Below are positions 1 to 64,000 of a stretch of 64,000 nucleotides of DNA, in pieces. Every line of letters begins with the position of its first letter. Within the stretch, counting starts at the first letter, position 1. The stretch covers positions 4,650,001 through 4,714,000 of the forward strand of contig NZ_CP134706.1 in NCBI RefSeq assembly GCF_038246755.1, given 5' to 3'. The stretch is from Micromonospora sp. FIMYZ51 (GTDB taxonomy: Bacteria > Actinomycetota > Actinomycetes > Mycobacteriales > Micromonosporaceae). The translations under genes were made by a program, and so were the position numbers. Under the pieces are notes generated by a model, which saw nothing but the letters and a program-made list of their open reading frames with translations, made no database searches and was not told the origin of the DNA.

Positions 1-9
1 GGTGACGCC

Positions 10-2763
10 GTGAACCGGTGGCTGACCCGCCGGTGGCCGGCACCGCACTGGCCCAGCGTCCGCGGCCGTGGCCGTACCGACGCCGGACCGTTGCTGCTCA
101 CCGCCGCCGTCATCGCCGCCGTCGCGCTGCTCGCCGGGGCCGTGCCGGCGCTGCTACGTGCCGCCGCCGACAACGCCGTCCAGGACACGATCCGCCGCGC
201 CGGCCACGGCTCGAACGTCCTCGTCCACGCCAACTGGGAACGCGACGACGGCCCGACCGGCGGGCGGATCCGGATATCCCGCCTCGCCGAGGACGTCGAA
301 GACTTCCGCGCCCGGGCGGTGCACGCACTCGGGCCCGACCTGGACGCCGCGCTGCTCCCGCCCATCGCCGTGGTCAACGGCCCGATCCTCAGCATCACCG
401 ACGGCAGCGTGCCGCGTACCTTCCAGCTCACCTACCTGGCCGGTGACCTTGGCGGCCCGGAGTTGACCTGGATCGCCGGCAGCGCGCCCGGCCCCACGAT
501 CCCCGAACCGTCCATCGAGATCCCCGCCGACGGACCGCCCTGGCCGGTGCAGGTCGGCCTCTCCGAGGCGGACGCCGCCGCACTCGACCTCGGCCCCGGC
601 GATCGGATCCCGGTCCAGGACGGCCAGGGCCGCGACAAAGACGTCCGGATCAGCGGGATCTACCGACCCGCGGACAGCGCCGACCCCGCCTGGCGACTCG
701 CCCCGGCGCTACTGCGCCCCGTGCCCGGCGCCGACGGCGTGGGCACCACCCGGTTCGCCGGCCTGCTGTCGGGCGAGTCGCTGCCGGACGCCCGGCTCGC
801 CTTCGACGAGGACCAACTGCGGCGCACCGTCCACTTCGCTCCCGAACCCGACGCGCTCACCTGGGACGCCACCGCGACGCTCGCCAGCCAGGTGGTCAAG
901 CTCAAGGCAACCTCCGGCTCATCAGGCGTCCGCGACCAGTCCCTGAAGTGGGAATCGCAGCTCGACACCGTCCTGCGCGCCGCCCGTACCCAGATCAGCG
1001 CCGCGTCCGCACAGGCCGCCGTCCTGCTCGCCGGGGTCCTGACGGCCACGGTACTGGTCCTGCTGCTCGCCGCCGACCTGCTGGTCCGTCGCCGAACTCC
1101 GGCGCTGAGCGCCGCCCGGCAGCGTGGTGCGGCGCTACCCGACCTCGGTGCGGAACTGCTCATCGAGTCCATCGTGGTGTCGCTGTCGGCCGCTGCCGTC
1201 GGGCTCGCGCTCGCCCGCGCGGTAGCTCCGGGCGTCTGCTGGGCCTGGACCGTTCCCGTGGTCCTGGCCGGTGCCGTCGCCGGGCCGGCGTTCGGCACCC
1301 TCGCCGCGGCCCGCGCCAGCCGCGACCGGCGCCAACCCGCCAACCCGGCCGCGCGGCGCTGGATCCTGGCCACCGGCCAGCTGCGCCGCGCCGCCGTGGA
1401 GGCCGCTGTTCTGATCGCCGCGGTGGCTGCCTTCGCCACCCTGCACCAGCGCGGGCTGCTGCCCGCCGACGGCGACACCGGTGAGCTGACCGGCGACCTG
1501 CTCCTACCGATCAGCGCCGTCGCACTGGGCGTGCTCGCCGGCGCGCTCGTCCTGCTGCGGCTGCTGCCCGTCGGGGTGCGGATCGCGCTCCGACAGGCCC
1601 TGCGCTCACGCCGCTCGCTTGCCGTGTTCGGCGCCGCCCGGGCCGTCGCAACGGCCGGACGCGTGCTGCCGCTGCTGGTTCTGGTCAGCGCCACGGCGCT
1701 CGTGTCGTTCGCGCTTGTCGTCGGCACCACCATCGCCCGGGGTCTGGCCGACGGCGCGTGGAACAGCGTCGGCGCCGACGCCCGCCTCGACGTCAGCACC
1801 GACGCCGAGGCCGCGACGCCCGCGCTCGCCGAGCGCATCGCCGCCGCGCCCGGGGTAGGACAGGTCGTCGTCGGGCAGGTGACCGACTCGGCGCGCGTCT
1901 TCACCGAATCGACACTGCTCACTCCGCGCCTGGTCGTCGTGGACGCCGCCGCGTTCCAGCGCCTGCTGGCCACCACCCCGCTGCCCGACGCGCCGGCGCT
2001 GGCCCGGCTCACGGCACCCGGTCCTGGTCCCGTGGCCGTTCCCGCGCTGGTCCGATCGAGCGACGGCGACCTGCGGACCGGCACGCGGCTACAGCTGACC
2101 CGGGACGGCGCCCCGGCGATCCGTCTCACCGTGGTCGGTACCGCTCCCGCCGTTGGTGGCGCCAGCGATGTCGTCATCGTGGACGCCGCGGCCCTCGCCG
2201 ACGCAGGGCTGCCCGCCGTTCCCAATACCGTCTGGGTGACCGGCCCCGGCGCGGCGCGGGCCGTGTCGAACAGCGGCGTCGCCGCCGACGTCGTGCTGCG
2301 CGCGGACGTCCTGCGGGCACAGCGAGTGGCTCCGCTGACCGCAGGGATACTACGGCTGGCGTGGACGGCCGCCGTGGTGTTGCTGGCGCTGGGGCTGCTC
2401 GGCCTCACGCTCGCCGCCGCCGCCGGTGCGTCGGAGCGGTGGCAGACCCTGACCCGGCTGCGGACCCTCGGCCTGCGGCGCCGCGACGTCCGCTGGGTCG
2501 CTGCCGGCGAGCTGCTGCCGCCGGTCGTGGTCGCCGCGATGTGCGGCCCGCTGCTCGGGGCCCTGCTCGCCCGCCTGACGCTCGGCCCGCTCGAGCTACG
2601 GCTGCTCACCGGTCAAGCCGCCGAGCCGGCGGTGGTTCTGCCGTGGTGGCTGCTCGCCCTGGTGAGCGTGGCGCTGCTGGGGGCGGCTGCGACGGTCGTA
2701 CCTGTCGAGTCGGCGTTGCGCCGCCGCGACCGGCTGAGCGAGGTACTCCGCGCCGGTGAGTGA
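10..2763 (+). CDS. FtsX-like ABC transporter permease
   Basis: This 917-residue membrane protein looks like the permease half of an MacB/FtsX-type ABC exporter. A membrane anchor sits at about residues 28-50 and is followed by a large extracytoplasmic domain. A first FtsX-like block of membrane segments lies at about 330-560. A second extracytoplasmic domain and a C-terminal FtsX block (about 780-900) end in an RRRDRLSEVLRAGE-type tail typical of these permeases. The GTG start at the window edge is used because the frame is open from there; its ATPase partner would lie upstream, outside the window. Substrate is unknown (lipoprotein, lipid or peptide export are the usual roles). Coding identity is clear, the substrate is not. 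Confidence 0.85.
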   Translation: MNRWLTRRWPAPHWPSVRGRGRTDAGPLLLTAAVIAAVALLAGAVPALLRAAADNAVQDTIRRAGHGSNVLVHANWERDDGPTGGRIRISRLAEDVEDFRARAVHALGPDLDAALLPPIAVVNGPILSITDGSVPRTFQLTYLAGDLGGPELTWIAGSAPGPTIPEPSIEIPADGPPWPVQVGLSEADAAALDLGPGDRIPVQDGQGRDKDVRISGIYRPADSADPAWRLAPALLRPVPGADGVGTTRFAGLLSGESLPDARLAFDEDQLRRTVHFAPEPDALTWDATATLASQVVKLKATSGSSGVRDQSLKWESQLDTVLRAARTQISAASAQAAVLLAGVLTATVLVLLLAADLLVRRRTPALSAARQRGAALPDLGAELLIESIVVSLSAAAVGLALARAVAPGVCWAWTVPVVLAGAVAGPAFGTLAAARASRDRRQPANPAARRWILATGQLRRAAVEAAVLIAAVAAFATLHQRGLLPADGDTGELTGDLLLPISAVALGVLAGALVLLRLLPVGVRIALRQALRSRRSLAVFGAARAVATAGRVLPLLVLVSATALVSFALVVGTTIARGLADGAWNSVGADARLDVSTDAEAATPALAERIAAAPGVGQVVVGQVTDSARVFTESTLLTPRLVVVDAAAFQRLLATTPLPDAPALARLTAPGPGPVAVPALVRSSDGDLRTGTRLQLTRDGAPAIRLTVVGTAPAVGGASDVVIVDAAALADAGLPAVPNTVWVTGPGAARAVSNSGVAADVVLRADVLRAQRVAPLTAGILRLAWTAAVVLLALGLLGLTLAAAAGASERWQTLTRLRTLGLRRRDVRWVAAGELLPPVVVAAMCGPLLGALLARLTLGPLELRLLTGQAAEPAVVLPWWLLALVSVALLGAAATVVPVESALRRRDRLSEVLRAGE

Positions 2764-2766
2764 CCG

Positions 2767-2808
2767 GCTCGGGCTCGCGCTCGCGCTCGCGCTCGCGCTC
2801 GGGCTCAC
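2767..2808. repeat. GCTCGC hexanucleotide tandem repeat
   Basis: Seven consecutive hexamers follow directly on the stop codon of the FtsX-like gene: GCTCGG, four copies of GCTCGC, GCTCGG, GCTCAC. It lies in the short gap between two convergent genes. No protein is supported in it; the arginine/serine/glutamate ORFs across it are repeat artefacts. Confidence 0.9.
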
Positions 2809-2917
2809 CTACGGCCATCGGGCAGGCTGGCGCCCTCGTCGGTCCGGTCGAGAATCCCGCTGGGTGGCTTTGACCCCTGTCGCGCTAGCGAACCGCCGCC
2901 GATGCCTGCCACAGCAA

Positions 2918-3739
2918 TCAGTGACCTCGGTCCCGACGGAGGAAGGACGACAGCAGTTGCCTGAACTCGTGCGGGTGCTCGATCGCCGGCACGTGCCCGC
3001 ATCGGCCGAACACGTGCAGACGGACATCGGCCAGGTGTTCGAGCAGGGGCACGGCCGCCGTCCCGAGCGGAGTGACTCGGTCCTCGGCGCCGTGCACGAG
3101 CAGCACGGGCGCGCGGATCGCTGCAAGCGTCTGCGCCGAGAGGGTGAGCCCGTCGGCCCACCGCGCCCTCGGTGGCGGGAACAACGACGCGAACGCGACC
3201 GCCCCCGCTCGCATCGCAGCGGCACGGGCATCAACGGCTGAATCGGTCACGAGTGTCTGGTCGAAGACGAGGCGATTCAGCATGTCCCGTGCGCCGAGCG
3301 GGCCGGCGGGGGCGGCCCAGATCGCGTCGAGGTCGGCGGAGAGCGGCGCTCCGGGGGCACCCATCGTCGAGACCGCCACAACACGGGTGACCTGCTGGGG
3401 GCGCGTGGCCGCCAACGACAGCGCCACGGCACCGCCCATGGAGTGGCCCACCACGGCGTAGTGCTCGATACCGAGAGCAGCCATCAGGCCGGCGGCCTGC
3501 TCCGTCCACAGCCGGAGCCCACCGGTGGAGCCCGCCGGGACAGGCGTACGGCCGAACCCCGCCTGGTCAGGAGCCACCAGGTGCCAGGACGCGCCAAGCG
3601 CCTGCACTGTGGTTGCCCAGGCTCCGGACCCGGTCGTGCCGGGTCCGGAGCCGTGCAGCATCAGCACCGTGGGCCCGGTGCCGCTTTCCAGGACGTGGAC
3701 GGGGGAGCCGTCGACTGTGACGGTCCGAAGTGCGGTCAC
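2918..3739 (-). CDS. alpha/beta hydrolase, meta-cleavage-product hydrolase type
   Basis: This 273-residue hydrolase has the HGSGPGTTG oxyanion region near residues 29-37 that is typical of the BphD/HsaD branch. The nucleophile elbow GHSMGG is near 98-103, and the catalytic His is in GRCGHVPAIEHP near the C-terminus. It starts 19 nt after the DJ-1/PfpI gene on the same strand, so the two are probably one transcript under the GntR-type regulator at 4417-5160. BphD relatives cut C-C bonds of ring-cleavage products, but many members are esterases or lactonases. Given the nearby 4-hydroxybutyrate-type enzymes, a lactone or ester substrate is plausible (inference). Confidence 0.85.
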   Translation of the reverse strand: MTALRTVTVDGSPVHVLESGTGPTVLMLHGSGPGTTGSGAWATTVQALGASWHLVAPDQAGFGRTPVPAGSTGGLRLWTEQAAGLMAALGIEHYAVVGHSMGGAVALSLAATRPQQVTRVVAVSTMGAPGAPLSADLDAIWAAPAGPLGARDMLNRLVFDQTLVTDSAVDARAAAMRAGAVAFASLFPPPRARWADGLTLSAQTLAAIRAPVLLVHGAEDRVTPLGTAAVPLLEHLADVRLHVFGRCGHVPAIEHPHEFRQLLSSFLRRDRGH

Positions 3740-3758
3740 CGGGGCACGTCAGGTGTAC

Positions 3759-4328
3759 TCAGGCCGACGCGGGGCCGACGGACTTCGAGAACAGCTCCAT
3801 CATCGCCCTGCCGAACTGCGGCATGTCGGGCCACCCCCGGCAGGAGACGAGGTTGCCGTCCACCACGTCGGGGGCGTCGATGACAGTCGCGCCCGCGTTC
3901 TCCATGTCACCGGTGATGGGCGGGAAGCAGGCCGTCTTTCGACCCTTCAGCAGCCCGTACACCGCTGGCACCTGCGCGCCGTGGCACACCAGCGCGACGG
4001 GGAGGTTGCGGGCGAAGAAGTGCTCGGTGATGCGCCGGACGTCGGCGTCGACCCGGATCCACTCGGGGGCCCGTCCGCCGGGGATGATGAGGGCGTCATA
4101 GCGCTCGACGTCGACCTCGGCCCAGGGCACGTCGACCGGCAGCTTCCGGCCGTTCTTCTCCACGTAGGCGTCGGAGTTGGGGTCGAACTCGTGGATGACC
4201 AGCTGCACGTCGCGCGTCGTCCGGGACGAGACGTCGACGTCCCAGCCGCCCTCCTGCACGCGATAGTAGGGGTACATGGTGTCGAGTTCCTCGGCGGCGT
4301 CGCCGGTCAGGAGCAGCGCTCTGGGCAC
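3759..4328 (-). CDS. DJ-1/PfpI family protein
   Basis: This is a 189-residue single-domain protein of the DJ-1/PfpI superfamily. The nucleophile Cys lies in the strand-turn motif LVCHGAQ at about residues 112-118. The family Glu/Gly region is seen as ALIIPGGRAPEW near 78-89. Members act as glyoxalase III, deglycases, proteases or chaperones; the exact activity cannot be read from sequence. It is first in a two-gene minus-strand unit with the alpha/beta hydrolase. A candidate GntR operator lies 36-47 nt upstream of its ATG, which suggests co-regulation with the transporter operon on the other side of the regulator. A role in handling reactive aldehydes made by the neighbouring pathway is an inference. 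Confidence 0.85.
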   Translation of the reverse strand: MPRALLLTGDAAEELDTMYPYYRVQEGGWDVDVSSRTTRDVQLVIHEFDPNSDAYVEKNGRKLPVDVPWAEVDVERYDALIIPGGRAPEWIRVDADVRRITEHFFARNLPVALVCHGAQVPAVYGLLKGRKTACFPPITGDMENAGATVIDAPDVVDGNLVSCRGWPDMPQFGRAMMELFSKSVGPASA

Positions 4329-4363
4329 CTGCTTCTCCTCGCATCTGGGGACGGGCGAGATAG

Positions 4364-4375
4364 ATCCAATACGAT
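4364..4375. promoter_or_regulatory. candidate GntR/FCD operator 1
   Basis: On the minus strand this reads ATCGTATTGGAT, close to the palindromic ATCGTATACGAT pattern common for FCD-type GntR proteins. A second copy, ATCGTATAGGAA, lies at 5242-5253 upstream of the transporter operon. With the flanking bases the two copies share 12 of 13 positions. Its position just upstream of the DJ-1 gene start fits repression of that unit. Confidence 0.55.
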
Positions 4376-4416
4376 CCGATCCGATCGGTTCAGCATTCCT
4401 CGACCCGGTCCGCCCG

Positions 4417-5160
4417 TCAAGCCTCTACTGCCACTGCGTCCGCGTCCTTGAGCTCGTCGAACAATCGCCGGAAACGCTCGCCGGACCGCAGGATGTGCCG
4501 ACGCATCGCGTACGCGGCGGCGTCGGGGTCGCGCGCGGCGATCGCGGCCACCACTTCCTCGTGCTCGGCCATGGCCAGGTGGGTGACCTGGGCGTCGTGG
4601 TGCAGCCGGAAGAGGTGCACGTGACTGTGCAGGCGAGCGAGCGCTTCCCGGATGACCTGGTTCTCCGCACTCTGGGCGACGAGATCGTGAAAAGCGGCGT
4701 CGCGTAGACCGAAGGCGCCATAGGCCGCGGGCCCGTTGCCCCCTTCCAACTCCGCCATCTCCCCCAGCATTCGTCGCAGACCGGCCACCTGCGCCAGGGA
4801 GGCGCGTTCGGCGGATCTGCGCGCCGCCGCCGGTTCGAGGAGCAGGCGGACCTCAAGCATGTCTTCGAACCGATGACGGGTGATTTGAGGAGGAATGCGG
4901 TAGCCGGCATGGGGCACCCGCACGACCAGACCCTCGGCCTCCATGCGGTTGAGCGCGTCCCGGATCGGCGTCTGCGAGACCCCCAACTCTCGCGCCAGGA
5001 CGTCGATCGTGACCCGGGAGCCAGGCTCGATCCGTAGCGACATCAGCTGTCCGAGCAGCGTGTCGTACACCTCGTCGGCAAGCCGGCCGCCAGCTCTTCC
5101 CGACGACGTTCCGCCCGTCACGACCCTGCGGCCCCGCGCGCTCATCGCTTCGTCGTCCAT
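4417..5160 (-). CDS. GntR family transcriptional regulator (FCD/FadR subfamily)
   Basis: This 247-residue regulator has a winged helix at about residues 28-92 (ELGVSQTPIRDALNRMEAEGLV recognition region). It is followed by an all-helical FCD ligand-binding domain, with metal-ligand-type residues spread through RFEDMLEVRLLLEP, FHDLV and the H-x-x-H-rich segment near 190-220. The open frame extends upstream to 5370, but the ATG at 5160 is preferred because an AGGAAGGA ribosome-binding site lies about 13 nt before it and the upstream part is low-quality sequence. FCD regulators usually sense small organic acids. It sits between the two gene groups that carry the matching operator-like sites and probably controls both. 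Confidence 0.88.
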   Translation of the reverse strand: MDDEAMSARGRRVVTGGTSSGRAGGRLADEVYDTLLGQLMSLRIEPGSRVTIDVLARELGVSQTPIRDALNRMEAEGLVVRVPHAGYRIPPQITRHRFEDMLEVRLLLEPAAARRSAERASLAQVAGLRRMLGEMAELEGGNGPAAYGAFGLRDAAFHDLVAQSAENQVIREALARLHSHVHLFRLHHDAQVTHLAMAEHEEVVAAIAARDPDAAAYAMRRHILRSGERFRRLFDELKDADAVAVEA

Positions 5161-5241
5161 CGTGACCTGAGGTCCTTCCTTGCGCCTCGGGACGCCTATT
5201 GACATCAGTCGCTGCACTGCGACATGCTGACGCCCCACTGG

Positions 5242-5253
5242 ATCGTATAGGAA
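5242..5253. promoter_or_regulatory. candidate GntR/FCD operator 2
   Basis: The plus strand reads ATCGTATAGGAA, matching operator 1 at 4364-4375 read on the other strand (ATCGTATTGGAT). It lies between the divergent regulator gene and the transporter operon, about 160 nt before the lipoprotein start at 5413, a suitable place for control of both. Confidence 0.55.
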
Positions 5254-5412
5254 ATGCGGCGGATGATCGCCCTCCTGCGCCAGATCGCAGCGCGCCCGGT
5301 CCGCGGGTCGGCCTCCGCGACAGCCCGGCAACACGCCTGGACAACCAAGCAACCAACCGGCGAGGCACATAGCGAGGCCCTAGAAGTCCGAACCCAGAAG
5401 GCAGGCAGGAAC

Positions 5413-6846
5413 ATGCGGCATTCAAAGCGAATGGGACGATCGTCCGCTCCCGGGCGAAAGGCACAGCTGGCGACGGCGGCCATGCTGCTGGTGGCCACGA
5501 CCGCAGCGGCGTGCGGCGATGGCCAGGACGACGGCGCGCAGGCGAGCGCCCCCAAGGCACCGGCGACCGTCCCGGAGCTCACCACGGACCCGCTGACCCT
5601 CAGCTTCATCTGGTTCGACTGGCCCCCCGCCCAGGCACTTGAGGACTTTGCGAACGCGGAGTACAAGAAAGAGCGGCCGAACGCGACCATCAAGGTCAAC
5701 ACCGTGCCGAACGCGAACTGGCACGACGCCATGTTCACCCAGTTCGCCGCGCGCAAGACCGACTTCGACATCGCGATCCTGGACTCGCAACACATCGGCG
5801 AGGCCGTGACCAACGGCAACATCCTCGACATCACCGACTTCGTCAAGAACAACATCGACGTCGCGGCCTACAACCCGTACCTGCTGGCGGCCTACGGCCA
5901 GTTCCCGCAGGCGGAGACCGGCAAGCGCGACGAAAACGCCAGCCTGTACGGACTGCCGCTGCTCGGCGACACCTGGACGATGATCTACCGCAAGGACCTG
6001 ATCGGCGACCAGCCGCCGCAGACCTGGGACGAAATGATCTCAGTCGCCGAGAAATGCCAGGCGGACCATCCTGGCGTCAGCGGGCTGGCTTTCCACCAGG
6101 CCAACGGCTCCGACGCCGCGGCCGTAACCTACAACACGGTAAACGGCGTCTACGGCGGCAACCTCTGGGACCCCAAGACGCGCAAGATCGACGGCGTTCT
6201 CAACGACGCTGCCGGCCAGGAGGCGATGGACGTCCTGGTCAACAAGATGAAGCCACTCACCGCCAAGGGCTCCGGCAACTGGTTCATCGACGAGGTGAAC
6301 GCGGCGGTCGCCCAGGGCAAGGCATGCATCGCGTTCAACTGGATCGCCGCGAGCGGCGGCCTGCTCGATCCGAAGCAGTCGACGCTCGGCACCACGCGGG
6401 AGCAGATTCTCGACAAGCTGGGTTTCGCCACCCTGCCGACCCAGAAGACAAACCTGGTCCCGCTCGGCGGCATGGGAATGCACGTGTCGGCCTACTCCGC
6501 CAAGGAGAACCAGGCGGAGGCCCTGAACTTCATGAAGTGGTTCGAGCGGGCTGACATCCAGAAGAAGTGGGCCGCGGCTGGTGGTGTGCCATCGCGTACC
6601 GACGCCCTGGAGTCGCCCGAGTTCCTCAATGCCGGGCCGTTCAACCAGGTGTACACCGACTCGGTGCCGCGGATGCGGGACATGTGGAACGTGCCCGAGT
6701 ACGCACGCCTCGTCGACATCGAGAACACCAACGTGAACGCCGCCCTCAACGGCGCGAAGAATCCGAAGCAGGCGCTCGACGACATCGCCCGGGAGCAGCA
6801 GAGCGTGCTCGACTCCAGCAGCCGCAAGGGTGGCGGCGGACTGTGA
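5413..6846 (+). CDS. ABC transporter substrate-binding lipoprotein (sugar/polyol type)
   Basis: This 477-residue extracytoplasmic solute-binding protein belongs to the family-1 (MalE/UgpB-like) group. The ATG at 5413 is preferred over the upstream in-frame ATG at 5254: GGCAGGA precedes it and the protein then opens with basic residues, a hydrophobic stretch and a lipobox-like ATTAAAC ending at Cys34. The mature part has the usual two-lobe signature, including WFDW, an LDSQHIGEAV stretch and a KWFERADIQKKW C-terminal segment. It is the first gene of a seven-gene operon of permeases, ATPases and two dehydrogenases. The ligand is not readable; the enzymes suggest a hydroxy acid or polyol. Confidence 0.88.
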   Translation: MRHSKRMGRSSAPGRKAQLATAAMLLVATTAAACGDGQDDGAQASAPKAPATVPELTTDPLTLSFIWFDWPPAQALEDFANAEYKKERPNATIKVNTVPNANWHDAMFTQFAARKTDFDIAILDSQHIGEAVTNGNILDITDFVKNNIDVAAYNPYLLAAYGQFPQAETGKRDENASLYGLPLLGDTWTMIYRKDLIGDQPPQTWDEMISVAEKCQADHPGVSGLAFHQANGSDAAAVTYNTVNGVYGGNLWDPKTRKIDGVLNDAAGQEAMDVLVNKMKPLTAKGSGNWFIDEVNAAVAQGKACIAFNWIAASGGLLDPKQSTLGTTREQILDKLGFATLPTQKTNLVPLGGMGMHVSAYSAKENQAEALNFMKWFERADIQKKWAAAGGVPSRTDALESPEFLNAGPFNQVYTDSVPRMRDMWNVPEYARLVDIENTNVNAALNGAKNPKQALDDIAREQQSVLDSSSRKGGGGL

Positions 6847-7793
6847 GTGACCCCGTACCGCTGACGACCGATCGCCCCGGGCAGGTGGCGGCTGCGATGC
6901 CACCTGCACCGGGGCGGTCCCGCCGGCTGAGCGACCGCGGACTCGCCGCCGCCTTCATCTCCCCCGCGCTGCTGCTGTTGCTCGCGATGTCGGTGTTCCC
7001 GTTGCTGTGGGCGCTGTACCTGTCCTTCACCAACTACTCGGCCACCCGCGGCGGGCCCGCCGAATTCGTCGGGTTCGCGAACTACACCGCCATCCTGACG
7101 TCGGCGCAGGTGCACCAGCGGGCCTTGACGACGTTGATCTACGTGGTCGGCGCGGTCGCCCTGCAAACCGTGCTCGGTTTCGGCATCGCCTACCTGATCT
7201 CACGGCGTACGCACGGGCGAGGACTGCTGACCACTCTGTTCCTGGTCCCGATGATGTTGTCGCCGGTCGTGGTCGGGTTGTTCTGGCGGTTCATGCTCGA
7301 CGCGCAGTTCGGCGTGATCAACAGCATGCTCGGCTCGCTCGGTCTGGGGCAGGTGGAGTGGCTCACCCGGCAGCGAACGGCCCTGATCTCCCTGATCGTG
7401 GTCGACACCTGGCAATGGACGCCGTTCATCATGCTCATCGCACTTGCCGGGCTCACCGCGGTGCCCAAGTACCTGTACGAGGCCGCCTCGATCGACCGGG
7501 CGTCCGAGTGGTTCCGGTTCCGCACCATCACCCTTCCGCTGGTGTGGCCGCTGCTCCTCATTGCCGTGTTGTTCCGGGCCATCGAGGCCTTTCGGCTGTT
7601 CGACCTCGTCTACATCCTCACCAACGGAGGTCCGGGCGTCTCCACCGAGACGTTGTCGTTCCACGTCTACAAGGTCGCGTTCCTGGGCTTCAACACCGGA
7701 ACCGCCTCGGCGTACGGGATCCTCATGGTCGTCGTCGTCATCGTCCTCACGCAGCTCTACCTGCGCTACCTGAACAAGCTCAAGGAGGGCTGA
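6843..7793 (+). CDS. ABC transporter permease (MalF/UgpA type)
   Basis: This 316-residue inner-membrane permease has six predicted membrane segments. The EAA loop is seen as YEAASIDRASEWFRFRTITLPLVWP at about residues 215-238, the contact site for the ATPase. The GTG at 6843 overlaps the stop of the binding protein as GTGA and gives a normal family length; the longer open frame from 6567 only runs antisense-like through the preceding gene. It pairs with the next permease as the heterodimeric membrane channel. Confidence 0.9.
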   Translation: MSDPVPLTTDRPGQVAAAMPPAPGRSRRLSDRGLAAAFISPALLLLLAMSVFPLLWALYLSFTNYSATRGGPAEFVGFANYTAILTSAQVHQRALTTLIYVVGAVALQTVLGFGIAYLISRRTHGRGLLTTLFLVPMMLSPVVVGLFWRFMLDAQFGVINSMLGSLGLGQVEWLTRQRTALISLIVVDTWQWTPFIMLIALAGLTAVPKYLYEAASIDRASEWFRFRTITLPLVWPLLLIAVLFRAIEAFRLFDLVYILTNGGPGVSTETLSFHVYKVAFLGFNTGTASAYGILMVVVVIVLTQLYLRYLNKLKEG

Positions 7794-8704
7794 TGGCCGT
7801 CTCCGTCGACGAGGCCGTGTCCGCAGGTCCGGCCGGGGATCGCAGGCCCACCGTGCGCCGCCGGGGCGGCCGGGGCCGCGCCATGCTGGAGATCGCGCTG
7901 CTGACCGTGCTGGCCGTCGTGATGCTCTTCCCGGTGCTGTGGATGATCGAGACATCCATCAAGGAAAACCGGGACGTCTACGCGATCCCCGCCGAGTTCA
8001 TCGGCTTCACGGTCACCATGGAGCACTTCAAGGACGTGTTCGTCGGTCCCGACGGTGGTCGCTCGGCCTTGTCCGTCGCGTTCCTCAACTCCGCTCTGGT
8101 CGCCGGGCTCTCCACCGTGCTGGCCACCCTGCTGGGGGTCCCGGCGGCCTGGGCCTACTCACGCTTCGCGGTGAAGGCCAAGAAGGACCAACTGTTCTTC
8201 ATCCTGTCCACCCGTTTCATGCCGCCCGTGGTGGTCGTGATTCCGATCTTCCTCATGTACCGCCAGATCGGACTCATCGACAGCAAACTCGGCCTGATCC
8301 TCATCTACACCGCGTACAACCTCCCGTTCACGATCTGGATGATGAAGGGTTTCGTCGACGAGGTGCCTGCGGAGTACGAGGATGCCGCCATGCTCGACGG
8401 CTACACCCGTTTGCAGGCGTTCCGACGATTCACCCTTCCCCTGCTCGTGCCCGGCATCGCCGCGACGGCGGTCTTCGCACTCATCTTCTCGTGGAACGAG
8501 TTCGTGTTCGCCATCTTCCTCACCTCCAGCGACAGCGTGCGGACGGCCCCACCCGCCATCGCCGGGCTCATCGGGGGCACCACGACGGACTGGGGCCTGG
8601 TGGGCGCCGCCTCCGTGGTGTTCGCCCTACCGGTGCTCGTCTTCGCCTACCTGGTGCGCAAGCACCTCGTCGCCGGTGTGACGCTCGGGGCGGTGCGACG
8701 CTGA
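7793..8704 (+). CDS. ABC transporter permease (MalG/UgpE type)
   Basis: This 303-residue permease has six membrane segments. The EAA motif YEDAAMLDGYTRLQAFRRFTLPL is at about residues 195-217. Its ATG overlaps the stop of the previous permease by one base (TGATG), so translation is coupled. Length and order (binding protein, two permeases) are those of CUT1-type carbohydrate or polyol importers. Confidence 0.9.
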   Translation: MAVSVDEAVSAGPAGDRRPTVRRRGGRGRAMLEIALLTVLAVVMLFPVLWMIETSIKENRDVYAIPAEFIGFTVTMEHFKDVFVGPDGGRSALSVAFLNSALVAGLSTVLATLLGVPAAWAYSRFAVKAKKDQLFFILSTRFMPPVVVVIPIFLMYRQIGLIDSKLGLILIYTAYNLPFTIWMMKGFVDEVPAEYEDAAMLDGYTRLQAFRRFTLPLLVPGIAATAVFALIFSWNEFVFAIFLTSSDSVRTAPPAIAGLIGGTTTDWGLVGAASVVFALPVLVFAYLVRKHLVAGVTLGAVRR

Positions 8705-9771
8705 TGGCGGGCATCGACGTGAGCGCGCTGCACAAGCGCTACCCGGACGGGACGGTCGCTGTCGAGCACGTGGACCTGTCCATCAAAGACGGCGAGCTGT
8801 TCGTGATGCTCGGCCCTTCGGGTTGTGGCAAGACGACCACGCTACGAGCCATCGCCGGTCTGGAGCGGCAGACGACAGGCGACATCCGCATCGGCGACAC
8901 GCTGGTGAACGACCTACCGCCGGCCGAGCGCGACATCGCCATGGTGTTCCAGTTCTACGCTCTCTACCCGCATCTGCGGACCCGCGACAACCTGGCGTTC
9001 CCACTGCGGGCCGAGGGACTGCCCAAGGCAGAGGTACGCGAGCGGGTCGACCAGGCCGCCCGGCTGATGCGGCTCGGTCCGCTGCTGGACCGGCGACCGC
9101 GCCAACTGTCCGGCGGAGAGCAGCAGCGCGTCGCGCTTGCTCGCGCCCTGGTGCGACGACCGCGCGCATTCCTCATGGACGAGCCGCTCACCAATCTGGA
9201 CGCGGAGCTGAGGGCGGACATGCGCACGGAGATCAAGCACCTCCAGGGAGAGCTGGGGACGACGATGGTCTACGTCACCCACGACCAGGTCGAGGCGATG
9301 TCGCTCGGTCACCGAATCGCCATCCTCAACAAGGGCCGCGTCGAGCAGATCGGCACGCCGCTGGAGGTCTACGACCGTCCGGCGAGTCTCTTCTGCGCCG
9401 CATTCATCGGCTCCCCGCCGATGAACCTGATCGAGGTGGAGGTGGCCGACGGGAAGCTGCGCAGTCGGGGCGGCCTGGTCCTCACGCCACCGCCCGGCCT
9501 GCCGCGCGACCGTTGCCTGGTCGCAGGTGTCCGGCCGGAGGCGCTGGAAGTCACCGCGCCAGGGACGCAGGGTTCGGTCCCGGCCCGGGTGGTCTCGGCG
9601 GAGTGGCTGGGCGACGAGATCATCTACGTGGTGGACCACGGCGGCCAGTGCGACGTCCGAGTTCGGATGCCACCGACGGTCCGTTTCGCCGCTGACGCAC
9701 CGGTCGGGCTACGACACACCGGCGGGACCCCGGCGGTCTACGACGTGCGCACGGAAGAGCTGGTGGCCTGA
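8704..9771 (+). CDS. ABC transporter ATPase 1 (UgpC/MalK type, canonical)
   Basis: This 355-residue ATPase has all catalytic motifs: Walker A GPSGCGKT at residues 37-44, Q-loop near 82, signature LSGGEQ at 135-140, Walker B with DEP at 159-161 and switch His193 in VTHDQ. A C-terminal OB-type (TOBE) regulatory domain follows from about residue 235. The ATG overlaps the preceding stop (TGATG). It is followed at once by a second, different ATPase, so the transporter probably uses a heterodimeric nucleotide-binding pair, as in the rhizobial glycerol importer GlpSTPQV. Confidence 0.92.
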   Translation: MAGIDVSALHKRYPDGTVAVEHVDLSIKDGELFVMLGPSGCGKTTTLRAIAGLERQTTGDIRIGDTLVNDLPPAERDIAMVFQFYALYPHLRTRDNLAFPLRAEGLPKAEVRERVDQAARLMRLGPLLDRRPRQLSGGEQQRVALARALVRRPRAFLMDEPLTNLDAELRADMRTEIKHLQGELGTTMVYVTHDQVEAMSLGHRIAILNKGRVEQIGTPLEVYDRPASLFCAAFIGSPPMNLIEVEVADGKLRSRGGLVLTPPPGLPRDRCLVAGVRPEALEVTAPGTQGSVPARVVSAEWLGDEIIYVVDHGGQCDVRVRMPPTVRFAADAPVGLRHTGGTPAVYDVRTEELVA

Positions 9772-10847
9772 TGGGAACCGTGGCAGTGCACGGGCTGTGC
9801 AAGTCCTTCGGCAAGGTCCAGGCCCTGGACGGGGTGACGCTTGACGTACCGGACGGCTCGTTCTTCGTCGTGCTCGGACCCTCCGGGGCAGGCAAGACGA
9901 CGACCCTGCGAGCGATCGCCGGCCTGGAGAAGCTCGACGCCGGGTCGGTGCATCTGGACGGCAGGGACGCGACCGGTGACGCTCCGGCCGCACGCGACCT
10001 GGCCATGGTCTTCCAGAACTACGCTCTCTACCCGCGACACACGGCGTACGAGAACATCGCTTCGCCGCTGCGGGCACGCCGCTGTTCTCCGAGCGAGATC
10101 GCCGCTGCCGTCGCACAGATGTCGAGCCTGCTGCACATCGAACGGCTGCTGCAACGTCGTCCCGCGCAGTTGTCGGGCGGTGAGATGCAGCGTGTCGCCC
10201 TGGCCCGGGCGCTGGTCCGTCGCCCACGCGCGTTCCTGATGGACGAGCCGCTGACGAACCTCGACCTCAAACTCCGCGTCGAGATGCGCACCGAGCTCAC
10301 CCGCATCCACCGCAGCCTCGGCGCGACCTTCATCTACGTGACAAACGACCAGGTCGAGGCCCTGTCCATGGCCGACCAGGTCGCGGTCCTCAAGGAGGGG
10401 ACTGTGCAACAGGTCGGAACGCCGACCGAGGTGTACGAGCGTCCCGCCAACAAGTGGGTCGCAGGATTCGTCGGGAGCCCTCCGATCAGCCTGCTCGCCT
10501 GCCACGCCGAGGGAGATCGTCTGGTCGGTGCCGAAGGCTGGACGCTGCCACGGCCTCGCTGGACCACGGCTGAGGACGGTCGTGCGCTGCTGCTGGGCCT
10601 ACGGGCGGAGGACCTCTCCGTCGAGCAACGGGGGGACGCGTCGTTGTCGGGCGAGCTCTACGGGATCGAACCGCTCGGTGACCGAACTGTGGTCGACGTC
10701 CGGGTGGGGACGACGATCCTCAAGGTCAAGGCACGACCCACCGTCACCGGTACGCCGGGCCAGCGGCTGCGTGTGACGGTCGACCTGGACCGTGCGCACC
10801 TGTTCGATGCGGGCACCGGGCTGTCGCTGTCTGAGGCTGGGCGGTAG
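9771..10847 (+). CDS. ABC transporter ATPase 2 with Asn in place of the switch histidine
   Basis: This 358-residue ATPase has Walker A GPSGAGKT at 36-43, signature LSGGEM at 134-139, Walker B with DEP and a C-terminal TOBE domain. The H-loop reads VTNDQ rather than VTHDQ (codon AAC at about 10344), so residue 192 is Asn where ATP hydrolysis normally needs His. This suggests an asymmetric dimer with ATPase 1 in which one of the two ATP sites is impaired. The start codon overlaps the stop of ATPase 1. Function of the substitution is inference; the sequence is unambiguous. Confidence 0.9.
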   Translation: MGTVAVHGLCKSFGKVQALDGVTLDVPDGSFFVVLGPSGAGKTTTLRAIAGLEKLDAGSVHLDGRDATGDAPAARDLAMVFQNYALYPRHTAYENIASPLRARRCSPSEIAAAVAQMSSLLHIERLLQRRPAQLSGGEMQRVALARALVRRPRAFLMDEPLTNLDLKLRVEMRTELTRIHRSLGATFIYVTNDQVEALSMADQVAVLKEGTVQQVGTPTEVYERPANKWVAGFVGSPPISLLACHAEGDRLVGAEGWTLPRPRWTTAEDGRALLLGLRAEDLSVEQRGDASLSGELYGIEPLGDRTVVDVRVGTTILKVKARPTVTGTPGQRLRVTVDLDRAHLFDAGTGLSLSEAGR

Positions 10848-10868
10848 AAGATCACAGGAGGCGACGCG

Positions 10869-12329
10869 ATGAGTGACCCGATGAACGTCCTGGCCCCCGA
10901 GCACCGGCGACTCCGGATCGGCGACGCCTGGCGCGACGCCGCAAGCGGAGCCACCTTTGCCGTCGAGGACCCGGCCACCGGCAAGACCATCGCCGAGGTG
11001 GCGGACGCCGACGTCGTTGACGGGCTCGCCGCTCTGGACGTGGCGAGCACGGCAGCGGCGGAGTGGGCGGCGACCCCGCCGCGGAAACGGTCAGAGTTGC
11101 TGACCGCGACGTACCGGGCACTTACCGCCCGATCCGAGGAGGTCGCCCGGCTGATCACACTCGAGATGGGCAAGCCGCTCCCCGAGGCGCGGGCAGAGGT
11201 GGCCTACGGCGCCGAGTTCTTCCGTTGGTTCGCCGAGGAGGCGGTACGCGTCGAGGGGCGCTACAGCACCGCTCCCGCAGGTGGGTATCGCATCCTCACC
11301 GTGCCGAAGCCGGTCGGCCCGTGCGTCCTCGTGACGCCCTGGAACTTTCCGTTGGCCATGGGTGCCCGCAAGATCGCTCCTGCGCTGGCTGCGGGCTGCC
11401 CGACGATCACCAAGCCAGCCGCTCAGACGCCACTCACCATGCTGTTCCTGGCCCGCATCATGGAGGAGGTGGGCGTACCGCCGGGGGTCGTCAACGTGGT
11501 GACCACCAAACGGGCGGGCAAGGTGGTCTCGGCACTGCTGGCCGACGGTCGAACCCGCAAGCTTTCGTTCACCGGGTCGACCGAGGTCGGCCGCGTGCTG
11601 CTCCGACAGGCTGCGGACAACGTGCTGCGCACCTCCATGGAACTGGGCGGCAACGCTGCCTTGATCGTGTGTGCCGACGCTGACCTGGACGTCGCGGTCG
11701 ACGGTGCCATGGTGGCCAAGATGCGCAACATCGGGCAGTCCTGCGTCGCGGCAAACCGGATCTACGTCGAGGAACCGGTACGCGAGGAGTTCACCGCCCG
11801 CTTCGCCGAGCGGATGGGCGCGCTTTCGGTGGGCCCTGGTCTCGACGACGGCGTGGACGTCGGGGCGTTGATCGACGAGGTCTCGGTCACCAAGCTCGAC
11901 GAGCTGGTTGCCGACGCGGTCGATCGCGGCGCCCGGGTCCTGGTCGGCGGCGCGCGTCCGGATGGGCCGGGCCACTTCTACCCGCCTACCGTCCTCGTCG
12001 ACGTGCCCGACGATGCGCGGATGCTGGCGGCTGAAATCTTCGGCCCGGTGGCGCCGATCATCTCGTTCACCTCCGACGACGAGGTGCTGGCGAAGGCAAA
12101 CGACACCGAGTACGGCCTGGTCGGCTACGTCTTCACCCGTGATTTGCAGCGGGCGCTGCGGTTCACCGAGGGGCTGGATGCGGGAATGGTCGGCATCAAC
12201 CGTGGGCTGATATCGGACCCGTCAGCTCCGTTCGGAGGCGTGAAGCAGTCCGGGATCGGCAGGGAGGGGTCGCACGAGGGCATCCTTGAGTACCTCGACC
12301 TCACCTACGCAGCGATCGACCTATCGTGA
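10869..12329 (+). CDS. NAD(P)-dependent aldehyde dehydrogenase, succinate-semialdehyde dehydrogenase-like
   Basis: This 486-residue aldehyde dehydrogenase has a perfect AGGAGG ribosome-binding site before its ATG. Motifs include TPWNFP at 156-161, the Rossmann loop FTGSTEVG at 234-241, general base Glu258 in MELGGN and nucleophile Cys292 in NIGQSCVAANR. The C-terminal PFGGVKQSGIGREGSHEG and following EYLDL segment are characteristic of the GabD branch, which oxidises succinate semialdehyde to succinate. It lies 21 nt after the transporter ATPases and before an iron-type alcohol dehydrogenase, so the two probably oxidise an imported alcohol or hydroxy acid stepwise. The exact aldehyde is inferred. 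Confidence 0.9.
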   Translation: MSDPMNVLAPEHRRLRIGDAWRDAASGATFAVEDPATGKTIAEVADADVVDGLAALDVASTAAAEWAATPPRKRSELLTATYRALTARSEEVARLITLEMGKPLPEARAEVAYGAEFFRWFAEEAVRVEGRYSTAPAGGYRILTVPKPVGPCVLVTPWNFPLAMGARKIAPALAAGCPTITKPAAQTPLTMLFLARIMEEVGVPPGVVNVVTTKRAGKVVSALLADGRTRKLSFTGSTEVGRVLLRQAADNVLRTSMELGGNAALIVCADADLDVAVDGAMVAKMRNIGQSCVAANRIYVEEPVREEFTARFAERMGALSVGPGLDDGVDVGALIDEVSVTKLDELVADAVDRGARVLVGGARPDGPGHFYPPTVLVDVPDDARMLAAEIFGPVAPIISFTSDDEVLAKANDTEYGLVGYVFTRDLQRALRFTEGLDAGMVGINRGLISDPSAPFGGVKQSGIGREGSHEGILEYLDLTYAAIDLS

Positions 12330-12463
12330 CCGGCCTGCTGCTCGGGGCCCGGCGCACGCCTGCGCCACCCGGGCGGCCAACCTCGCCGACGCCGTCCCGG
12401 TCTCGCAGGTGACCTGGACGTCCGCCACGCAAATCGCCGCCGACGTTCCGGAGAGGCCCTGAC

Positions 12464-13681
12464 ATGCTTGAGACCGTCCGCGGACCACGCCAGCTGATAG
12501 TGGGCGAAGGGGTCGCGCAGAACATCCCACGAGTGGTGGCCGAGAGCGGCTCGCGAGTGCTCATCGTGACCGACCAACTGCTGCTGAGGCAGCCGGGCGT
12601 GGCCGAGATCGTGGCCGCCGTACGCGAGAAGGTCGAGGTCGTCGCGGTGTTCTCCGACGCGACTGCCGACGTGCCACTCACCGATGTCACCCTGGCCGTC
12701 TCGGTCGCCGCCGAGGTGGACGCCGACGTGATCCTCGCCATCGGGGGTGGCACGGTGATCGACCTCGCCAAAATCGTCGGCGTCATCCGGCGCCACGGCG
12801 GGACTCCGCGCGACTTCTACGGCGAGTCGAAGGTGCCAGGGCCGACGCTTCCTCTCGTCGCGGTCCCGACGACCTCTGGCACCGGCTCCGAACTCACCCC
12901 CGTCTCGGTGTTGACCGACCCGGACCGAGAGCTGAAGGTGGGGGTTTCCAGCGTCCACATCGTGCCCGACTTCGCCATCGTCGATCCCGAACTCACCTAC
13001 ACCTGCCCGGCGACCGTCACCGCCCACTCCGGCATCGACGCGTTCTGTCACGCGGTGGAGAGCTACACCGCGCGACCCCGGGCCCACGGACCGCGCGACC
13101 CGGTGGAGCAGGTGTTCCTCGGCCGCAACCCGATCACCGACCACTACGCGCTGCGGGCCGCCGAGCGGATCGCCCGCAGCTTGCGTCGTGCGGTCATGGA
13201 CGGCGGCGACACGGCGGCACGCGCGGACATGTCCTACGGGTCCGTGCTGGCCGGGCTCGCCTTCTCCCACGCGGGCAACGCGGCCCCGCACGCTCTCCAG
13301 TACCCCATCGGCGCAGCCACCCACACGCCGCACGGCCTGGGCGTCGGGCTGCTACTGCCCTACGCGCTGGACGCGGCCAGGGATGCCATCGGCGACCGGT
13401 TGGCCACCCTCGCCGGGGTGTGCGGGCTCGACGTGACCGACGCCTCGGATGCCGAGGCCACAGATACCTTCCTCACCTGGCTCGACGGGCTCCTTGCCGA
13501 CATCGGCATCCCTGCCACCTTGGCAGACATCGGGGTGGCACGCGCCGACCTTCCGCGCTTCGCGGAGTTGGCCAGTGGCGTCACGCGCTTGATCCAGAAC
13601 CATCCAGGCCCGACCGACACCGCCAGCCTGACCGCGATCCTCGAAGCGGCCTGGAGCGGGGAGCGGTCGCGACGGTCCTGA
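12464..13681 (+). CDS. iron-containing alcohol dehydrogenase, hydroxyacid-oxoacid transhydrogenase-like
   Basis: This 405-residue group III alcohol dehydrogenase has cofactor loop GGGTVID at 94-100 and TTSGTGSE at 136-143. Metal ligands are Asp192, His196, His276 and His290. Two features point to the HOT (ADHFE1) branch, which oxidises 4-hydroxybutyrate to succinate semialdehyde. One is the long insert VESYTARPR...NPITDHYAL. The other is HALQYPIG, where Tyr280 replaces the usual second His, as in HOT. A GGAGAGG ribosome-binding site precedes the ATG. Coupled with the GabD-like enzyme it forms a two-step route to succinate. Substrate assignment is inference from family resemblance. Confidence 0.88.
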   Translation: MLETVRGPRQLIVGEGVAQNIPRVVAESGSRVLIVTDQLLLRQPGVAEIVAAVREKVEVVAVFSDATADVPLTDVTLAVSVAAEVDADVILAIGGGTVIDLAKIVGVIRRHGGTPRDFYGESKVPGPTLPLVAVPTTSGTGSELTPVSVLTDPDRELKVGVSSVHIVPDFAIVDPELTYTCPATVTAHSGIDAFCHAVESYTARPRAHGPRDPVEQVFLGRNPITDHYALRAAERIARSLRRAVMDGGDTAARADMSYGSVLAGLAFSHAGNAAPHALQYPIGAATHTPHGLGVGLLLPYALDAARDAIGDRLATLAGVCGLDVTDASDAEATDTFLTWLDGLLADIGIPATLADIGVARADLPRFAELASGVTRLIQNHPGPTDTASLTAILEAAWSGERSRRS

Positions 13682-13776
13682 CACCGAGCAGCGACCGGGA
13701 CCGGACGCCGTGCCCGCTCATGCCGCCACCCCTTGGCCACGTACCGCCGGGAAGAACGGCCGCCGACTGGCAGCGG

Positions 13777-14805
13777 TCAATACTTCCGCGACGGCTCCGC
13801 CGGCCCGGCGCCCGGCACGCTCGCGGGCAGCGCCGGTTGCCGGGCCTCCAGCGCCCGGCTGACGCCCAGGCCGACGAGGACCGCCAGCGCGAAGACGACC
13901 GCCGACAGCCACCGGGGGCCATCCGCGACGAGGATGGTCATCTGCACCAGGCTCAGCAGGACGACCCCCAGCACGGTGCCCGCGAAGCCGCCCCGCCCGC
14001 CGGCCACGCTCACGCCGCCGAGCAGGACGGCGCCGGCCACGAACGCCAGCTGGCCGATGTCGACCGATAGGGTTGTGGCGCCGATCCGGCCAGCGAGCAG
14101 GATTCCGGCTGCGCCCGCGATCAGGCTGGAGCCGCCCAGGCCGATGACCGCGCCCAGCAGCCGTGCGCCGAACGGCGACGGCGGCTCCCCGGCGACGACC
14201 CGGTTGCCGTTCAGCGCCCGCCGCACCGCCGGGATCGACCACACCACCGCGCCGCCGATCGACAGCAGGAGAAACAGCACCAGCCACCCCGCCGCCGCAC
14301 CGTCGGACCGGATCCAACCTTCCCTCGCGAGCCGCTGCGGACCGCCGCTGCCGGTGGCGGCGAGCAGGATGCCCTGCGTCAGCGCCAGCCCGCCCAGCGA
14401 CACCGCCCACCCGGGCGCCTGCAGCAGCCCGGCGACGAGGCCCATCCCGAGACCGATGAACCCCGCGGCGGCGATCGCGGCGACCGCCGCGACGAGGACC
14501 GGTACGCCAGCGTCGAGCACCTCCGCGTACGTCAGGCCAGCGAGGGCCGCGACAGCGACGACCGCGAGGTTTGGCGTGGCAGTGCGCAGCGACAGCGCGA
14601 AAGCGGTCGCCAGCAGGCCGGCGGAGGCGATGTTGAACACCAGCGGCGACAGCCGCGACTCCTCCTGGGAGTACCACACCACCGCGGCGACCACGGTCAG
14701 CGCCAGCAGCACCGCCTCCCAGAACAGGTGCGGCCGAAGAAAGCCACCGGAACGGGACGTGACCGGTCCGGCAGGTGCCGACGGTTGTGCAGGCGTGAAA
14801 ACCAC
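13777..14805 (-). CDS. ABC transporter permease, RbsC-like
   Basis: This is a hydrophobic protein of about 342 residues with some nine to ten membrane segments and the glycine-rich LLAGRIGATT / AVLLGGVSVAGGRGGFAGTVLGVVLLSLVQ region diagnostic of ribose-type (BPD_transp_2) permeases. An ATG at 14820 is also in frame, but GGGAGG lies just inside it and only 7 nt before a GTG at 14805, so the GTG is preferred. No ATPase or binding protein stands beside it, and a 195-nt gap separates it from the metallophore-type operon upstream. It may be an orphan or may borrow partners encoded elsewhere. Confidence 0.75.
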   Translation of the reverse strand: MVFTPAQPSAPAGPVTSRSGGFLRPHLFWEAVLLALTVVAAVVWYSQEESRLSPLVFNIASAGLLATAFALSLRTATPNLAVVAVAALAGLTYAEVLDAGVPVLVAAVAAIAAAGFIGLGMGLVAGLLQAPGWAVSLGGLALTQGILLAATGSGGPQRLAREGWIRSDGAAAGWLVLFLLLSIGGAVVWSIPAVRRALNGNRVVAGEPPSPFGARLLGAVIGLGGSSLIAGAAGILLAGRIGATTLSVDIGQLAFVAGAVLLGGVSVAGGRGGFAGTVLGVVLLSLVQMTILVADGPRWLSAVVFALAVLVGLGVSRALEARQPALPASVPGAGPAEPSRKY

Positions 14806-15000
14806 AGCGATTCCTCCCATGTGCGGACGCTGACACTAACCCGCACGTCACCGCGGTAGCACGAGCCCGGATACCTAGGACGGGCCGGGGTCGAGTGCTC
14901 AGCCTGCCAGATCTCGACGAGGACGCCCGCGAGGGAGGTGGTGGCGTCCGCGGCCGGTAAGGTCGGCGGTGGCGCACCGGGTGGGGGTTCAGCGCGGCGG

Positions 15001-17391
15001 TCATCGGTCTGACGGTGCTACGGCGGTTGCCGGGTCGGTGTGGAGAAGCGCGCGGGTCAGCGGGTGGTGTGCGTGGGTGAGCAGGGCGTCGGCGGGGCCG
15101 CGGTCGACGGCGGCTCCGTGGTCGAGAACGACGATGTGGTCGGCGAGGTGAGCCACCACGTCGCGGTCGTGGCTGATCACGACGACGGCCAGTTGGAGGC
15201 TGCGCCGCAGCTCGTCGAGGAGCGTAAGGATGCCGTGCTTGGTGACGCTGTCGAGCCCGGCGGTCGTCTCGTCGCAGATGAGGACGCGGGGTTCGCTGGC
15301 GAGAGCGCGGGCGAGCGCTGCGCGGTGCAGTTCGCCGCCAGAGAGCCGGTCGGGACGCTGGGTCACGGTGTGTTCGGCGAGGCCTACCCGTTCGAGCAGG
15401 CGTAGGGCGGTGCGGCGGGCCTGCTCCGATGTGGCGTTCCGCAGGCGGTGCGCGGGGCTGGCGGTCTGGTCGAGGACTGGCCGGTACGGGTCGAAGCTGG
15501 CGCGTGCGTCTTGGAACACGTACTGGATGGCGCCGAGTTCGTGCCGCTGGCGCCGGTCAAGGTGAGCGGCGAGGTGGTGCCCACCGAGGGTCACGTGGCC
15601 GGTGCGGGCGGGGTGCAGGCCGGCGATGCAGCGGGCGAGGGTTGTCTTGCCGCTTCCGGATCGTCCGACCACGGCCAGGCACTGGCCGGCGGGGACGGCC
15701 AGGCTGACGTCGCGGAGCACGTCGCGCTGCCGACCGCCGTCGCGGTGGGTCGCGCTCAGGCCGGTGACCTCTAGCAGCGGCCTGTCCTCGCGGACCGCCG
15801 CCATCGGCCGGGTCGGTGGCGCGGCGAGCAGCTCCCGAGTGTCCCGGTGTCGTGGCATGGCTAGCACCTCGGCCGCCGGGCCGTATTCGATGGCGGCACC
15901 CCGGTGCAGCACGAGGATCTGGTCGGCGACGGCTCGTACGAGGTGCAGGTCGTGGCTGAGCAGGATGACGGCGATGCCCTCGCGGGCGAGTTTCGTCAGT
16001 TCTCGGGCGACGTCGTTGCGGGTGAGCGCGTCCTGTCCGGTGGTGGGTTCGTCGGCGATGAGCAGGACGGCCTGGGCCAGCAGGGCGTGGGCAATGACGA
16101 GGCGTTGTTGCTGGCCGCCGGAGAGCTGGTGGGGGAAGCGGCGCAGGAACCGGCGGTCGGCGGGCAGGCTGACGCGTTCGAGCACGGCCGCCACGGTGCG
16201 CTTGTGGGTGCTGCGGCTGTCGCCGGGTGCCTGGTGCCGGGCGATCTCGTGGAGCATGGCACCGATGCGGCGTACGGGGTTGAGCGCAGCGACGGGTTGC
16301 TGGGGCACGTAACCGACGGTGCCGGGCTTGGGCGGGGTGGCGCTGGTGACGGGCCGGCCGGCCAGGGTGATGGCGCCGGTGAGGCTGACGCCAGGTGTGA
16401 CCTCGCCGAGCAGCGCCCGGGCGGTGGTGGTCTTGCCGCTGCCCGAGGCGCCGATGACGGCGAGGATTCTGCCGGCGGGCAGGCTGAAGGAGACGCCGTC
16501 GACCAACACCCGGTCGGCGGTCGTGGCGGCGAGGTCCTGCACCTGGAGGAGAGGCTCGGTCGCTTGCGGGCGATCTCCGGTCGTGGCTGGCTCGGGCGGT
16601 GGTGATGGGCTGGGGTTGCTATAGGTGATCAGCATCCGGTCGGTGGCCAGGTTGAGACCGACGGCCAGGGAGATGATGAGCGCGGCCGGCACGGCGACGG
16701 CCCAGGGCTGTAGGAACAGGCCAGCGCGATTGCGGTCCACCATGACGGCCCAGTCCGCAGCATCGGGTGCGACGCCGATGCCCAGGAAGCTCGCGGTGGC
16801 CACCAGATACATGGCGCCGATGAACCGGACTCCGGCATCGGCGAGCAGGATCCGGCGGATGCCGGTGCCGACGTAGCCGGGGCCGCGCCGCCACCAGGTC
16901 TCGCGGTACAGGCGCATCGCCTCCATGGCTGGCCCGTGGGCCAGCGGCAGCGCGGCGGCGCGGGTGATCCGGGCGATCTCCGGCAGTCCGATCAGCGCGA
17001 CGATCCCGACGAGGGTGAGCTGCCCGGGCGGCGCGGTGGCGGCCAGCAGGATCAGCAGCAACAGCGACGGCACGGCCAGAGTCAGGTCGAGCGGGCGCAT
17101 GAGCAGTTCATCGACCCATCGGCGGCGGGTGGCGGCGGCCACCAGGCCGACCGGCACACCGACGAGGTACGCCAGCAGCGTCGCGCATACGGCGACCACG
17201 ACGACGGACCGGCCGCCGAGGAGGACCTGTTGTCCGACGTCGCGGCCGACGAAGTCGGTGCCCAGCACACCGTCGCCGGAGAAGGGGAACGTGCGGTCGC
17301 CCGGCTCGCCTGCCAGCAGCGGGCCGAACACGGCCAGCGCGAGCGGCACCGCGAGCAGCACCGCCCCGGTCAGGATACGCAGCCGCCTCAT
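15001..17391 (-). CDS. fused permease-ATPase-ATPase of a peptide/nickel-type ABC importer
   Basis: This 796-residue protein joins three normally separate subunits. Residues 1 to about 270 are a DppC/NikC-type permease. Residues of about 290-530 are an ATPase domain (GASGSGKTT, LSGGQQQR, ADEPTTGQD, SHD). Residues of about 545-796 are a second ATPase domain (GRSGSGKTT, LSGGELHR, CDETTAGLD, SHD). In the second domain Walker B reads CDETTAG rather than DEPT, still with the catalytic Glu. The ATG at 17391 overlaps the stop of the DppB-type gene as ATGA; the upstream extension of the open frame is not needed. It is the last gene of the nine-gene operon and completes the importer with the preceding permease and binding protein. 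Confidence 0.9.
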   Translation of the reverse strand: MRRLRILTGAVLLAVPLALAVFGPLLAGEPGDRTFPFSGDGVLGTDFVGRDVGQQVLLGGRSVVVVAVCATLLAYLVGVPVGLVAAATRRRWVDELLMRPLDLTLAVPSLLLLILLAATAPPGQLTLVGIVALIGLPEIARITRAAALPLAHGPAMEAMRLYRETWWRRGPGYVGTGIRRILLADAGVRFIGAMYLVATASFLGIGVAPDAADWAVMVDRNRAGLFLQPWAVAVPAALIISLAVGLNLATDRMLITYSNPSPSPPPEPATTGDRPQATEPLLQVQDLAATTADRVLVDGVSFSLPAGRILAVIGASGSGKTTTARALLGEVTPGVSLTGAITLAGRPVTSATPPKPGTVGYVPQQPVAALNPVRRIGAMLHEIARHQAPGDSRSTHKRTVAAVLERVSLPADRRFLRRFPHQLSGGQQQRLVIAHALLAQAVLLIADEPTTGQDALTRNDVARELTKLAREGIAVILLSHDLHLVRAVADQILVLHRGAAIEYGPAAEVLAMPRHRDTRELLAAPPTRPMAAVREDRPLLEVTGLSATHRDGGRQRDVLRDVSLAVPAGQCLAVVGRSGSGKTTLARCIAGLHPARTGHVTLGGHHLAAHLDRRQRHELGAIQYVFQDARASFDPYRPVLDQTASPAHRLRNATSEQARRTALRLLERVGLAEHTVTQRPDRLSGGELHRAALARALASEPRVLICDETTAGLDSVTKHGILTLLDELRRSLQLAVVVISHDRDVVAHLADHIVVLDHGAAVDRGPADALLTHAHHPLTRALLHTDPATAVAPSDR

Positions 17392-18332
17392 CGCACGGCC
17401 TCGATCCGTGGTGCGAGGCGGAACGCGACCAGGTCGGCGGCCAGGTTCACCGCCACTGTGGTGACGGCGACGAGGACGCACAAAGCCTGGACGGTGGGGA
17501 TGTCGCGGGTGGACACGGCATCGACGAGGGCGGTGCCGAGCCCGGGGATGACGAACACCGCCTCGACGACGATGACGCCGCCGAGCAGCCAGTCGGTGGT
17601 TCGGGCGAGTTGCTGCACGACCGGCGCCAGAGCGCCGGGCAGGGCATGGCGAAGCCAGAGCCGGCTGCCGGCGATGCCGAGCCGTCGGGCGTGGCGCACG
17701 TACTCGCCGTGCAGGGCGTCGAGCATGCCAGCGCGGGTGAGTCGGCTGATGGTGCAGATCGGCCGGGCGAGTAGCACGAGCATCGGCAGCACGAGCACGG
17801 ACGGCCTGGTGAGCAGGTCGACGCCGAACGCGGTGGGAGGTAGCCAGCCGAGTCGGACGCCGAAGACGGCGATGAGCAGAATCGCCAGGGCGAACTCGGG
17901 CACCGCGTAGAGCGCGACCGACACCGCGGACACCGCCCGATCTAGTCGCCCCCCTTCTCGGCGGGCCGCCAGCATGCCCAGTGCGATGGCGAGCGGTATC
18001 AGAACGAGGAGAGTCACCGCCGCCAACAGGAGGGTGGTGCCCGCGCTGTCGGCGAGCCGGTCGACGATCGGCCGCTGCGAGATCAGCGAGACGCCGAGGT
18101 CGCCGCGTATCAGGTCGGTCAGCCAGTCGAGGTAGCGCTGCCAGGCCGGTCGGTCGAGGTTCAGTTGCGCTCGGATCGCGGCGATGCGGGCCGGATCGGG
18201 GTGGTCGCCGGCGATCACCACCGCGGCGTCACCGGGCAGCGCCTCGGTGAGCACGAACACGATGGTGGTGATCCCGGCGACCTGCCCGAGGCCGAGCAAC
18301 AACCGCCCGGCGGCATAGCGGGGCAGACTCAC
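17388..18332 (-). CDS. ABC transporter permease, DppB/NikB type
   Basis: This 314-residue permease has the DppB N-terminus (membrane segment then LPGDAA) and the C-terminal EAVFVIPGLGTALVDAVSTRDIP motif of the family. It starts with a GTG that overlaps the stop of the binding-protein gene (GTGA). Together with the fusion protein downstream it would form the membrane channel for a peptide, nickel or metal-opine-like substrate. Confidence 0.9.
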   Translation of the reverse strand: MSLPRYAAGRLLLGLGQVAGITTIVFVLTEALPGDAAVVIAGDHPDPARIAAIRAQLNLDRPAWQRYLDWLTDLIRGDLGVSLISQRPIVDRLADSAGTTLLLAAVTLLVLIPLAIALGMLAARREGGRLDRAVSAVSVALYAVPEFALAILLIAVFGVRLGWLPPTAFGVDLLTRPSVLVLPMLVLLARPICTISRLTRAGMLDALHGEYVRHARRLGIAGSRLWLRHALPGALAPVVQQLARTTDWLLGGVIVVEAVFVIPGLGTALVDAVSTRDIPTVQALCVLVAVTTVAVNLAADLVAFRLAPRIEAVR

Positions 18333-19894
18333 CCCAGCCAGACCTTGTCGAAGCGGGCCCAGTCGAGGGTGTTGGCGGGGGCGTTGGCGGACACCCCGCC
18401 GACGCCGGGCGCGGTGGCGACGAGGAAGTCCGCGAAGCCCCAGATCAGGAATCCACCCTCAGCGTGCAGGGTGCGCTGCATGTCGCCGTACGCCTGTCGG
18501 CGGGTTGCTTCGTCGGCGCTGGAGATGGCCTTGGCGTAGCGGGCGTCGAACTCGGGGCGGGCCCACCGGGTGGCGTTGGTGGTGGAGTTGGTCAGCAGCC
18601 GCTGTGCGATGTGCGTTTCGATGGGCATGGCCCCGGAGCGGTACGAGGCCAGCACGCCGGAGTTGAGGATGTCCTTCCAGTAGGTGTCCTTGTTGCCCAT
18701 CGCGGTCTCGATGACGAGGCCGGCCTGCTTGGCCTGTTCGGCGAAGACGCTGGCGGCCTCGACGAAACCGCTGGCGACAGCCGCCGTGTCGAGCGTGATG
18801 CGCAGGCCCTTGGCGCCGGCCTTGTCGATGAGGAACCGGGCGCGGTCGAGGTCGCGGGTGCGCTGGGCGATGTCGTCGGCGTAGTACTGGTAGCCCTTGC
18901 CGAACAGGTCGTTGCCGACCTGACCGGAACCGGCGAGGACGGTGTCGACCAACTGTTGGCGGTCGGTGAGCAGGAACATGGCTTCGCGCAGGTCGCGGTT
19001 GTCGAACGGTGGCCGGTCGACCTTCATGGCGAACGACTGCATGGTGCTGTTCGGCATCCGGGTGACGGCCATTCGGCCGCTGTCGGCGTGGGTACGCGCG
19101 GTGGTGGGCGTGATGTCGTGCGCGTAGTCCACCTGTCCGGCGAGCAGGGCGTTGACCCGGGCCGATTCCTCGTTGCTGATCAGATACTCCAGCTCGTCGA
19201 GGTGCGCGGCGCCCTCCCAGTAACCGTCGTACCGCTTGAGTAGCAGCGACCGACCGGGCTGCCAGGAGTGGAAGGTGAACGGCCCGGATCCGACGGGCCG
19301 TTCGAAGCTGTCGGCGCCTTCGGGGACGATGTACGCGCCGAACGCGGCCAGGGCGTTGGGAAATTCGGCGAAGGGCCGTTTGAGGGCCAGTTCCAGGGTG
19401 CGGTCGTCGACGGCGTGGCTGTTGGGCAGGTCGAGTAGTTCGAGGCTGGCCTTGGCGCGGAACGCCCGCTTCGGGTCGGTGATCCGGGTGTAGCTGTAGA
19501 GCACGTCGGTGGCGCGGACGGGCTTGCCGTCGTGGAATGTGGCCGGGCGCAGGGTGATGCGCCAGCGGGTCAGGTCGCTGCTGGGCTCCCAGCGTTCGGC
19601 GAGGCGGGGTTGGATGGAGACGTCCGGGCCGTAGTCGGCGAGCTTGTCGAACATCGCCTTGGCGCGCGACGCCTCGTTGAACAGGTTCGCCTGGTGCGGG
19701 TCCAGCGTCTCGTTGACACCGCCGCCGGCGAACGCCGCCCGCAGCCGGCCGCCGCGCCGGGGCTGTCCCGCCGAGATGGCGGCCGGGTCGTCGCCCGGGC
19801 CGCAGCCGGTCAGCAGGGCGGTGGAGATCGCGGCGGCGCCGCCGAGCAGGCCGCGGCGAGACACTCTCGACGCGGTGACGGACGGGTAGACCAT
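18329..19894 (-). CDS. substrate-binding lipoprotein, peptide/nickel (family 5) type, Tat signal
   Basis: This 521-residue solute-binding protein of the DppA/NikA/CntA family has an N-terminal twin-arginine SRRGLLGG followed by a lipobox LLTGC (Cys near residue 31). It is probably exported folded by Tat and then lipid-anchored. The family hallmark LDPHQANLFNEASRAKAMFDKL lies near residues 64-85. The gene is 29 nt after the methyltransferase and directly before the permease genes. In staphylopine-type systems a NikA-like protein of this family binds the metallophore-metal complex, and that is the role proposed here by context. Confidence 0.9.
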   Translation of the reverse strand: MVYPSVTASRVSRRGLLGGAAAISTALLTGCGPGDDPAAISAGQPRRGGRLRAAFAGGGVNETLDPHQANLFNEASRAKAMFDKLADYGPDVSIQPRLAERWEPSSDLTRWRITLRPATFHDGKPVRATDVLYSYTRITDPKRAFRAKASLELLDLPNSHAVDDRTLELALKRPFAEFPNALAAFGAYIVPEGADSFERPVGSGPFTFHSWQPGRSLLLKRYDGYWEGAAHLDELEYLISNEESARVNALLAGQVDYAHDITPTTARTHADSGRMAVTRMPNSTMQSFAMKVDRPPFDNRDLREAMFLLTDRQQLVDTVLAGSGQVGNDLFGKGYQYYADDIAQRTRDLDRARFLIDKAGAKGLRITLDTAAVASGFVEAASVFAEQAKQAGLVIETAMGNKDTYWKDILNSGVLASYRSGAMPIETHIAQRLLTNSTTNATRWARPEFDARYAKAISSADEATRRQAYGDMQRTLHAEGGFLIWGFADFLVATAPGVGGVSANAPANTLDWARFDKVWLG

Positions 19895-19923
19895 GATGAA
19901 TGTCCCTTCGGTGAAGGTGAGGG

Positions 19924-20727
19924 TTACGCCGCGTCGTTGCGGCGGCGGGCGACCAGGTGCAGGCGGTCACCGGACAGGACGCTCGACAGCACGGCTGCGG
20001 GATGCCAGGGCGGGTCGGTACGTGGGCCGGGGCTGTCGAACAGGGCCACGACGTCGAACCCGGCGGTGTCGAGCAGGTGCCGCAGCTCGGCGGGGAACAG
20101 CAGCCGCCAAGCCGAGGTCTGCACCAGCGGTTGCGGGCAGGCCGGCCAGGTCCAGACGCGCTCGCGGCGCAGCAGCTGCTCGCGGTGGTCGATCCAGAGC
20201 CTGGTGATTGAGGTGTACGTGACGTCGCGCCAGGTCACGGTGCGGGTGCGAGTGCCGTCAAGTAGTTCGGTGTTGCCGAGGAAGAACGCACCGTTGCGCA
20301 TTTCCGCAAGCAGTAGTCCACCGGGACGTAGGTGCCGGTAGCAGCGCTGGAGGAACGCGGTCAGGTCGGCGTTGCGGTGGCAGTACAGCAGCGCGCTGTC
20401 CAGGCAGGTGACAACGTCGAAGCGGTCGGTCAGCTCGAAGGTGCGCATGTCGGCGCGAAAGAACCGGACCCCAGGGTGGCGGCGCCGCGCGTAGGTCAGC
20501 ATCGGCACCGACGTGTCCAGCCCGGTGGCGGTGTAGCCGAGGGTGGCGAGGTGCCCGGCGTCGCGGCCGGTGCCACAACCGACGTCGAGCAGCCGGGGCC
20601 CGGCGACGGTCCGGTCGGCAAATCGGCGTACGACGTCGTCGACGAACCGAGCAGCGACGCGACCCGGATCGGGGAACTGCTGTTCGTACAGCTCCGGGTT
20701 GTCGGTGAGGAGGTTCTCTCCATTCAT
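19924..20727 (-). CDS. class I SAM-dependent methyltransferase
   Basis: This 267-residue methyltransferase has motif I LLDVGCGTGRDAGHL near residues 46-60, the acidic GLDTS after strand 2, and motif FDVVTCLDSALLY near 107-119. The ATG at 20727 overlaps the stop of the MFS gene (ATGA); the longer open frame to 20835 lies inside that gene and is rejected. As part of a biosynthetic operon it probably methylates the small product. The acceptor atom cannot be told from sequence. Confidence 0.88.
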   Translation of the reverse strand: MNGENLLTDNPELYEQQFPDPGRVAARFVDDVVRRFADRTVAGPRLLDVGCGTGRDAGHLATLGYTATGLDTSVPMLTYARRRHPGVRFFRADMRTFELTDRFDVVTCLDSALLYCHRNADLTAFLQRCYRHLRPGGLLLAEMRNGAFFLGNTELLDGTRTRTVTWRDVTYTSITRLWIDHREQLLRRERVWTWPACPQPLVQTSAWRLLFPAELRHLLDTAGFDVVALFDSPGPRTDPPWHPAAVLSSVLSGDRLHLVARRRNDAA

Positions 20728-21965
20728 GACACACCCGCCGACACCGGGGCCGGGGCGGGGGTGAGCAGGCCACCGCGGCGCAGCAGCCACACCGCACCAG
20801 CCGACGCCACCCCGACGCCGGCAGTGAGCAGCCATGCCGCCGCGGGCACGCCCGCGCCTGCGGAGGCGCCCACCGCCGCGCCGACGGCGGCGGTGCAGCC
20901 GGCGGCGAGAATCCCGGACACCAGGTAGAACAGGCCGAAGTAGGTGCCGGTCAGCCCGTGCCCGGCGAAGGCGGGGATCAGCTCCAGCACGAAGGGTTGG
21001 GCGATCATCACCCCGAGAGTGAGCAGGACCGCAGCGGCCAGCACGGGCACCAGGCGCAGCACCGGTGGCGCCGATTCCACGCGCAGCAGCGGCACCAGGA
21101 AACCGGCTCCCATGACAGCCATACCTACGGCGATGCTCGCGCCGCGGCTCAAGCGCCCCTTCAGCCAGCCGGTCAGGGGCATTTGCAGGGCGAGCGTCAC
21201 GACGGTGGAGACGATGAACAACACGGCGACCGCCACGGGCTGTCCGGTGACGTGTTCCGCCTGCATCGGCAGGATCAGGTACAGCTGGGTCTGCAACGCG
21301 AACATGCCGGCCAGCGCCACGCTGAAGGCCAGGAAGCGACGGTCGGTGATGCCGGTACGCCAGTCCTGCCAGACGGTTGCCTCGGTGGAGGTGACCGGTT
21401 GGGCGGGCAACCAGATCGCCTGCGCCACGGTGAGCGCGGCGAACACGGCAGCGGCGGCCAGCGCGGCCACCCGGAAGTCGACCAGCAGCAGGGCGGAGCC
21501 GAGCAGTGGCCCGAGCAGCGCGCCGGCGCTGGCGAACACGTTGAACAACGCGAACGCCTCGGCCCGCCGGTCGGCAGCGGCCTGCGCCACGTAGGTGCGC
21601 ACGGCCGGGTTGAACAGCGCCCCGGCCAGCCCGGACAGGATCGACGCGGCAAGCAGTATCGGCAATGACGTGCTGAGGGCGAACAGTCCGAAGCCGACGG
21701 CGCGCAGGGCGCAGCCGGCGATGATGACGCTGCGGGCGCCGAGCCGGTCGGCGGCCGAGCCGCCCAGGAGGAACAGGCCCTGCTGGCTGAGGTTGCGTAC
21801 GCCGAGCACGACGCCGATCACGGCGACCGACAGACCCACGTCGTCGGCCAGGTAGCCGGCGAGATAGGGCACCAGCAGGTAGAAGCCGATGTTGACGCCG
21901 AGTTGGTTGACCACCAGCAGCCGGATGGACAGCGGGAAGCCGCGCAGGGTGACCCAGGTGTTCAT
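20724..21965 (-). CDS. major facilitator superfamily exporter
   Basis: This 413-residue protein has twelve predicted membrane segments, a GGSAADRLGARSVI loop between helices 2 and 3 and an AVRTYVAQAAADRRAEAFALFN segment between helices 4 and 5. It resembles drug or metallophore exporters such as MdtH and CntE. Its ATG overlaps the stop of the epimerase gene (ATGA). In the operon it separates the synthetic enzymes from the importer, so it is the likely exporter of the finished compound. Confidence 0.88.
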   Translation of the reverse strand: MNTWVTLRGFPLSIRLLVVNQLGVNIGFYLLVPYLAGYLADDVGLSVAVIGVVLGVRNLSQQGLFLLGGSAADRLGARSVIIAGCALRAVGFGLFALSTSLPILLAASILSGLAGALFNPAVRTYVAQAAADRRAEAFALFNVFASAGALLGPLLGSALLLVDFRVAALAAAAVFAALTVAQAIWLPAQPVTSTEATVWQDWRTGITDRRFLAFSVALAGMFALQTQLYLILPMQAEHVTGQPVAVAVLFIVSTVVTLALQMPLTGWLKGRLSRGASIAVGMAVMGAGFLVPLLRVESAPPVLRLVPVLAAAVLLTLGVMIAQPFVLELIPAFAGHGLTGTYFGLFYLVSGILAAGCTAAVGAAVGASAGAGVPAAAWLLTAGVGVASAGAVWLLRRGGLLTPAPAPVSAGVS

Positions 21966-22984
21966 CGGGCCGCCCGCACGCCGAGTCCGGGTTCGTCGGT
22001 CAGCCGCAGGATGCCGTCGTGGCCGCCGATGCCGGTCCACGGATCGTCGGCGAGCAGCAGGTGTCCGTCCAGGTCGATCCAGCGGGCGTCGCCGGTGAGG
22101 TGCACCGCTGGCGCGATCCCCAGCGAGCTTGCCACCAGGCAACCCAGCATGAGATCCATGCCGTAGGCGCTGGCCGCGGCGGCGATCTGCTGCGCGGCGT
22201 GGATACCCCCGCACTTCGCGATCTTGATGTTGATGCCGGCGACCGTGCCCGCGAGGGCGTCGAGGTGCGCCACCGTGGCGGCATCCTCGTCGGCGATGAC
22301 CGGCACGTCGGTGCGTGCGCTGATCCAGGCAAGCAGCTGCGGTGTTCCGGGCGGGATGGGTTGTTCGACGGCGTCGATGCCGTGCGGGCGCACCGCGTCG
22401 AGCAGCCGTACGGTCTGTTCGGGTGTCCAGGCTCCGTTGGGGTCGAGTACGAGCCGGGCATGCGGCATGGCGGCACGTACGGCTGCGATTCTGGCCGGAT
22501 CCGCGGCGTCCCCGCACTTGACTTTGATTAGCCGGAAGCCGCGCCGGGCCAGTGCCCGAGCGGTGGTGGCAGCGTGGTCAGGCGCGACGAGGCCGATGGT
22601 GTAGGCGGTGGGCGTCGGTGAGCAGGCGGGCCGGCCGAGCCACTGATGCACGGGCATCCCGGCTCGACGGCCTAGCAGGTCGTGGACGGCGGCGTCCAGT
22701 GCCGCCAGCACACCGGTGGGCAGCTCAGCAGCGAGCGCAGGCAGGTCCGCGAGCAGCGCCTCGGGTTCGGCATAGCCGCGCACTCGGTATCTGAGCCTGG
22801 TCAGGGAATCGACGATGGCGGCCAGGTCGAGGCCGAAGTAGACGCTCGTGACGACCTCGCCGTGACCGGTGACACCGTCATGGGACAGGTCGACCTGGAC
22901 GGCGTCGCGGCCTGGCATCACCGAGCGGGAGATACGCAGCGGCTCGCGTAGCCGCAGCGGATAGGTGCGCCAGCCGAGCCTCAT
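21962..22984 (-). CDS. enolase-superfamily enzyme, dipeptide epimerase-like
   Basis: This 340-residue member of the enolase superfamily has an N-terminal capping domain followed by the beta/alpha barrel. Catalytic features resemble L-Ala-D/L-Glu epimerases: the KVK pair in RLIKVKCG, metal ligands in VLDPNGAW, EQPIP and ADEDAAT, and the second base in NIKIAKCGGI. The ATG overlaps the stop of the upstream PLP enzyme gene (ATGA). In an operon with an ATP-grasp ligase, it may epimerise a residue of a ligase-made dipeptide. The long open frame to 24076 is antisense noise over the next gene. Confidence 0.88.
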   Translation of the reverse strand: MRLGWRTYPLRLREPLRISRSVMPGRDAVQVDLSHDGVTGHGEVVTSVYFGLDLAAIVDSLTRLRYRVRGYAEPEALLADLPALAAELPTGVLAALDAAVHDLLGRRAGMPVHQWLGRPACSPTPTAYTIGLVAPDHAATTARALARRGFRLIKVKCGDAADPARIAAVRAAMPHARLVLDPNGAWTPEQTVRLLDAVRPHGIDAVEQPIPPGTPQLLAWISARTDVPVIADEDAATVAHLDALAGTVAGINIKIAKCGGIHAAQQIAAAASAYGMDLMLGCLVASSLGIAPAVHLTGDARWIDLDGHLLLADDPWTGIGGHDGILRLTDEPGLGVRAAR

Positions 22985-24057
22985 GCCGGCACCGCCAGGC
23001 GGCGCAGCGGGTCGAGGACGGTTCGGCAGCGACTCCACCGGGTCACCTCGACGGCGTTCGGGTACGGAATCTCGATCGGATGGCCCGGAGCCGGGGAGAA
23101 CAGCCCGTGGGTGGCGCAGAACGCGTCGTCGAAGATCGAGTCGAGGTAGCGGTACGGACCGTCCGGGAAGATCGTGACCACCCGAGCATCGGGCTGCATG
23201 CGGCTGATCCACGCGGCGACCCGGGCGACGGCGCCGGTGCTCCAGCCGCCGGTGACGAACGCCGAACGCGCGAGCCGGCGGCAGGTGTCCACCGCCTCCA
23301 CCGCACCGACCCAGTGCACCTCGTCGAAGGCGGCGTAGTCGACGTTGCGGGGGAAGATGCTGCTGCCCAACCCGCGCATGAGCCGCGGCCTCGCGGGCTG
23401 GCCGAAGATGGTCGAGCCGACGGTGTCGACGCCGACGAGCCGCATCCCGGGCCAGTGCCGCCTGAGTGCCCGGGCCAGGCCGGCACTGTGCCCACCGGTG
23501 CCGACGCTGCACACCAGCACGTCCACAGCCTCGACCTGTCCGGTCAGTTCCTCGGCGAGGGTGCGGTAGCCGGTGGCGTTGTCCGGGTTGTGGTACTGGT
23601 CGGGCCAGTAGGCGCCGGGGATGCGCGCCAGTACCTCGTGCAGCCGGTCCAGGCGGGCCTGCTGCCATCCGCCGACCGGATGCGGCTGATCGACCTCCTC
23701 GACCGCCGCCCCGTAGGCGGTCAGCAGCGCCCGCATCGGTCGTTCGATCTCGCGGTCCACCACGAGGACGACCGGGTGGCCCAGGGCCTGCCCGGCGAAC
23801 GCCAGCCCGATCCCGAGCGTGCCGCTGGTGGACTCCACCACGGTGGCTCCCGGCCGAAGCTCGCCGCGCAGCCGGGCGGCCCGCAGCATGGCCACGGCGG
23901 CCCGTGCTTTCATGCCGCCTGGGCTCAGGTATTCCACCTTGGCGTGGAAGCCGCGGTGCGGGTGCGGCAGCGGGGTGTCGATGAGCGCCACCGGGGAGCG
24001 CCCCAGCAACCCCAGCAGGTGCGGTGCGCACGTGGCCGGCGCGGAGGCGGTCAGCAC
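22981..24057 (-). CDS. PLP-dependent cysteine synthase-like enzyme
   Basis: This is a fold-type II PLP enzyme of about 358 residues. The PLP lysine lies in SPGGMKARAA, the substrate loop reads STSGTLGIG where cysteine synthases have STSGNTG, and the phosphate loop is GTGGHSAG. The altered substrate loop and the operon suggest a beta-replacement other than cysteine synthesis, for example making a diaminopropionate-type or thioether amino acid as SbnA and related enzymes do. The GTG at 24057 overlaps the stop of the DUF364 gene; no ATG lies nearby. The reaction is inference, the family is clear. Confidence 0.85.
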   Translation of the reverse strand: MLTASAPATCAPHLLGLLGRSPVALIDTPLPHPHRGFHAKVEYLSPGGMKARAAVAMLRAARLRGELRPGATVVESTSGTLGIGLAFAGQALGHPVVLVVDREIERPMRALLTAYGAAVEEVDQPHPVGGWQQARLDRLHEVLARIPGAYWPDQYHNPDNATGYRTLAEELTGQVEAVDVLVCSVGTGGHSAGLARALRRHWPGMRLVGVDTVGSTIFGQPARPRLMRGLGSSIFPRNVDYAAFDEVHWVGAVEAVDTCRRLARSAFVTGGWSTGAVARVAAWISRMQPDARVVTIFPDGPYRYLDSIFDDAFCATHGLFSPAPGHPIEIPYPNAVEVTRWSRCRTVLDPLRRLAVPA

Positions 24058-24899
24058 GGCGCTCCGGCGGCGGCACGGTAGCGGTAGAGCGTCGTCGGTC
24101 CGCCGTCGAGCCAGAAGAATGGGTACGGCTCGGCGGACACGGCGCTCAGTCCTGAACCGAGGAAGCACGGTAGGACGGCGCTGCCGGTCTGCGCGAAGGC
24201 CACCATCGGCTTGCCGGTCGCGCGGGCGTGCCGCAGCAGCGGCTCGAACGTGCCGTTGCTCAGGGTCATGCCGGACACCAGCAGGGCGTCGCAGCGCTCC
24301 AGCAGGGCAGTGGCGTCGGGTAGGCACGGCTCGCCCCACTCGGTGCTGCCGCCCGCCAGATCGCAGGGCAGGTAGCTGACGCCACGGCGGCGCAGCTGTT
24401 CGAGCAGGGAGTTCACCACACCGACGACCAGGACGCTCTGCCCCGGGACGACCGGTATCAGCTCCACCACCGCCGCGGCCCGGACGGTCGACTTGGCAAG
24501 CGAGGTGCCTGCGGGGATCGTCACCGTGTCGTGGGCGCCGTGCACGTGTGGGCGGATCGCCGCGAGGTAGGCGTCGAGAGCCGCGACGCGGGCCGCCGGC
24601 ACCGGGTGGGTGAGTAGTTCTGCGACGCTGCGCCCCACACAGTCGTAGGCGACATCGTCGGTCAGCTCATCGGGCTCGACCGCGCACGAACCGACGGTGG
24701 CGCCCATCCGAAGGCTCAGCACGTGGTTGCGGTAGCCGCGGACACGCCCGGCGTGCCGGGCACCTTGCCGGGTGGTGAACGCGACGCTGATCTTTTCATC
24801 GGCCGGGTCGGGCCCGAAACGGGCAGCGCGGACGGCCTCGATCAGATCTGTCACCGACGTGAACGGCTCACCGGTCTTGACCGGCGTCGGCGTCGTCAC
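24051..24899 (-). CDS. DUF4213/DUF364 putative heavy-metal-chelation protein
   Basis: This 282-residue protein has an N-terminal part (about 35-125) with the enolase-N-terminal-like DUF4213 fold pattern (GRVRGYRNHVLSLRMGATVGS). The C-terminal part (about 140-280) is a Rossmann-like DUF364 domain, recognised by CDALLVSGMTLSNGTFEPLLRHAR and the following AFAQTGSAVLPCFLGSG. The families were named from a structure thought to chelate heavy metals; no enzyme activity is firmly known. The GTG start overlaps the ATP-grasp stop (GTGA). Its presence supports a metal-related purpose for the operon. Confidence 0.8.
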   Translation of the reverse strand: MTTPTPVKTGEPFTSVTDLIEAVRAARFGPDPADEKISVAFTTRQGARHAGRVRGYRNHVLSLRMGATVGSCAVEPDELTDDVAYDCVGRSVAELLTHPVPAARVAALDAYLAAIRPHVHGAHDTVTIPAGTSLAKSTVRAAAVVELIPVVPGQSVLVVGVVNSLLEQLRRRGVSYLPCDLAGGSTEWGEPCLPDATALLERCDALLVSGMTLSNGTFEPLLRHARATGKPMVAFAQTGSAVLPCFLGSGLSAVSAEPYPFFWLDGGPTTLYRYRAAAGAPC

Positions 24900-26173
24900 G
24901 CGAGGGCCCCCGCCATGTCGTCGGCGTACCGGACGCTCAACCCGGCAACCAGTTCCTCGGCCCGGGCCCGGGCGCCCAGCCCTGCGGTGTCCACCGTCAT
25001 GACATGGCCGAGGTAGTTGTTGTTGCTCACCGCGTCGCCGGTGCGGTGCCCGGCGGGCTTCACCGCCCAGTCCACCACGTCGGGAGCCGCGGTGAGCGCG
25101 GCCGAACCGTCGATCCCGGCAACGGTTCCGGCGCGGGGCGGAAGCAGGAACGAGATGGCCGCGCTGCGTACGCCCGTGTCGGCCAGCGCGATGTCCGGCT
25201 GCTCCCCCAGGGCGAGTTGGGCGTACACCATGGGCAAGTCCACCCCGGTCGTCCGCCGCACCAACTCGGTGATCTGGTTACCCGCCGGGCGCGGGTTGAT
25301 CTCCACCACCCGCGGCCCGGCTGCCGTCAGCCGCAGCTCGGTGTGCGCCACCCCTCGGTCGAACCCGACCGCGGCGAGGGCTGCGACCGCCATGTCACAC
25401 ACCGCGGTGACCGTCGCGGCATCGAGCGCGGCGGGGAACATGTGCCCTGTCTCCACGAACCACGGCTCACCGGCCAAGCTCTTGTCCGTCACGCCGAGCA
25501 CTGTCGTCGCCCCATCGACGGTGACGGTCTCGACGCTGACCTCCGGCCCGACCAGAACCTCTTCCAGCAGCACCAGCGGCGAGCGCCGCTGGCCACGGGC
25601 ATTGACCGGGTACTCGTCGAGGGCATCGAACGCCTCGCGCAGTTGTGTCCTGTCGGCCACCAGCCGGACGAACATCCCCGCGCAGAGGTCGACCGGCTTG
25701 ATGACCAGTGGGAAGCCCAGCCTGCGCGCGGCGGCCTCGGTACCCGGCCAGTCCTCGGTGATCGCGAACGCCGGACCGGGCAGGCCGGCCGCCTGCATCC
25801 GCTGCCGCGCCGAGTCCTTGCGGTAGGCACACTCCACGGCTTCCGGCCGCGCACCCGGCAGACCCAGATGTGCGGCCAACTGAGCTGCCGTGCCGAGGTA
25901 GTAGTCACACGACGTGATGACCCCGTCGAACCGCAGAACCTCGTGCAGCCGCTGGACCTGGGGCAGCAGGATATCCAGGTCGTTGGTCTCGCAAGTGATC
26001 ACGTTATCCGCGGTGAGCAACGGGTGCACCCCTTCGCCGACGCCCTGGCGCAGGTAGTGATGCAGGTTCCTGGTCAAGAACGTGAACCCATGCCCTGCCT
26101 CCCGGATCGCCCGAGGCAGCAGGGTGCTCATCGCACCGACCCAGCTCTCGACCAACAACACATGCCCCACCAC
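24896..26173 (-). CDS. ATP-grasp ligase
   Basis: This 425-residue ATP-grasp protein is of the carboxylate-amine ligase type. It has the hinge YRKDSARQRM, ATP lysine in FPLVIKPVD, LLEEVLVGPEVSVE for the adenine pocket, and Mg ligands in TELRLT and RVVEINPRPAGN. The C-terminal part carries the lid region of L-amino-acid ligases (BacD-like). Such enzymes join amino acids or dicarboxylates through an acyl phosphate. GTG at 26173 follows a GGGAG ribosome-binding site; GTG at 26170 is equally possible. It is the first gene of the nine-gene operon, behind the Zur-box-like palindrome. Confidence 0.88.
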   Translation of the reverse strand: MVGHVLLVESWVGAMSTLLPRAIREAGHGFTFLTRNLHHYLRQGVGEGVHPLLTADNVITCETNDLDILLPQVQRLHEVLRFDGVITSCDYYLGTAAQLAAHLGLPGARPEAVECAYRKDSARQRMQAAGLPGPAFAITEDWPGTEAAARRLGFPLVIKPVDLCAGMFVRLVADRTQLREAFDALDEYPVNARGQRRSPLVLLEEVLVGPEVSVETVTVDGATTVLGVTDKSLAGEPWFVETGHMFPAALDAATVTAVCDMAVAALAAVGFDRGVAHTELRLTAAGPRVVEINPRPAGNQITELVRRTTGVDLPMVYAQLALGEQPDIALADTGVRSAAISFLLPPRAGTVAGIDGSAALTAAPDVVDWAVKPAGHRTGDAVSNNNYLGHVMTVDTAGLGARARAEELVAGLSVRYADDMAGALA

Positions 26174-26206
26174 GCACTCCCGACGTTCGATGGATCCCGG
26201 ACCAGT

Positions 26207-26227
26207 AAACGATAACGGTTGTCATTT
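26207..26227. promoter_or_regulatory. Zur-box-like palindrome before the metallophore-type operon
   Basis: A 21-bp inverted repeat with core ACGATAACGGTTGTCAT lies 34 nt before the ATP-grasp start. On the minus strand it reads ATGACAAC-C-GTTATCGT, which fits the actinobacterial Zur pattern ATGAnAAnnnTTnTCAT except one base. The bases that break symmetry are all transitions. A zinc-uptake regulator would repress the operon when zinc is plentiful. I compared this with a remembered consensus only. Confidence 0.55.
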
Positions 26228-26514
26228 GCGATGGCTAGGTCGGTCCCATCGGAAGACCGAGGCCGTTACCGCCGCAGCCCGCCGGAGAGCCTGCGCCGAC
26301 CACGGCGCAGCCAGCCCGACCTCCTGGCCGGATGGCTGCACAGCGTGCGCCCCCGGGCCCGAGGGCATCAGCTACTGCGGGCTCTCGGCTTCCTGCGGTT
26401 CGCGTTCCACGGACGGATCTCCACCGCCGGTCGCCGGACGATCCACTGACCGAACTGGCCAGGCTCGGGGCACGGCACCGGTAATCGGTCACAGGTGGTG
26501 GGTAGCCTGCCGTC

Positions 26515-27120
26515 ATGGGCAGCGCCGAACTGGATGAATTGATCGTCGCGGACGCCGAGGCACTGCGCGCGTGGTTGTCGGACCACCACGCCACATCGCC
26601 GGGTGTCTGGCTCGCCCTGACCAGGAAGGGCGGCACGGTCACCACGCTGACCTGGCAACAGGCGGTCGACGAGGCGCTGTGCGTCGGCTGGATCGACGGG
26701 CAGGCCCGGAAACGAGATCAGGAGTCCTCCTGGATCCGGTTCACCCCGCGCCGGCCGCGCAGTGCCTGGTCGCAACGGAATGTCGCGCACGTGGCCCGAC
26801 TGGAGGCGCAGGGGCGGATGCTGCCGGCGGGCCGCGTCGCGGTGGAGGCGGCGAAGGCGGACGGGCGGTGGGCGGCTGCCTATGCTCCGCCCTCGGAAGC
26901 CGAGGTGCCGGCCGACCTGCTCGCCGCCATCTCCGCCGATCCCGCCGCCCAGGCCATGTTCGACGTGCTCACCAAGACCAACCGGTTCGCCCTCATCCAT
27001 CGACTCAACGCGGTGAAACGGGCGGAGACCCGGGAGCGGAAGATCGGCGAATTCGTCGCCATGCTGGTCCGGCACGAGACGATCCACCCGCAGAAGGCGA
27101 AGCCGCCGCAGTCGCCGTGA
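26515..27120 (+). CDS. YdeI/OmpD-associated family protein
   Basis: This 201-residue cytoplasmic protein carries the YdeI-type signature throughout, from LRAWLSDHHATSPGVWLALTRKG through AVDEALCVGWIDGQ and SSWIRFTPRRPRSAWSQRN to the C-terminal helical part. The family has been linked to bacteriocin protection and cationic peptide resistance in other bacteria, but its biochemical role is unknown. It stands alone. The 287-nt gap before it contains the Zur-like site and no convincing gene. Confidence 0.88.
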   Translation: MGSAELDELIVADAEALRAWLSDHHATSPGVWLALTRKGGTVTTLTWQQAVDEALCVGWIDGQARKRDQESSWIRFTPRRPRSAWSQRNVAHVARLEAQGRMLPAGRVAVEAAKADGRWAAAYAPPSEAEVPADLLAAISADPAAQAMFDVLTKTNRFALIHRLNAVKRAETRERKIGEFVAMLVRHETIHPQKAKPPQSP

Positions 27121-27237
27121 GGCGTGGGGCACGATCCCGAGTCCTTCGCACTGCCGGGCTGCCCGTGTCTCCTCGGCTCGACGAGCGGCTGCCCGGAATC
27201 CTGCAACAAACCTGCACATCGCTACGCTTGCCTTGTT

Positions 27238-27273
27238 GGCAAGCGCTTTCCTAGCCTGATATTACATCGATGT
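27238..27273. promoter_or_regulatory. two palindromes upstream of the pectate lyase gene
   Basis: GGCAAGCGCTTTCC at 27238-27251 contains the perfect 8-bp palindrome AAGCGCTT at 27241-27248, the typical core of LacI-family operators. ACATCGATGT at 27264-27273 is a perfect 10-bp palindrome. ACATCGATG recurs at 30501-30509, upstream of the RCC1-repeat gene. Both sites lie about 105-140 nt before the pectate lyase start at 27379 and may mediate sugar-responsive control. Confidence 0.45.
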
Positions 27274-27378
27274 TTCGCTCTATAGCCGGGCTGATGACAC
27301 GAACATGTAGCCACTCTGCGGTGTCGGGCCGTGCACGAGACGCCTCGCACCGTGCTCACTCCCCCGAGGAGACGAACA

Positions 27379-29055
27379 GTGAGAACTACAGTGCGACAGA
27401 GGCTGCTCGCCGGCGGCACCGCCGTGGCCGCCGCAGCCGCCGTTGCCGCGGCGCTGCCGGTGTCCCAGGCATCCGGCGCGGCTGACGGTTTCGCCGCCGC
27501 GCCGGTAAGCGCCAACGCGACAAACCTCAGTCTCGGGGCCGGCTCCGACGGCTCCAGCAAGGCCAGCGGCACCAGCTACGGCAATGTGATCGACGGCGAC
27601 ATGGGTAGCTACTGGTCGCCGACCGGCACGACCGGTCGCATCTCCGTCAAGTGGGGCGCCCCAACCACTGTGGCGTCGGTGAACATCCGGGAGGCGGCCG
27701 GCGCGGTAGGGGTCGTCGGCTCCTGGCGACTCGTCAACAACGACACCGGCGCCACCCTGGCCAGCGGTACCGGGGCCGGGGTCATCAACTTTCCCGCCAC
27801 CTCGCTGAAGAAGATCAACTTTGAGATCACCGGCGCGAGCGGCACGCCGAGGATCGCCGAGTTCGAGACGTACGCCTCAGGTGCGACGCCCGGGCCGACG
27901 ACCCCGCCGCCGACGACCGGACCGACCACCCCGCCACCGAGCACGCCCCCACCCACAAGCCCGCCCCCGCCGTCGAGCGGCACGCTGTACGTGGCGCCGA
28001 CCGGCACCGACGGCGCGGCCGGCACGCTTGCGAACCCGACGACGCTCACGTCCGCGATCACCCGGATTCCCGCCGGCGGGACGATCTTCCTGCGCGGCGG
28101 CACCTACCGCTACGTCCAGACCGTCACCATCGCTCAGGGCAACAACGGCACGTCGAGCGCACGCAAGAACATCTTCGCGTACGCGGGTGAGACCCCGATC
28201 CTGAACTTCTCAGCGCAGAGCGAGGACCCGGCCAACCGGGGCCTGGCGGTGGGCGGATCGTACTGGCACATCCGCGGCATCATCGTCGAGCGGGCCGGCG
28301 ACAACGGAATCCTGCTGGCCGGCAACAACAACATCATCGAGCGGGTGGTGACCCGCCACAACCGGGACTCCGGCCTGCAACTCTCCCGGTTGATCGCCGA
28401 CGCACCCCGGGACCAGTGGCCCGCCAACAACCTGGTGTTGAGCACGGTGTCGCACGACAACGTCGACTCCGACGGCGAGGACGCGGACGGTTTCGCCCCG
28501 AAGCTCACCGTCGGCCCCGGCAACGTCTTCCGTTACACGGTGGCCCACAACAACATCGACGACGGCTACGACCTCTACACCAAGAGCGACACCGGGGCCA
28601 TCGGCGCGGTGACCATCGAGTCCTCCCTCGCCTACCACAACGGCACCCTGAGCAACGGTGGTCAGGCCGGCAACGGTGACCGCAACGGCTTCAAGCTCGG
28701 CGGCGAGGACATCGCGGTGAACCACACCATCCGCGGCAACATCGCCTACGCCAACGGCAAGCACGGGTTCACCTACAACCGCAACCCCGGCACGATGACG
28801 GTGTCGAACAACGCCAACATCGGCAACGCCGAGCGCAACTTCAACTTCGACGGTGGCTCCTCGGTGTTCCGGAACAACACCTCGTGCAACGGCGGCTCGA
28901 ACGACCGGGTCATCGGCAACTCCGACAGCTCGAACCAGTTCTGGTCCGGCACCAACGGATCCCGGTGCTCCTCGTACACCGGCGCTCTGGGCTGGTCCTT
29001 TGCTTCCGACGGTCGGCTGGTCGTGACCTTCGGAGGCCGCGTGGTCACCCCGTAA
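27379..29055 (+). CDS. secreted PL9-type pectate lyase with N-terminal discoidin-like module
   Basis: This 558-residue secreted protein has a signal peptide ending near QASGA (about residue 34). A galactose-binding/F5-8C-like module follows at about 45-175. A Pro/Thr linker (about 180-212) leads to a right-handed parallel beta helix. The acidic patch SDGEDADGF and the downstream NGFKLGG match the calcium-binding Asp cluster and catalytic Lys of family PL9 lyases such as Pel9A, which cleave polygalacturonate. The GTG at 27379 has GGAGA upstream and begins the signal peptide; the earlier GTG at 27331 would add a non-signal extension. A strong hairpin lies directly downstream. Confidence 0.88.
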   Translation: MRTTVRQRLLAGGTAVAAAAAVAAALPVSQASGAADGFAAAPVSANATNLSLGAGSDGSSKASGTSYGNVIDGDMGSYWSPTGTTGRISVKWGAPTTVASVNIREAAGAVGVVGSWRLVNNDTGATLASGTGAGVINFPATSLKKINFEITGASGTPRIAEFETYASGATPGPTTPPPTTGPTTPPPSTPPPTSPPPPSSGTLYVAPTGTDGAAGTLANPTTLTSAITRIPAGGTIFLRGGTYRYVQTVTIAQGNNGTSSARKNIFAYAGETPILNFSAQSEDPANRGLAVGGSYWHIRGIIVERAGDNGILLAGNNNIIERVVTRHNRDSGLQLSRLIADAPRDQWPANNLVLSTVSHDNVDSDGEDADGFAPKLTVGPGNVFRYTVAHNNIDDGYDLYTKSDTGAIGAVTIESSLAYHNGTLSNGGQAGNGDRNGFKLGGEDIAVNHTIRGNIAYANGKHGFTYNRNPGTMTVSNNANIGNAERNFNFDGGSSVFRNNTSCNGGSNDRVIGNSDSSNQFWSGTNGSRCSSYTGALGWSFASDGRLVVTFGGRVVTP

Positions 29056-29063
29056 CGAGCGCG

Positions 29064-29104
29064 GCCGATGCCGACGTCACCTCGGCGGTGACGCCGGCAT
29101 CGGC
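29064..29104. terminator. bidirectional hairpin terminator
   Basis: The arms GCCGATGCCG-A-CGTCACC and GGTGACG-C-CGGCATCGGC form a stem of 17 pairs with one A/C mismatch around a 5-nt loop. It starts 9 nt after the pectate lyase stop and lies before the convergent RCC1 gene end. No T-tract is present, which is common in actinomycetes. Confidence 0.8.
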
Positions 29105-29193
29105 TCTGGTCCACCGAATCAACGCTTGCTTTCGTGCTGCCGCCGATGCGGCAGCGGCGGAGACCGACAGCACCGCTGGATCACCGTTGGCGG

Positions 29194-30420
29194 TCAGCCC
29201 ACCTGTACCGGGGTTGATCGGTGGGTGGTGGTGCCGTCGCCGAGTTGCCCGAACGAGTTGTCGCCCCAGCACCACAGGCTGTCGTCGGTGCGCATCGCGC
29301 AGGCGTGGTAGGACGCGGCGAGGTTGTCCGTCCAGGTGGTGGCGCTACCGACCCGGGTCGGGGTCGACCGGTGGGTGGTGGTGCCGTCGCCGAGTTGCCC
29401 GTACGAGTTCTTGCCCCAGCACCACAGGCTGCCGTCGGTGCGGGTGGCGCACGACGAGTCGATGCTCGTCTCGACCCGTGCCCAGGTGGTGGTGGCGCCG
29501 ACCTGGAGTGGGGTGGCCTGGGAGCCGACGCCGCCGCCCACCTGGCCGTACCCGTTCTCGCCCCAGCACCACAGCGTCCCGTCGGTGCGGACGGCGCAGG
29601 TGTGCACGTACCCGGCCGTCACGCTGGTCCAGGTGGTCGCGGTGCCCACCTGCGTCGGTGTCGCCCGGTATTCCCGGATGCCGAGTCCGAGCTGCCCGTC
29701 CGAACTGCTGCCCCAGCACCACAGGGTCCGATCGGTGCGGGTGGCACAGGTGTGGGCGTACCCGGTCGTGACGCTTGCCCAGGTGGTCGCCGTGCCGACC
29801 TGCACCGGGGTGGTCGCCAGATAGGGGGTCAGGCCGGTGCCGAGCTGCCCGTGGCGGTTCTCGCCCCAGCACCACAGGGTGCCGGTGGTCTGGACGGCAC
29901 AGGTGTGATTGGTGGCGGCGCTGACTGCGGCCCAGGTGGTGCCGTCGCCGACCCGGACGGGGCTGCTCCGTTTCGTGGTCGTTCCGTCGCCGAGTTGCCC
30001 GTTGTGGTTGCTGCCCCAGCACCACAGCGTGCCCTCTGTGCGTACCGCGCAGGTGGTGTTGATGCTGGCGTCGATGCTCGCCCAGGTAGTGGCGTCGCCG
30101 ATGCGGACGGGGGCGGTCCGCTGCGTGTTGGTGCCGTCGCCGAGCTGGCCGTAGAAGTTGTTGCCCCAGCACCAGAGCGTTCCGTCGGTGCGGATCGCGC
30201 AGGTGTGCAGATCGCCTGCGGCGACCCGGGACACCGGCGCGGCGGCGGCAACTGAGGCGTTCGGCGTACCCCGGTCGGCAAAGCTGACGCCCGCCGTTGC
30301 CGCACCGGCGGTCATCCCGGCGACTAGCACGGTGATCCCGGCAGCGGCCGCTGCCGCGACGGCGGTCCGGGCCGCCCGCCGCCATCGCATCCGTAGCCGC
30401 CCCTCCCGATGTTCGTTCAT
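29194..30420 (-). CDS. secreted RCC1/BLIP-II-type beta-propeller protein
   Basis: This 408-residue exported protein has a signal peptide (charged start, hydrophobic 17-40, cleavage near ATAG). About seven repeats of some 50 residues follow. Each repeat has the pattern HTCAxRTDGTLWCWGxNxxGQLGDGTTTxRxTPVxVG, which folds as blades of an RCC1-like propeller. The repeats are also very similar at DNA level, so copy number can change by recombination. The paired Cys in each repeat (HTCA and WCWG) may form a disulfide in every blade. GGGAGA precedes the ATG. Function is unknown; secreted family members bind proteins or inhibit enzymes. Confidence 0.85.
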   Translation of the reverse strand: MNEHREGRLRMRWRRAARTAVAAAAAAGITVLVAGMTAGAATAGVSFADRGTPNASVAAAAPVSRVAAGDLHTCAIRTDGTLWCWGNNFYGQLGDGTNTQRTAPVRIGDATTWASIDASINTTCAVRTEGTLWCWGSNHNGQLGDGTTTKRSSPVRVGDGTTWAAVSAATNHTCAVQTTGTLWCWGENRHGQLGTGLTPYLATTPVQVGTATTWASVTTGYAHTCATRTDRTLWCWGSSSDGQLGLGIREYRATPTQVGTATTWTSVTAGYVHTCAVRTDGTLWCWGENGYGQVGGGVGSQATPLQVGATTTWARVETSIDSSCATRTDGSLWCWGKNSYGQLGDGTTTHRSTPTRVGSATTWTDNLAASYHACAMRTDDSLWCWGDNSFGQLGDGTTTHRSTPVQVG

Positions 30421-30635
30421 GAGCTGTCTCCCTACACATCGTCGGTTGGGTCCGTGGGAGCGGCGTTGCCCCGATGGGTCACCAGCGACCCCAAAACTTC
30501 ACATCGATGAAACCCTACATTGACTCACGTCAGTTTCTTCCTCGGGGTCTGCCCCGGTTGGGACCTACGTCGAAACCGGATGCCGCCATCCGTTGAGGGC
30601 CGGCCTGGCTGAGCGTCACGACCTGCCGAGACTTC

Positions 30636-31319
30636 TCAGCAGTCCGGCGCGTTCTCTACAGCAGGTGCGGTAATAACCTCGCGGTTCGGGTGGTGAGCAT
30701 CGGTGCCGTACCGGGCGACCATGGTTCGGACGGCTTCTTCCACAACCGCTGCCGTGCGGGCCGGGGCCACCGTCCAGTCCGGGAGCAGAAGGCTCGGCCA
30801 GAACAGGTAATTGGAGATCATCCCGAGGAACTGTGTAGCGGCCATCTCCGGGTCGGCGATGTCTGCGGCTCCCGCGTCGCGCTCGGCCAGGAGGTAGCTC
30901 CGGACGGACTCGAAGTACGGCATTTTGCCCTGCGCGAAGTGCGCCCTGGCCAGCTCGGGAAAGCGTGGCAGCTCGGCGATGACGATGCGAAACAGGTCGA
31001 CCATCTCCGGTTGGCTCAACAGCGTCGCGTAGCGCCGTCCCAGAGTCGTCAGGCCGGCCGTCAGGTCACCGGCGGACGGCACGTCGGCGGCGACGTCGTT
31101 CTCGGCCCACGAGTCGATGATGATGGCATCGAACAACGCCGCCTTTGTCGGGAACTGCTTGAACAGCGTCGCTTTCGACACGCCAGCACTGTCGGCAACA
31201 CGCGCCAGTGACGCCCGGTCGTAGCCCAACTCGAGGAAAAGCTTGGTGGCGGCCTGCACGATGAGCGCCCGCTTCGCTGCCGCCACGCGCTGGTGATAGG
31301 CCGACGGCGCTGGAGTCAT
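30636..31319 (-). CDS. TetR/AcrR family regulator
   Basis: This 227-residue regulator has an N-terminal helix-turn-helix at about residues 14-60 (ATKLFLELGYDRASLARVADSAGVSKATLFKQFPTKAALF) and a C-terminal ligand-binding domain resembling the TetR_C AefR-like type. It is divergent from the SDR gene at 31443. The intergenic region carries two copies of a 20-bp palindrome, so it probably represses itself and the SDR. Confidence 0.9.
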   Translation of the reverse strand: MTPAPSAYHQRVAAAKRALIVQAATKLFLELGYDRASLARVADSAGVSKATLFKQFPTKAALFDAIIIDSWAENDVAADVPSAGDLTAGLTTLGRRYATLLSQPEMVDLFRIVIAELPRFPELARAHFAQGKMPYFESVRSYLLAERDAGAADIADPEMAATQFLGMISNYLFWPSLLLPDWTVAPARTAAVVEEAVRTMVARYGTDAHHPNREVITAPAVENAPDC

Positions 31320-31335
31320 GCGCCCATCATAGCGA

Positions 31336-31355
31336 GGTGAGTGGGTTGACTCACC
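31336..31355. promoter_or_regulatory. TetR operator copy 1
   Basis: GGTGAGTGGGTTGACTCACC is an inverted repeat with GGTGAGT/ACTCACC arms, 17 nt upstream of the regulator's ATG. Its arms are identical to those of the copy at 31381-31400. Confidence 0.75.
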
Positions 31356-31380
31356 ACTCCCAGGGGCGTAGCTTCGGAAA

Positions 31381-31400
31381 GGTGAGTCGAGCGACTCACC
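31381..31400. promoter_or_regulatory. TetR operator copy 2
   Basis: GGTGAGTCGAGCGACTCACC is a near-perfect palindrome (9-bp arms) 43 nt before the SDR start and 45 nt (start to start) from copy 1. The spacing is about four helical turns. Confidence 0.78.
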
Positions 31401-31442
31401 ACCCGGTCTCGGGTTGTCGTGCTAGTCCTCTCGGAGGATCTG

Positions 31443-32222
31443 ATGTCCCGCTTCGCTGATCAGACCGTTCTCGTGACCGGCGGTGCCGGTGGGATGGGGG
31501 CCAGCCACGTTCGCGCCCTGCATGCCGAAGGCGCCAACGTCGTCATCGGTGGCATCGATGTCGAGCGCGGGGCTGGCCTCGCCGCCGAGTTGGGAGACAG
31601 GGCTCGTTTCGTCCACCTCGACGTGTCCCAGGAGGAGTCGTGGGCCGCCGCCGTCGCGGCGACCGAGAAGGCATTCGGTGCGCTCACGATCCTGGTCAAC
31701 AACGCCGGGGTGCAGAACCCACCGGCCCTCATCGAGTCCACCGACCGGGCCACGTGGGCCCGCATCCTCGACATCAACCTCACCGGCACTTTCCTCGGCA
31801 TCAAAGCCGCCGCCCCGGCGTTGCGGCGCGCGGGGGGAGGAGCGATCGTCAACATCGCCTCCACCATGGGCATCGGCGGTACTGCCTTCTACGCTCCCTA
31901 TGTCGCCAGCAAGTGGGCGGTTCGAGGGCTCACGCAGACCGCTGCCCTTGAGTTGGGCCGCGACAACATCCGGGTCAATGCCATCCACCCCGGCGTTGTC
32001 GCCACCCCGTTCATCACCGAGCCAGCGGCCGGCAGCGACGCCCCGATCGCCGACTTCTACTCGCCCGCGCCGTTCGCCATTCCGCGACTCGGACAGCCCG
32101 CCGACATCACTGCGCTGCTGTTGTTCCTCGTCTCGCCGCACGCGACCTTCATCACCGGCGCCGAGTACGTCGTAGACGGCGGACTGCTCCTCGGCCCCGC
32201 ACTGCAAAAGGACGCCGCATGA
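31443..32222 (+). CDS. short-chain dehydrogenase/reductase
   Basis: This 259-residue classical SDR has cofactor loop TGGAGGMG, NNAG at about 84-87, catalytic Ser in NIASTMG and YVASK catalytic pair. It is closest in look to 3-alpha-hydroxysteroid or 3-oxoacyl reductase-type SDRs. The ATG at 31443 is chosen because GGAGG lies 5 nt upstream; the GTG at 31419 is weaker. It is divergent from and probably repressed by the TetR protein. The substrate is unknown. Confidence 0.9.
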   Translation: MSRFADQTVLVTGGAGGMGASHVRALHAEGANVVIGGIDVERGAGLAAELGDRARFVHLDVSQEESWAAAVAATEKAFGALTILVNNAGVQNPPALIESTDRATWARILDINLTGTFLGIKAAAPALRRAGGGAIVNIASTMGIGGTAFYAPYVASKWAVRGLTQTAALELGRDNIRVNAIHPGVVATPFITEPAAGSDAPIADFYSPAPFAIPRLGQPADITALLLFLVSPHATFITGAEYVVDGGLLLGPALQKDAA

Positions 32223-32298
32223 ACGAACCCCCGCAGACCCATCGTCCCCATCAAGCTCGGCCCCGGGGGCCCCGGATCAGGCAAGTCCGGCTGGAGGA

Positions 32299-33072
32299 TT
32301 AAAGGTCGTAGCCGCCGGAAACCTCGATGTTCTGCGCGGTGATCCAGCCACCCGTCTCACCGAGCAGGGCGGCGACGACTCTGCCGATGTCGTCGGGTTC
32401 GCCGATGCGGCCGAGAGCGGTCTTCGCGGCGAGCACCGGGATCACCTCCGGGTACGCCTCGAAGCCCACGACACCTGATGCGTCGGAGAGCCGGGTACGC
32501 GTCGGCCCCGGCGAGACGGCGTTGACCCGGATGCCACGAACGGCGAACTCCTTGGCCATGTAGCGGGTCAGTACGTTCAGGCCGCCTTTCATCGTGGCGT
32601 ACGCGGAGTAGCCGGCGTCCACGAGGCCGGTGGGCAACGCCGAGTTGCTGCTGACGTTGACGATGGCGCCACCGTCGGCGAGCAGTGGCAGCAGTGCCTG
32701 GGTGAGAAAGTATGGCCCCTTGAGCAGAACCCGCATGAACCGGTCGAAGAGTTCCTCGGTGGTGTCCTCGAACATCGCCATCCCACCGAAACCGGCGTTG
32801 TTGACCAGGTAGTCGAAGGTGTCTCGCTGCCAGGTGTCGCGCAGTGCGATGACGATCTGGTCGCGGAAGGCGGGGAAGGTCTCGCTGCGGCCGACGTCCA
32901 GCCGGAGCGCGACGGCGGTGCCGCCCTCCTTCTCCACGGCCGCCACGGTGTCCTGCGCGCCGGCCTGGTTGCCGCTGTAGGTCAGGATGACGCCCGTGCC
33001 GCGCCTGGCGAGTTCGATTGCCGTGCTCTGGCCGATACCGGAACTGGCACCGATGACGATTGCGACCTGCAT
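32299..33072 (-). CDS. short-chain dehydrogenase/reductase
   Basis: This 257-residue classical SDR has GASSGIG cofactor loop at residues 8-14, NNAG near 91-94, catalytic Ser in NVSSNS, YSAYATMK for the Tyr/Lys pair, and a GGYDL end. The ATG at 33072 has AGGTGG upstream; the open frame to 33369 runs into the AraC gene on the other strand and is not used. It is divergent from an AraC-type regulator, the standard arrangement for an inducible aldehyde or ketone reductase. Substrate unknown. Confidence 0.9.
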   Translation of the reverse strand: MQVAIVIGASSGIGQSTAIELARRGTGVILTYSGNQAGAQDTVAAVEKEGGTAVALRLDVGRSETFPAFRDQIVIALRDTWQRDTFDYLVNNAGFGGMAMFEDTTEELFDRFMRVLLKGPYFLTQALLPLLADGGAIVNVSSNSALPTGLVDAGYSAYATMKGGLNVLTRYMAKEFAVRGIRVNAVSPGPTRTRLSDASGVVGFEAYPEVIPVLAAKTALGRIGEPDDIGRVVAALLGETGGWITAQNIEVSGGYDL

Positions 33073-33230
33073 GCTATCCACCTGTTCATTCGTGGAGCCT
33101 CTGTCAGCCCTCAGCGATTTAGATAAGTCCATTTGACCGTCACCACCAGGCAATCTGCTAGACGGATACTCCTGGCCTCTTGCCTGATCCTCTACTTCTT
33201 GGGAGGCCGTGGCTGTGCTTGAATCGTCGG

Positions 33231-34136
33231 GTGTCGCTTGACGAACTGAGGTCGTTGCTGGCCCGTCACGCCCGCCCTGACGCCACCACCGCCATCGACG
33301 GTGTCCTGATCGGCAAGGCCGAGCAGGCGCACCTTTCCTCGGCGTCGATGTCCGGCACGGTGCTGGCACTCATCGCCCAGGGCGCGAAGACCCTCGCCCT
33401 CGGCGACCGGGTGTACGAGTACCGTGCCGGCCAGTACCTGATCGCCTCGGTCGACCTGCCGGTCACCGGCCACTACACCGAGGCCAGCCGCGAGCGGCCC
33501 GCCCTCGGGTTCGGCCTCACGCTGGAGCCGGCGCCGATCGCCGAACTGCTGTTCGACACACCACCGGGAACCCTTCCCCGCGCCCACGGCGCGCCGTCCG
33601 CGCTCGCCGTCAGCGACGCCCCGGTCGAGTTGCTCGACGCGGCGGTACGGATGCTGCGGCTGCTCGACAAGCCGCGCGACATTCCGGTGCTCGCTCCCAT
33701 GATCAAGCGGGAGATCCTGTGGCGTCTCGTCACCGGGGAACAGGGTGAGACCGTCCGCCAGATCGGCCTGGCCGACAGCAACGTCGCGCATGTCAGCCGC
33801 GCGGTGCGCTGGATCCGCGACAACTACCGGGAAGCGTTCCGGGTGGAGGAGGTCGCCCAGCTGTCGGGCATGAGCCTGTCCGCGTTCTACCGCAACTTCC
33901 AGGCGGTCACCGCGATGAGCCCCATCCAGTTCCAGAAGCAGATCCGCCTCCAGCAGGCCCGGCTGCTACTGGCCACCCACCCGGACGACGTCACCGGTGT
34001 CGGTCACGCGGTGGGGTACGACAGCGCGTCACAGTTCAGCCGCGAGTACCGCCGCCACTTCGGCGTCCCACCGAGCCAGGACGCGGCCCGGCTCCGGCGC
34101 ACCGCGCTCACCGCCGCGCCCGCCATGCCGTGGTGA
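33231..34136 (+). CDS. AraC family transcriptional regulator
   Basis: This 301-residue regulator has an N-terminal AraC_N cupin-like domain (about residues 5-160; the segments TTAIDGVLIGK and YRAGQYLIASVDLPVTG are typical). Two C-terminal helix-turn-helix units follow at about 195-290 (VEEVAQLSGMSLSAFYRNFQAVTAMSPIQFQKQIRLQQAR and the YDSASQFSREYRRHFG signature). I place the start at the GTG at 33231; the frame opens at TTG 33180 but the extra residues look non-native. It is divergent from the SDR gene at 33072, which it probably activates. Confidence 0.88.
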   Translation: MSLDELRSLLARHARPDATTAIDGVLIGKAEQAHLSSASMSGTVLALIAQGAKTLALGDRVYEYRAGQYLIASVDLPVTGHYTEASRERPALGFGLTLEPAPIAELLFDTPPGTLPRAHGAPSALAVSDAPVELLDAAVRMLRLLDKPRDIPVLAPMIKREILWRLVTGEQGETVRQIGLADSNVAHVSRAVRWIRDNYREAFRVEEVAQLSGMSLSAFYRNFQAVTAMSPIQFQKQIRLQQARLLLATHPDDVTGVGHAVGYDSASQFSREYRRHFGVPPSQDAARLRRTALTAAPAMPW

Positions 34137-34241
34137 GGAGACCAGCGAGATCATTCAGCTGATCATCGCCCGCAACTTAGCGGTGCGTCGCCCGCGCTCG
34201 CCAGGCGTCGAGGCGCGTACCCGCGATGCGCCGGGTACGCC

Positions 34242-35027
34242 GTGCGGGCCGCCCGGTCCCGGGGGCTGGGCGCCCGGGTGCTGCCGTACGTGCTCACCGG
34301 CGTCGCGCTGACCGTCCTGTTCACCGTTTTGGGGCTGCTGGCACGCCTGTACTTGGCCGACCCGGTGCCCACCCATCCGTTCCCGTCCTGGGTGATGCTG
34401 CTGGACCGTCTGGTCGCACCGGCGGGCGCGATCGGGGTCGCGCTGCTGGTGCTGGCCTGGCTGGAGCGCCACGTCGCGCTGCTGGTGCTGGCCTGGCTGG
34501 AGCGCCACGTCGCGCTGCTGGTGTTCACCCTCGGATATCTGGCGGTGTGGGCCGGGCTCGGCTTCGACGGCCCGATGCAGTCGGTGCCACCGGTCGCCGG
34601 GATCGACCGGCCGTTCATGCTGATGACCGCGGAGTTCACCCGGGCCACAGAGCCGAGCATCGAGCAGTTCTGGTCGAACCTGTCCGGATGGCGGCTCAAC
34701 GTACAGGCCGACGGCGCGGCGCACTCGTCGTACTGCGACAACCAGTGGCTGATCCCGCAACTAGCGAGGCTCATCGGGATGAGCGACGAGGACCTCGCCG
34801 GCTGGATCGGCACCCTCGACCCGGCCCGGGCGGTGCGGATCCAACAGGCGTACCCGCTTGCCTTCTTCAACCTGCACCTACGCCACCAGCGGCAGCGCCT
34901 GCTCGAAGGTCCGAACCCGGCCTTCCCGAAGTGCAGTACATCGTCTGATACCCGTACCGCGCTCACCGCACCGGACGCAGCACCGCCACGGCCGGCATAC
35001 CGACAGAGTTATGGGCGAGCCGCTTGA
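34242..35027 (+). pseudogene. chimeric remnant: membrane-protein piece fused to a lipase C-terminus
   Basis: This 261-codon open frame joins two unrelated parts. Codons 1 to about 104 are hydrophobic and look like a piece of an actinobacterial membrane protein. From about codon 105 (GFDGPMQSVPPVAG) the sequence becomes the C-terminal third of a platelet-activating-factor-acetylhydrolase-like lipase. It keeps the catalytic His region (GAAHSSYCDNQ) and the final AFFNLHLRHQRQRLLEGP but lacks the nucleophile Ser and Asp regions. A 36-bp tandem duplication lies in the membrane part, and the last 30 codons look random. This is best read as a deletion-made, non-functional fusion. Confidence 0.65.
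34440..34523. repeat. 36-bp tandem duplication, 2.3 copies
   Basis: Two perfect 36-bp copies (34440-34475 and 34476-34511) and a 12-nt partial third encode ALLVLAWLERHV twice in frame. It lies in the chimeric remnant and is probably a replication-slippage event. Confidence 0.95.
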
Positions 35028-35204
35028 GGGAGCAGTTTGAAGGCCGGCCCGGGGTGGCAAGGCTGTCAGCCGGCGGCCAGGGCTCGCTTGATGGCGTGCG
35101 GTCCAGCGGAGTCCACCGCGTGCCGCATCACCTCGTCGGGGTCCACATCGGGTGCGGTCGGCGGAGCGGCGCCTCCGATCGCCGGAGCGTACCCGGCGGG
35201 CGCG

Positions 35205-35349
35205 ATGGCCGCCCAAGCCGCCACCGAGGGACGGTTCCTCGGTGGACGGCCGCCCTACGGCTACCGCCTCGTCGACGCCGGCCCCCATTCAAACCCGAGC
35301 GTGGCAGTCGACGGCCGGCGACTACACCGCCTGGAACCCTACTCCTGCG
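35205..35349 (+). pseudogene. serine recombinase fragment
   Basis: The stretch MAAQAATEGRFLGGRPPYGY followed by RLVDAGPH and, after a gap, RRLHRLEP is the characteristic segment just after the catalytic domain of large actinomycete serine recombinases. Catalytic and C-terminal parts are missing here. It marks a decayed mobile element, together with the tRNA 3' end at 35540-35570. Confidence 0.7.
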
Positions 35350-35539
35350 GTGTGCATGAAGGATCACTCGTCGATCCGCCCCAGTTACCTGGTGAATCCC
35401 GAACGGCCCGCCGCAGCAGAGGAGGAGGATGTCTTCCCGTTACCTGACCTCTGAAGGTCTCCCACAAGTACCGGGAGCCGTCGAGTTCTGACCTGCGAAG
35501 ACAGGATCCGTGCGAGTCGGTGGAATCGCGAACGGCTCA

Positions 35540-35570
35540 TGGTCGCGACGGCCGGATTCGAACCGACGAC
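35540..35570 (-). other. tRNA 3' end fragment (possible att site)
   Basis: On the minus strand a T arm GTCGG-TTCGAAT-CCGGC is followed by the 7-nt acceptor half CGTCGCG, discriminator A and an encoded CCA. The matching 5' acceptor half, D arm and anticodon arm are not found upstream, so it is not a complete tRNA. Integrating elements commonly leave such 3' ends as attL or attR, and a recombinase fragment lies 190 nt away. Confidence 0.65.
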
Positions 35571-35660
35571 CCCTGGCGTCGATCCTGACCTGCTCGTCAA
35601 CAAGCACGGCGTACGAGCAGGCTGCCCGCCCCGGGTACGCCGGGGTGGTTGACATCCCGT

Positions 35661-36071
35661 CTACCGGTAGCGGCTCAGCAGGTCGGCGAGCAGGTGCTCG
35701 ATGCGGGCCTTGATCTCGTCGCGAATCGGGCGGACAGCGTCGACGCCCTTGCCGGCGGGGTCGTCGAGCTTCCAGTCCTCGTAGCGTTTGCCGGGGAAGA
35801 CGGGGCAGACGTCGCCGCAGCCCATGGTGATGACGACGTCGGAGGCTTCGACGGTGTCGTATTCGAGGAGTTTGGGGATCTGGTCGGTGATGTCGATGCC
35901 AACCTCGCGCATGGCCTCGACGGCGGCGGGGTTGATCGTTTCGGCGGGGGCGGAGCCGGCGGAGCGGACCTCGACGGCGTCGCCAGCGAGGTGGCGTAGC
36001 CAGCCGGCGGCCATCTGGGAGCGGCCGGCGTTGTGCACGCAGACGAACAGCACGCTGGGCTTGTCAGACAC
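35661..36071 (-). CDS. arsC: arsenate reductase, low-molecular-weight phosphatase type
   Basis: This 136-residue protein has the phosphatase loop CVHNAGRS (CX5R) at about residues 11-18 and the MGCGDVCPVFPGKRYEDW segment typical of ArsC proteins of this fold. It reduces arsenate to arsenite with thioredoxin or mycothiol as partner. It is the last gene of the minus-strand ars unit, after a second, longer ArsC. Confidence 0.9.
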   Translation of the reverse strand: MSDKPSVLFVCVHNAGRSQMAAGWLRHLAGDAVEVRSAGSAPAETINPAAVEAMREVGIDITDQIPKLLEYDTVEASDVVITMGCGDVCPVFPGKRYEDWKLDDPAGKGVDAVRPIRDEIKARIEHLLADLLSRYR

Positions 36072-36080
36072 GGGTTTCCC

Positions 36081-36713
36081 TTATTGGTCGGTGAGGTCGG
36101 CGAGCAGGGCTCGTACGCGGATGTCGATGTCGTCGCGGACGGCGCGTGCGAGGTCGAGGTCGTCGCCGGTGGGGTCTGCGAGGTTCCAGTCGAGGTAGCG
36201 TTTGCCGCTGATGACGGGACAGGCGTCGCCGCAGCCCATGGTGACCACGACGTCGGCGGCGCGCAGCACGTCGTCGGTAAGCGGTTTGGGGAACGCCTCG
36301 TCGAGGTTGATGCCGATCTCGGCGAGCACGGCCGCGGCGGCGGACACCGTGGCGCCGGGCGCGGACCCGGCGGAGCGGACGTTGACCCGGCCCTGGGCGT
36401 GGTGGGTCATGAGCGCGGCGGCCATCTGGGAACGGCCGGCATTGTGCACGCAGAGGAACAGCACTTCGGGTATGGGCTTGTCGATGGCGCCCTTGGCCTG
36501 TGCGAGTGCGGTGAGCCGGTCGGTGGCGAAGCGTTCGGTAAGCGCGGGCAGGTGCTGGTTGAGACGTGCTGTGCGGTACAGCGCGACGTAGGACTCGTTG
36601 ACGTAGCGGCTGATGGTCTCGGGGTTGAAGATGCCGGAGAACTTGTCGGCCAACGTGGTGGCCACCCTTTCCAACACGGCGTCAACGGTGAGCAGCGACG
36701 GCATCTGGTTCAT
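36081..36713 (-). CDS. arsC: arsenate reductase with N-terminal three-helix domain
   Basis: This 210-residue protein has an N-terminal helical domain (about residues 8-75, DKFSGIFNPETISRYVNESY) as in mycobacterial and corynebacterial ArsC proteins. A low-molecular-weight phosphatase domain with CVHNAGRS at about 88-95 and the MGCGDACPVISGKRYLDW motif follows. Two ArsC genes in tandem may use different reductants. Its start overlaps the acr3 stop (ATGA). Confidence 0.9.
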   Translation of the reverse strand: MNQMPSLLTVDAVLERVATTLADKFSGIFNPETISRYVNESYVALYRTARLNQHLPALTERFATDRLTALAQAKGAIDKPIPEVLFLCVHNAGRSQMAAALMTHHAQGRVNVRSAGSAPGATVSAAAAVLAEIGINLDEAFPKPLTDDVLRAADVVVTMGCGDACPVISGKRYLDWNLADPTGDDLDLARAVRDDIDIRVRALLADLTDQ

Positions 36714-37831
36714 GATCGGCTCCCGGAGCTGGTGGCGGGCCGGACCGTGGCTTCGGCCGGGAACAGGCGTCGGCGCAGGGCGAGGCTGACGTAGACCAGG
36801 GCGACGAGCACGGGCACCTCGATGAGCGGGCCGACGACACCGGCGAGGGCCTGTCCGCTGGTGACGCCGAACGTGCCGATGGCGACGGCGATGGCGAGCT
36901 CGAAATTGTTGCCGGCGGCGGTGAACGCGAGGGTGGTGGTGCGCTCATAGTTCAGGCCGATTGCCCGGCCGAGGGCGTAGGAGCCGGCCCACATTACCGC
37001 GAAGTACACCAGCAGCGGCACGGCGATCAGCACGACGTCCCACGGCTGCGAGGTGATGGCGTCGCCCTGGAGGGCGAACAGGATGACGATGGTGAACAGC
37101 AGTCCGTAGAGGGCGACCGGTCCGATCTTCGGCAGGAAACGGCTCTCGTACCAGGTCCGGCCCTTCGCGCGCTCACCGAGGCGGCGGGTGAGGTAGCCGG
37201 CGAGCAGGGGGATGCCGAGGAAGATCAGCACGTTGGCGGCGATGTCCCACCCGGACACCTCCAGCCGCGCCCCGGACAGGTTCAGCCACTCCGGCAGCAG
37301 GGACAGGTAGAACCAGCCGAGCAGGCCGAACGCGAGGACCTGGAACACCGAGTTGAGGGCGACGAGGACGGCCGCGGCTTCGCGGTCGCCGCAGGCCAGG
37401 TCGTTCCAGATGATGACCATCGCGATGCAGCGGGCCAGACCGACGATGATCAGGCCGGTGCGGTACTCGGCGTGGTCGGCGAGGAAGATCCAGGCGAGGG
37501 CGAACATCAGGGCCGGGCCGAGGATCCAGTTGAGCAGCAGCGAGGACACCAACAGCCGCCGGTCGCCAGTGACGGTGTCAAGCCGGTCGTAGCGGACCTT
37601 GGCCAGCACCGGATACATCATGATCAGCAGGCCGAGGGCGATCGGCAGGGAGATCCCGCCGATCTTGACCGCTTCCAGGACGGTGTTCAGGCCGGGGATG
37701 AGCCGGCCGAGCAGCAGGCCGGCGGCCATGGCCAGACCGATCCACAGCGGAAGGAACTGGTCGAGGCGCGACAGTCGCGCGACGACCGCCGGCGGCGCGT
37801 CACCGGCGGTGGAGGTGGCGGTGCTCGTCAT
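36710..37831 (-). CDS. acr3: arsenite efflux transporter Acr3
   Basis: This 373-residue membrane protein of the Acr3 family has ten predicted membrane segments. The essential Cys lies in GLARCIAMVIIWNDLACGD (about residues 133-151) and the conserved Glu in NNFELAIAVAIGTFG (about 300-314). It exports arsenite using the proton motive force. The ATG at 37831 follows the ArsR stop by one base; the longer open frame into the regulator gene is rejected. It lies between the regulator and the arsenate reductases, as in many actinobacterial ars operons. Confidence 0.93.
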   Translation of the reverse strand: MTSTATSTAGDAPPAVVARLSRLDQFLPLWIGLAMAAGLLLGRLIPGLNTVLEAVKIGGISLPIALGLLIMMYPVLAKVRYDRLDTVTGDRRLLVSSLLLNWILGPALMFALAWIFLADHAEYRTGLIIVGLARCIAMVIIWNDLACGDREAAAVLVALNSVFQVLAFGLLGWFYLSLLPEWLNLSGARLEVSGWDIAANVLIFLGIPLLAGYLTRRLGERAKGRTWYESRFLPKIGPVALYGLLFTIVILFALQGDAITSQPWDVVLIAVPLLVYFAVMWAGSYALGRAIGLNYERTTTLAFTAAGNNFELAIAVAIGTFGVTSGQALAGVVGPLIEVPVLVALVYVSLALRRRLFPAEATVRPATSSGSRS

Positions 37832-37832
37832 G

Positions 37833-38543
37833 TCAGCAGGTCCTGAAGTTCTCGGAGTGGGCCAGGGCCCGCGCGGCGAGGTCGGCCAGGTGCAGTGCCG
37901 CACCCTGCAAAGCGTCTGGGATGAGCCGGTAGTAGGTGAAGCGCCCGCGGGGCTCGGCGGTCACGACGCCGGCCTCGCGCAGCAGCTTGAGATGTCCGGA
38001 CACGTTCGGCTGCTTCGCGCCAGTGTCCGCGACCAAGTGCGACGTCGTCGCTGGCCCCGCAGCGAGGATCTGCACGATTTGCGCCCGCAGCGGGTCCGCC
38101 AACAACCGCACCACATCAGGATTAGCTGATATCAGCGCGCCCTGATGCAAGTCGAGATGAGTGCCCGGGGCTTCGGACGCGGTGACGGCCGGCATGCCGG
38201 TGTCGCTGGTCAGCAGGTTGCCGAGCAGGTTCAACGCCTCCTGGCGCACCCAGTAGTAGACCCAGGTGCCCCGGCGCTCGCAGTCGACCATGCCGGTCTC
38301 GCGCAGCACCCGAAGGTGATGCGAGATCGTCGCCCCGGTCACGTCGAAGGCATCGGTCAGGTCACAGACACAAATCTCCGTGGTGGAGGCGATGAGCGAC
38401 AGCAGCCTCAGCCTGACCGGGTCGCCCAGGGCCTTGAACAGCGGCGCCAGCTCACCGGCGACCTGTGGCGCGAGAGGCCGCACTGACAGGGGCGGGCAGC
38501 AGCCCTGCGCCGCCGTGGTGTCCAACACGGGAAGAACCGACAT
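37833..38543 (-). CDS. arsR: double-domain ArsR regulator
   Basis: This 236-residue protein carries two ArsR-type winged helices. The first (about 30-115) has the As(III)-binding-type motif TEICVCDLTDAF. The second (about 140-225) has the helix-turn-helix TGAKQPNVSGHLKLLREAG but no Cys pair. A GCC near the N-terminus could add a third thiol ligand. The ATG at 38543 is preferred to one at 38612 because the inverted repeat at 38552-38568 and likely promoter lie in between. One chain can form an intramolecular pair of DNA-binding domains. It heads the minus-strand ars genes and is divergent from the flavoprotein gene. Confidence 0.88.
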   Translation of the reverse strand: MSVLPVLDTTAAQGCCPPLSVRPLAPQVAGELAPLFKALGDPVRLRLLSLIASTTEICVCDLTDAFDVTGATISHHLRVLRETGMVDCERRGTWVYYWVRQEALNLLGNLLTSDTGMPAVTASEAPGTHLDLHQGALISANPDVVRLLADPLRAQIVQILAAGPATTSHLVADTGAKQPNVSGHLKLLREAGVVTAEPRGRFTYYRLIPDALQGAALHLADLAARALAHSENFRTC

Positions 38544-38551
38544 GCGTCTAG

Positions 38552-38568
38552 CTTGACAGGTGTCTAAC
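38552..38568. promoter_or_regulatory. candidate ArsR operator
   Basis: CTTGACAGGTGTCTAAC is an inverted repeat (TTGACA/TGTCTAA arms with one mismatch) 9 nt upstream of the arsR start, in the divergent promoter region. ArsR proteins bind imperfect palindromes of this size. A second small repeat, ATCAG-N6-CTGAT, lies at 38615-38630 nearer the flavoprotein gene. Confidence 0.5.
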
Positions 38569-38737
38569 AGCGATGCAAGGTAGGGACGTCGGTTCGACAA
38601 GGTTCGAGACACCGATCAGTGAGGGCTGATGCCTGCCCTGAAGCGGGTCCCGGCTGTCGGCCGGCTTGCGTGATCGCCTGGGCGCGGTGTCCGGCGGAAC
38701 GGTTTGCCCACGTCAGGAAGCAGGGAGAGTCGCCATC

Positions 38738-40459
38738 ATGAGCGAGGATCAGAGCGCCGGGCCGTGCTGCGGCACCGCGCAGGCCGCCGAGCAGGCCGAT
38801 GCCTGCTGCGACCCGGGCGCGAAGACCGAGGCGGTCGCCGCGGGCGCGGGCTGCTGCGGCACCAGCGACGCATCATCCGTCGCTGATGACACCGTGGCGG
38901 CGCGGACGACCGGGGTGACCGGTCAGACCGGGCGGGTCGACGGGCCGCACTCGGTCGTGGTCATCGGCGCCGGCCCGGTGGGGCTGGCGGCGGCGGCGCA
39001 CCTGCACGAGCGGAGACTGCCGTTCACCGTGCTGGAGGCCGGGCCCTCGGCCGGGGCGGCCGTGGCCGAGTGGGGGCACGTGCGGCTGTTCTCGCCATGG
39101 CGCTACAACGTCGACCATGCCGCCCGCCGACTGCTCGAGGCCGCGGGCTGGGCCGCCCCCGACCCCGAGACGCTGCCCACCGGCGCGGACCTGGTCGAGG
39201 CGTACCTGCAACCCCTGGCCACGCTGCCGCAGATCGGCCCGCACGTCCGCTACGACGCGCCGGTCGCGGCGATCGGCCGCGTCGGCGTGGACCGGGTCAA
39301 GACCGCCGGCCGCGAGTATGCGCCGTTCGTCGTGCGGCTCGCCACCGGCCAGGACGTGCTCGCCTCGGCGGTGATCGACGCCTCCGGCACCTGGCGCACC
39401 CCGAACGTGCTCGGCGCCAACGGCCTGCCCGCGCACGGTGAGACCGACCCGCAGACCGCGACGCTGATCGACGGCGCGCTGCCCGACGTGCTCGGCGCCG
39501 ACCGCGATCGGTTCTCCGGCCGGCACAGCGTCGTCGTCGGCGCGGGACACTCCGCCGCGAACACGCTGCTCGCGCTCGCCGAGTTGGCCGAGCAGGAGCC
39601 GGGCACGACCATCACCTGGGCCACCCGCGGCGGCTCGGTCGATCGGGCGCTCGGTGGCGGCGACGCCGACGCGCTGCCCGGCCGTGGCGCGCTGGGCACC
39701 GGGATCAAGCTGCTCGTCGACTCCGGCCGCGTCCGGTTGGTCACCGGCTTCGCCGTGCACGCCGTCACCGCCGTCGACGGGCACGCCGAGCTGACCGCCG
39801 CCGACGGGCGTACCCTGGCCGCCGACCGGATCATCGCCGCCACCGGCTTCCGGCCCGACCACACCATCGCCGCCGAGCTGCGTCTCGACCTGGACCCCGC
39901 GCTGGGCTGCACCCGGACCCTCGCGCCGCTGATCGACCCGAACGAGCATTCCTGCGGCACCGTCCGCCCGCACGGCGTCGACGAGCTCACCCAGCCGGAG
40001 CCCGGCTACTTCGCCGTCGGTATGAAGTCCTACGGCCGCGCCCCGACCTTCCTCATGGCCACCGGCTACGAGCAGGTCCGCTCCATCACCGCCGCCCTCG
40101 CCGGGGACTGGACCGCCGCCCGCGACGTGCAGCTCGACCTACCCGAAACTGGCGTCTGCTCCGCCACCCAGGGCTACCAGGCAATGCTCGACGACGCCGC
40201 CGCCCGATACGGCCTCGACCCGGACATCCCGAACCGGCTCATCTCCGCGGCCCTGCGCCACCTGCCCACCGCCGGCACGGTCGCCGCCGCCACCCGCGCC
40301 GCCGCCGACGAACTCAGAGTCGACCCCGACGTCGCACTGCAACTCGCCGCCCTCGCCGGGAACCAGTTCGACACCAGCCAGGACACCACAGAGGCCGCTC
40401 TGCCGCGCGCCGAGGTCGGCCTGGTCGCCGTCTCCTCCGGTGGCGGCTGCTGCGGGTGA
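38738..40459 (+). CDS. FAD/NAD(P)-binding oxidoreductase with terminal Cys pairs (arsenic-associated)
   Basis: This 573-residue flavoprotein has an N-terminal tail of about 40 residues with three Cys pairs (PCCG, ACCD, GCCG), a first Rossmann motif GAGPVGLAAA near residue 76, and a second one GAGHSAANT near 270. The chain ends in GGGCCG. Flavoproteins of this kind (ArsO-like) recur in actinobacterial ars operons but their reaction is not settled. The Cys pairs at both ends suggest trivalent arsenic binding. The ATG at 38738 has GGGAGAG upstream. It is divergent from arsR and coupled to the MFS gene. Confidence 0.85.
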   Translation: MSEDQSAGPCCGTAQAAEQADACCDPGAKTEAVAAGAGCCGTSDASSVADDTVAARTTGVTGQTGRVDGPHSVVVIGAGPVGLAAAAHLHERRLPFTVLEAGPSAGAAVAEWGHVRLFSPWRYNVDHAARRLLEAAGWAAPDPETLPTGADLVEAYLQPLATLPQIGPHVRYDAPVAAIGRVGVDRVKTAGREYAPFVVRLATGQDVLASAVIDASGTWRTPNVLGANGLPAHGETDPQTATLIDGALPDVLGADRDRFSGRHSVVVGAGHSAANTLLALAELAEQEPGTTITWATRGGSVDRALGGGDADALPGRGALGTGIKLLVDSGRVRLVTGFAVHAVTAVDGHAELTAADGRTLAADRIIAATGFRPDHTIAAELRLDLDPALGCTRTLAPLIDPNEHSCGTVRPHGVDELTQPEPGYFAVGMKSYGRAPTFLMATGYEQVRSITAALAGDWTAARDVQLDLPETGVCSATQGYQAMLDDAAARYGLDPDIPNRLISAALRHLPTAGTVAAATRAAADELRVDPDVALQLAALAGNQFDTSQDTTEAALPRAEVGLVAVSSGGGCCG

Positions 40460-41730
40460 CCACCAGCCCTGCCACCGACGTCCCCGCCGGCCACATCGAC
40501 GCCGGCGGGGACAGCCGCGGACGGACCATGGTCGCCGCGCTCGCCATCACCCAGACCATCGGCTACGGCACCCTCTACTACGCCTTCGCCGTCCTGCTCA
40601 TCCCTCTGGCAACCGACCTGCACACCAGCACCACGACGGTCACCGGAGCATTCACCGCCAGCGTCCTGACCGGCGCCATATTGGCCGTGCCGGTCGGCCG
40701 GTGGCTTGACCGCCACGGTGGCCGTGCCCTGATGACCACCGGCTCCGCAGCCGGCGTCGTCCTGCTACTGCTGTTCAGCCGCATCGACACGGTATGGCAG
40801 CTCTACGCGATACAGATCGGCATCGGCATCGCCTGCGCCGCCAGCCTTTACGAAGCCGCGTTCGCCGTCGTCATCGCCTGGTTCACCCCCCAGCAGCGCG
40901 CCACCGCACTGCTCGCACTGACCGTGGTGGCCGGCTTCTCCAGCACCATCTTCCTGCCCCTGACCGGCTGGCTGGTGGCCACCCACGACTGGCGCACCAC
41001 CCTGCTCGTCCTCGCCGCCGTGCAGGCAGCCACCGTGCCACTACACGTCCTGACCGTGCGCCGGCCACCCCGCATCCCTAACAGCCCGACCGCGAGCCCG
41101 CACCAGGCCGACGGCACTCGCGCAGGGACGTTCGCTGTACGGGCGGCACTGGCCGACCGCGCATTTTGGCTGCTGGCCGCCGGATTCACCGCGCACACCG
41201 CCGCGATCAGCGCGCTGACCGTGCACCTGGTCGCCGCGCTCGTCTCCTTCGGCCATCCGCCCGCGTTCGCCGCCGGGATCGCCGGACTACTCGGGGTGCT
41301 GTCCGTGGCCGGCCGGCTGGTCACCACCGGGCTGCAACGCCGCTATCCCACCACCATCGTCACCGCGACAGTGTTCGCCGTCCAAGCAGCCGCCGCGCTG
41401 GCCCTGCCCGTCATCGGCGCCAGTACCGGCGGCGCGATCGGTGCCGTCATCGGCTTCGGCATCGGCTTCGGCGTCGCCACCATCGCCAAGCCGGTGATCC
41501 TCGCCGAACGCTACGACACCCGCCGATACGCCACCCTGGCCGGCGTCCTCGTCGTCCCCATGACCCTCGCCAAAGCCGCAGGTCCCCTCGCGGCGGCGGC
41601 CCTGCATGCCACCACCGACAGCTACACCCCGGTCCTGGCCGCCGTCGCGACCTGCTGCGCCATCGCAGCCGCCGCCATCGCCACCGTGATCTCCCACCCG
41701 GCGGCCAACCGCCAGGCCACCGGGCCGTGA
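40456..41730 (+). CDS. MFS transporter of the ars island
   Basis: This 424-residue protein has twelve membrane segments and an MFS motif [13 protein letters not shown] after helix 2. Its GTG overlaps the stop of the flavoprotein (GTGA), so the two proteins are made together. It may export the product of that enzyme, for example an arsenic adduct or organoarsenical; a similar logic holds for ArsJ systems, though this is not ArsJ with its GAPDH partner. Substrate is inference. Confidence 0.85.
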
Positions 41731-41739
41731 TGACGCGAA

Positions 41740-41985
41740 CGCGCATCAGGGACGCCGATCGGCGGGCGTACGCAGCGGAAGCCGTAGGACTGCACCCCGC
41801 CATGGTCGGTGGCGGCGAACTCGTCGAGTTGATCCCCGAAGTACTGGACCATGTCGTTGCGTTCCGGTTCGCCGTGCACGAGCACGTCCAGGCCCAACCG
41901 CTCCTGCCACCGCGTGCGCGACCTCCGCGCGCATTCGCTGGACGTAGGTCGGCAACGAAGGCAGCGGGTCGCCAGGCATGGACGT
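41740..41985 (-). pseudogene. metE: metE fragment (cobalamin-independent methionine synthase)
   Basis: On the minus strand the residues [20 protein letters not shown], then [14 protein letters not shown] and RCVRPPI match the start of the MetE C-terminal catalytic domain. The part just upstream ([12 protein letters not shown]) continues in another frame, so at least one frameshift is present. The rest of the roughly 750-residue enzyme is missing. It lies between the ars island and the B12 system. Other open frames in 41731-42202 show nothing recognisable. Confidence 0.8.
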
Positions 41986-42202
41986 GCATGCCTGCGAGCG
42001 GGCGTCGCGGGCACGTCGCGGTGGTTCGCAGCCTGGCCTGGCAACTACTCCTGCGACCTGTGCGCGATCGACGACCTCGACGCCCCGTGCGGTCGGGATA
42101 GTTCACGACCAGGAGCGCACCGGCCTCGCCGAGCATGAGCAGCAGATCCGCCTGGCAGCCGTCTGATGGCGGTCGCCAAGGCGACCACGCCGAGACTGTC
42201 GG

Positions 42203-43111
42203 CTACCGCCCGGCTGGTGATGCACCACCCTCGACGCAAGATTGCTGTCCAGCCCCCCGCCGCCGCATGCCACAGCCGACATCCGGCGCGGAGGCGCTCC
42301 GTGCAGGCATTGGTCTCGTGGCGAAGGTGACCGGTGCGTCGAAGGCTGCGCGGCGGGCGGCGCGGCGGAGGGCGGCCAGGACGGCGGGTCCGACCAGGAC
42401 GATTGCCACAGTGGTGGTAACGGCGCGGCCGGTGTCCCAGCCGAAGGTGGAGGTGACGGCGGTGAACACGGCGAAGCGGTGCAGGTTCTCCAGGACCGGT
42501 GCCCCAGCGACGTAGGAGAGTTGGGTGTCCGCGCCGGTGCTGAAGGGCCAGAACCACAGGTTCATCAGCAGTCCGTAGCCGTAGGCGGCGATCGCACCGT
42601 AACCGGCCAGCACAGCAATCTCGGCCCGGCCCCGTAGCCGGGCCGGTAGCAGTCCAGCACCGAGGCCAATCCAGGCGGCGGCCAGCATCTGGAACGGCAG
42701 CCACGGGCCTACGCCGGCGGTGAGCAGGGCGGAGGCGAACAGCGAGGTGGCGCCGAGCAGGAACCCGAAGCCGGGCCCGAACACCCGGCCGGCGAGGACG
42801 AGTAGGAAGAACACCGTCTCGATGCCGGCGGTGCCGGCGCCGAGGGGGCGTAAGGCGGCGTTGACGGCGGCGAGCACGCCGAGCATCGCCAGGGCCTTGC
42901 TGTCGATGCCGCCGGAGCTGAGTTCGGCCAGGACGATGGCCAGGAGTACGGGTAGTACGGCGACGAAGACCAGCGGCGCCTCAGTGGTGCGGGCCATGCT
43001 TTCGGGTTGGGCTGGCACGAAGAACGGCCAGCTGAAGGTGGCCAGCGCGGCGACGGAGGCCAGAGCCAGGACGACGGCCGTACGCGGGGCGACCCGCAGG
43101 GCGGTCGTCAT
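42203..43111 (-). CDS. ECF transporter S component (putative cobalamin-type)
   Basis: This 302-residue membrane protein has about seven hydrophobic segments. It includes the AALRPLGAGTAGIETVFFLLVLAGRVFGPGFGFLLGATS region seen in substrate-specific subunits of energy-coupling-factor importers. It is the last gene after EcfT and the fused EcfA proteins, with ATGA overlap at its start. The transcription unit begins with a cobalamin riboswitch, so cobalamin or a precursor is the likely ligand. The last 40 residues are basic and cysteine-containing and look unlike the family, perhaps because the original stop was lost. Confidence 0.82.
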   Translation of the reverse strand: MTTALRVAPRTAVVLALASVAALATFSWPFFVPAQPESMARTTEAPLVFVAVLPVLLAIVLAELSSGGIDSKALAMLGVLAAVNAALRPLGAGTAGIETVFFLLVLAGRVFGPGFGFLLGATSLFASALLTAGVGPWLPFQMLAAAWIGLGAGLLPARLRGRAEIAVLAGYGAIAAYGYGLLMNLWFWPFSTGADTQLSYVAGAPVLENLHRFAVFTAVTSTFGWDTGRAVTTTVAIVLVGPAVLAALRRAARRAAFDAPVTFATRPMPARSASAPDVGCGMRRRGAGQQSCVEGGASPAGR

Positions 43112-44739
43112 CCCCGTGCTCCGGCGTCGGCCAGCACGGCGGTGACCTGCTCCACGGTCAGCCAGGCCTGAGGTGCCAGAACCTTGGCGACCTGCGGGGC
43201 GAACGCGGGTGAGGCGAGCATGACCTCGGCGGCGGTGCCGTCGGCCACGATCTCCCCCTGTGCCATCACGACGACCCGGTCGGCGAGCGTGGCGACGAGT
43301 TCGACGTCGTGGGTGGCGACCACGACCGCTCGGCCTTCGGCGGCCAGCCGCCGGACAATGGCGGTGAACTGCCGTTTGGCGAGGTAATCGAGTCCTCGGG
43401 TGGGCTCGTCGAGCAGCACGACCGGTGGTGTGGCGGTGAGCTGGACGGCTAGGGCGAGGGCCAGCCGCTGCCCTTCCGACAGGTCGCGTGGGTGCTGGTC
43501 GCCGGGCAGCCCCGGGGTGAGCTGGTCGAGCAGGCCACGGCACGTGCCCGCCGGAGCGTCGGACTCGCGTTCGGCCTGGACGCATTCGGCGTCCACCGTC
43601 TCCAGATAGAGCAGGTCTCCCGGGGTTTGCGGGACCAGTCCGACCTGTCGTCGGGCCCGGCCGGCGGCAAGTGTCTTCGGGTCGGTGATGCCGTCGGGGC
43701 CGGTGACGGTGACCGTGCCGCCCTGTCGGGGCCCGCTGCCCTGTAACGCCCAGAGCAGGCTGGACTTACCGGAGCCGTTGCGGCCCATCAGCGCGACGAC
43801 CTGGCCACAGTGCAAATCGAGGTCGACGCCGGCAACCGCGACGGTGCCGGGGTAGCGCACCACGATCTGGCGGGCGGTCAGCGCCAAGAGGCCATCAGGT
43901 GCCGACGCCACCGGCGGTGGAGTGGCGTCGGCGAGCCGCTGCCGCAGGTCCGATGCGCGGCGGCGGGCGTCGCGTACGGACAGCGGCAAGGGTGCCCAGC
44001 CCGCGGCACGGCCCAGTTCGACAAGTGGTGGGGCGAGGTCGATGTCGGCGAGGACGGCAGCCGGTTCGCCGTCGACGACGGTGCCGTCGCCGGGCAGGTA
44101 GAGCAGCCGGTCGGCGTACTGCACGACACGTTCGAGGCGGTGTTCGGCCACCACGACGGTGACGCCGAGGTCGTGGACCAGGCGGGTGACGGTGGCCAGC
44201 ACGTCCTCCGCTGCGGTGGGGTCCAGGGCGGAGGTCGGCTCATCGAGAACGAGCACCTGCGGGTGGCTGGTGAGCACCGCGCCGATGGCAACCCGCTGCT
44301 GCTGCCCACCGGAGAGCGTCCGCAGTGGGCGGTCTCGCAGCTCCGCGATGCCGAGCAGGTCGAGGGTCTCCTCGACGCGCTTACGCATGACCGACGCGGG
44401 CAGGGCGAGTTGTTCCATGCCGTAGGCCAGTTCCTCTTCGACGGTGTCGGTGACGAAGCCGGCGAGCGGGTCCTGGCCGACGACTCCGACGACGTCGGCC
44501 AGGTCGCGTGGAGGGTAGCTGCGGGTGTCGCGGCCCTGCACGGTGACGGTGCCGTACAGGGTGCCGCCGGTGAAGTGCGGCATCAGCCCGTTGATGGCCC
44601 GCAGCAGGGTCGACTTGCCGGCACCGGTGCGGCCGGCGACCAGGCACAGCTCTCCCTCAGGGATGTGCAGGTTCACCTCGCGCAGCATCGGTTCGCGGGT
44701 CTCGGCGTAGTGGACGGTGACACGGTCAAACTCGATCAT
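43108..44739 (-). CDS. fused ECF ATPase subunits (EcfA-EcfA')
   Basis: This 543-residue protein has two ABC domains. The first has GRTGAGKST, LSGGQQQRVAIG and LDEPTSALD with an AEHRLERV switch. The second (from about residue 285) has GRNGSGKSS, a divergent signature LSEGQRLALAL and LDEPTRGLD with a THDVELV switch. Fused EcfA pairs are known in actinobacteria. It powers the importer with EcfT upstream and the S component downstream; both junctions are ATGA overlaps. Confidence 0.92.
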   Translation of the reverse strand: MIEFDRVTVHYAETREPMLREVNLHIPEGELCLVAGRTGAGKSTLLRAINGLMPHFTGGTLYGTVTVQGRDTRSYPPRDLADVVGVVGQDPLAGFVTDTVEEELAYGMEQLALPASVMRKRVEETLDLLGIAELRDRPLRTLSGGQQQRVAIGAVLTSHPQVLVLDEPTSALDPTAAEDVLATVTRLVHDLGVTVVVAEHRLERVVQYADRLLYLPGDGTVVDGEPAAVLADIDLAPPLVELGRAAGWAPLPLSVRDARRRASDLRQRLADATPPPVASAPDGLLALTARQIVVRYPGTVAVAGVDLDLHCGQVVALMGRNGSGKSSLLWALQGSGPRQGGTVTVTGPDGITDPKTLAAGRARRQVGLVPQTPGDLLYLETVDAECVQAERESDAPAGTCRGLLDQLTPGLPGDQHPRDLSEGQRLALALAVQLTATPPVVLLDEPTRGLDYLAKRQFTAIVRRLAAEGRAVVVATHDVELVATLADRVVVMAQGEIVADGTAAEVMLASPAFAPQVAKVLAPQAWLTVEQVTAVLADAGARG

Positions 44740-45989
44740 CGGCGCGCCTCCGGCTGCGTGGTGTCGCGGCTCGGTGCGCTACGGGCCGTACGGTTCAGTG
44801 GTGGGGTGGACGGCAGTCGCGAAGCAGGGCTTGCCGCCAGCGTCGGCGGCGGTGCCAGCCAGGCCGGCGCCACCGCGACCACCACGGCCAGCAGCATCAG
44901 CGAGGTCAGTTCAGGCCAGGTCAGCGGGCTGACCGGCGGGTAAAGCCGGGACGGGTCCACGGATCCGGCGCCCATCATCACCGCGGCGCCGGCCACCCCG
45001 CAGCCCGCGACGGCGAGTTCCGTGATCCGCCAGCGATCCGGCCGGTAGCGGCTACGGCGGACCCGACGGCCGGCCAGCAGCATCCCGATGACGGCCGCCG
45101 CCAGCCCGGCGAGCAACATCGGCAAGCCGAGGTAGCCGGGCACGGTGGCATCGAGCAGCCCGTACGTGCCAACGCAGACACCGACCAGCCCGACGAGCAC
45201 CAGCCCACCGGTGAGAGCTCGCTGGCCGGCCGGTATCGCGGCGGTGCGGCCGTAGCCGCGGGAGTCCATAGCCGCCGCCAGGACAAGGGATCGGTCCAGG
45301 GCGTCGGCCAGCACCGGCAGGGCGATGCCCCGCAGGGCGCGCAGACCCTGTCCGGCAGCACCACGCAGCCGGCGGGCCCGGCGTACCCGCAGCACGCTCT
45401 CGACCAGTTGCGGAGCCACCGACAGCGCGACCACCACGGCTGTGCTGACCGCATAAAGGGCGCCGGGAACCGCCTTGAGGAGGCGCTTCGGGTTGGCCAG
45501 GGCGTTGGCGGCACCGAGGCATACGAGCATCGCCGCCAGGCGCAGTCCGTCGTAGAAGCCGCCGAGAAGTTGTTCGGCGGCGACCGGCCCGAACAGTCGG
45601 ATGCCGGCCGCCCATTCCGGCAGCGGGATCGCCGGCAGGTGAAACAGAATGAACTCACCTTGTCCGCCGCCGAAGACAAGGCGGAACACCACCCGCATGG
45701 CCACGATCACCGCGCCGAGCACCAGGTACAGCCGGAACGCCAGCGCCCAGGGAGCGTCGCCGCGGCGGCGGACGACCACCAGCGCGGCGGCGGCGATGAG
45801 CAGCGCCAGAGGCAGCGGGTTGGTGGTGTGACTGGCGGCGGTCGCCAGGCCGAGCGCCCACAGCCACCAGGCGCCCGGATGCAGCAGCCGCGGCAGCCGT
45901 CCGGGCCCCGCCGTATCGGGTCGGGTCGCCAACCGTGCCACCGACATCCGCTGGACTGCGCCGCTGCCAGCGGCGACCTGCTCAGTCAT
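44736..45989 (-). CDS. ecfT: ECF transporter T component
   Basis: This 417-residue membrane protein has a core of the EcfT family. The two coupling motifs are RVRRARRLRG (about residues 195-204) and SLVLAAAMDSRGYGR (about 227-241), which contact the ATPases. A C-terminal extension of more membrane segments (from about 255) makes it longer than the usual 260-residue EcfT. The ATG at 45989 overlaps the end of the DUF4430 gene by 8 nt. It is part of the B12-riboswitch unit. Confidence 0.9.
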   Translation of the reverse strand: MTEQVAAGSGAVQRMSVARLATRPDTAGPGRLPRLLHPGAWWLWALGLATAASHTTNPLPLALLIAAAALVVVRRRGDAPWALAFRLYLVLGAVIVAMRVVFRLVFGGGQGEFILFHLPAIPLPEWAAGIRLFGPVAAEQLLGGFYDGLRLAAMLVCLGAANALANPKRLLKAVPGALYAVSTAVVVALSVAPQLVESVLRVRRARRLRGAAGQGLRALRGIALPVLADALDRSLVLAAAMDSRGYGRTAAIPAGQRALTGGLVLVGLVGVCVGTYGLLDATVPGYLGLPMLLAGLAAAVIGMLLAGRRVRRSRYRPDRWRITELAVAGCGVAGAAVMMGAGSVDPSRLYPPVSPLTWPELTSLMLLAVVVAVAPAWLAPPPTLAASPASRLPSTPPLNRTARSAPSRDTTQPEARR

Positions 45990-46944
45990 CCGGTTCGGCG
46001 GCCCGCCGGCGGCGAGCCGCGACGACCCCGCCACCAGCGAGCGCGACCAGTAGGAGCAGCCCAGCCAGGGTGCCAAACGGTAGCCCGTCGGTGTCGCGGG
46101 CGGCGGTTGTCTCGGTCGGCGGGAGCGAGTTCGTCGACTCGGCCGATGATGCTGCGGGCGCGGCCCCGAGTGGCGGGCCGCCCGCCTCTGTCGGCGATGC
46201 CTCCGTCGCTGGGACAGGCGGGCTTCCGGAGAACGTCGCACCAGCGGCGGCGGTGGCTGACGTGCCCACCGCTCCGGTCGGCGCGCTGCCGCCTGGCCCG
46301 GCCGACCCGACAGGGGCACCGGCGACCGGTGGTGGGACGTTCGGCGGCGAGGAGGAACGGGCTGGAGACGCCGGTGCCGTGGTACGCCCAGGCAGGGCCG
46401 GTGGTGTGGTGCGGGAAGGTGGTGCCGGTGGCGTGGTGCGCGGCGGAGGTGCTGGCCGGGTGGGTGCCACCGCCGGTCGGGGGGCGTTGTCGGAATTGCG
46501 GTTCAGGGAGAACGACCAGCCTTCGAAGCTGCCTGCCGGTGGCTTGCGGTTGAGCACACCCTTGTCGCTGTACGTCCAGCTGCCGCCATTGGGTGCGTGC
46601 CAATACGACCAGTAGGCGCTGGCCGGGGGCGTATCGACGCATTTTTCCTCGCTGGCCGAGGGTTTGCCCCCGATCCGGCAGACGAACCCCTCGCCCCAGC
46701 GCAGCGTGCCCGTGATTTGAAAGCCAGCGTTCTTCAACGCTGCCAATCCGGTGGTTTGGTCGCCGAGGGCACACCGGACGACCGTGCCGCCACCGAGTTC
46801 CTTGAAGTCCACCACGACGGTGACGCCGCCGGTGTCCGGGCAGTAGCCGGCGCTGCCGGCAGCCACAGCCGGCCTTGGCCCGACCAGGACGGTGGTGGCG
46901 GCCAGGGCGAGAACGAACGCGGTCCGGGTCGCCCGGGTGCTCAT
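45982..46944 (-). CDS. membrane-anchored DUF4430 (transcobalamin C-terminal-like) protein
   Basis: This 320-residue exported protein has a signal peptide (about 1-28). One DUF4430 domain at about 35-130 shows VTVVVDFKELGGGTVVRCAL, GLAALKNAGF, GEGFVCRIGG and SAYWSYWHAPNGGSWTYS. A long Pro/Thr/Ser linker and a C-terminal membrane segment with RRRR stop-transfer follow. DUF4430 is related to the beta domain of transcobalamin and intrinsic factor, which covers the upper face of bound B12. Gene start overlaps the barrel-protein stop (ATGA). It sits between a barrel protein and an ECF importer, so a role in B12 capture is proposed. Confidence 0.82.
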   Translation of the reverse strand: MSTRATRTAFVLALAATTVLVGPRPAVAAGSAGYCPDTGGVTVVVDFKELGGGTVVRCALGDQTTGLAALKNAGFQITGTLRWGEGFVCRIGGKPSASEEKCVDTPPASAYWSYWHAPNGGSWTYSDKGVLNRKPPAGSFEGWSFSLNRNSDNAPRPAVAPTRPAPPPRTTPPAPPSRTTPPALPGRTTAPASPARSSSPPNVPPPVAGAPVGSAGPGGSAPTGAVGTSATAAAGATFSGSPPVPATEASPTEAGGPPLGAAPAASSAESTNSLPPTETTAARDTDGLPFGTLAGLLLLVALAGGGVVAARRRRAAEPDD

Positions 46945-48413
46945 GTGGCCCGCCGGCGGCCGAGCACCAGCAGCACCGCTCCCCCACCGAGCAGCAGCAG
47001 CGCGATGAGCACGTACCCGCCGATCGCCGCACCGGTGGTCGGCAGGCGACCCGGCCCGCCTGCGGCGGGACTGCTGACAGGGGAGGTGGGAGTCGACGCT
47101 GTCACGGTCGGCGTGGGTGTCGACGGTACGACGCTCGGCGTCGGACCGCCGGTGGGCGAGGTGGTCGGCGTGGGTGACGCGGTCAGGGTCGGTGAGCCAG
47201 AGGGCGTTGGTGCGGCGGTGGGCGTGGGCGACCCCGTCGGCCTCGGTGGCACGGTTGGCGACGAGGTGGGTTCGCCGGAGGGCGGCAGATCGAGGCCGAT
47301 CCGGCCCAGCGGTATCTGGGCCAGCCCGAGGAGCGCCTGGGCGGTGGCGCGGCGCCACTGATCCCGGAAGTTCGCGGCGATTCCCTCGCGTACCGCCTCG
47401 GTCAGCGCGTCGCTGGCGTAGGCGACGGCACCGGCATCGGCCGCCGCGGCGCCGCCGTTGGCGGTGGTGAGCTGCAGCGTCGCCAGGGCCTGCGCGGCCC
47501 GCGCCGCCTCGGCGTCGCGTCCCGCTGCGGCCAGCGCCTGCCCAGCGAGGCCGGTGCTATTGGAGTTCGCGCCACTGGTCGGCCCCGACCCGCCGAACGA
47601 TCCGTCGGTGCGTTGCTGCGTCACCAGCCAGTCCGCGCCGCGCTGTGCGGCCTCGTCCGCGCCGGTGACGTCGGTCGCGAGCAAGGCTTGAACGGCCATG
47701 GCGGTCGAGTCGACGTCGAGGGTGGCGTTGGCCTGAGCGTCGCAGGACGGCGACGGCGCGCCGTCCGCGTCGGGATAGAGCCGGAAACCGCCGGCCGTGC
47801 ACTGCTGCCGGATGAGGAAGTCGACGGTCTGCTGCGGCACGCCACCGCTGCGGGCCAGGCCCAGCACGGCAAAGGACTGGTCGAAGGTATTGCTCGGGTC
47901 CGGGCCGGTCGCCTCGGTGGTCCGGCTGGTGATCCGGCCGTGCTGGTGGCCGGTGCCCGCCCCGGAGATCAGGGCCAGGGTCTCGGCGCGTAGGTCCCAG
48001 CCGCCGAAGTCGGTGGGGTCGGCACCGGCGGCGGAGGCGGCGTAGAGCAGTTTCGCGGTGGCGCCGCCGTCGGTGAAGCTCTCGATGCCCCAGTCGTCGT
48101 AGCTGTTGTAGGACCGCACGTGCATAGCGATCTGCGCCGTCGCCGCCTGCCGAGTCGAGCTAGCTACACCGGTGGCGGCGAGGGCGATCACTCCGTCGAT
48201 GCTCAGCCCCCAGTCCTCGCCGCCGAAAGGGCCTGGCAGAACTCCGTCGGCGTACTCACCAGCGAGCCAGGTCGCGGCGTCGCGCGCGGCGGCGGTGTGG
48301 ATCGGCGACGGCGCGGCAGTCACGCCGATGGGGGTGGCCGCGACGATGGCGAGCGCCATGGCGGTGGCGCTGCCGAGACCGGCGCCGAGGCGCCGGAGCG
48401 GGAACGTGGGCAT
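46941..48413 (-). CDS. LPTTG-anchored alpha/alpha-barrel protein (transcobalamin N-terminal-like)
   Basis: This 490-residue exported protein has a signal peptide (about 1-34). An all-helical repeat domain at about 38-350 resembles prenyltransferase/squalene-cyclase repeats, with QQRTDGSFGG, SSNSTGLAGQAL-like NSNSTGLAGQALAAAGR and STAMAVQALLA. A Ser/Thr/Pro-rich stalk of about 100 residues leads to LPTTG at 457-461, a membrane segment and RRRAT, the layout of sortase substrates. The barrel is the fold of the large transcobalamin domain. It is the first gene after a cobalamin riboswitch. A GGTGCCTT/AAGGCACC hairpin at 48418-48460 covers the ribosome-binding region. Confidence 0.83.
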   Translation of the reverse strand: MPTFPLRRLGAGLGSATAMALAIVAATPIGVTAAPSPIHTAAARDAATWLAGEYADGVLPGPFGGEDWGLSIDGVIALAATGVASSTRQAATAQIAMHVRSYNSYDDWGIESFTDGGATAKLLYAASAAGADPTDFGGWDLRAETLALISGAGTGHQHGRITSRTTEATGPDPSNTFDQSFAVLGLARSGGVPQQTVDFLIRQQCTAGGFRLYPDADGAPSPSCDAQANATLDVDSTAMAVQALLATDVTGADEAAQRGADWLVTQQRTDGSFGGSGPTSGANSNSTGLAGQALAAAGRDAEAARAAQALATLQLTTANGGAAAADAGAVAYASDALTEAVREGIAANFRDQWRRATAQALLGLAQIPLGRIGLDLPPSGEPTSSPTVPPRPTGSPTPTAAPTPSGSPTLTASPTPTTSPTGGPTPSVVPSTPTPTVTASTPTSPVSSPAAGGPGRLPTTGAAIGGYVLIALLLLGGGAVLLVLGRRRAT

Positions 48414-48417
48414 GCGG

Positions 48418-48460
48418 GGTGCCTTTCGCAGAGCGGTCGGTGAAAGCTCCGGAAGGCACC
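48418..48460 (-). promoter_or_regulatory. ribosome-binding-site sequestering hairpin of riboswitch 1
   Basis: Perfect 8-bp arms GGTGCCTT (48418-48425) and AAGGCACC (48453-48460) bracket 27 nt directly before the ATG at 48413. On the mRNA the 3' arm contains the AAGG Shine-Dalgarno bases. It is the likely switch that closes translation when the upstream aptamer binds cobalamin. Confidence 0.6.
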
Positions 48461-48540
48461 GGCGGAGGACAATCCACGACGGATTGCCGTACCTCGGTTG
48501 CCCGGACTCCACCCTGTAGACCTCGACAGTGGAAGCCGCT

Positions 48541-48633
48541 CGTCCTGTGCGGGGCATTCCGGCTCGCGAGACAGGTCTCGCTCACGGTTGCGGGTCAGCG
48601 CCGGCTTCTACCGGCTTCCCCCCGAACAGGACG
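48541..48633 (-). promoter_or_regulatory. cobalamin riboswitch 1
   Basis: On the minus strand the core GGGGGAAGCCGGTAGAAGCC continues GGCGCTGACCCGCAACCGTGA, the conserved cobalamin riboswitch heart. It is followed by the B12-box-like GCGAGCCGGAATGCCCCGC. CGTCCTGT and ACAGGACG (48626-48633 and 48541-48548) form the closing P1 stem. The element is compact. It precedes the anchored barrel/DUF4430/ECF genes. Confidence 0.88.
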
Positions 48634-48656
48634 TATTCAGTTGTGTACCCGGCGCA

Positions 48657-48718
48657 CCGGGTGTCGCCACCGTACCGCCTGGTCGCCTCTCGGCGCCAGC
48701 GTGGCGGTCGACACCCGG
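48657..48718. terminator. hairpin between the two B12-riboswitch units
   Basis: CCGGGTGTCG (48657-48666) and CGACACCCGG (48709-48718) are perfect 10-bp arms, with inner GCCAC/GTGGC pairing. It lies after the stop of the soluble DUF4430 gene (48751) and before riboswitch 1, where a terminator would separate the two units. Confidence 0.6.
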
Positions 48719-48750
48719 CACGTCAACGGTTCATGGCGGACATAGCCACG

Positions 48751-49239
48751 TCAGGGGGCGGTGATGCTGGGTGCCGCGCCGGAGCCGAAGGACCAGCCCT
48801 CCACCGTGCCCGGCGCCGGGTTGTAGCTGGTCGCTCCCGACGTGCTGTACGTCCACGCGGCACCGCTGCCGGAGGCGTGCCAGTACGACCAGTACGCGCT
48901 GACCGGCGGGGTATTGACGCAGGGTTCCGTCGCGGCGGTCGGCTGGCCGTTGATCCGGCAGACGAAGGCCAACCCCCACCGTTGCGTACCGGTCACCGTG
49001 AAACCAGCACCCTGTAGGGCGGCCAGCCCAGTGGCCGGGTCGCCGAGCGCACACGCCACCTGGACGCCGCCGCCGAGTGAGCCGTAGTCGACCACCACGG
49101 TGACTCCGGACGTCCCGGTGCACGCGGCGGCCTGGGCAACCTGCGGAGACGGCTCGACAGCGACCAGCCCGACGGCGACGACACCGGCCGCCACAAGGCT
49201 CGCGAGCCACCGACGGACGGGATTGTGGACACGGAACAT
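48751..49239 (-). CDS. small secreted DUF4430 (transcobalamin C-terminal-like) protein
   Basis: This 162-residue protein has a signal peptide (cleavage near AQAA, about residue 37) and then a single DUF4430 domain up to the C-terminus. The segments VTVVVDYGSLGGGVQVACAL, GLAFVCRINGQP and SAYWSYWHA match the anchored paralogue almost word for word. It has no linker or membrane anchor, so it should be released. AAGGAG lies 7 nt before the ATG at 49239. It follows the soluble barrel gene in the riboswitch 2 unit. Confidence 0.83.
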   Translation of the reverse strand: MFRVHNPVRRWLASLVAAGVVAVGLVAVEPSPQVAQAAACTGTSGVTVVVDYGSLGGGVQVACALGDPATGLAALQGAGFTVTGTQRWGLAFVCRINGQPTAATEPCVNTPPVSAYWSYWHASGSGAAWTYSTSGATSYNPAPGTVEGWSFGSGAAPSITAP

Positions 49240-49276
49240 GGACACTCCTTCGGTGGTACGGGTTGTGTCGGAGGGG

Positions 49277-50320
49277 TCAGCGGCAGACAAGAGTGGGTGC
49301 GCCGGTGGTCGCGGTGGTGGTGGAGAGCCGGGCGTATCCGGTACCGGTCAGCCCCAGGACGGCTTGAGCGGTGGCGCGGATGGCAGTGCCGGGGTCGAAG
49401 GCGCCGCCGTCGAAGTCGACCGCTCCCCGATTGGCCGGGGGCGCGGTGCAGCCGACCTGCAATCCGGCCAGGAACACGCGAGCCCGCAGCCAGGCCAGCG
49501 GCCGGCCACCGTCGCGCAGCGCCTGCGCCGCCAGCCCGGTGCTGTTGGCGTTGGCTACTCCGTCGATGTTGGTGAACCCGCCGTCGGCACGTTGCACGGA
49601 GACCAGCCAGCGCAAGCCAGCCGCAGCGTCGGCCCATCGGCCGGCGGCCCGCAACGCCTGCACCACCAGGGCGGTGGCATCCACATCGGAGGTGCATACC
49701 GGTTGCGCGGGCAGCAGGGGGTAGCCGCCGTCCGGGCACCGGGTGCCGGCCAGCCAGCCGGCGGCGACCGCCGGCACACCCTGCGCGGTCCGCTTCAGCG
49801 CAAGAATCGCGAAGGACTGGCTGAAGGCGTTGCTGAAGTCGCCCCACGCTGACTGGTCGGTGAACCGGCCACCGGGTGTCTGAAGCGATCGCAACCGGGC
49901 GATGAGGTCCACACCCCCGACGTCGGTCGGGTCGCCGCCGCGTACCGCGACGGCCAGCGCGAGTTTGGCGGTCGCGCCCGCGTATGCCTCCGTGGTGCCG
50001 TCGCCGATGTACCCGTCCCGGACACTAGGCTGGCTAATCCAGGCGAGTGCCGGTGCGCCGAAGTCGTCGGCGACACCGGCAGCGGCAAACGCGAACACCG
50101 CGTCGAGAGTCAGCCCTTGGTCGGGATACGCGACGCCGTCAAAAACGGCCTCGAAGCGTTCCCCATCGACCAGTTGGCGGGCCAACCAACCTGCGGCCGC
50201 ATCCGAGCGGACGGCACCCACCGGGATGGGGGTGGCAAGCGCCGGTGTGGCGAGGGTGAGGGCGGCGACGACACCGCAGAGTAGGGCGAGCAGGCGGTGC
50301 CGGCTCAGGCGAACGACCAT
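49277..50320 (-). CDS. secreted alpha/alpha-barrel protein (transcobalamin N-terminal-like)
   Basis: This 347-residue exported protein has a signal peptide (about 1-28, ending ATPALAT). Helical repeats of the prenyltransferase/squalene-cyclase type follow, with SVQRADGGFTN, NANSTGLAAQALRDGG and DVDATALVVQALRAAG. They closely parallel the anchored paralogue but lack the stalk, LPTTG and membrane segment. GGAAAGG precedes the ATG at 50320 within a GGAA...TTCC hairpin that may be the regulatory platform. It is the first gene after cobalamin riboswitch 2. Confidence 0.83.
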   Translation of the reverse strand: MVVRLSRHRLLALLCGVVAALTLATPALATPIPVGAVRSDAAAGWLARQLVDGERFEAVFDGVAYPDQGLTLDAVFAFAAAGVADDFGAPALAWISQPSVRDGYIGDGTTEAYAGATAKLALAVAVRGGDPTDVGGVDLIARLRSLQTPGGRFTDQSAWGDFSNAFSQSFAILALKRTAQGVPAVAAGWLAGTRCPDGGYPLLPAQPVCTSDVDATALVVQALRAAGRWADAAAGLRWLVSVQRADGGFTNIDGVANANSTGLAAQALRDGGRPLAWLRARVFLAGLQVGCTAPPANRGAVDFDGGAFDPGTAIRATAQAVLGLTGTGYARLSTTTATTGAPTLVCR

Positions 50321-50428
50321 CGGAAGCGCCTTTCCGGCCCGGCGGTCGTCAGAACCCGGCCGCCCGTGAGGACACGGTTGACCGGCCTCCGACCCGTGGG
50401 CCACGACGGGTGAGGAGCAGGACTCACG

Positions 50429-50527
50429 GGTACGGCAGGTATTCGGGCTCGCCACCGGGAATGCGCCCCGGTGGCCTACCGTTGCGGGCCAGCGCCGGAC
50501 TTGGACCGGACTTCCCCCGCACGTACA
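50429..50527 (-). promoter_or_regulatory. cobalamin riboswitch 2
   Basis: On the minus strand GGGGGAAGTCCGGTCCAAGT continues CCGGCGCTGGCCCGCAACGGTAG. The B12 box GCGAGCCCGAATACCTGCC (50438-50456) is a nearly perfect match to the consensus. GTACG/CGTAC can close the outer stem. It lies about 110 nt upstream of the soluble barrel gene. Confidence 0.92.
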
Positions 50528-50687
50528 CGCGGCTGTTCAGTTGTCGCGCCAGTCTCGTTCGCCATACGGCCGCTGTCAATCCGCAACCGAACAAACACCT
50601 TATGTCACTTCTCCGCGCTGGTTCCGCTGCGCACACAAGGTGTGTGCCCCTCACCTCTCGAACCTGCGACAGGTCCGAGTCCGGCCG

Positions 50688-50990
50688 CTACCGAACGTCG
50701 TGCCGCGCATCGTCGATGGTTCGACGCCATGCCGGGTCATCGCTCCAGGCGTCGGCGAGCCAGGACGGCGGGGTGACCAGGGGATCGAGGGCTTCGATCG
50801 CCAGTTGGTCGAGAAACCCCGGAAACTGGGGCATGGGCGTGGACGGACCGTAGTCGGATCGTACGGGCGCACCGGCAGGTGATTGTGCGGCGACCAAAGC
50901 GTTGGGCATTCTGGCTGCTGGCTCCCGGCTCGATGCTCGGGACGCTGGCCATGCGAGCGTTCGCTCGGCGACCGGTGCCGGCCTGAGCAC
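50688..50990 (-). CDS. hypothetical small protein, doubtful
   Basis: A 100-codon open frame lies between the symporter gene and riboswitch 2. The C-terminal half (LDPLVTPPSWLADAW...TIDDARHDVR) has protein-like composition, but I recognise no family, see no good ribosome-binding site, and several other frames are open here. It could be a remnant. The rest of 50530-50997 shows nothing. Confidence 0.2.
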   Translation of the reverse strand: MLRPAPVAERTLAWPASRASSREPAARMPNALVAAQSPAGAPVRSDYGPSTPMPQFPGFLDQLAIEALDPLVTPPSWLADAWSDDPAWRRTIDDARHDVR

Positions 50991-50997
50991 GCAACGC

Positions 50998-52341
50998 TCA
51001 ACCGGTGTGGCGTGTCCGGTCCAGCTTCCAGCGCACTTGGAATGTCAGCGCCGCGGCCATCAGCACCGCCGGAACCACGGTGAAGCCGATCAACAGGGCG
51101 GTGTGGGCGGACTCCGGCTGCGTCACGGTCTGCCCCTCGGTGGTGGAGATGAAGCCGCCTAGGGCGAGCACGGCCGAGTACACGTAGGGGCCGATTGCGG
51201 TGCCGGTGGCTTCGGTGGCAGTCCAGACACCGGTGTAGGCGCCAGCCCGGACGGTACCACGCTGCTCGGCGGCCGCGACCGCATCCGGGACCATCGAGAA
51301 CGCGAACAGCTGTAGCCCGGCGAACGCGACGCCCAGGACGCCGACCACCGCGACAGCCGGCCCGGTGCCGTAGCCGAGCAGCGGCGCCAGCGAACCGGCC
51401 ACGAAGACCGCCTGACAGATCAGCAGGCCAGGCTGCTTGCCGATGCGCCGGGACACCTGCATCCACACCGGACCGGCGACGACCGCTGGACCGAGGAACG
51501 CCCCCATGAACACGGCGGTCAGCCCAGAGTTGTCGAAGACGTACTTGGTGTAGAACGGCAGCGCTGCGAGGAACAGGTGAGTAGTGGTGCCGGTGAACAG
51601 GTAGGACAGCACCAGCGCACGGAAGTCGGGGTCCCGCCAGGCGACCGCGATGTCACCGATGGTCGAGTGGGCCGCCTGCTGGTCGGGCATCCGGAAACCG
51701 GCGTGGGCAGTGAGACGCCGTACCCCGGTCAGTGCGACCAGCCCGGAGATCACCATGACGCCGGAGAGCAGCAGGGCCATCCAGCCGTAGTCGCCGCGCT
51801 GTCCCGACTCCACCAGCGCCGGTGCGGCCACACCGGCACCAAGCAACCCGAAGGTGAGGAAAAGCATCCGGAACATGAACACCCGGGTGCGCTCGTGGTA
51901 CCCGACTCGAAGATCGGACGGGGTGGTCAGGTAGGGCACCTGGAAACACGCGAAAAGCAGGTTGCCGGCGATGAACCAGCCGCCCACCCAGAGCGCCGCC
52001 GATGCGCCGGAGAAACCGGCGGGCACCGAGAACATCGCCACCATGGCCACCGGAAGCAGCAGACCGACCCGCAGCATGCCGAGCCGGTGTCCGCTGCTGC
52101 GCGCTTCCCGGTCGGATCGGCTGCCCAGCATCGGATGCACGATGATGTCGATGATCTTCGGCAGCAGCAGGGTGAGGCCGGCCAGGAACGGCGAGACACC
52201 GAGCGTATTGGTGAGGAAATAGAGCAACAGCAGGCCGGGAACGGTCACCCAGACGCCCATCCCGACCGAACCGGTGGCGTACGCGATCAGGTCACCTGCC
52301 CTGGTCCGCACCTCGCCCGCCGCCCCGCGCAGCGCCGTCAT
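50998..52341 (-). CDS. GPH-family (MelB-like) MFS symporter
   Basis: This 447-residue membrane protein of the glycoside-pentoside-hexuronide:cation symporter type has twelve segments. The early loop LPKIIDIIVHPMLGSRSDREARSS is the family motif. The ATG overlaps the SDR stop (ATGA). With the flavin monooxygenase and SDR it forms a three-gene unit. Family members move sugars but several actinobacterial relatives travel with steroid- or terpene-modifying enzymes. Substrate unknown. Confidence 0.87.
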   Translation of the reverse strand: MTALRGAAGEVRTRAGDLIAYATGSVGMGVWVTVPGLLLLYFLTNTLGVSPFLAGLTLLLPKIIDIIVHPMLGSRSDREARSSGHRLGMLRVGLLLPVAMVAMFSVPAGFSGASAALWVGGWFIAGNLLFACFQVPYLTTPSDLRVGYHERTRVFMFRMLFLTFGLLGAGVAAPALVESGQRGDYGWMALLLSGVMVISGLVALTGVRRLTAHAGFRMPDQQAAHSTIGDIAVAWRDPDFRALVLSYLFTGTTTHLFLAALPFYTKYVFDNSGLTAVFMGAFLGPAVVAGPVWMQVSRRIGKQPGLLICQAVFVAGSLAPLLGYGTGPAVAVVGVLGVAFAGLQLFAFSMVPDAVAAAEQRGTVRAGAYTGVWTATEATGTAIGPYVYSAVLALGGFISTTEGQTVTQPESAHTALLIGFTVVPAVLMAAALTFQVRWKLDRTRHTG

Positions 52342-53165
52342 CGGGTCGCCTCATGCCGTGCGACCACACCCGCGGCCAGCTCGGCGCCCTGGAACGCGCC
52401 GGAGCGGACCCGGCCGGCGAGGATGCGCGCCACGATCCGATCGGTAAGCGCGGGCAGGTGACGGGCCAGGAAGAACTCGACCGCGCCCCGCCGGGTGGTG
52501 GGTAGATCACGGCGAGGACGACGACTGAGCGCGGCGCGCAGCACGGTCCGGACCACCCCGTCCAGCGGCTCGTACTGGCTCATGCCCTCCAGCGAGAGCC
52601 CGGCCGCGGCCGTCGAGTCGTGGATCGGGCTTCGTACCGCCGACGGGTACACGCAGGTGACGCCGACATGGGTGCCGAGCTCCAGACGCAGCGCGTCCGC
52701 GTACGCGACCAGAGCGCGCTTGGAGGCACCGTACGCAGCGGCCAGCGGCAACTGCATGACGGCCATCCGCGAGCTGAGCATGACTATCCGGCCACCAGAG
52801 GCGACCAGCGCGTCCACACATGCGGCGGTGACCCGCCAGGTGCCCAGCAGGTTGATGTCGAGCTGGCGGCGTACTTCCGCGCCCGGCGCCAGTTCGGCCG
52901 GGGCGGGCCCACCGATCCCGGCGTTGTTGATCAGCAGGTCGAGCCCACCGAGCTGGTCGATTGCTTCGCGTACCACCGCCGGCACCGCGTCGTCGTCGGT
53001 GATGTCGCAGGCCAGGACCCGGACCGGGTCGTCGGCACGGGGGGCCAGGTCCAACCCGACGACCTGGGCCCCCAGCTCGTCCAGCCGGGCACAGATGGCC
53101 CGGCCGAACGTGCCGGAGGCACCGGTGACGAGGACACGCAATCCGCGGGGGTCTCGGGCGCTCAA
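52338..53165 (-). CDS. short-chain dehydrogenase/reductase
   Basis: This 275-residue SDR has GASGTFG cofactor loop near residue 14, NNAGIGG, catalytic SSRMAVMQ and YGASK. A TTG start overlapping the monooxygenase stop (TTGA) with GGAGAGAG upstream is the best fit; no ATG or GTG lies near the start of the domain. The extended C-terminal part (LPALTDRIVARIL) resembles SDRs acting on bulky lipophilic substrates. It probably handles the product of the neighbouring monooxygenase. Confidence 0.85.
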   Translation of the reverse strand: MSARDPRGLRVLVTGASGTFGRAICARLDELGAQVVGLDLAPRADDPVRVLACDITDDDAVPAVVREAIDQLGGLDLLINNAGIGGPAPAELAPGAEVRRQLDINLLGTWRVTAACVDALVASGGRIVMLSSRMAVMQLPLAAAYGASKRALVAYADALRLELGTHVGVTCVYPSAVRSPIHDSTAAAGLSLEGMSQYEPLDGVVRTVLRAALSRRPRRDLPTTRRGAVEFFLARHLPALTDRIVARILAGRVRSGAFQGAELAAGVVARHEATR

Positions 53166-54505
53166 ACCACTCTCTCCTCGGCGGTGAAGGTGCGTCCGCC
53201 CCGGGCGAGGCGCTTCCGGCCAGCCGCGATCTCCCGGGGCAGGTCGGCGACGTACCGGTCGAAATCGATACGCATGTGCGGCCGGGCGTTCGTGCCCCAC
53301 CGCTCGATGGCGGCGCGCAGGGCTCGCTGCACGGCGTGCTGCTGTTCGTCGATGCCGGGCAGGGCATAGCCGCCGGAGAGATACGCGGCGACCAGTTTGG
53401 CCTGGACCTCCACGACCGGCAGCGCGGCACCGGTGGACTGCATCAGACCGACGAATGCCAGGCTGGGGTCGTCGAGATGGAAGACTCGCTGGTACAGCGG
53501 CAGTTGCTGGGGGTCGGGGCCCAGCCATTGCGGGGACAGGAACGGGATACTCACCCGGTACCCGGTGGCCCAGACGATCACGTCGACCGGGTCGGCGCTG
53601 CCGTCGGTGAACATCACCCGTTCCCCGTCCAGCCGTTCGATGCCGGGACGTGAGGTCACCTCGCCGTGGGTGAGCCGGTGCAGGATCGTGTCGCTGATCG
53701 TCGGATGGTTCTGGAACAGGCCACCGGCCGGGGCGGGTAAGCCGTACCTCTGCGGGGTCCCGACGGCGAGCCGCAACAGGGTCTCGGCGATGCGCTGCCG
53801 CAGCCGCCACGGCAGGGCGGCGAGGGCGCCGCCGGTCGCGTCGGCCGGGCGGCCGAACAGGTACTTGGGGACGATGTGGACGCCGCGCCGGGCGGAGAGC
53901 AGGACCGGCCCCCGAGCGACGTGCGAGGCGTCCACCGCGATGTCCATGGCCGAGTTGCCCATGCCGACGATCAGCACCCGCCGATCCAGGAAGACGTCCG
54001 GAGTGCGGTAGTCGTGGGCGTGCATCTGGGTGCCGTGGAACGTCCCCGGATAAGCCGGATCCGGATAGCGCGGATGCCAGTTGTGGCCGTTCGCGACCAC
54101 CACGGCGTCGTACCGCTCGGTGTCACCGGACTCGGTCGTCACCGCCCAGAGCCGGTCACGCTCGACGCGGGTGACCGTGCTCCCGAACCGGATGTGCGGA
54201 AGGAGCCCGAACGACTGCGCATAGTCGGCCAGGTAACTGGCGACGCGACTGGCCGACGGATAGTCGGGCCAGTCCGCGGGCATCGGAAAATCCGCGAACT
54301 CGGTGCGGCGTTTGCTGGTGTTCAAGTGCAGGGAGGCGTACGCCGGAGACAGGCCGCTGCTGTTGTCCCTGACCCACAGGCCACCGGGCCGGTCACCCTT
54401 TTCGTACGCCACCACCGCACAACCGGCGTCGAGCAGCGCCTTCACCGTGGCGAGACCGGCTGCTCCTGCACCGATCACCGCCACCCGACTCGAAGAAACG
54501 GCCAT
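53162..54505 (-). CDS. flavin-containing monooxygenase
   Basis: This 447-residue FMO-type enzyme has FAD motif GAGAAGLATVKAL near residues 11-23, the FMO region around NGHNWHPRYPDPAYPGTFHG, NADPH motif GMGNSAMD near 185, and an ATGY motif (VWATGYRVSIPF). It inserts oxygen into N or S, or makes esters from ketones (Baeyer-Villiger). GAGGAG precedes the ATG. First gene of the unit with the SDR and GPH symporter; divergent from a PucR-type regulator. Substrate unknown. Confidence 0.9.
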   Translation of the reverse strand: MAVSSSRVAVIGAGAAGLATVKALLDAGCAVVAYEKGDRPGGLWVRDNSSGLSPAYASLHLNTSKRRTEFADFPMPADWPDYPSASRVASYLADYAQSFGLLPHIRFGSTVTRVERDRLWAVTTESGDTERYDAVVVANGHNWHPRYPDPAYPGTFHGTQMHAHDYRTPDVFLDRRVLIVGMGNSAMDIAVDASHVARGPVLLSARRGVHIVPKYLFGRPADATGGALAALPWRLRQRIAETLLRLAVGTPQRYGLPAPAGGLFQNHPTISDTILHRLTHGEVTSRPGIERLDGERVMFTDGSADPVDVIVWATGYRVSIPFLSPQWLGPDPQQLPLYQRVFHLDDPSLAFVGLMQSTGAALPVVEVQAKLVAAYLSGGYALPGIDEQQHAVQRALRAAIERWGTNARPHMRIDFDRYVADLPREIAAGRKRLARGGRTFTAEERVV

Positions 54506-54568
54506 GGTGCTCCTCGACGGTTGTAGCTTCCGCCAAACCGTAGGGCCTGGCACGGGGGCGAATACATG

Positions 54569-54613
54569 GCGTGGACCACGCAGTTTCGGGTTCTTGTTGT
54601 AGCGCGCCACAAC
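54569..54613. promoter_or_regulatory. two palindromes in the monooxygenase/PucR promoter region
   Basis: GCGTGG-A-CCACGC at 54569-54581 and GTTGTAGCGCGCCACAAC at 54596-54613 (16 of 18 symmetric) lie between the divergent genes. They are candidate operators for the PucR-type protein. Confidence 0.45.
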
Positions 54614-54631
54614 GGCGGGGAGCATGACAGG

Positions 54632-55762
54632 ATGACGCATCCGGACGGCTGGACGACGGTGGTGGACCTGATCGAACGCGTCGTGGGCGATGACGAACTG
54701 CTGCCGTCGGTGGTCGCCGGAGTCCGTACCACCGTGCGGGAGGTCTCCGCACTGCCCACCTCCGACATCGCCGGGCACACCCGCGCTCTGCTGGTGGCCG
54801 CAACCCGCGCATTGGTCGCACGGCGCGGCCCCACCGAAGCTGAGCTGTCGTTCGTCGCGGACCTCGGTGTCACCCGTGCCCGGCAGGGCGTGCCGATCGA
54901 ATCGGTGCTGGGCGCGATCCACTTCGCCGAGCGCGCGATCTGGGCCCGGGCCCGGGAACTCGCCCGGGACCAAGGCGTCAGCGCCGAGCAGCTGCTGGAC
55001 GTCCGGGACCTTTACGACGACTGGGCCGAGGCCGTCCGGGCCCGGCTGATCAGCGCGCATCGGGCTACCGGAGCCAGCACCGATCCGCTTCCCGGGCGCC
55101 GGGACACGGCACTGCTGCGGCGGCTGCTCCAGGGTGGTTCGGCGGCCACGCTGGCAGCCGCCGAGGCTGGCCTTCCGGTCACCGACGGGCTGTGGGTGCT
55201 CGTCGCCCGGCCCGGGGACACCGCCGCCGGCATCGAACGAGCCGTGCGCGAGCACCCGCCGGTGCTGTGCGCAACCGTGGACGACCTGATGGTCGGAGTT
55301 CTGTCCCGGGCTCCGTCCGCCCGCCTGAAGGGGACCGGGACCGTGGCAGGGCTCGCCGGTCCGGCCGAACCGGAGAAACTCGCGCCGGTGCAGCGGCTCG
55401 CCACCGCAGCCCTGACCGCCGCCGAGTCCACCGGCCGCACCGGACTGATCCACATTGCCGACGTGGCCTGGCTGGCGGCGTTGGCCGAGCGGGCAGACCT
55501 GGCAACGGTGCTGCTCGACCGGTACGCGCCCGCTTGGGCGACACTCGGACCGACTGCCCAATCGGTGGCGCACGCCGTGCTCGCCTGGCTGGAGAGCGAC
55601 CGCGATGTCGACCTCGCCGGGGCGAGACTTTTCGTGCACCCCAACACGGTTCGCAATCGGGTCCGGCGCTTCGCCGCCGTCACCGGCATCAACCCGGCGG
55701 GCACCTTCGATGCCATGACCGCCTGGTGGCTTTGCCGAACCTGGCTGCACGACGCGACCTGA
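54632..55762 (+). CDS. PucR-type transcriptional regulator
   Basis: This 376-residue regulator has a helical N-terminal sensor region (about 15-165; GPTEAELSFVADLGVTRARQGVPIESVLGAIH is typical of actinobacterial PucR-like proteins). A middle domain follows, and a C-terminal helix-turn-helix (LDVDLAGARLFVHPNTVRNRVRRF-like, near 325-365) ends the chain. The ATG at 54632 has GGGGAG upstream and is preferred to 54566. It is divergent from the monooxygenase and probably activates it. Confidence 0.85.
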   Translation: MTHPDGWTTVVDLIERVVGDDELLPSVVAGVRTTVREVSALPTSDIAGHTRALLVAATRALVARRGPTEAELSFVADLGVTRARQGVPIESVLGAIHFAERAIWARARELARDQGVSAEQLLDVRDLYDDWAEAVRARLISAHRATGASTDPLPGRRDTALLRRLLQGGSAATLAAAEAGLPVTDGLWVLVARPGDTAAGIERAVREHPPVLCATVDDLMVGVLSRAPSARLKGTGTVAGLAGPAEPEKLAPVQRLATAALTAAESTGRTGLIHIADVAWLAALAERADLATVLLDRYAPAWATLGPTAQSVAHAVLAWLESDRDVDLAGARLFVHPNTVRNRVRRFAAVTGINPAGTFDAMTAWWLCRTWLHDAT

Positions 55763-55774
55763 TCTCGCACCGTG

Positions 55775-56099
55775 CGGCGTGTCCGCAGGTCACGACCTTG
55801 ATCTTTTGCGCGCCCGAAGGGAGCCCGTCCGGGCTGGCGAGGAACGCCACCACAGCGGCCACGTCGGCTGGCTTCGCGTAGTGGCCGACGGCGGTGAACC
55901 CGTTGATCGTGTCGGCGTTGGGGCCGTCGGCCGGGTTCAGTTCGGTGTCCGTGGCTCCTGGATTCACCAGATTCACGGTGATCGCCCTGCCGCCAAGTTC
56001 GCGTCCGAGTGCCTTGCCAGGCGCAGAGCCACCGCGGCGCCAATGCCACGACCACCACCTGTAACGAGAGCTACCTTGCCGTCAAGTGCGTTGTTCATG
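55775..56099 (-). pseudogene. internally deleted short-chain dehydrogenase
   Basis: Reading down from ATG 56099, the N-terminus MNNALDGKVALVTGGGRGIG and about 20 more residues are SDR-like. The frame then shifts near 56000 to NLVNPGATDTELNPADGPNA and KPADVAAVVAFLASPDG, the C-terminal quarter. The catalytic Ser/Tyr/Lys region (about 130 residues) is deleted, so the product is dead. Confidence 0.75.
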
Positions 56100-56688
56100 A
56101 CGGAAAGCCTTGTCGACAAAAGGCCAGCCGTCTGGCGATGATCTCTTCTTCGTACTGGCTCTCAGGCCGCAGGGCTTGCACAAAGGACACGAAGTTTGGT
56201 GCCAGCACTGTCACCTGGTAGTCCCACTCGTGGTCGACGTGGACTACTCGCGGTTCGCCGTCGGGCCCGCTGTCCCGGTAGTCGAACGCGATCATGTCGT
56301 GTCCGGCGGACGGGCAGGTGGCGAAGTAGACGCCGATCGCCGGGTAGCCCCATTCCTCGATCCAGAAGCGGCTACCTGCCTCGCCTGCCAGCGAGTAACG
56401 CCTCTTTCGTCCGATCCCCATGATGCCGTCCACCGCGACGTGAGTTTCAGCCCACGTGGTCCGGCTCGGCGCAGGACAACACCTGTCGTGCGGCATCCCC
56501 CCGTTATGCGACCGCATCAACGCCACGTACGACGCCGGCAGCCGGTAACCCAGATCCGCCTCCACCGAATCGATCAACGCGGGCGACGGGGGCACATCGA
56601 CGTATGCGCCGAGCGCGTACTCGTTGTCATCCCAGAAGGTGTCCGGGTCACGATCCGGAAAAATCCCCCGATCAGGCCCCTCGAACAT
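56095..56688 (-). CDS. SMI1/KNR4 (SUKH) family protein
   Basis: This 197-residue cytoplasmic protein has the SUKH pattern: VEADLGYRLPASYVALMRSHNGG at about 47-69, later IEEWGYPAIGVYFATCPSAGHDMIAFDYRD and a C-terminal SFVQAL helix. GGGAGGG lies just before the ATG at 56688. SUKH proteins often serve as immunity proteins against contact-dependent toxins, but no toxin is seen beside it. It partly overlaps the SDR remnant by five bases. Confidence 0.85.
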   Translation of the reverse strand: MFEGPDRGIFPDRDPDTFWDDNEYALGAYVDVPPSPALIDSVEADLGYRLPASYVALMRSHNGGMPHDRCCPAPSRTTWAETHVAVDGIMGIGRKRRYSLAGEAGSRFWIEEWGYPAIGVYFATCPSAGHDMIAFDYRDSGPDGEPRVVHVDHEWDYQVTVLAPNFVSFVQALRPESQYEEEIIARRLAFCRQGFPS

Positions 56689-56890
56689 GACCCTCCCTAC
56701 AGTCGGTTCGACACCGTACTCGGCCCGAGTCATCGCACCGATCGTGGAGGTGACACTGCCCGCCATCCGACTTGCCACACGGATGCCTTGTGGGCGTGGC
56801 GGGCCTACGGCCACGCGCTGGCCCTTCCGGGACGACGCCGTCGGGGCGCCGTCTTCGCGGAGGTCAGCGGCAGTGCAGCATGATGGGGTC

Positions 56891-57568
56891 GTGCCGCGAT
56901 CCATTTCACCGCAGGGCCGCGCCGGTCGGCCCCCATTGACCTCCCGCGCGCAGATCCTGGGGGCCGCCCGGAAGATCATCGATCGGGACGGCTGGGAGAA
57001 GCTGACCATCCGCCGGCTGGCGGGCGAGCTGGGCATCGGGCTGGCGACGCTGTACCACCATGTGCGCGACAGAGAGGATCTGCTGGTCGAACTGCTCAAC
57101 GAACACGCCGAGCAGACCTTGCGCGGTGACCTGCCCGACACGCCCCGCGACCGCATCATCGCGGCGATCACCGCGATCCACGACTCACTTGCCGCATGGC
57201 CGTGGGCGGCGGAGGTTCTCACGACCGACGGCTTCCTCCGCCGCCTCGGCCAACCGGCCCTGCGGATGGTCGAAGCCGTCGTAGGCGGAGCCATCGACCA
57301 CGGGTGCACGCCCGAGCAGGCGGTCCACGTCTTTCGAAGTCTCTGGTACTACACCGTCGGCGAGATCCTCGTTCGCGCCCATTCCGAGGGCCGTCGGCAC
57401 GGCGACGGCCCGCCCGCCCAAAACGACACTTTCTTCACGGAAATTGATACATCGCGATTGCCGCTCCTGGCGGGCGTCGGCGACCGGTGGCCGGCACTCG
57501 CCGCGCAGGACACCTACCCGCAGGCACTCCGCGCGTTCGTCGATGGGCTGCTCGCGCAGGCCACGTAG
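56891..57568 (+). CDS. TetR family regulator
   Basis: This 225-residue regulator has the helix-turn-helix at about 15-62 (SRAQILGAARKIIDRDGWEKLTIRRLAGELGIGLATLYHHV) and a TetR_C-type C-terminal domain. The GTG at 56891 is taken as start; the upstream frame to 56624 overlaps the SUKH gene on the other strand and is rejected. No obvious target gene adjoins it. Confidence 0.85.
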   Translation: MPRSISPQGRAGRPPLTSRAQILGAARKIIDRDGWEKLTIRRLAGELGIGLATLYHHVRDREDLLVELLNEHAEQTLRGDLPDTPRDRIIAAITAIHDSLAAWPWAAEVLTTDGFLRRLGQPALRMVEAVVGGAIDHGCTPEQAVHVFRSLWYYTVGEILVRAHSEGRRHGDGPPAQNDTFFTEIDTSRLPLLAGVGDRWPALAAQDTYPQALRAFVDGLLAQAT

Positions 57569-57591
57569 CCCGACGTCGATGGGCTGCTCGC
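57539..57591. repeat. 17-bp direct repeat at the end of the TetR gene
   Basis: GTCGATGGGCTGCTCGC occurs at 57539-57555 (codons for VDGLLA) and again at 57575-57591, after the stop. It looks like a partial duplication of the gene's 3' end. Confidence 0.85.
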
Positions 57592-57710
57592 CAAGGTGAC
57601 TGTCGCCCGGCGTCGAAGCGCGGCACGTCGCCCGGGGCAACCATGAGCCGCCGCGGGGCTGCCGGAGACGTCGCCGTCTCCTCGTCCACCAGCATGCCCC
57701 GGGCGTTGCG

Positions 57711-59000
57711 TCAGTCGCAGACCGCTTCCTTCTGGAAGGCCGACAGCGCGTCGTCGATGGGGTGGTGCTGCGGCCGCCCCGAGGCGTCCAGCTTGTTCCA
57801 CCGCACGAGGTTCATCGCGATGGACATCTGCCGCTTGCCGTCGACGCTGGTCATGGACAGCGTCTGGGCTCCCCAGACGGTGCCGTCGTGGCCCCAGAAG
57901 GTGCCGCAGCCCGCAATCGTGTACCTGTGCAGCCCCAGGCCGTAGTCGACGATCTCGCCGGTCTGGCTGATGACCGGGACCGTGCGCTGCATCTGCTCCA
58001 ACGACGACCGCTTGACGATCCTGCCGGCGAGCAGCATCCCGTAGAAGCGGTTCATGTCATCGACGGTCGACACCAGGCCAGCCCCGGTCGACACCCACGA
58101 CATGTTGTAGACGGTGTAGTCGCGCGGTGGGTTGATCAGGCCGAAGAACGCCTCGTAGATCTCTGCGTGCGGTCCCTTGATGTTCGTCCCGGTCGGGAAG
58201 CCGGTGTTTCGCAGACCGGCGGGTTCGATGACGTTGCGGGTGATGTACTGCTCGGCCTCGACGCCGCTCACCTTTTCCAAGAGTTGGCCGAGGAGCAGGT
58301 AATTGGTGTTGGAGTAGGTCCCGGGGGCGACACCGGGCTCGTCGGCGGGAGGCGCCGCCAAGCCCATCCTGATCAGCTCGACCGGGTGCCATTGCCTGAA
58401 CCGGTTGTCGTCCAGGCTCTTGGTCGAGCCTTCGGCAGGAAAGTTCTGCAACGAGGGGAATGCGTAGGGGAGGTAGTCGGGCAGGCCGCTGGTGTGGTTG
58501 AGCAGCATCCGGACGGTGATCCTGCGACCGCGTTCCCCGGGAACCAACTGGGGCAGGTACCGGCCGATCGGCGCGTCAAGTTCGATGCTTCCCTGCTCGA
58601 CCTGCTGCATTACGGCGACGGCGGTGAACGTTTTGGTGATACTGCCGACGCGGTGCCGCATGTTGGGCGTGACAGGACGGCCCGTCTTGACGTCGGCGAC
58701 GCCGGCGGCGTCACGCCAAACCCGGCGGTCATCGCGCACCTCCGCGTACACACCCGGCATCCCCGCACGGTGGATGCCGTTGATCGCGGACTTCAGGTCC
58801 CTGCGGTCGAAGCGCGTCGACGCCTTCGCGCCGTCGCCCGTCGCGGCCTCCGCCGCAGATACGGGAACCGTCGCGCCTGCGCCGATGCCCAGCACGGCGA
58901 CGCTCGCCCATGCTGCCGGCAAGATTTTCCACGATGTCCGCCCTCCATGAACGGTCTGGACGTGCCCGCTCCGCTGGACGGCGTACCCATTTTCGAACAT
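57711..59000 (-). CDS. secreted serine hydrolase (beta-lactamase/D-Ala-D-Ala carboxypeptidase type)
   Basis: This 429-residue protein has an N-terminal export signal (hydrophobic about 27-45, cleavage near SAAEAA). The class C beta-lactamase/DD-peptidase fold shows nucleophile Ser and Lys in GSITKTF (SxxK), YSN in TYSNTNYLL and HDG in WGHDGTVWG for the third motif. The family includes carboxypeptidases and esterases. The ATG at 59000 lies inside a 12-bp palindrome, so transcription or start choice may differ; no better in-frame start is visible. Confidence 0.83.
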   Translation of the reverse strand: MFENGYAVQRSGHVQTVHGGRTSWKILPAAWASVAVLGIGAGATVPVSAAEAATGDGAKASTRFDRRDLKSAINGIHRAGMPGVYAEVRDDRRVWRDAAGVADVKTGRPVTPNMRHRVGSITKTFTAVAVMQQVEQGSIELDAPIGRYLPQLVPGERGRRITVRMLLNHTSGLPDYLPYAFPSLQNFPAEGSTKSLDDNRFRQWHPVELIRMGLAAPPADEPGVAPGTYSNTNYLLLGQLLEKVSGVEAEQYITRNVIEPAGLRNTGFPTGTNIKGPHAEIYEAFFGLINPPRDYTVYNMSWVSTGAGLVSTVDDMNRFYGMLLAGRIVKRSSLEQMQRTVPVISQTGEIVDYGLGLHRYTIAGCGTFWGHDGTVWGAQTLSMTSVDGKRQMSIAMNLVRWNKLDASGRPQHHPIDDALSAFQKEAVCD

Positions 59001-59005
59001 GTTCG
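58994..59005. promoter_or_regulatory. palindrome over the hydrolase start codon
   Basis: CGAACATGTTCG is a perfect 12-bp palindrome within TTCGAACATGTTCGGAA. The half-site spacing of two differs from the four of actinobacterial LexA boxes. A repressor site over the start is possible. Confidence 0.4.
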
Positions 59006-59461
59006 GAAATCTAGCACACGCAAGCACGCCGAGCGCGGTCAGCACCGCCCCCGTGCGCTCGCGGAAGCGCCATCGACGACATCTCGGCAGCGAGCGCCAC
59101 GACGAACTGCCCCGACGAGCCGGGCGCGTCGTAGGGTGCCTGCGCCCTCTGGGTCCCGGTGCGCCAGCAGCTCCAGGTCCGTGGCAACCTCCGCCCGTGC
59201 CGGGTCGGTCGAAGCTACCGGTGCGGCGTCCGAGCCGAGCAACGTCGTGGCCGTCGCGCCGACCGGCGGCGACAATTACCCACCCGGCAGCTGCACACCG
59301 CCGCCAACATCCTGGCGAATCGCCTGCCACGCCGCGCCGTCCTCACCCAAACTGGCTGGCAACGCCGGCGGCTGCGCCGCGGCTGCGTCGTCGGCGCCGG
59401 CCCTGCCTGCTACCGCCGCTGCCGCATGTACGCTGCCCGGCGGAGGCTGCGTCGCGGCTGA
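59006..59461. other. no recognisable gene
   Basis: This stretch of about 450 nt has open frames on both strands but none with family motifs or ribosome-binding site. It precedes decayed genes and is probably itself decayed sequence. Confidence 0.5.
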
Positions 59462-59818
59462 TCCGCCGGAGGCGTACGGCGTCGACGGCCAGGAGCAGGC
59501 CACCCCACGTGCAGCCGCGCACGTCCGACAGCGGCTCGCGCCTACCGTGCGTGCCCTCATCGTCGACGAGGTCTTCGAAGCCAACGACCTCGACATCGCG
59601 ATCACCGAGGCAGCGATTCAGGCGGGTATCGCGGTCACACTCGGTCGAACTGCCGCTCGTGAGCCACCGGGACGGCCTGACCGACGTCCATGTCGATGTC
59701 GTGCTCTCGCTATGGTGGAAGGACCTGTGGGACCTGGGCGGCGCCGTACTTCCCCTCGCGTTCCATGCGTTCAAGGGCGGCTACGAGGAGGCGGCAATCG
59801 GGTCAGTGCTGCTGTAGT
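59462..59818 (+). pseudogene. UvrD-like helicase remnant
   Basis: Frame one gives PPEAYGVDGQEQA and VRALIVDEVFEANDLDIAIT, then AIQAGIAVTLG, like the Walker B region of a UvrD/AAA helicase branch. A deletion and frame change near 59640 lead to VELPLVSHRDGLTDV and LWWKDLWDLGGAVLP followed by AFKGGYEEAA, matching a later part of the same type of protein. Walker A and most of the chain are gone. Confidence 0.6.
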
Positions 59819-59892
59819 GCGTCCGGCTGATGGCTGGGACGATATCGGCTTTTAGCGAGCCGCTAAGCTTGACGCACTTGTCGCCGAGGCTC

Positions 59893-60237
59893 ACCCGCCC
59901 GGGAAACCCTCGCCACCTGCGCCACCCGCCTGGACCGCTACCGCGCCGCTCTCGACAGCGGCACCGACCCGGCCATCGTCAGCCGCTGGATCAGCGAAGT
60001 CCAAGCCGAACAGGTCACCGCCGAAGCCACCCTGCGTCGCCTCACCGGACGCCAGACCATGACCCCGGACGAGATCCGCCGACTCGTGGAAGCACTGGGA
60101 AACCTCATTACCGTGCTCCGCGAAGCCGACCCCGCAGACAAGGCGGTGATCTATCGCGAATTGGGGCTCAGGCTCACCTATCAGCCAACGGCCCGGATGG
60201 TGTCCGCCCAGGCGATCCCAAATGGATCATGTACTAA
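59893..60237 (+). pseudogene. serine recombinase C-terminal remnant
   Basis: The frame containing RLDRYRAALDSGTDPAIVSR, ISEVQAEQVTAEATLRRL, MTPDEIRRLVEALGN and READPADKAVIYRELGLRLT is the coiled-coil C-terminal end of large actinomycete serine recombinases. The catalytic domain is absent. A small hairpin TTAGCG-AGC-CGCTAA lies just upstream at 59852-59866. Confidence 0.75.
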
Positions 60238-60239
60238 AT

Positions 60240-60666
60240 TGTGTCCGAGGGGGGATTCGGCCACAGACATCCAGCACACCTGCCGGAAACAGGTGTTCAT
60301 GCGTTGCACAGTAGAGTCCAACGCCCAGGCGGTCAATCAGAGGCTATCGGGCTGTGTCCGGCGCCGCGGATGCTTGAGCTGATCGATGTGCTCTTGGCTG
60401 GCGACGTCGGGCACCTCTAGGCGATGGCGGTCGGCGGTGTACCGATGGCGGCATCGCCATCTGGAGTTCCTGCCGGATGGTGTCCAGTGCCTGGGTGACG
60501 TGGATCTGGACGGTTCGCCAGGCGTGACTGAAGTCAGTGATGGGGTAGGTCAGGCCGAGTAGCGGCAGTGATCGGGCAGCGCCGAAGAGTCCGGCTCACG
60601 CCTGGTGCAACTCCACCAGAACTGGTGTCCGAGGCGCGCGGCGAGTGCTGGGACCGCTGCGCAGGC
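60240..60666. other. no intact gene; one hairpin
   Basis: The region holds a perfect hairpin ACACCTG-N7-CAGGTGT at 60276-60296 right after the recombinase remnant. Minus-strand frames have a short protein-like piece (LTYPITDFSHAWRTVQIHV) but with no recognisable family or start. It is probably decayed sequence. Confidence 0.5.
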
Positions 60667-61194
60667 TCATTCGAAGAGTTCGCGGATGACTCCCATGGCC
60701 CGTGGTGAAATCACCTCGTCTGGGTAGAAGTCACTGCACAGGCGTACGGCGTCGTCCACCGTCGCGACGCCGGCCAGCGCCGCCAAGGTACGGAGATCGT
60801 CCACGTCGCGGGCCCGGGCCGCGAGTGCTTTCATCGCGAAGATGTGCTCCGGCGAAGCCGCCATGACGCGCAGCCCGGGATGGTCGAAGACCCGCCGTCG
60901 GCCCGGGTCGGTCTTGCCGGAGACGTAGACGCTGGCTTGCTCATTGAGCCACCACGGGGGCAGTCCCAGATCGTCGGCCACCGCACGGGCCTCGTCGAGA
61001 ACGACGCCGTGTGGGACGAACATCGCATCGACGTCTCGGGTCACCCGCTTCGCATCATAGGCCAGCGCCATCGCGGCACCACCCACCACGAAGATGTCAG
61101 CGACGACGCCACGGCGGACGAGCCGCTCGCCCAGGCGGGCGAACGCGCGTTCCAGTTCCGCGCGCCCCATCAGGACGCCGTCCGACCCGCTCAC
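60667..61194 (-). CDS. nucleotidyltransferase-fold protein (DUF6036/AbiEii-like)
   Basis: This 175-residue protein has the minimal nucleotidyltransferase pattern: FVVGGAAMALAYDAKRVTRDVDAMF at about 30-54, with GG, Arg and the DxD pair. It resembles DUF6036 and the AbiEii toxin branch. The GTG overlaps the stop of the upstream 128-residue gene (GTGA), the usual tight coupling of toxin-antitoxin pairs. Candidate target: tRNA or protein modification. Toxin role is inference. Confidence 0.8.
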   Translation of the reverse strand: MSGSDGVLMGRAELERAFARLGERLVRRGVVADIFVVGGAAMALAYDAKRVTRDVDAMFVPHGVVLDEARAVADDLGLPPWWLNEQASVYVSGKTDPGRRRVFDHPGLRVMAASPEHIFAMKALAARARDVDDLRTLAALAGVATVDDAVRLCSDFYPDEVISPRAMGVIRELFE

Positions 61195-61577
61195 GCCGCC
61201 GCCAAATCGTGTACCGACACGTACACGCCATGTTTTCGGAACGCCGCCGGCGCCCACGCCAGGGCATCGGCGCGGTGGATGGCCAGCTCGGCCGGGAACC
61301 AGGCCCGGTGCAGCACCCGGGTCTCGACCCACGCCGGCGGAGCAAGATCCGCCTGCGCGAGCAGATGCTCTGCGAGCGCCGCCAACAGCGCATCCCACCG
61401 TACGTCCCCGGTGGGCCCAGGCTCATCCTGCAACAGACCTACCCTGGTGTCGGCTGGCTCCCATCGGTACTCCTCCAGGAACTCCCACACCAGCTTCCAA
61501 CGGATCCGATCGCTGTCCGCGGACGCGAGATGGGTCGCCAACACCGCCAGGCTCATCGGTTCGTAGCCGGTACCCAT
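61191..61577 (-). CDS. hypothetical partner of the nucleotidyltransferase
   Basis: This 128-residue protein is mostly helical (SDRIRWKLVWEFLEEYRWEP, then DALLAALAEHLLAQADLAPPAWVE). I do not recognise a named domain. Helix-rich partners of this length are often found before DUF6036 proteins in actinobacteria, and the four-base overlap suggests joint expression, perhaps as antitoxin. GGAGGTGAGG lies upstream; ATG 61577 or GTG 61586 could be the start. Confidence 0.7.
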   Translation of the reverse strand: MGTGYEPMSLAVLATHLASADSDRIRWKLVWEFLEEYRWEPADTRVGLLQDEPGPTGDVRWDALLAALAEHLLAQADLAPPAWVETRVLHRAWFPAELAIHRADALAWAPAAFRKHGVYVSVHDLAAA

Positions 61578-61679
61578 AGCGCGCACCTCACCTCCGAACC
61601 CCAGGGCATTACCGGTTGCAGCCTATCGCCTCCCCCGCTGGCGAGCCCCGCAACGCCCTACCGCTGACCGCCCCGACCA

Positions 61680-62051
61680 GTCCTTGTCGGCGACGCCCAC
61701 CCCAGCAACCTCATACGCGACGCCACCGGCAACACCGTGCTGTGCGACTTCGACGCCAGCAGCCTCGGCCCCTGGCAGGTCGACCTCGTCGCCGTACCCG
61801 TCGGCGAAGCCCGCTTCCACCGCGCCGGACAACACCGACGCCTCGCCACCGCCTACGGCTACGACATCACCACCGACCCGCGCTGGTCACTGCTCCGCGA
61901 AGCACGCGAACTCAAAATGATCGTCGCAGCCGTACCACTCCTTAACAGCAGCCCCGGCATCGCCGACGAATTTGCCCTACGCCTTCACACAATCACTACC
62001 GGCGACGACCAGACCCGATGGACCCCCTTTGCTGACCTGCCCCGCCGCTGA
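61680..62051 (+). pseudogene. aminoglycoside phosphotransferase-like C-terminal remnant
   Basis: VLVGDAHPSNLIRDATGNTV followed by LCDFDASSLGPWQVDLV matches the catalytic loop (GDxHPSN) and Mg-binding DFD of the APH/choline kinase fold. The N-terminal ATP-binding lobe is absent and there is no start codon before the motif. The 3' end looks intact (a normal C-terminal helix, then stop). Confidence 0.75.
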
Positions 62052-62069
62052 TCAACACCGACGCCCACC

Positions 62070-62438
62070 TTGAAGGACCTCGCCCTCGCCCACGGCGCCC
62101 ACGCAACAAGCTTGGTGCGCTGGCGTGCCCGGCTACCCACAGCCGACCGCGCCCCGGGCCGGCCTGTCGCTGAGCTCTCCGGGCACTTCTGCGCCCTGCG
62201 GGTGCGCCCCGCCGGCCGGGCCATCCGACGCGGCCCGCACCGCGGCGACGACGGTGTCCTGCCCCAATGCTGGCTGCTCGTGCAGTGGCCTCCCAGCCAG
62301 GACGAGCCCACCGACTACTGGCTGTCCGACCTACCCGCCGACACGTCACTGACCGCCCTGGTCCGCCTGATTAAGAGCCGCTGGCGCGTCGAGCACGACT
62401 ACGCAAACTCAAAACCGTCTTCTAGCCGAATCCTGTAG
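62070..62438 (+). pseudogene. IS701-type transposase remnant
   Basis: The frame with CWLLVQWPPSQDEPTDYWLS and DLPADTSLTALVRLIKSRWR then VEHDY matches the C-terminal part of IS701-family DDE transposases, where a catalytic Glu-containing helix normally follows. The chain then breaks off (NSKPSSSRIL) and the N-terminal half is missing. No terminal repeats are seen. Confidence 0.75.
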
Positions 62439-62543
62439 TGATCGGCAGCCCTGCCACCCGCCGGGCCCGGCCGGTGTACTTCGCCGCCGTGCTGCGGTGC
62501 GCATGCCCATGCGGCGGGTTGCTGGCGACTAGGCTGCTGCGAC

Positions 62544-63107
62544 GTGACCGCTATCCCAGAAGCAGTGCATGAGGTCGAGGTCAAGTATCGCGTAGGTGAC
62601 GAGGCAGCGCTGCTGGCGGCTCTGGCAGCTCACGGGGTTGTGCTGTCCGACGCGGTAAGCCAGGACGATCAGGCATACGCGCCTTCGGCGTGGCGGTACG
62701 GCATGAGCAAGATCGGGGTACCGTTCGCACGGCTGCGCACCCAGGATGGCCGGCACCTGTTCACCGTCAAGCGGCCGGTGGACAACGAGATGGCCTGTCT
62801 GGAGCACGAGACCCTGGTGGCCGACCGGGGGCAGATGCACGCCGCACTGGTGACGATGGGCTTCACGCCGACGGTACGAATCGTCAAGAGGCGCCGCACC
62901 GGCCGATGGGGTGAAGTGTCGTTGTGCCTGGACGCCGTCGAGGGGCTGGGCACGTTCGTGGAGGCAGAGGCGTTCATCGGTACCGACGAGTCCGGCCGCG
63001 CCACGCAGGAGCGTCTGGACGGCCTGATTCGCTCGCTCGGGGTGCCGGCGGCGCGCACAACGGACACGTACGACTCGTTGCTGCGGAGCGCGGCGGCACC
63101 TGGTTAG
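62544..63107 (+). CDS. CYTH-domain protein (class IV adenylate cyclase/thiamine-triphosphatase-like)
   Basis: This 187-residue protein has the CYTH N-terminal signature HEVEVKYR (ExExK) at residues 9-16. It also has the further strands with basic and acidic residues of the tunnel (FTVKRPVDN, RIVKRRRTGRW, SLCLDAVEGLGTFVEAE). CYTH proteins hydrolyse or cyclise triphosphates with divalent metal. The length and VEGLGTFVEAEAF are typical of the CyaB branch. GTG start; no operon partners. Confidence 0.88.
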   Translation: MTAIPEAVHEVEVKYRVGDEAALLAALAAHGVVLSDAVSQDDQAYAPSAWRYGMSKIGVPFARLRTQDGRHLFTVKRPVDNEMACLEHETLVADRGQMHAALVTMGFTPTVRIVKRRRTGRWGEVSLCLDAVEGLGTFVEAEAFIGTDESGRATQERLDGLIRSLGVPAARTTDTYDSLLRSAAAPG

Positions 63108-63227
63108 AACAGCGACGTGGCGCCGAGCCCCAGGCACCTTGTGTTCGAGGTGGTTGTGTCCCGTCGGTGTGCGTCTCTACGCTGCCACGGTCCGCTGTGA
63201 ATGCGAGGCGTTGAGCGGGGTAGTGGA

Positions 63228-63845
63228 ATGTCGCTGACCGACAGCATCGGTGTCGACGTGCAGTCGATGACGGCGGGCGTGGCTCGGGCACAGCAGGAGG
63301 CGGCAGCGGCCGACCATGGTGTCGAGCAGATCGCCGCTCGGGCAGTGGCCTCCGGTTTCGTCGGCATCACGGCGGGGCTGGCTCGGGTGCGGCAGATGAT
63401 CGGGCAGGCCCGATCCCGGCTGGCAGAGGCCACGGACGTTCTGGGTGAAGCGTCCCGGGCGGTGAGCTCGGTGGGGCGGCAGCCCTCACCGCAGGAGACC
63501 ATCGCCGCCCTCACACCGGCGATCGCGGCGTTGACGACAGCCGAGGGCAGCGTGACGGCGGCGGCGTCCGCGGTCGACGATGCGCGGCGGCTGGCCACGA
63601 CGGCGCTACAGGGCGGGCAGCCCGGCCCGACGCTGGCGCGCCTGCAACAGATACTGCAGATCCCGGCCGCCGTCCGCCCCGAGGAGCTACGGCCCGGCAA
63701 CACGTCGACGCGGCACTGGCACAGGCCAGACAGGTCGGTGACCTGGGAAACTAGGGCTGGGCGGCGGAAGCGACACCAACCGACCGCCCGCCACGTCCCC
63801 AGCAGCCGACGATGCGACACGACCCCAGCAAGATCCCCGTGGTGA
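63228..63845 (+). CDS. DUF6244-like protein, probably frameshifted near its 3' end
   Basis: The first 145 or so residues (MSLTDSIGVDVQSMTAGVARAQQEAAAADHG..., VGRQPSPQETIAALTP, LQGGQPGPTLARL) look like DUF6244 proteins of Micromonospora, helical proteins of unknown function. From about 63670 the open frame turns basic and random-looking, while the -1 frame reads ARQHVDAALAQARQVGDLGN and stops at 63752-63754, the expected family end. A single-base change between 63660 and 63692 would explain this. The ATG at 63228 is used. Confidence 0.7.
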   Translation: MSLTDSIGVDVQSMTAGVARAQQEAAAADHGVEQIAARAVASGFVGITAGLARVRQMIGQARSRLAEATDVLGEASRAVSSVGRQPSPQETIAALTPAIAALTTAEGSVTAAASAVDDARRLATTALQGGQPGPTLARLQQILQIPAAVRPEELRPGNTSTRHWHRPDRSVTWETRAGRRKRHQPTARHVPSSRRCDTTPARSPW

Positions 63846-64000
63846 CGCGGGTGGGCCGAGCGGGCAACCGACGGCGGATGTTCCACGGCCGGTCGGCCCC
63901 GACTGGGTGCCAGCCGATCCGGCGACCCTGCCCGAACGCGTACGCCACGCCGTCGACCATTTCCAGACTCGCCCCGCCGGCGCCACCCGGCCCACCCTCG
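63755..64000 (+). other. possible start of another gene, cut by the window end
   Basis: A frame reading ADVPRPVGPDWVPADPATLP and ERVRHAVDHFQTRP is open to the window end and looks protein-like. No clear start codon or ribosome-binding site is visible, so this may be a remnant or the beginning of a gene continuing beyond the window. Confidence 0.3.

Follow-up and report, generated by a model that had tools for sequence, protein, structure and literature searches.

The window analysed here, a 64,000-nucleotide stretch of contig NZ_CP134706.1, belongs to the 7.05 Mb genome of a soil-type bacterium; Micromonospora provides the nearest relatives for the genes described below. On its minus strand, reading from position 50605 to 42203, two consecutive units are found. 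Unit 1 is composed of a cobalamin riboswitch, a barrel protein (barrel 1) and a small protein (SLBB 1). Unit 2 contains another riboswitch, a second pair of this kind (barrel 2 and SLBB 2) and the genes EcfT, EcfAA' and EcfS. The features are the following.

50417..50605, minus strand: cobalamin riboswitch 1 (RF00174, 36.5 bits in the window and 39.7 bits in the search of the own genome), 96 nt 5' of the barrel 1 start codon.
49277..50320, minus strand: barrel 1, a secreted alpha/alpha toroid of 347 aa without anchor (signal peptide judged by eye).
48751..49239, minus strand: SLBB 1, a secreted protein of 162 aa without anchor, distantly DUF4430-like, SCO2322-like and of PF28005 type (signal peptide judged by eye).
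48553..48667, minus strand: cobalamin riboswitch 2 (RF00174, 36.0 bits), 139 nt 5' of the barrel 2 start codon.
46941..48413, minus strand: barrel 2, toroid-type, 490 aa, with a C-terminal LPTTG followed by a hydrophobic stretch and RRR (gene model, sorting signal).
45982..46944, minus strand: SLBB 2, 320 aa, with a Pro-rich linker and a C-terminal hydrophobic stretch followed by RRRR (gene model).
44736..45989, minus strand: EcfT (CbiQ-type) membrane component, 417 aa, or 403 aa if started from 45947 (PF02361, CbiQ, 23.9 bits, just below the cut-off of 25; match to the solved EcfT chain 5d3m_D, E 2.7e-4).
43108..44739, minus strand: fused EcfA-EcfA' ATPase, 543 aa, with two ABC domains (PF00005 in two stretches).
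42203..43111, minus strand: EcfS, substrate-binding membrane component, 302 aa (PF12822, 31.9 bits, above the cut-off of 30.7).

Gene models and family matches bear out the arrangement in two consecutive minus-strand units, with EcfT, fused EcfAA' and EcfS, that a preliminary description of this DNA had proposed. The extent given there, 42203..50527, moves at its upstream end to 50605 if the whole of riboswitch 1 is counted. In unit 2, overlaps of 4 bases join barrel 2 to SLBB 2, EcfT to EcfAA' and EcfAA' to EcfS, and the upstream start of EcfT falls inside the end of SLBB 2. Because of these overlaps, unit 2 reads as one operon. The S and T components and the two ATPase domains, encoded together by adjoining or overlapping genes, correspond to an ECF transporter with a dedicated module. 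A search of EcfS against PDB sequences, made with a single sequence and therefore insensitive, gave no match to any solved structure at E 5; cobalamin is therefore a predicted ligand of EcfS, and no relation to CbrT was picked up at this sensitivity. Elsewhere in the window, at 38666-41730 on the plus strand, a gene for an FAD oxidoreductase with weak similarity to the ArsO family (64.7 bits, cut-off 425) precedes one for an MFS transporter that resembles the ArsK family (157.5 bits, cut-off 400). Judging from these similarities, the pair is possibly arsenic-related.

Both riboswitch cores noticed at the outset pass the gathering score of the RF00174 covariance model (31.5 bits). Both lie on the minus strand, and nothing else in the window reaches an Rfam threshold. 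A survey of 79 related loci shows that cobalamin riboswitches do accompany these genes. The loci contain 90 riboswitch core motifs, 83 of which lie on the same strand as a barrel domain and at most 700 bp 5' of it; such a motif is present in 70 of the 79 loci. No core motif occurred in three simulated sequence sets of matched dinucleotide make-up. The linkage between riboswitch and barrel exceeds chance. The loci come from named genomes and were selected for their resemblance to barrel 1; a good number are near relatives of one another, and they cannot be counted as independent cases. Seven of the nine motif-negative loci were run through Rfam. Four of these (L040, L079, L091 and L094) have an Rfam cobalamin riboswitch, and three (L076, L083 and L088; 3/79 loci) have no cobalamin riboswitch by core motif or Rfam. 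The remaining two, L045 and L057, carry a core motif at another place, which in L045 is located 5' of a fusion gene. Locus L091, from Actinocrispum wychmicini, has an AdoCbl-type riboswitch 5' of its second barrel (10037-10178) and a further strong cobalamin riboswitch of 93.9 bits close to where the EcfS frame ends (18082-18292). In L094, from Catellatospora tritici, the space between divergent barrel genes holds two cobalamin riboswitches back to back, at 8516-8646 (minus strand) and 8677-8826 (plus strand).

Gene content was compared in these 79 loci and the window, 80 loci in total, by single-sequence search. T, A and S components are all present in 57/80 loci, an SLBB protein in 67/80 and all seven kinds of gene in 45/80. 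In 21/80, the genes follow one another exactly as barrel, SLBB, anchored barrel, anchored SLBB, T, A, S. The T component was not detected by this search in 20/80 loci; half of these measure less than 14 kb, and the other ten have full length (18.7-19.1 kb). Given the latter ten, linkage to the importer is common without being universal, or T was missed by the search. In some lineages, such as Saccharothrix (L049, L051), a single anchored unit led by a riboswitch is observed. On a tree of 115 barrels, the soluble or anchored label changes 4 times, as compared with 35.7 times in shuffles; on a tree of 120 SLBB proteins it changes 7 times, as compared with about 40. These are quick FastTree trees with long-branch warnings, from which double-barrel ORFs were excluded. 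They suggest that the soluble barrels and the anchored ones form, for the most part at least, distinct lineages of long standing. Of 197 genomes searched in the class, 86 contain the SLBB type (E 1e-3), many of the weaker matches spanning no more than a part of the profile. Within the genus, a model of SCO2321 matches 15 of 24 genomes at E 1e-3, some weakly, and does not match the other 9. By this sequence measure, presence within the genus is patchy.

The two barrels of the window share 38% identity over 277 aligned residues. Barrel 1 is predicted to fold as an alpha/alpha toroid, in keeping with the secreted helical-repeat barrel initially described. This fold is common to transcobalamin and intrinsic factor, but also to many enzymes and other families. 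Class II terpene cyclases are the best matches of the fold search, scoring above transcobalamin, and several glycoside hydrolases are close by. Transcobalamin and intrinsic factor are absent among the best 50 VIA-align rows for barrel 1 and do not appear in the sequence matches listed for the toroid profiles (E 1; E 10). Comparison of the toroids reveals polar residues common to both barrels. Of 52 positions that are strongly conserved in the family of barrel 1, barrel 2 deviates at 18, hence binding may differ between the two.

SLBB 1 and SLBB 2 are 59% identical over 133 residues. They had been named DUF4430 proteins, and this name does not hold: PF14478 (DUF4430) matches neither protein in a Pfam search at E 0.1. 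Within the phylum, the same model has matches in 34 of the 198 genomes searched, but none in the own genome. The NCBIfam model SCO2322_fam matches under its cut-off. A precomputed PF28005 label is carried by 109 of the 120 listed SLBB homologues; this label is PF28005.1, yet the Pfam copy searched here gave no PF28005 match. A distant relation to DUF4430 was recovered by profile-profile comparison with 30 DUF4430 domains (score 31.6, probability 71%, E 3.9e-5). None of 100 column shuffles reaches this score (maximum 25.9) and the reversed control gives 7.9; under another column choice, the probability is 15% with an E of 0.0018. Against PDB sequences, the SLBB profile found nothing better than E 1.8. 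In a fused relative, the predicted order of elements is bb-a-bb-bb (strand-strand-helix-strand-strand-strand-strand). It equals the order bb-[abb]-bb given for the C-terminal domain of transcobalamin (4zrpA02) in the available part of PMC13385337. Profile comparison and predicted element order make a distant SLBB/DUF4430 relation likely, with modest support.

The fused relatives are natural single-chain proteins in which an SLBB domain comes first and is followed by two barrels and an anchor. Their existence argues that the separate barrel and SLBB proteins act together. The structure model of one such fusion, P0338, has a pTM of 0.59, which leaves the placement of its domains unsettled; its listed PDB matches all come from the toroids. 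A shortened fusion frame was also observed (L052:10931-12871), made of the first part of the SLBB, the end of barrel A and the entire barrel B. P0254 and P0257 (638 and 634 aa) have a similar length and coverage.

The genome as a whole contains five cobalamin riboswitches. Of the three located outside the window, one lies ahead of an NrdA-like ribonucleotide reductase gene, one ahead of MetE and one ahead of a BtuF-like gene. An NrdB-like gene lies 1.5 kb beyond the NrdA-like one; between the two is a TnpB/IS605 OrfB-like gene (L127:7957-9132, minus strand; PF07282, PF01385). The BtuF-like gene is followed by BtuC-like and ATPase genes and forms with them a second, BtuF/BtuC-like importer set. 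As judged from these gene assignments, B12-sparing enzymes and B12 import are governed by the same riboswitch type. Seven matches to B12-binding domains indicate that B12 is used, and CobS is present. CbiC/CobH and CbiJ/CobK were not found in the own genome by searches that match 7 and 3 of 14 control genomes. From these two absent families, the organism probably lacks corrin ring synthesis; as sequence evidence of auxotrophy they are good but not complete.

Taken together, we consider it likely that the locus serves to scavenge corrinoids (vitamin B12), with riboswitch-led, two-chain toroid/SLBB clamps, one pair of which is anchored and feeds the co-encoded ECF importer. The conserved riboswitches, the T/A/S linkage and the B12-related gene content of the genome lend good support to B12 capture combined with ECF import, as first proposed for this DNA. 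Under cobalamin shortage, the riboswitches would allow expression of the two gene sets, the sign of control being that expected from the riboswitch family. Each set would then provide a secreted toroid and a small beta-grasp-like SLBB protein, closing as two chains on one corrinoid as the domains of transcobalamin do. From sequence and structure models we infer, with support, such a two-chain B12 clamp. The adjacency of the genes, the toroid fold with its shared polar residues and the natural fusions lend indirect support to the two-subunit clamp originally put forward; the DUF4430 name used in that proposal is not borne out by the Pfam model. As to the description of one pair as free and the other as tethered, the anchor signals agree with it and the location itself is deduced from them. 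Pair 1, which has no anchor, may diffuse. Pair 2 should stay at the cell, since barrel 2 ends with LPTTG, a hydrophobic stretch and RRR, and SLBB 2 with a hydrophobic stretch and RRRR; it would be fixed to wall and membrane by these signals. The anchored pair would pass its ligand to EcfS, and the EcfS-EcfT-EcfAA' complex would import it. Far more tentatively, and in line with the haemophore-like relay suggested at the outset, pair 1 could act as a diffusible two-chain transcobalamin, or "cobalophore", handing B12 to its wall-anchored two-chain copy and from there to the ECF transporter, with the SLBB-barrel-barrel receptors as the fused form of this relay.

The presence of a second, BtuF/BtuC-like importer means that the ECF transporter could serve another corrinoid. 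It might import a precursor or a special cobamide, for instance cobinamide, with B12 itself entering mainly through the BtuF/BtuC-like system. The riboswitch linked to the latter gene set and the presence of CobS, a late salvage step, speak for this. The architecture of the locus gives no clue to ligand choice, however, and human carriers, BtuF and CbrT are described as accepting both cobalamin and cobinamide (PMC5997447, available part); we regard dedicated uptake of a precursor or special cobamide as rather unlikely. Import of cobalt, the surface proteins then having another role, might be envisaged in view of the CbiQ-like T component, EcfT being nearest to PF02361. We take this family to cover T components in general. 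Moreover, the family matched by EcfS, PF12822, is of the vitamin-type S kind, and the Pfam search of the window gave no match to a CbiM family. With neither CbiC nor CbiJ detected in the genome, cobalt for ring synthesis is probably unneeded. Cobalt import therefore seems very improbable.

The fold matches raise the question of whether the barrels are secreted enzymes, either terpene-cyclase-like or acting on sugars. Besides the terpene cyclases and glycoside hydrolases found in the fold search, database names of barrel homologues ("prenyltransferase/squalene oxidase repeat", "terpene cyclase/mutase", "peptidase") point in this direction. Class II terpene cyclases carry a DXDD motif. In the alignment to squalene-hopene cyclase this motif is incomplete, reading DVDA in barrel 1 and DVDS in barrel 2, so that its fourth residue is Ala or Ser. 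The conserved cobalamin riboswitches, secretion and fusion to SLBB domains also speak against an enzyme. With the riboswitch linkage, the SLBB fusions and the incomplete motif, we rank an enzymatic role low, marginally below cobalt import.

The basic idea, B12 capture by bacterial toroid and SLBB proteins, was already proposed in 2007. According to the part of that study available here (Burroughs et al. 2007, PMC1796856), a transcobalamin-like clade of SLBB proteins from Gram-positive bacteria is secreted or wall-anchored, commonly fused to toroids, and predicted to scavenge B12; their operons also contain CbiO- and CbiQ-like genes, and their hosts usually lack key enzymes of B12 synthesis. 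A second paralogous SLBB is often present in the operon and solo SLBB proteins are mentioned too. The association with toroids and with a CbiO/CbiQ-like transporter is thus shared with the present loci, as seen in the 57/80 loci with T, A and S and in the fusions. Toroid and SLBB are described as fused there, whereas the present system, from Actinomycetota, has a gene for each and two such pairs, both led by a riboswitch, and its SLBB proteins have diverged beyond the Pfam DUF4430 model. Relative to the available part of PMC1796856, the split genes, the pairs with and without anchors, the conserved riboswitches, the spread in Actinomycetota and the SLBB-barrel-barrel fusions are new.

With animal transcobalamin and intrinsic factor, the proteins share the alpha/alpha toroid fold and the predicted order of SLBB elements. 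The animal proteins are single chains with the toroid preceding the beta domain, whereas two chains are found here and the natural fusions place the SLBB ahead of two toroids. An ECF-type cobalamin importer, predicted here, has been shown in Lactobacillus delbrueckii (ECF-CbrT; PMC5997447, available part). The present system differs from it in having a dedicated module with fused A-A', an S component in the same operon and additional extracellular binding proteins. Surface capture of B12 ahead of a membrane importer is also known from the BtuG lipoproteins of Bacteroides, which, in the available part of PMC6977713, are beta-propellers working with the outer-membrane BtuB, in a fold and an envelope unlike those considered here. 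Among the matches listed in the open-licence PMC literature, a partial collection, there is no experimental study of these proteins, and the tags SCO2321-SCO2325 occur in one unrelated paper only.

To our knowledge, extracellular B12 capture by Gram-positive bacteria is poorly known. The available part of a review names only variations of known machinery (PMC6977713). With the present interpretation, a widespread riboswitch-marked gene set, in database listings often labelled "peptidase", "prenyltransferase repeat" or "hypothetical protein", gains a directly testable function. The interpretation is also relevant to the proposal, made in 2007, that the transcobalamins of animals derive from proteins of Gram-positive bacteria (PMC1796856, available part). 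A split carrier would allow the two halves of a transcobalamin-like clamp to be studied separately.
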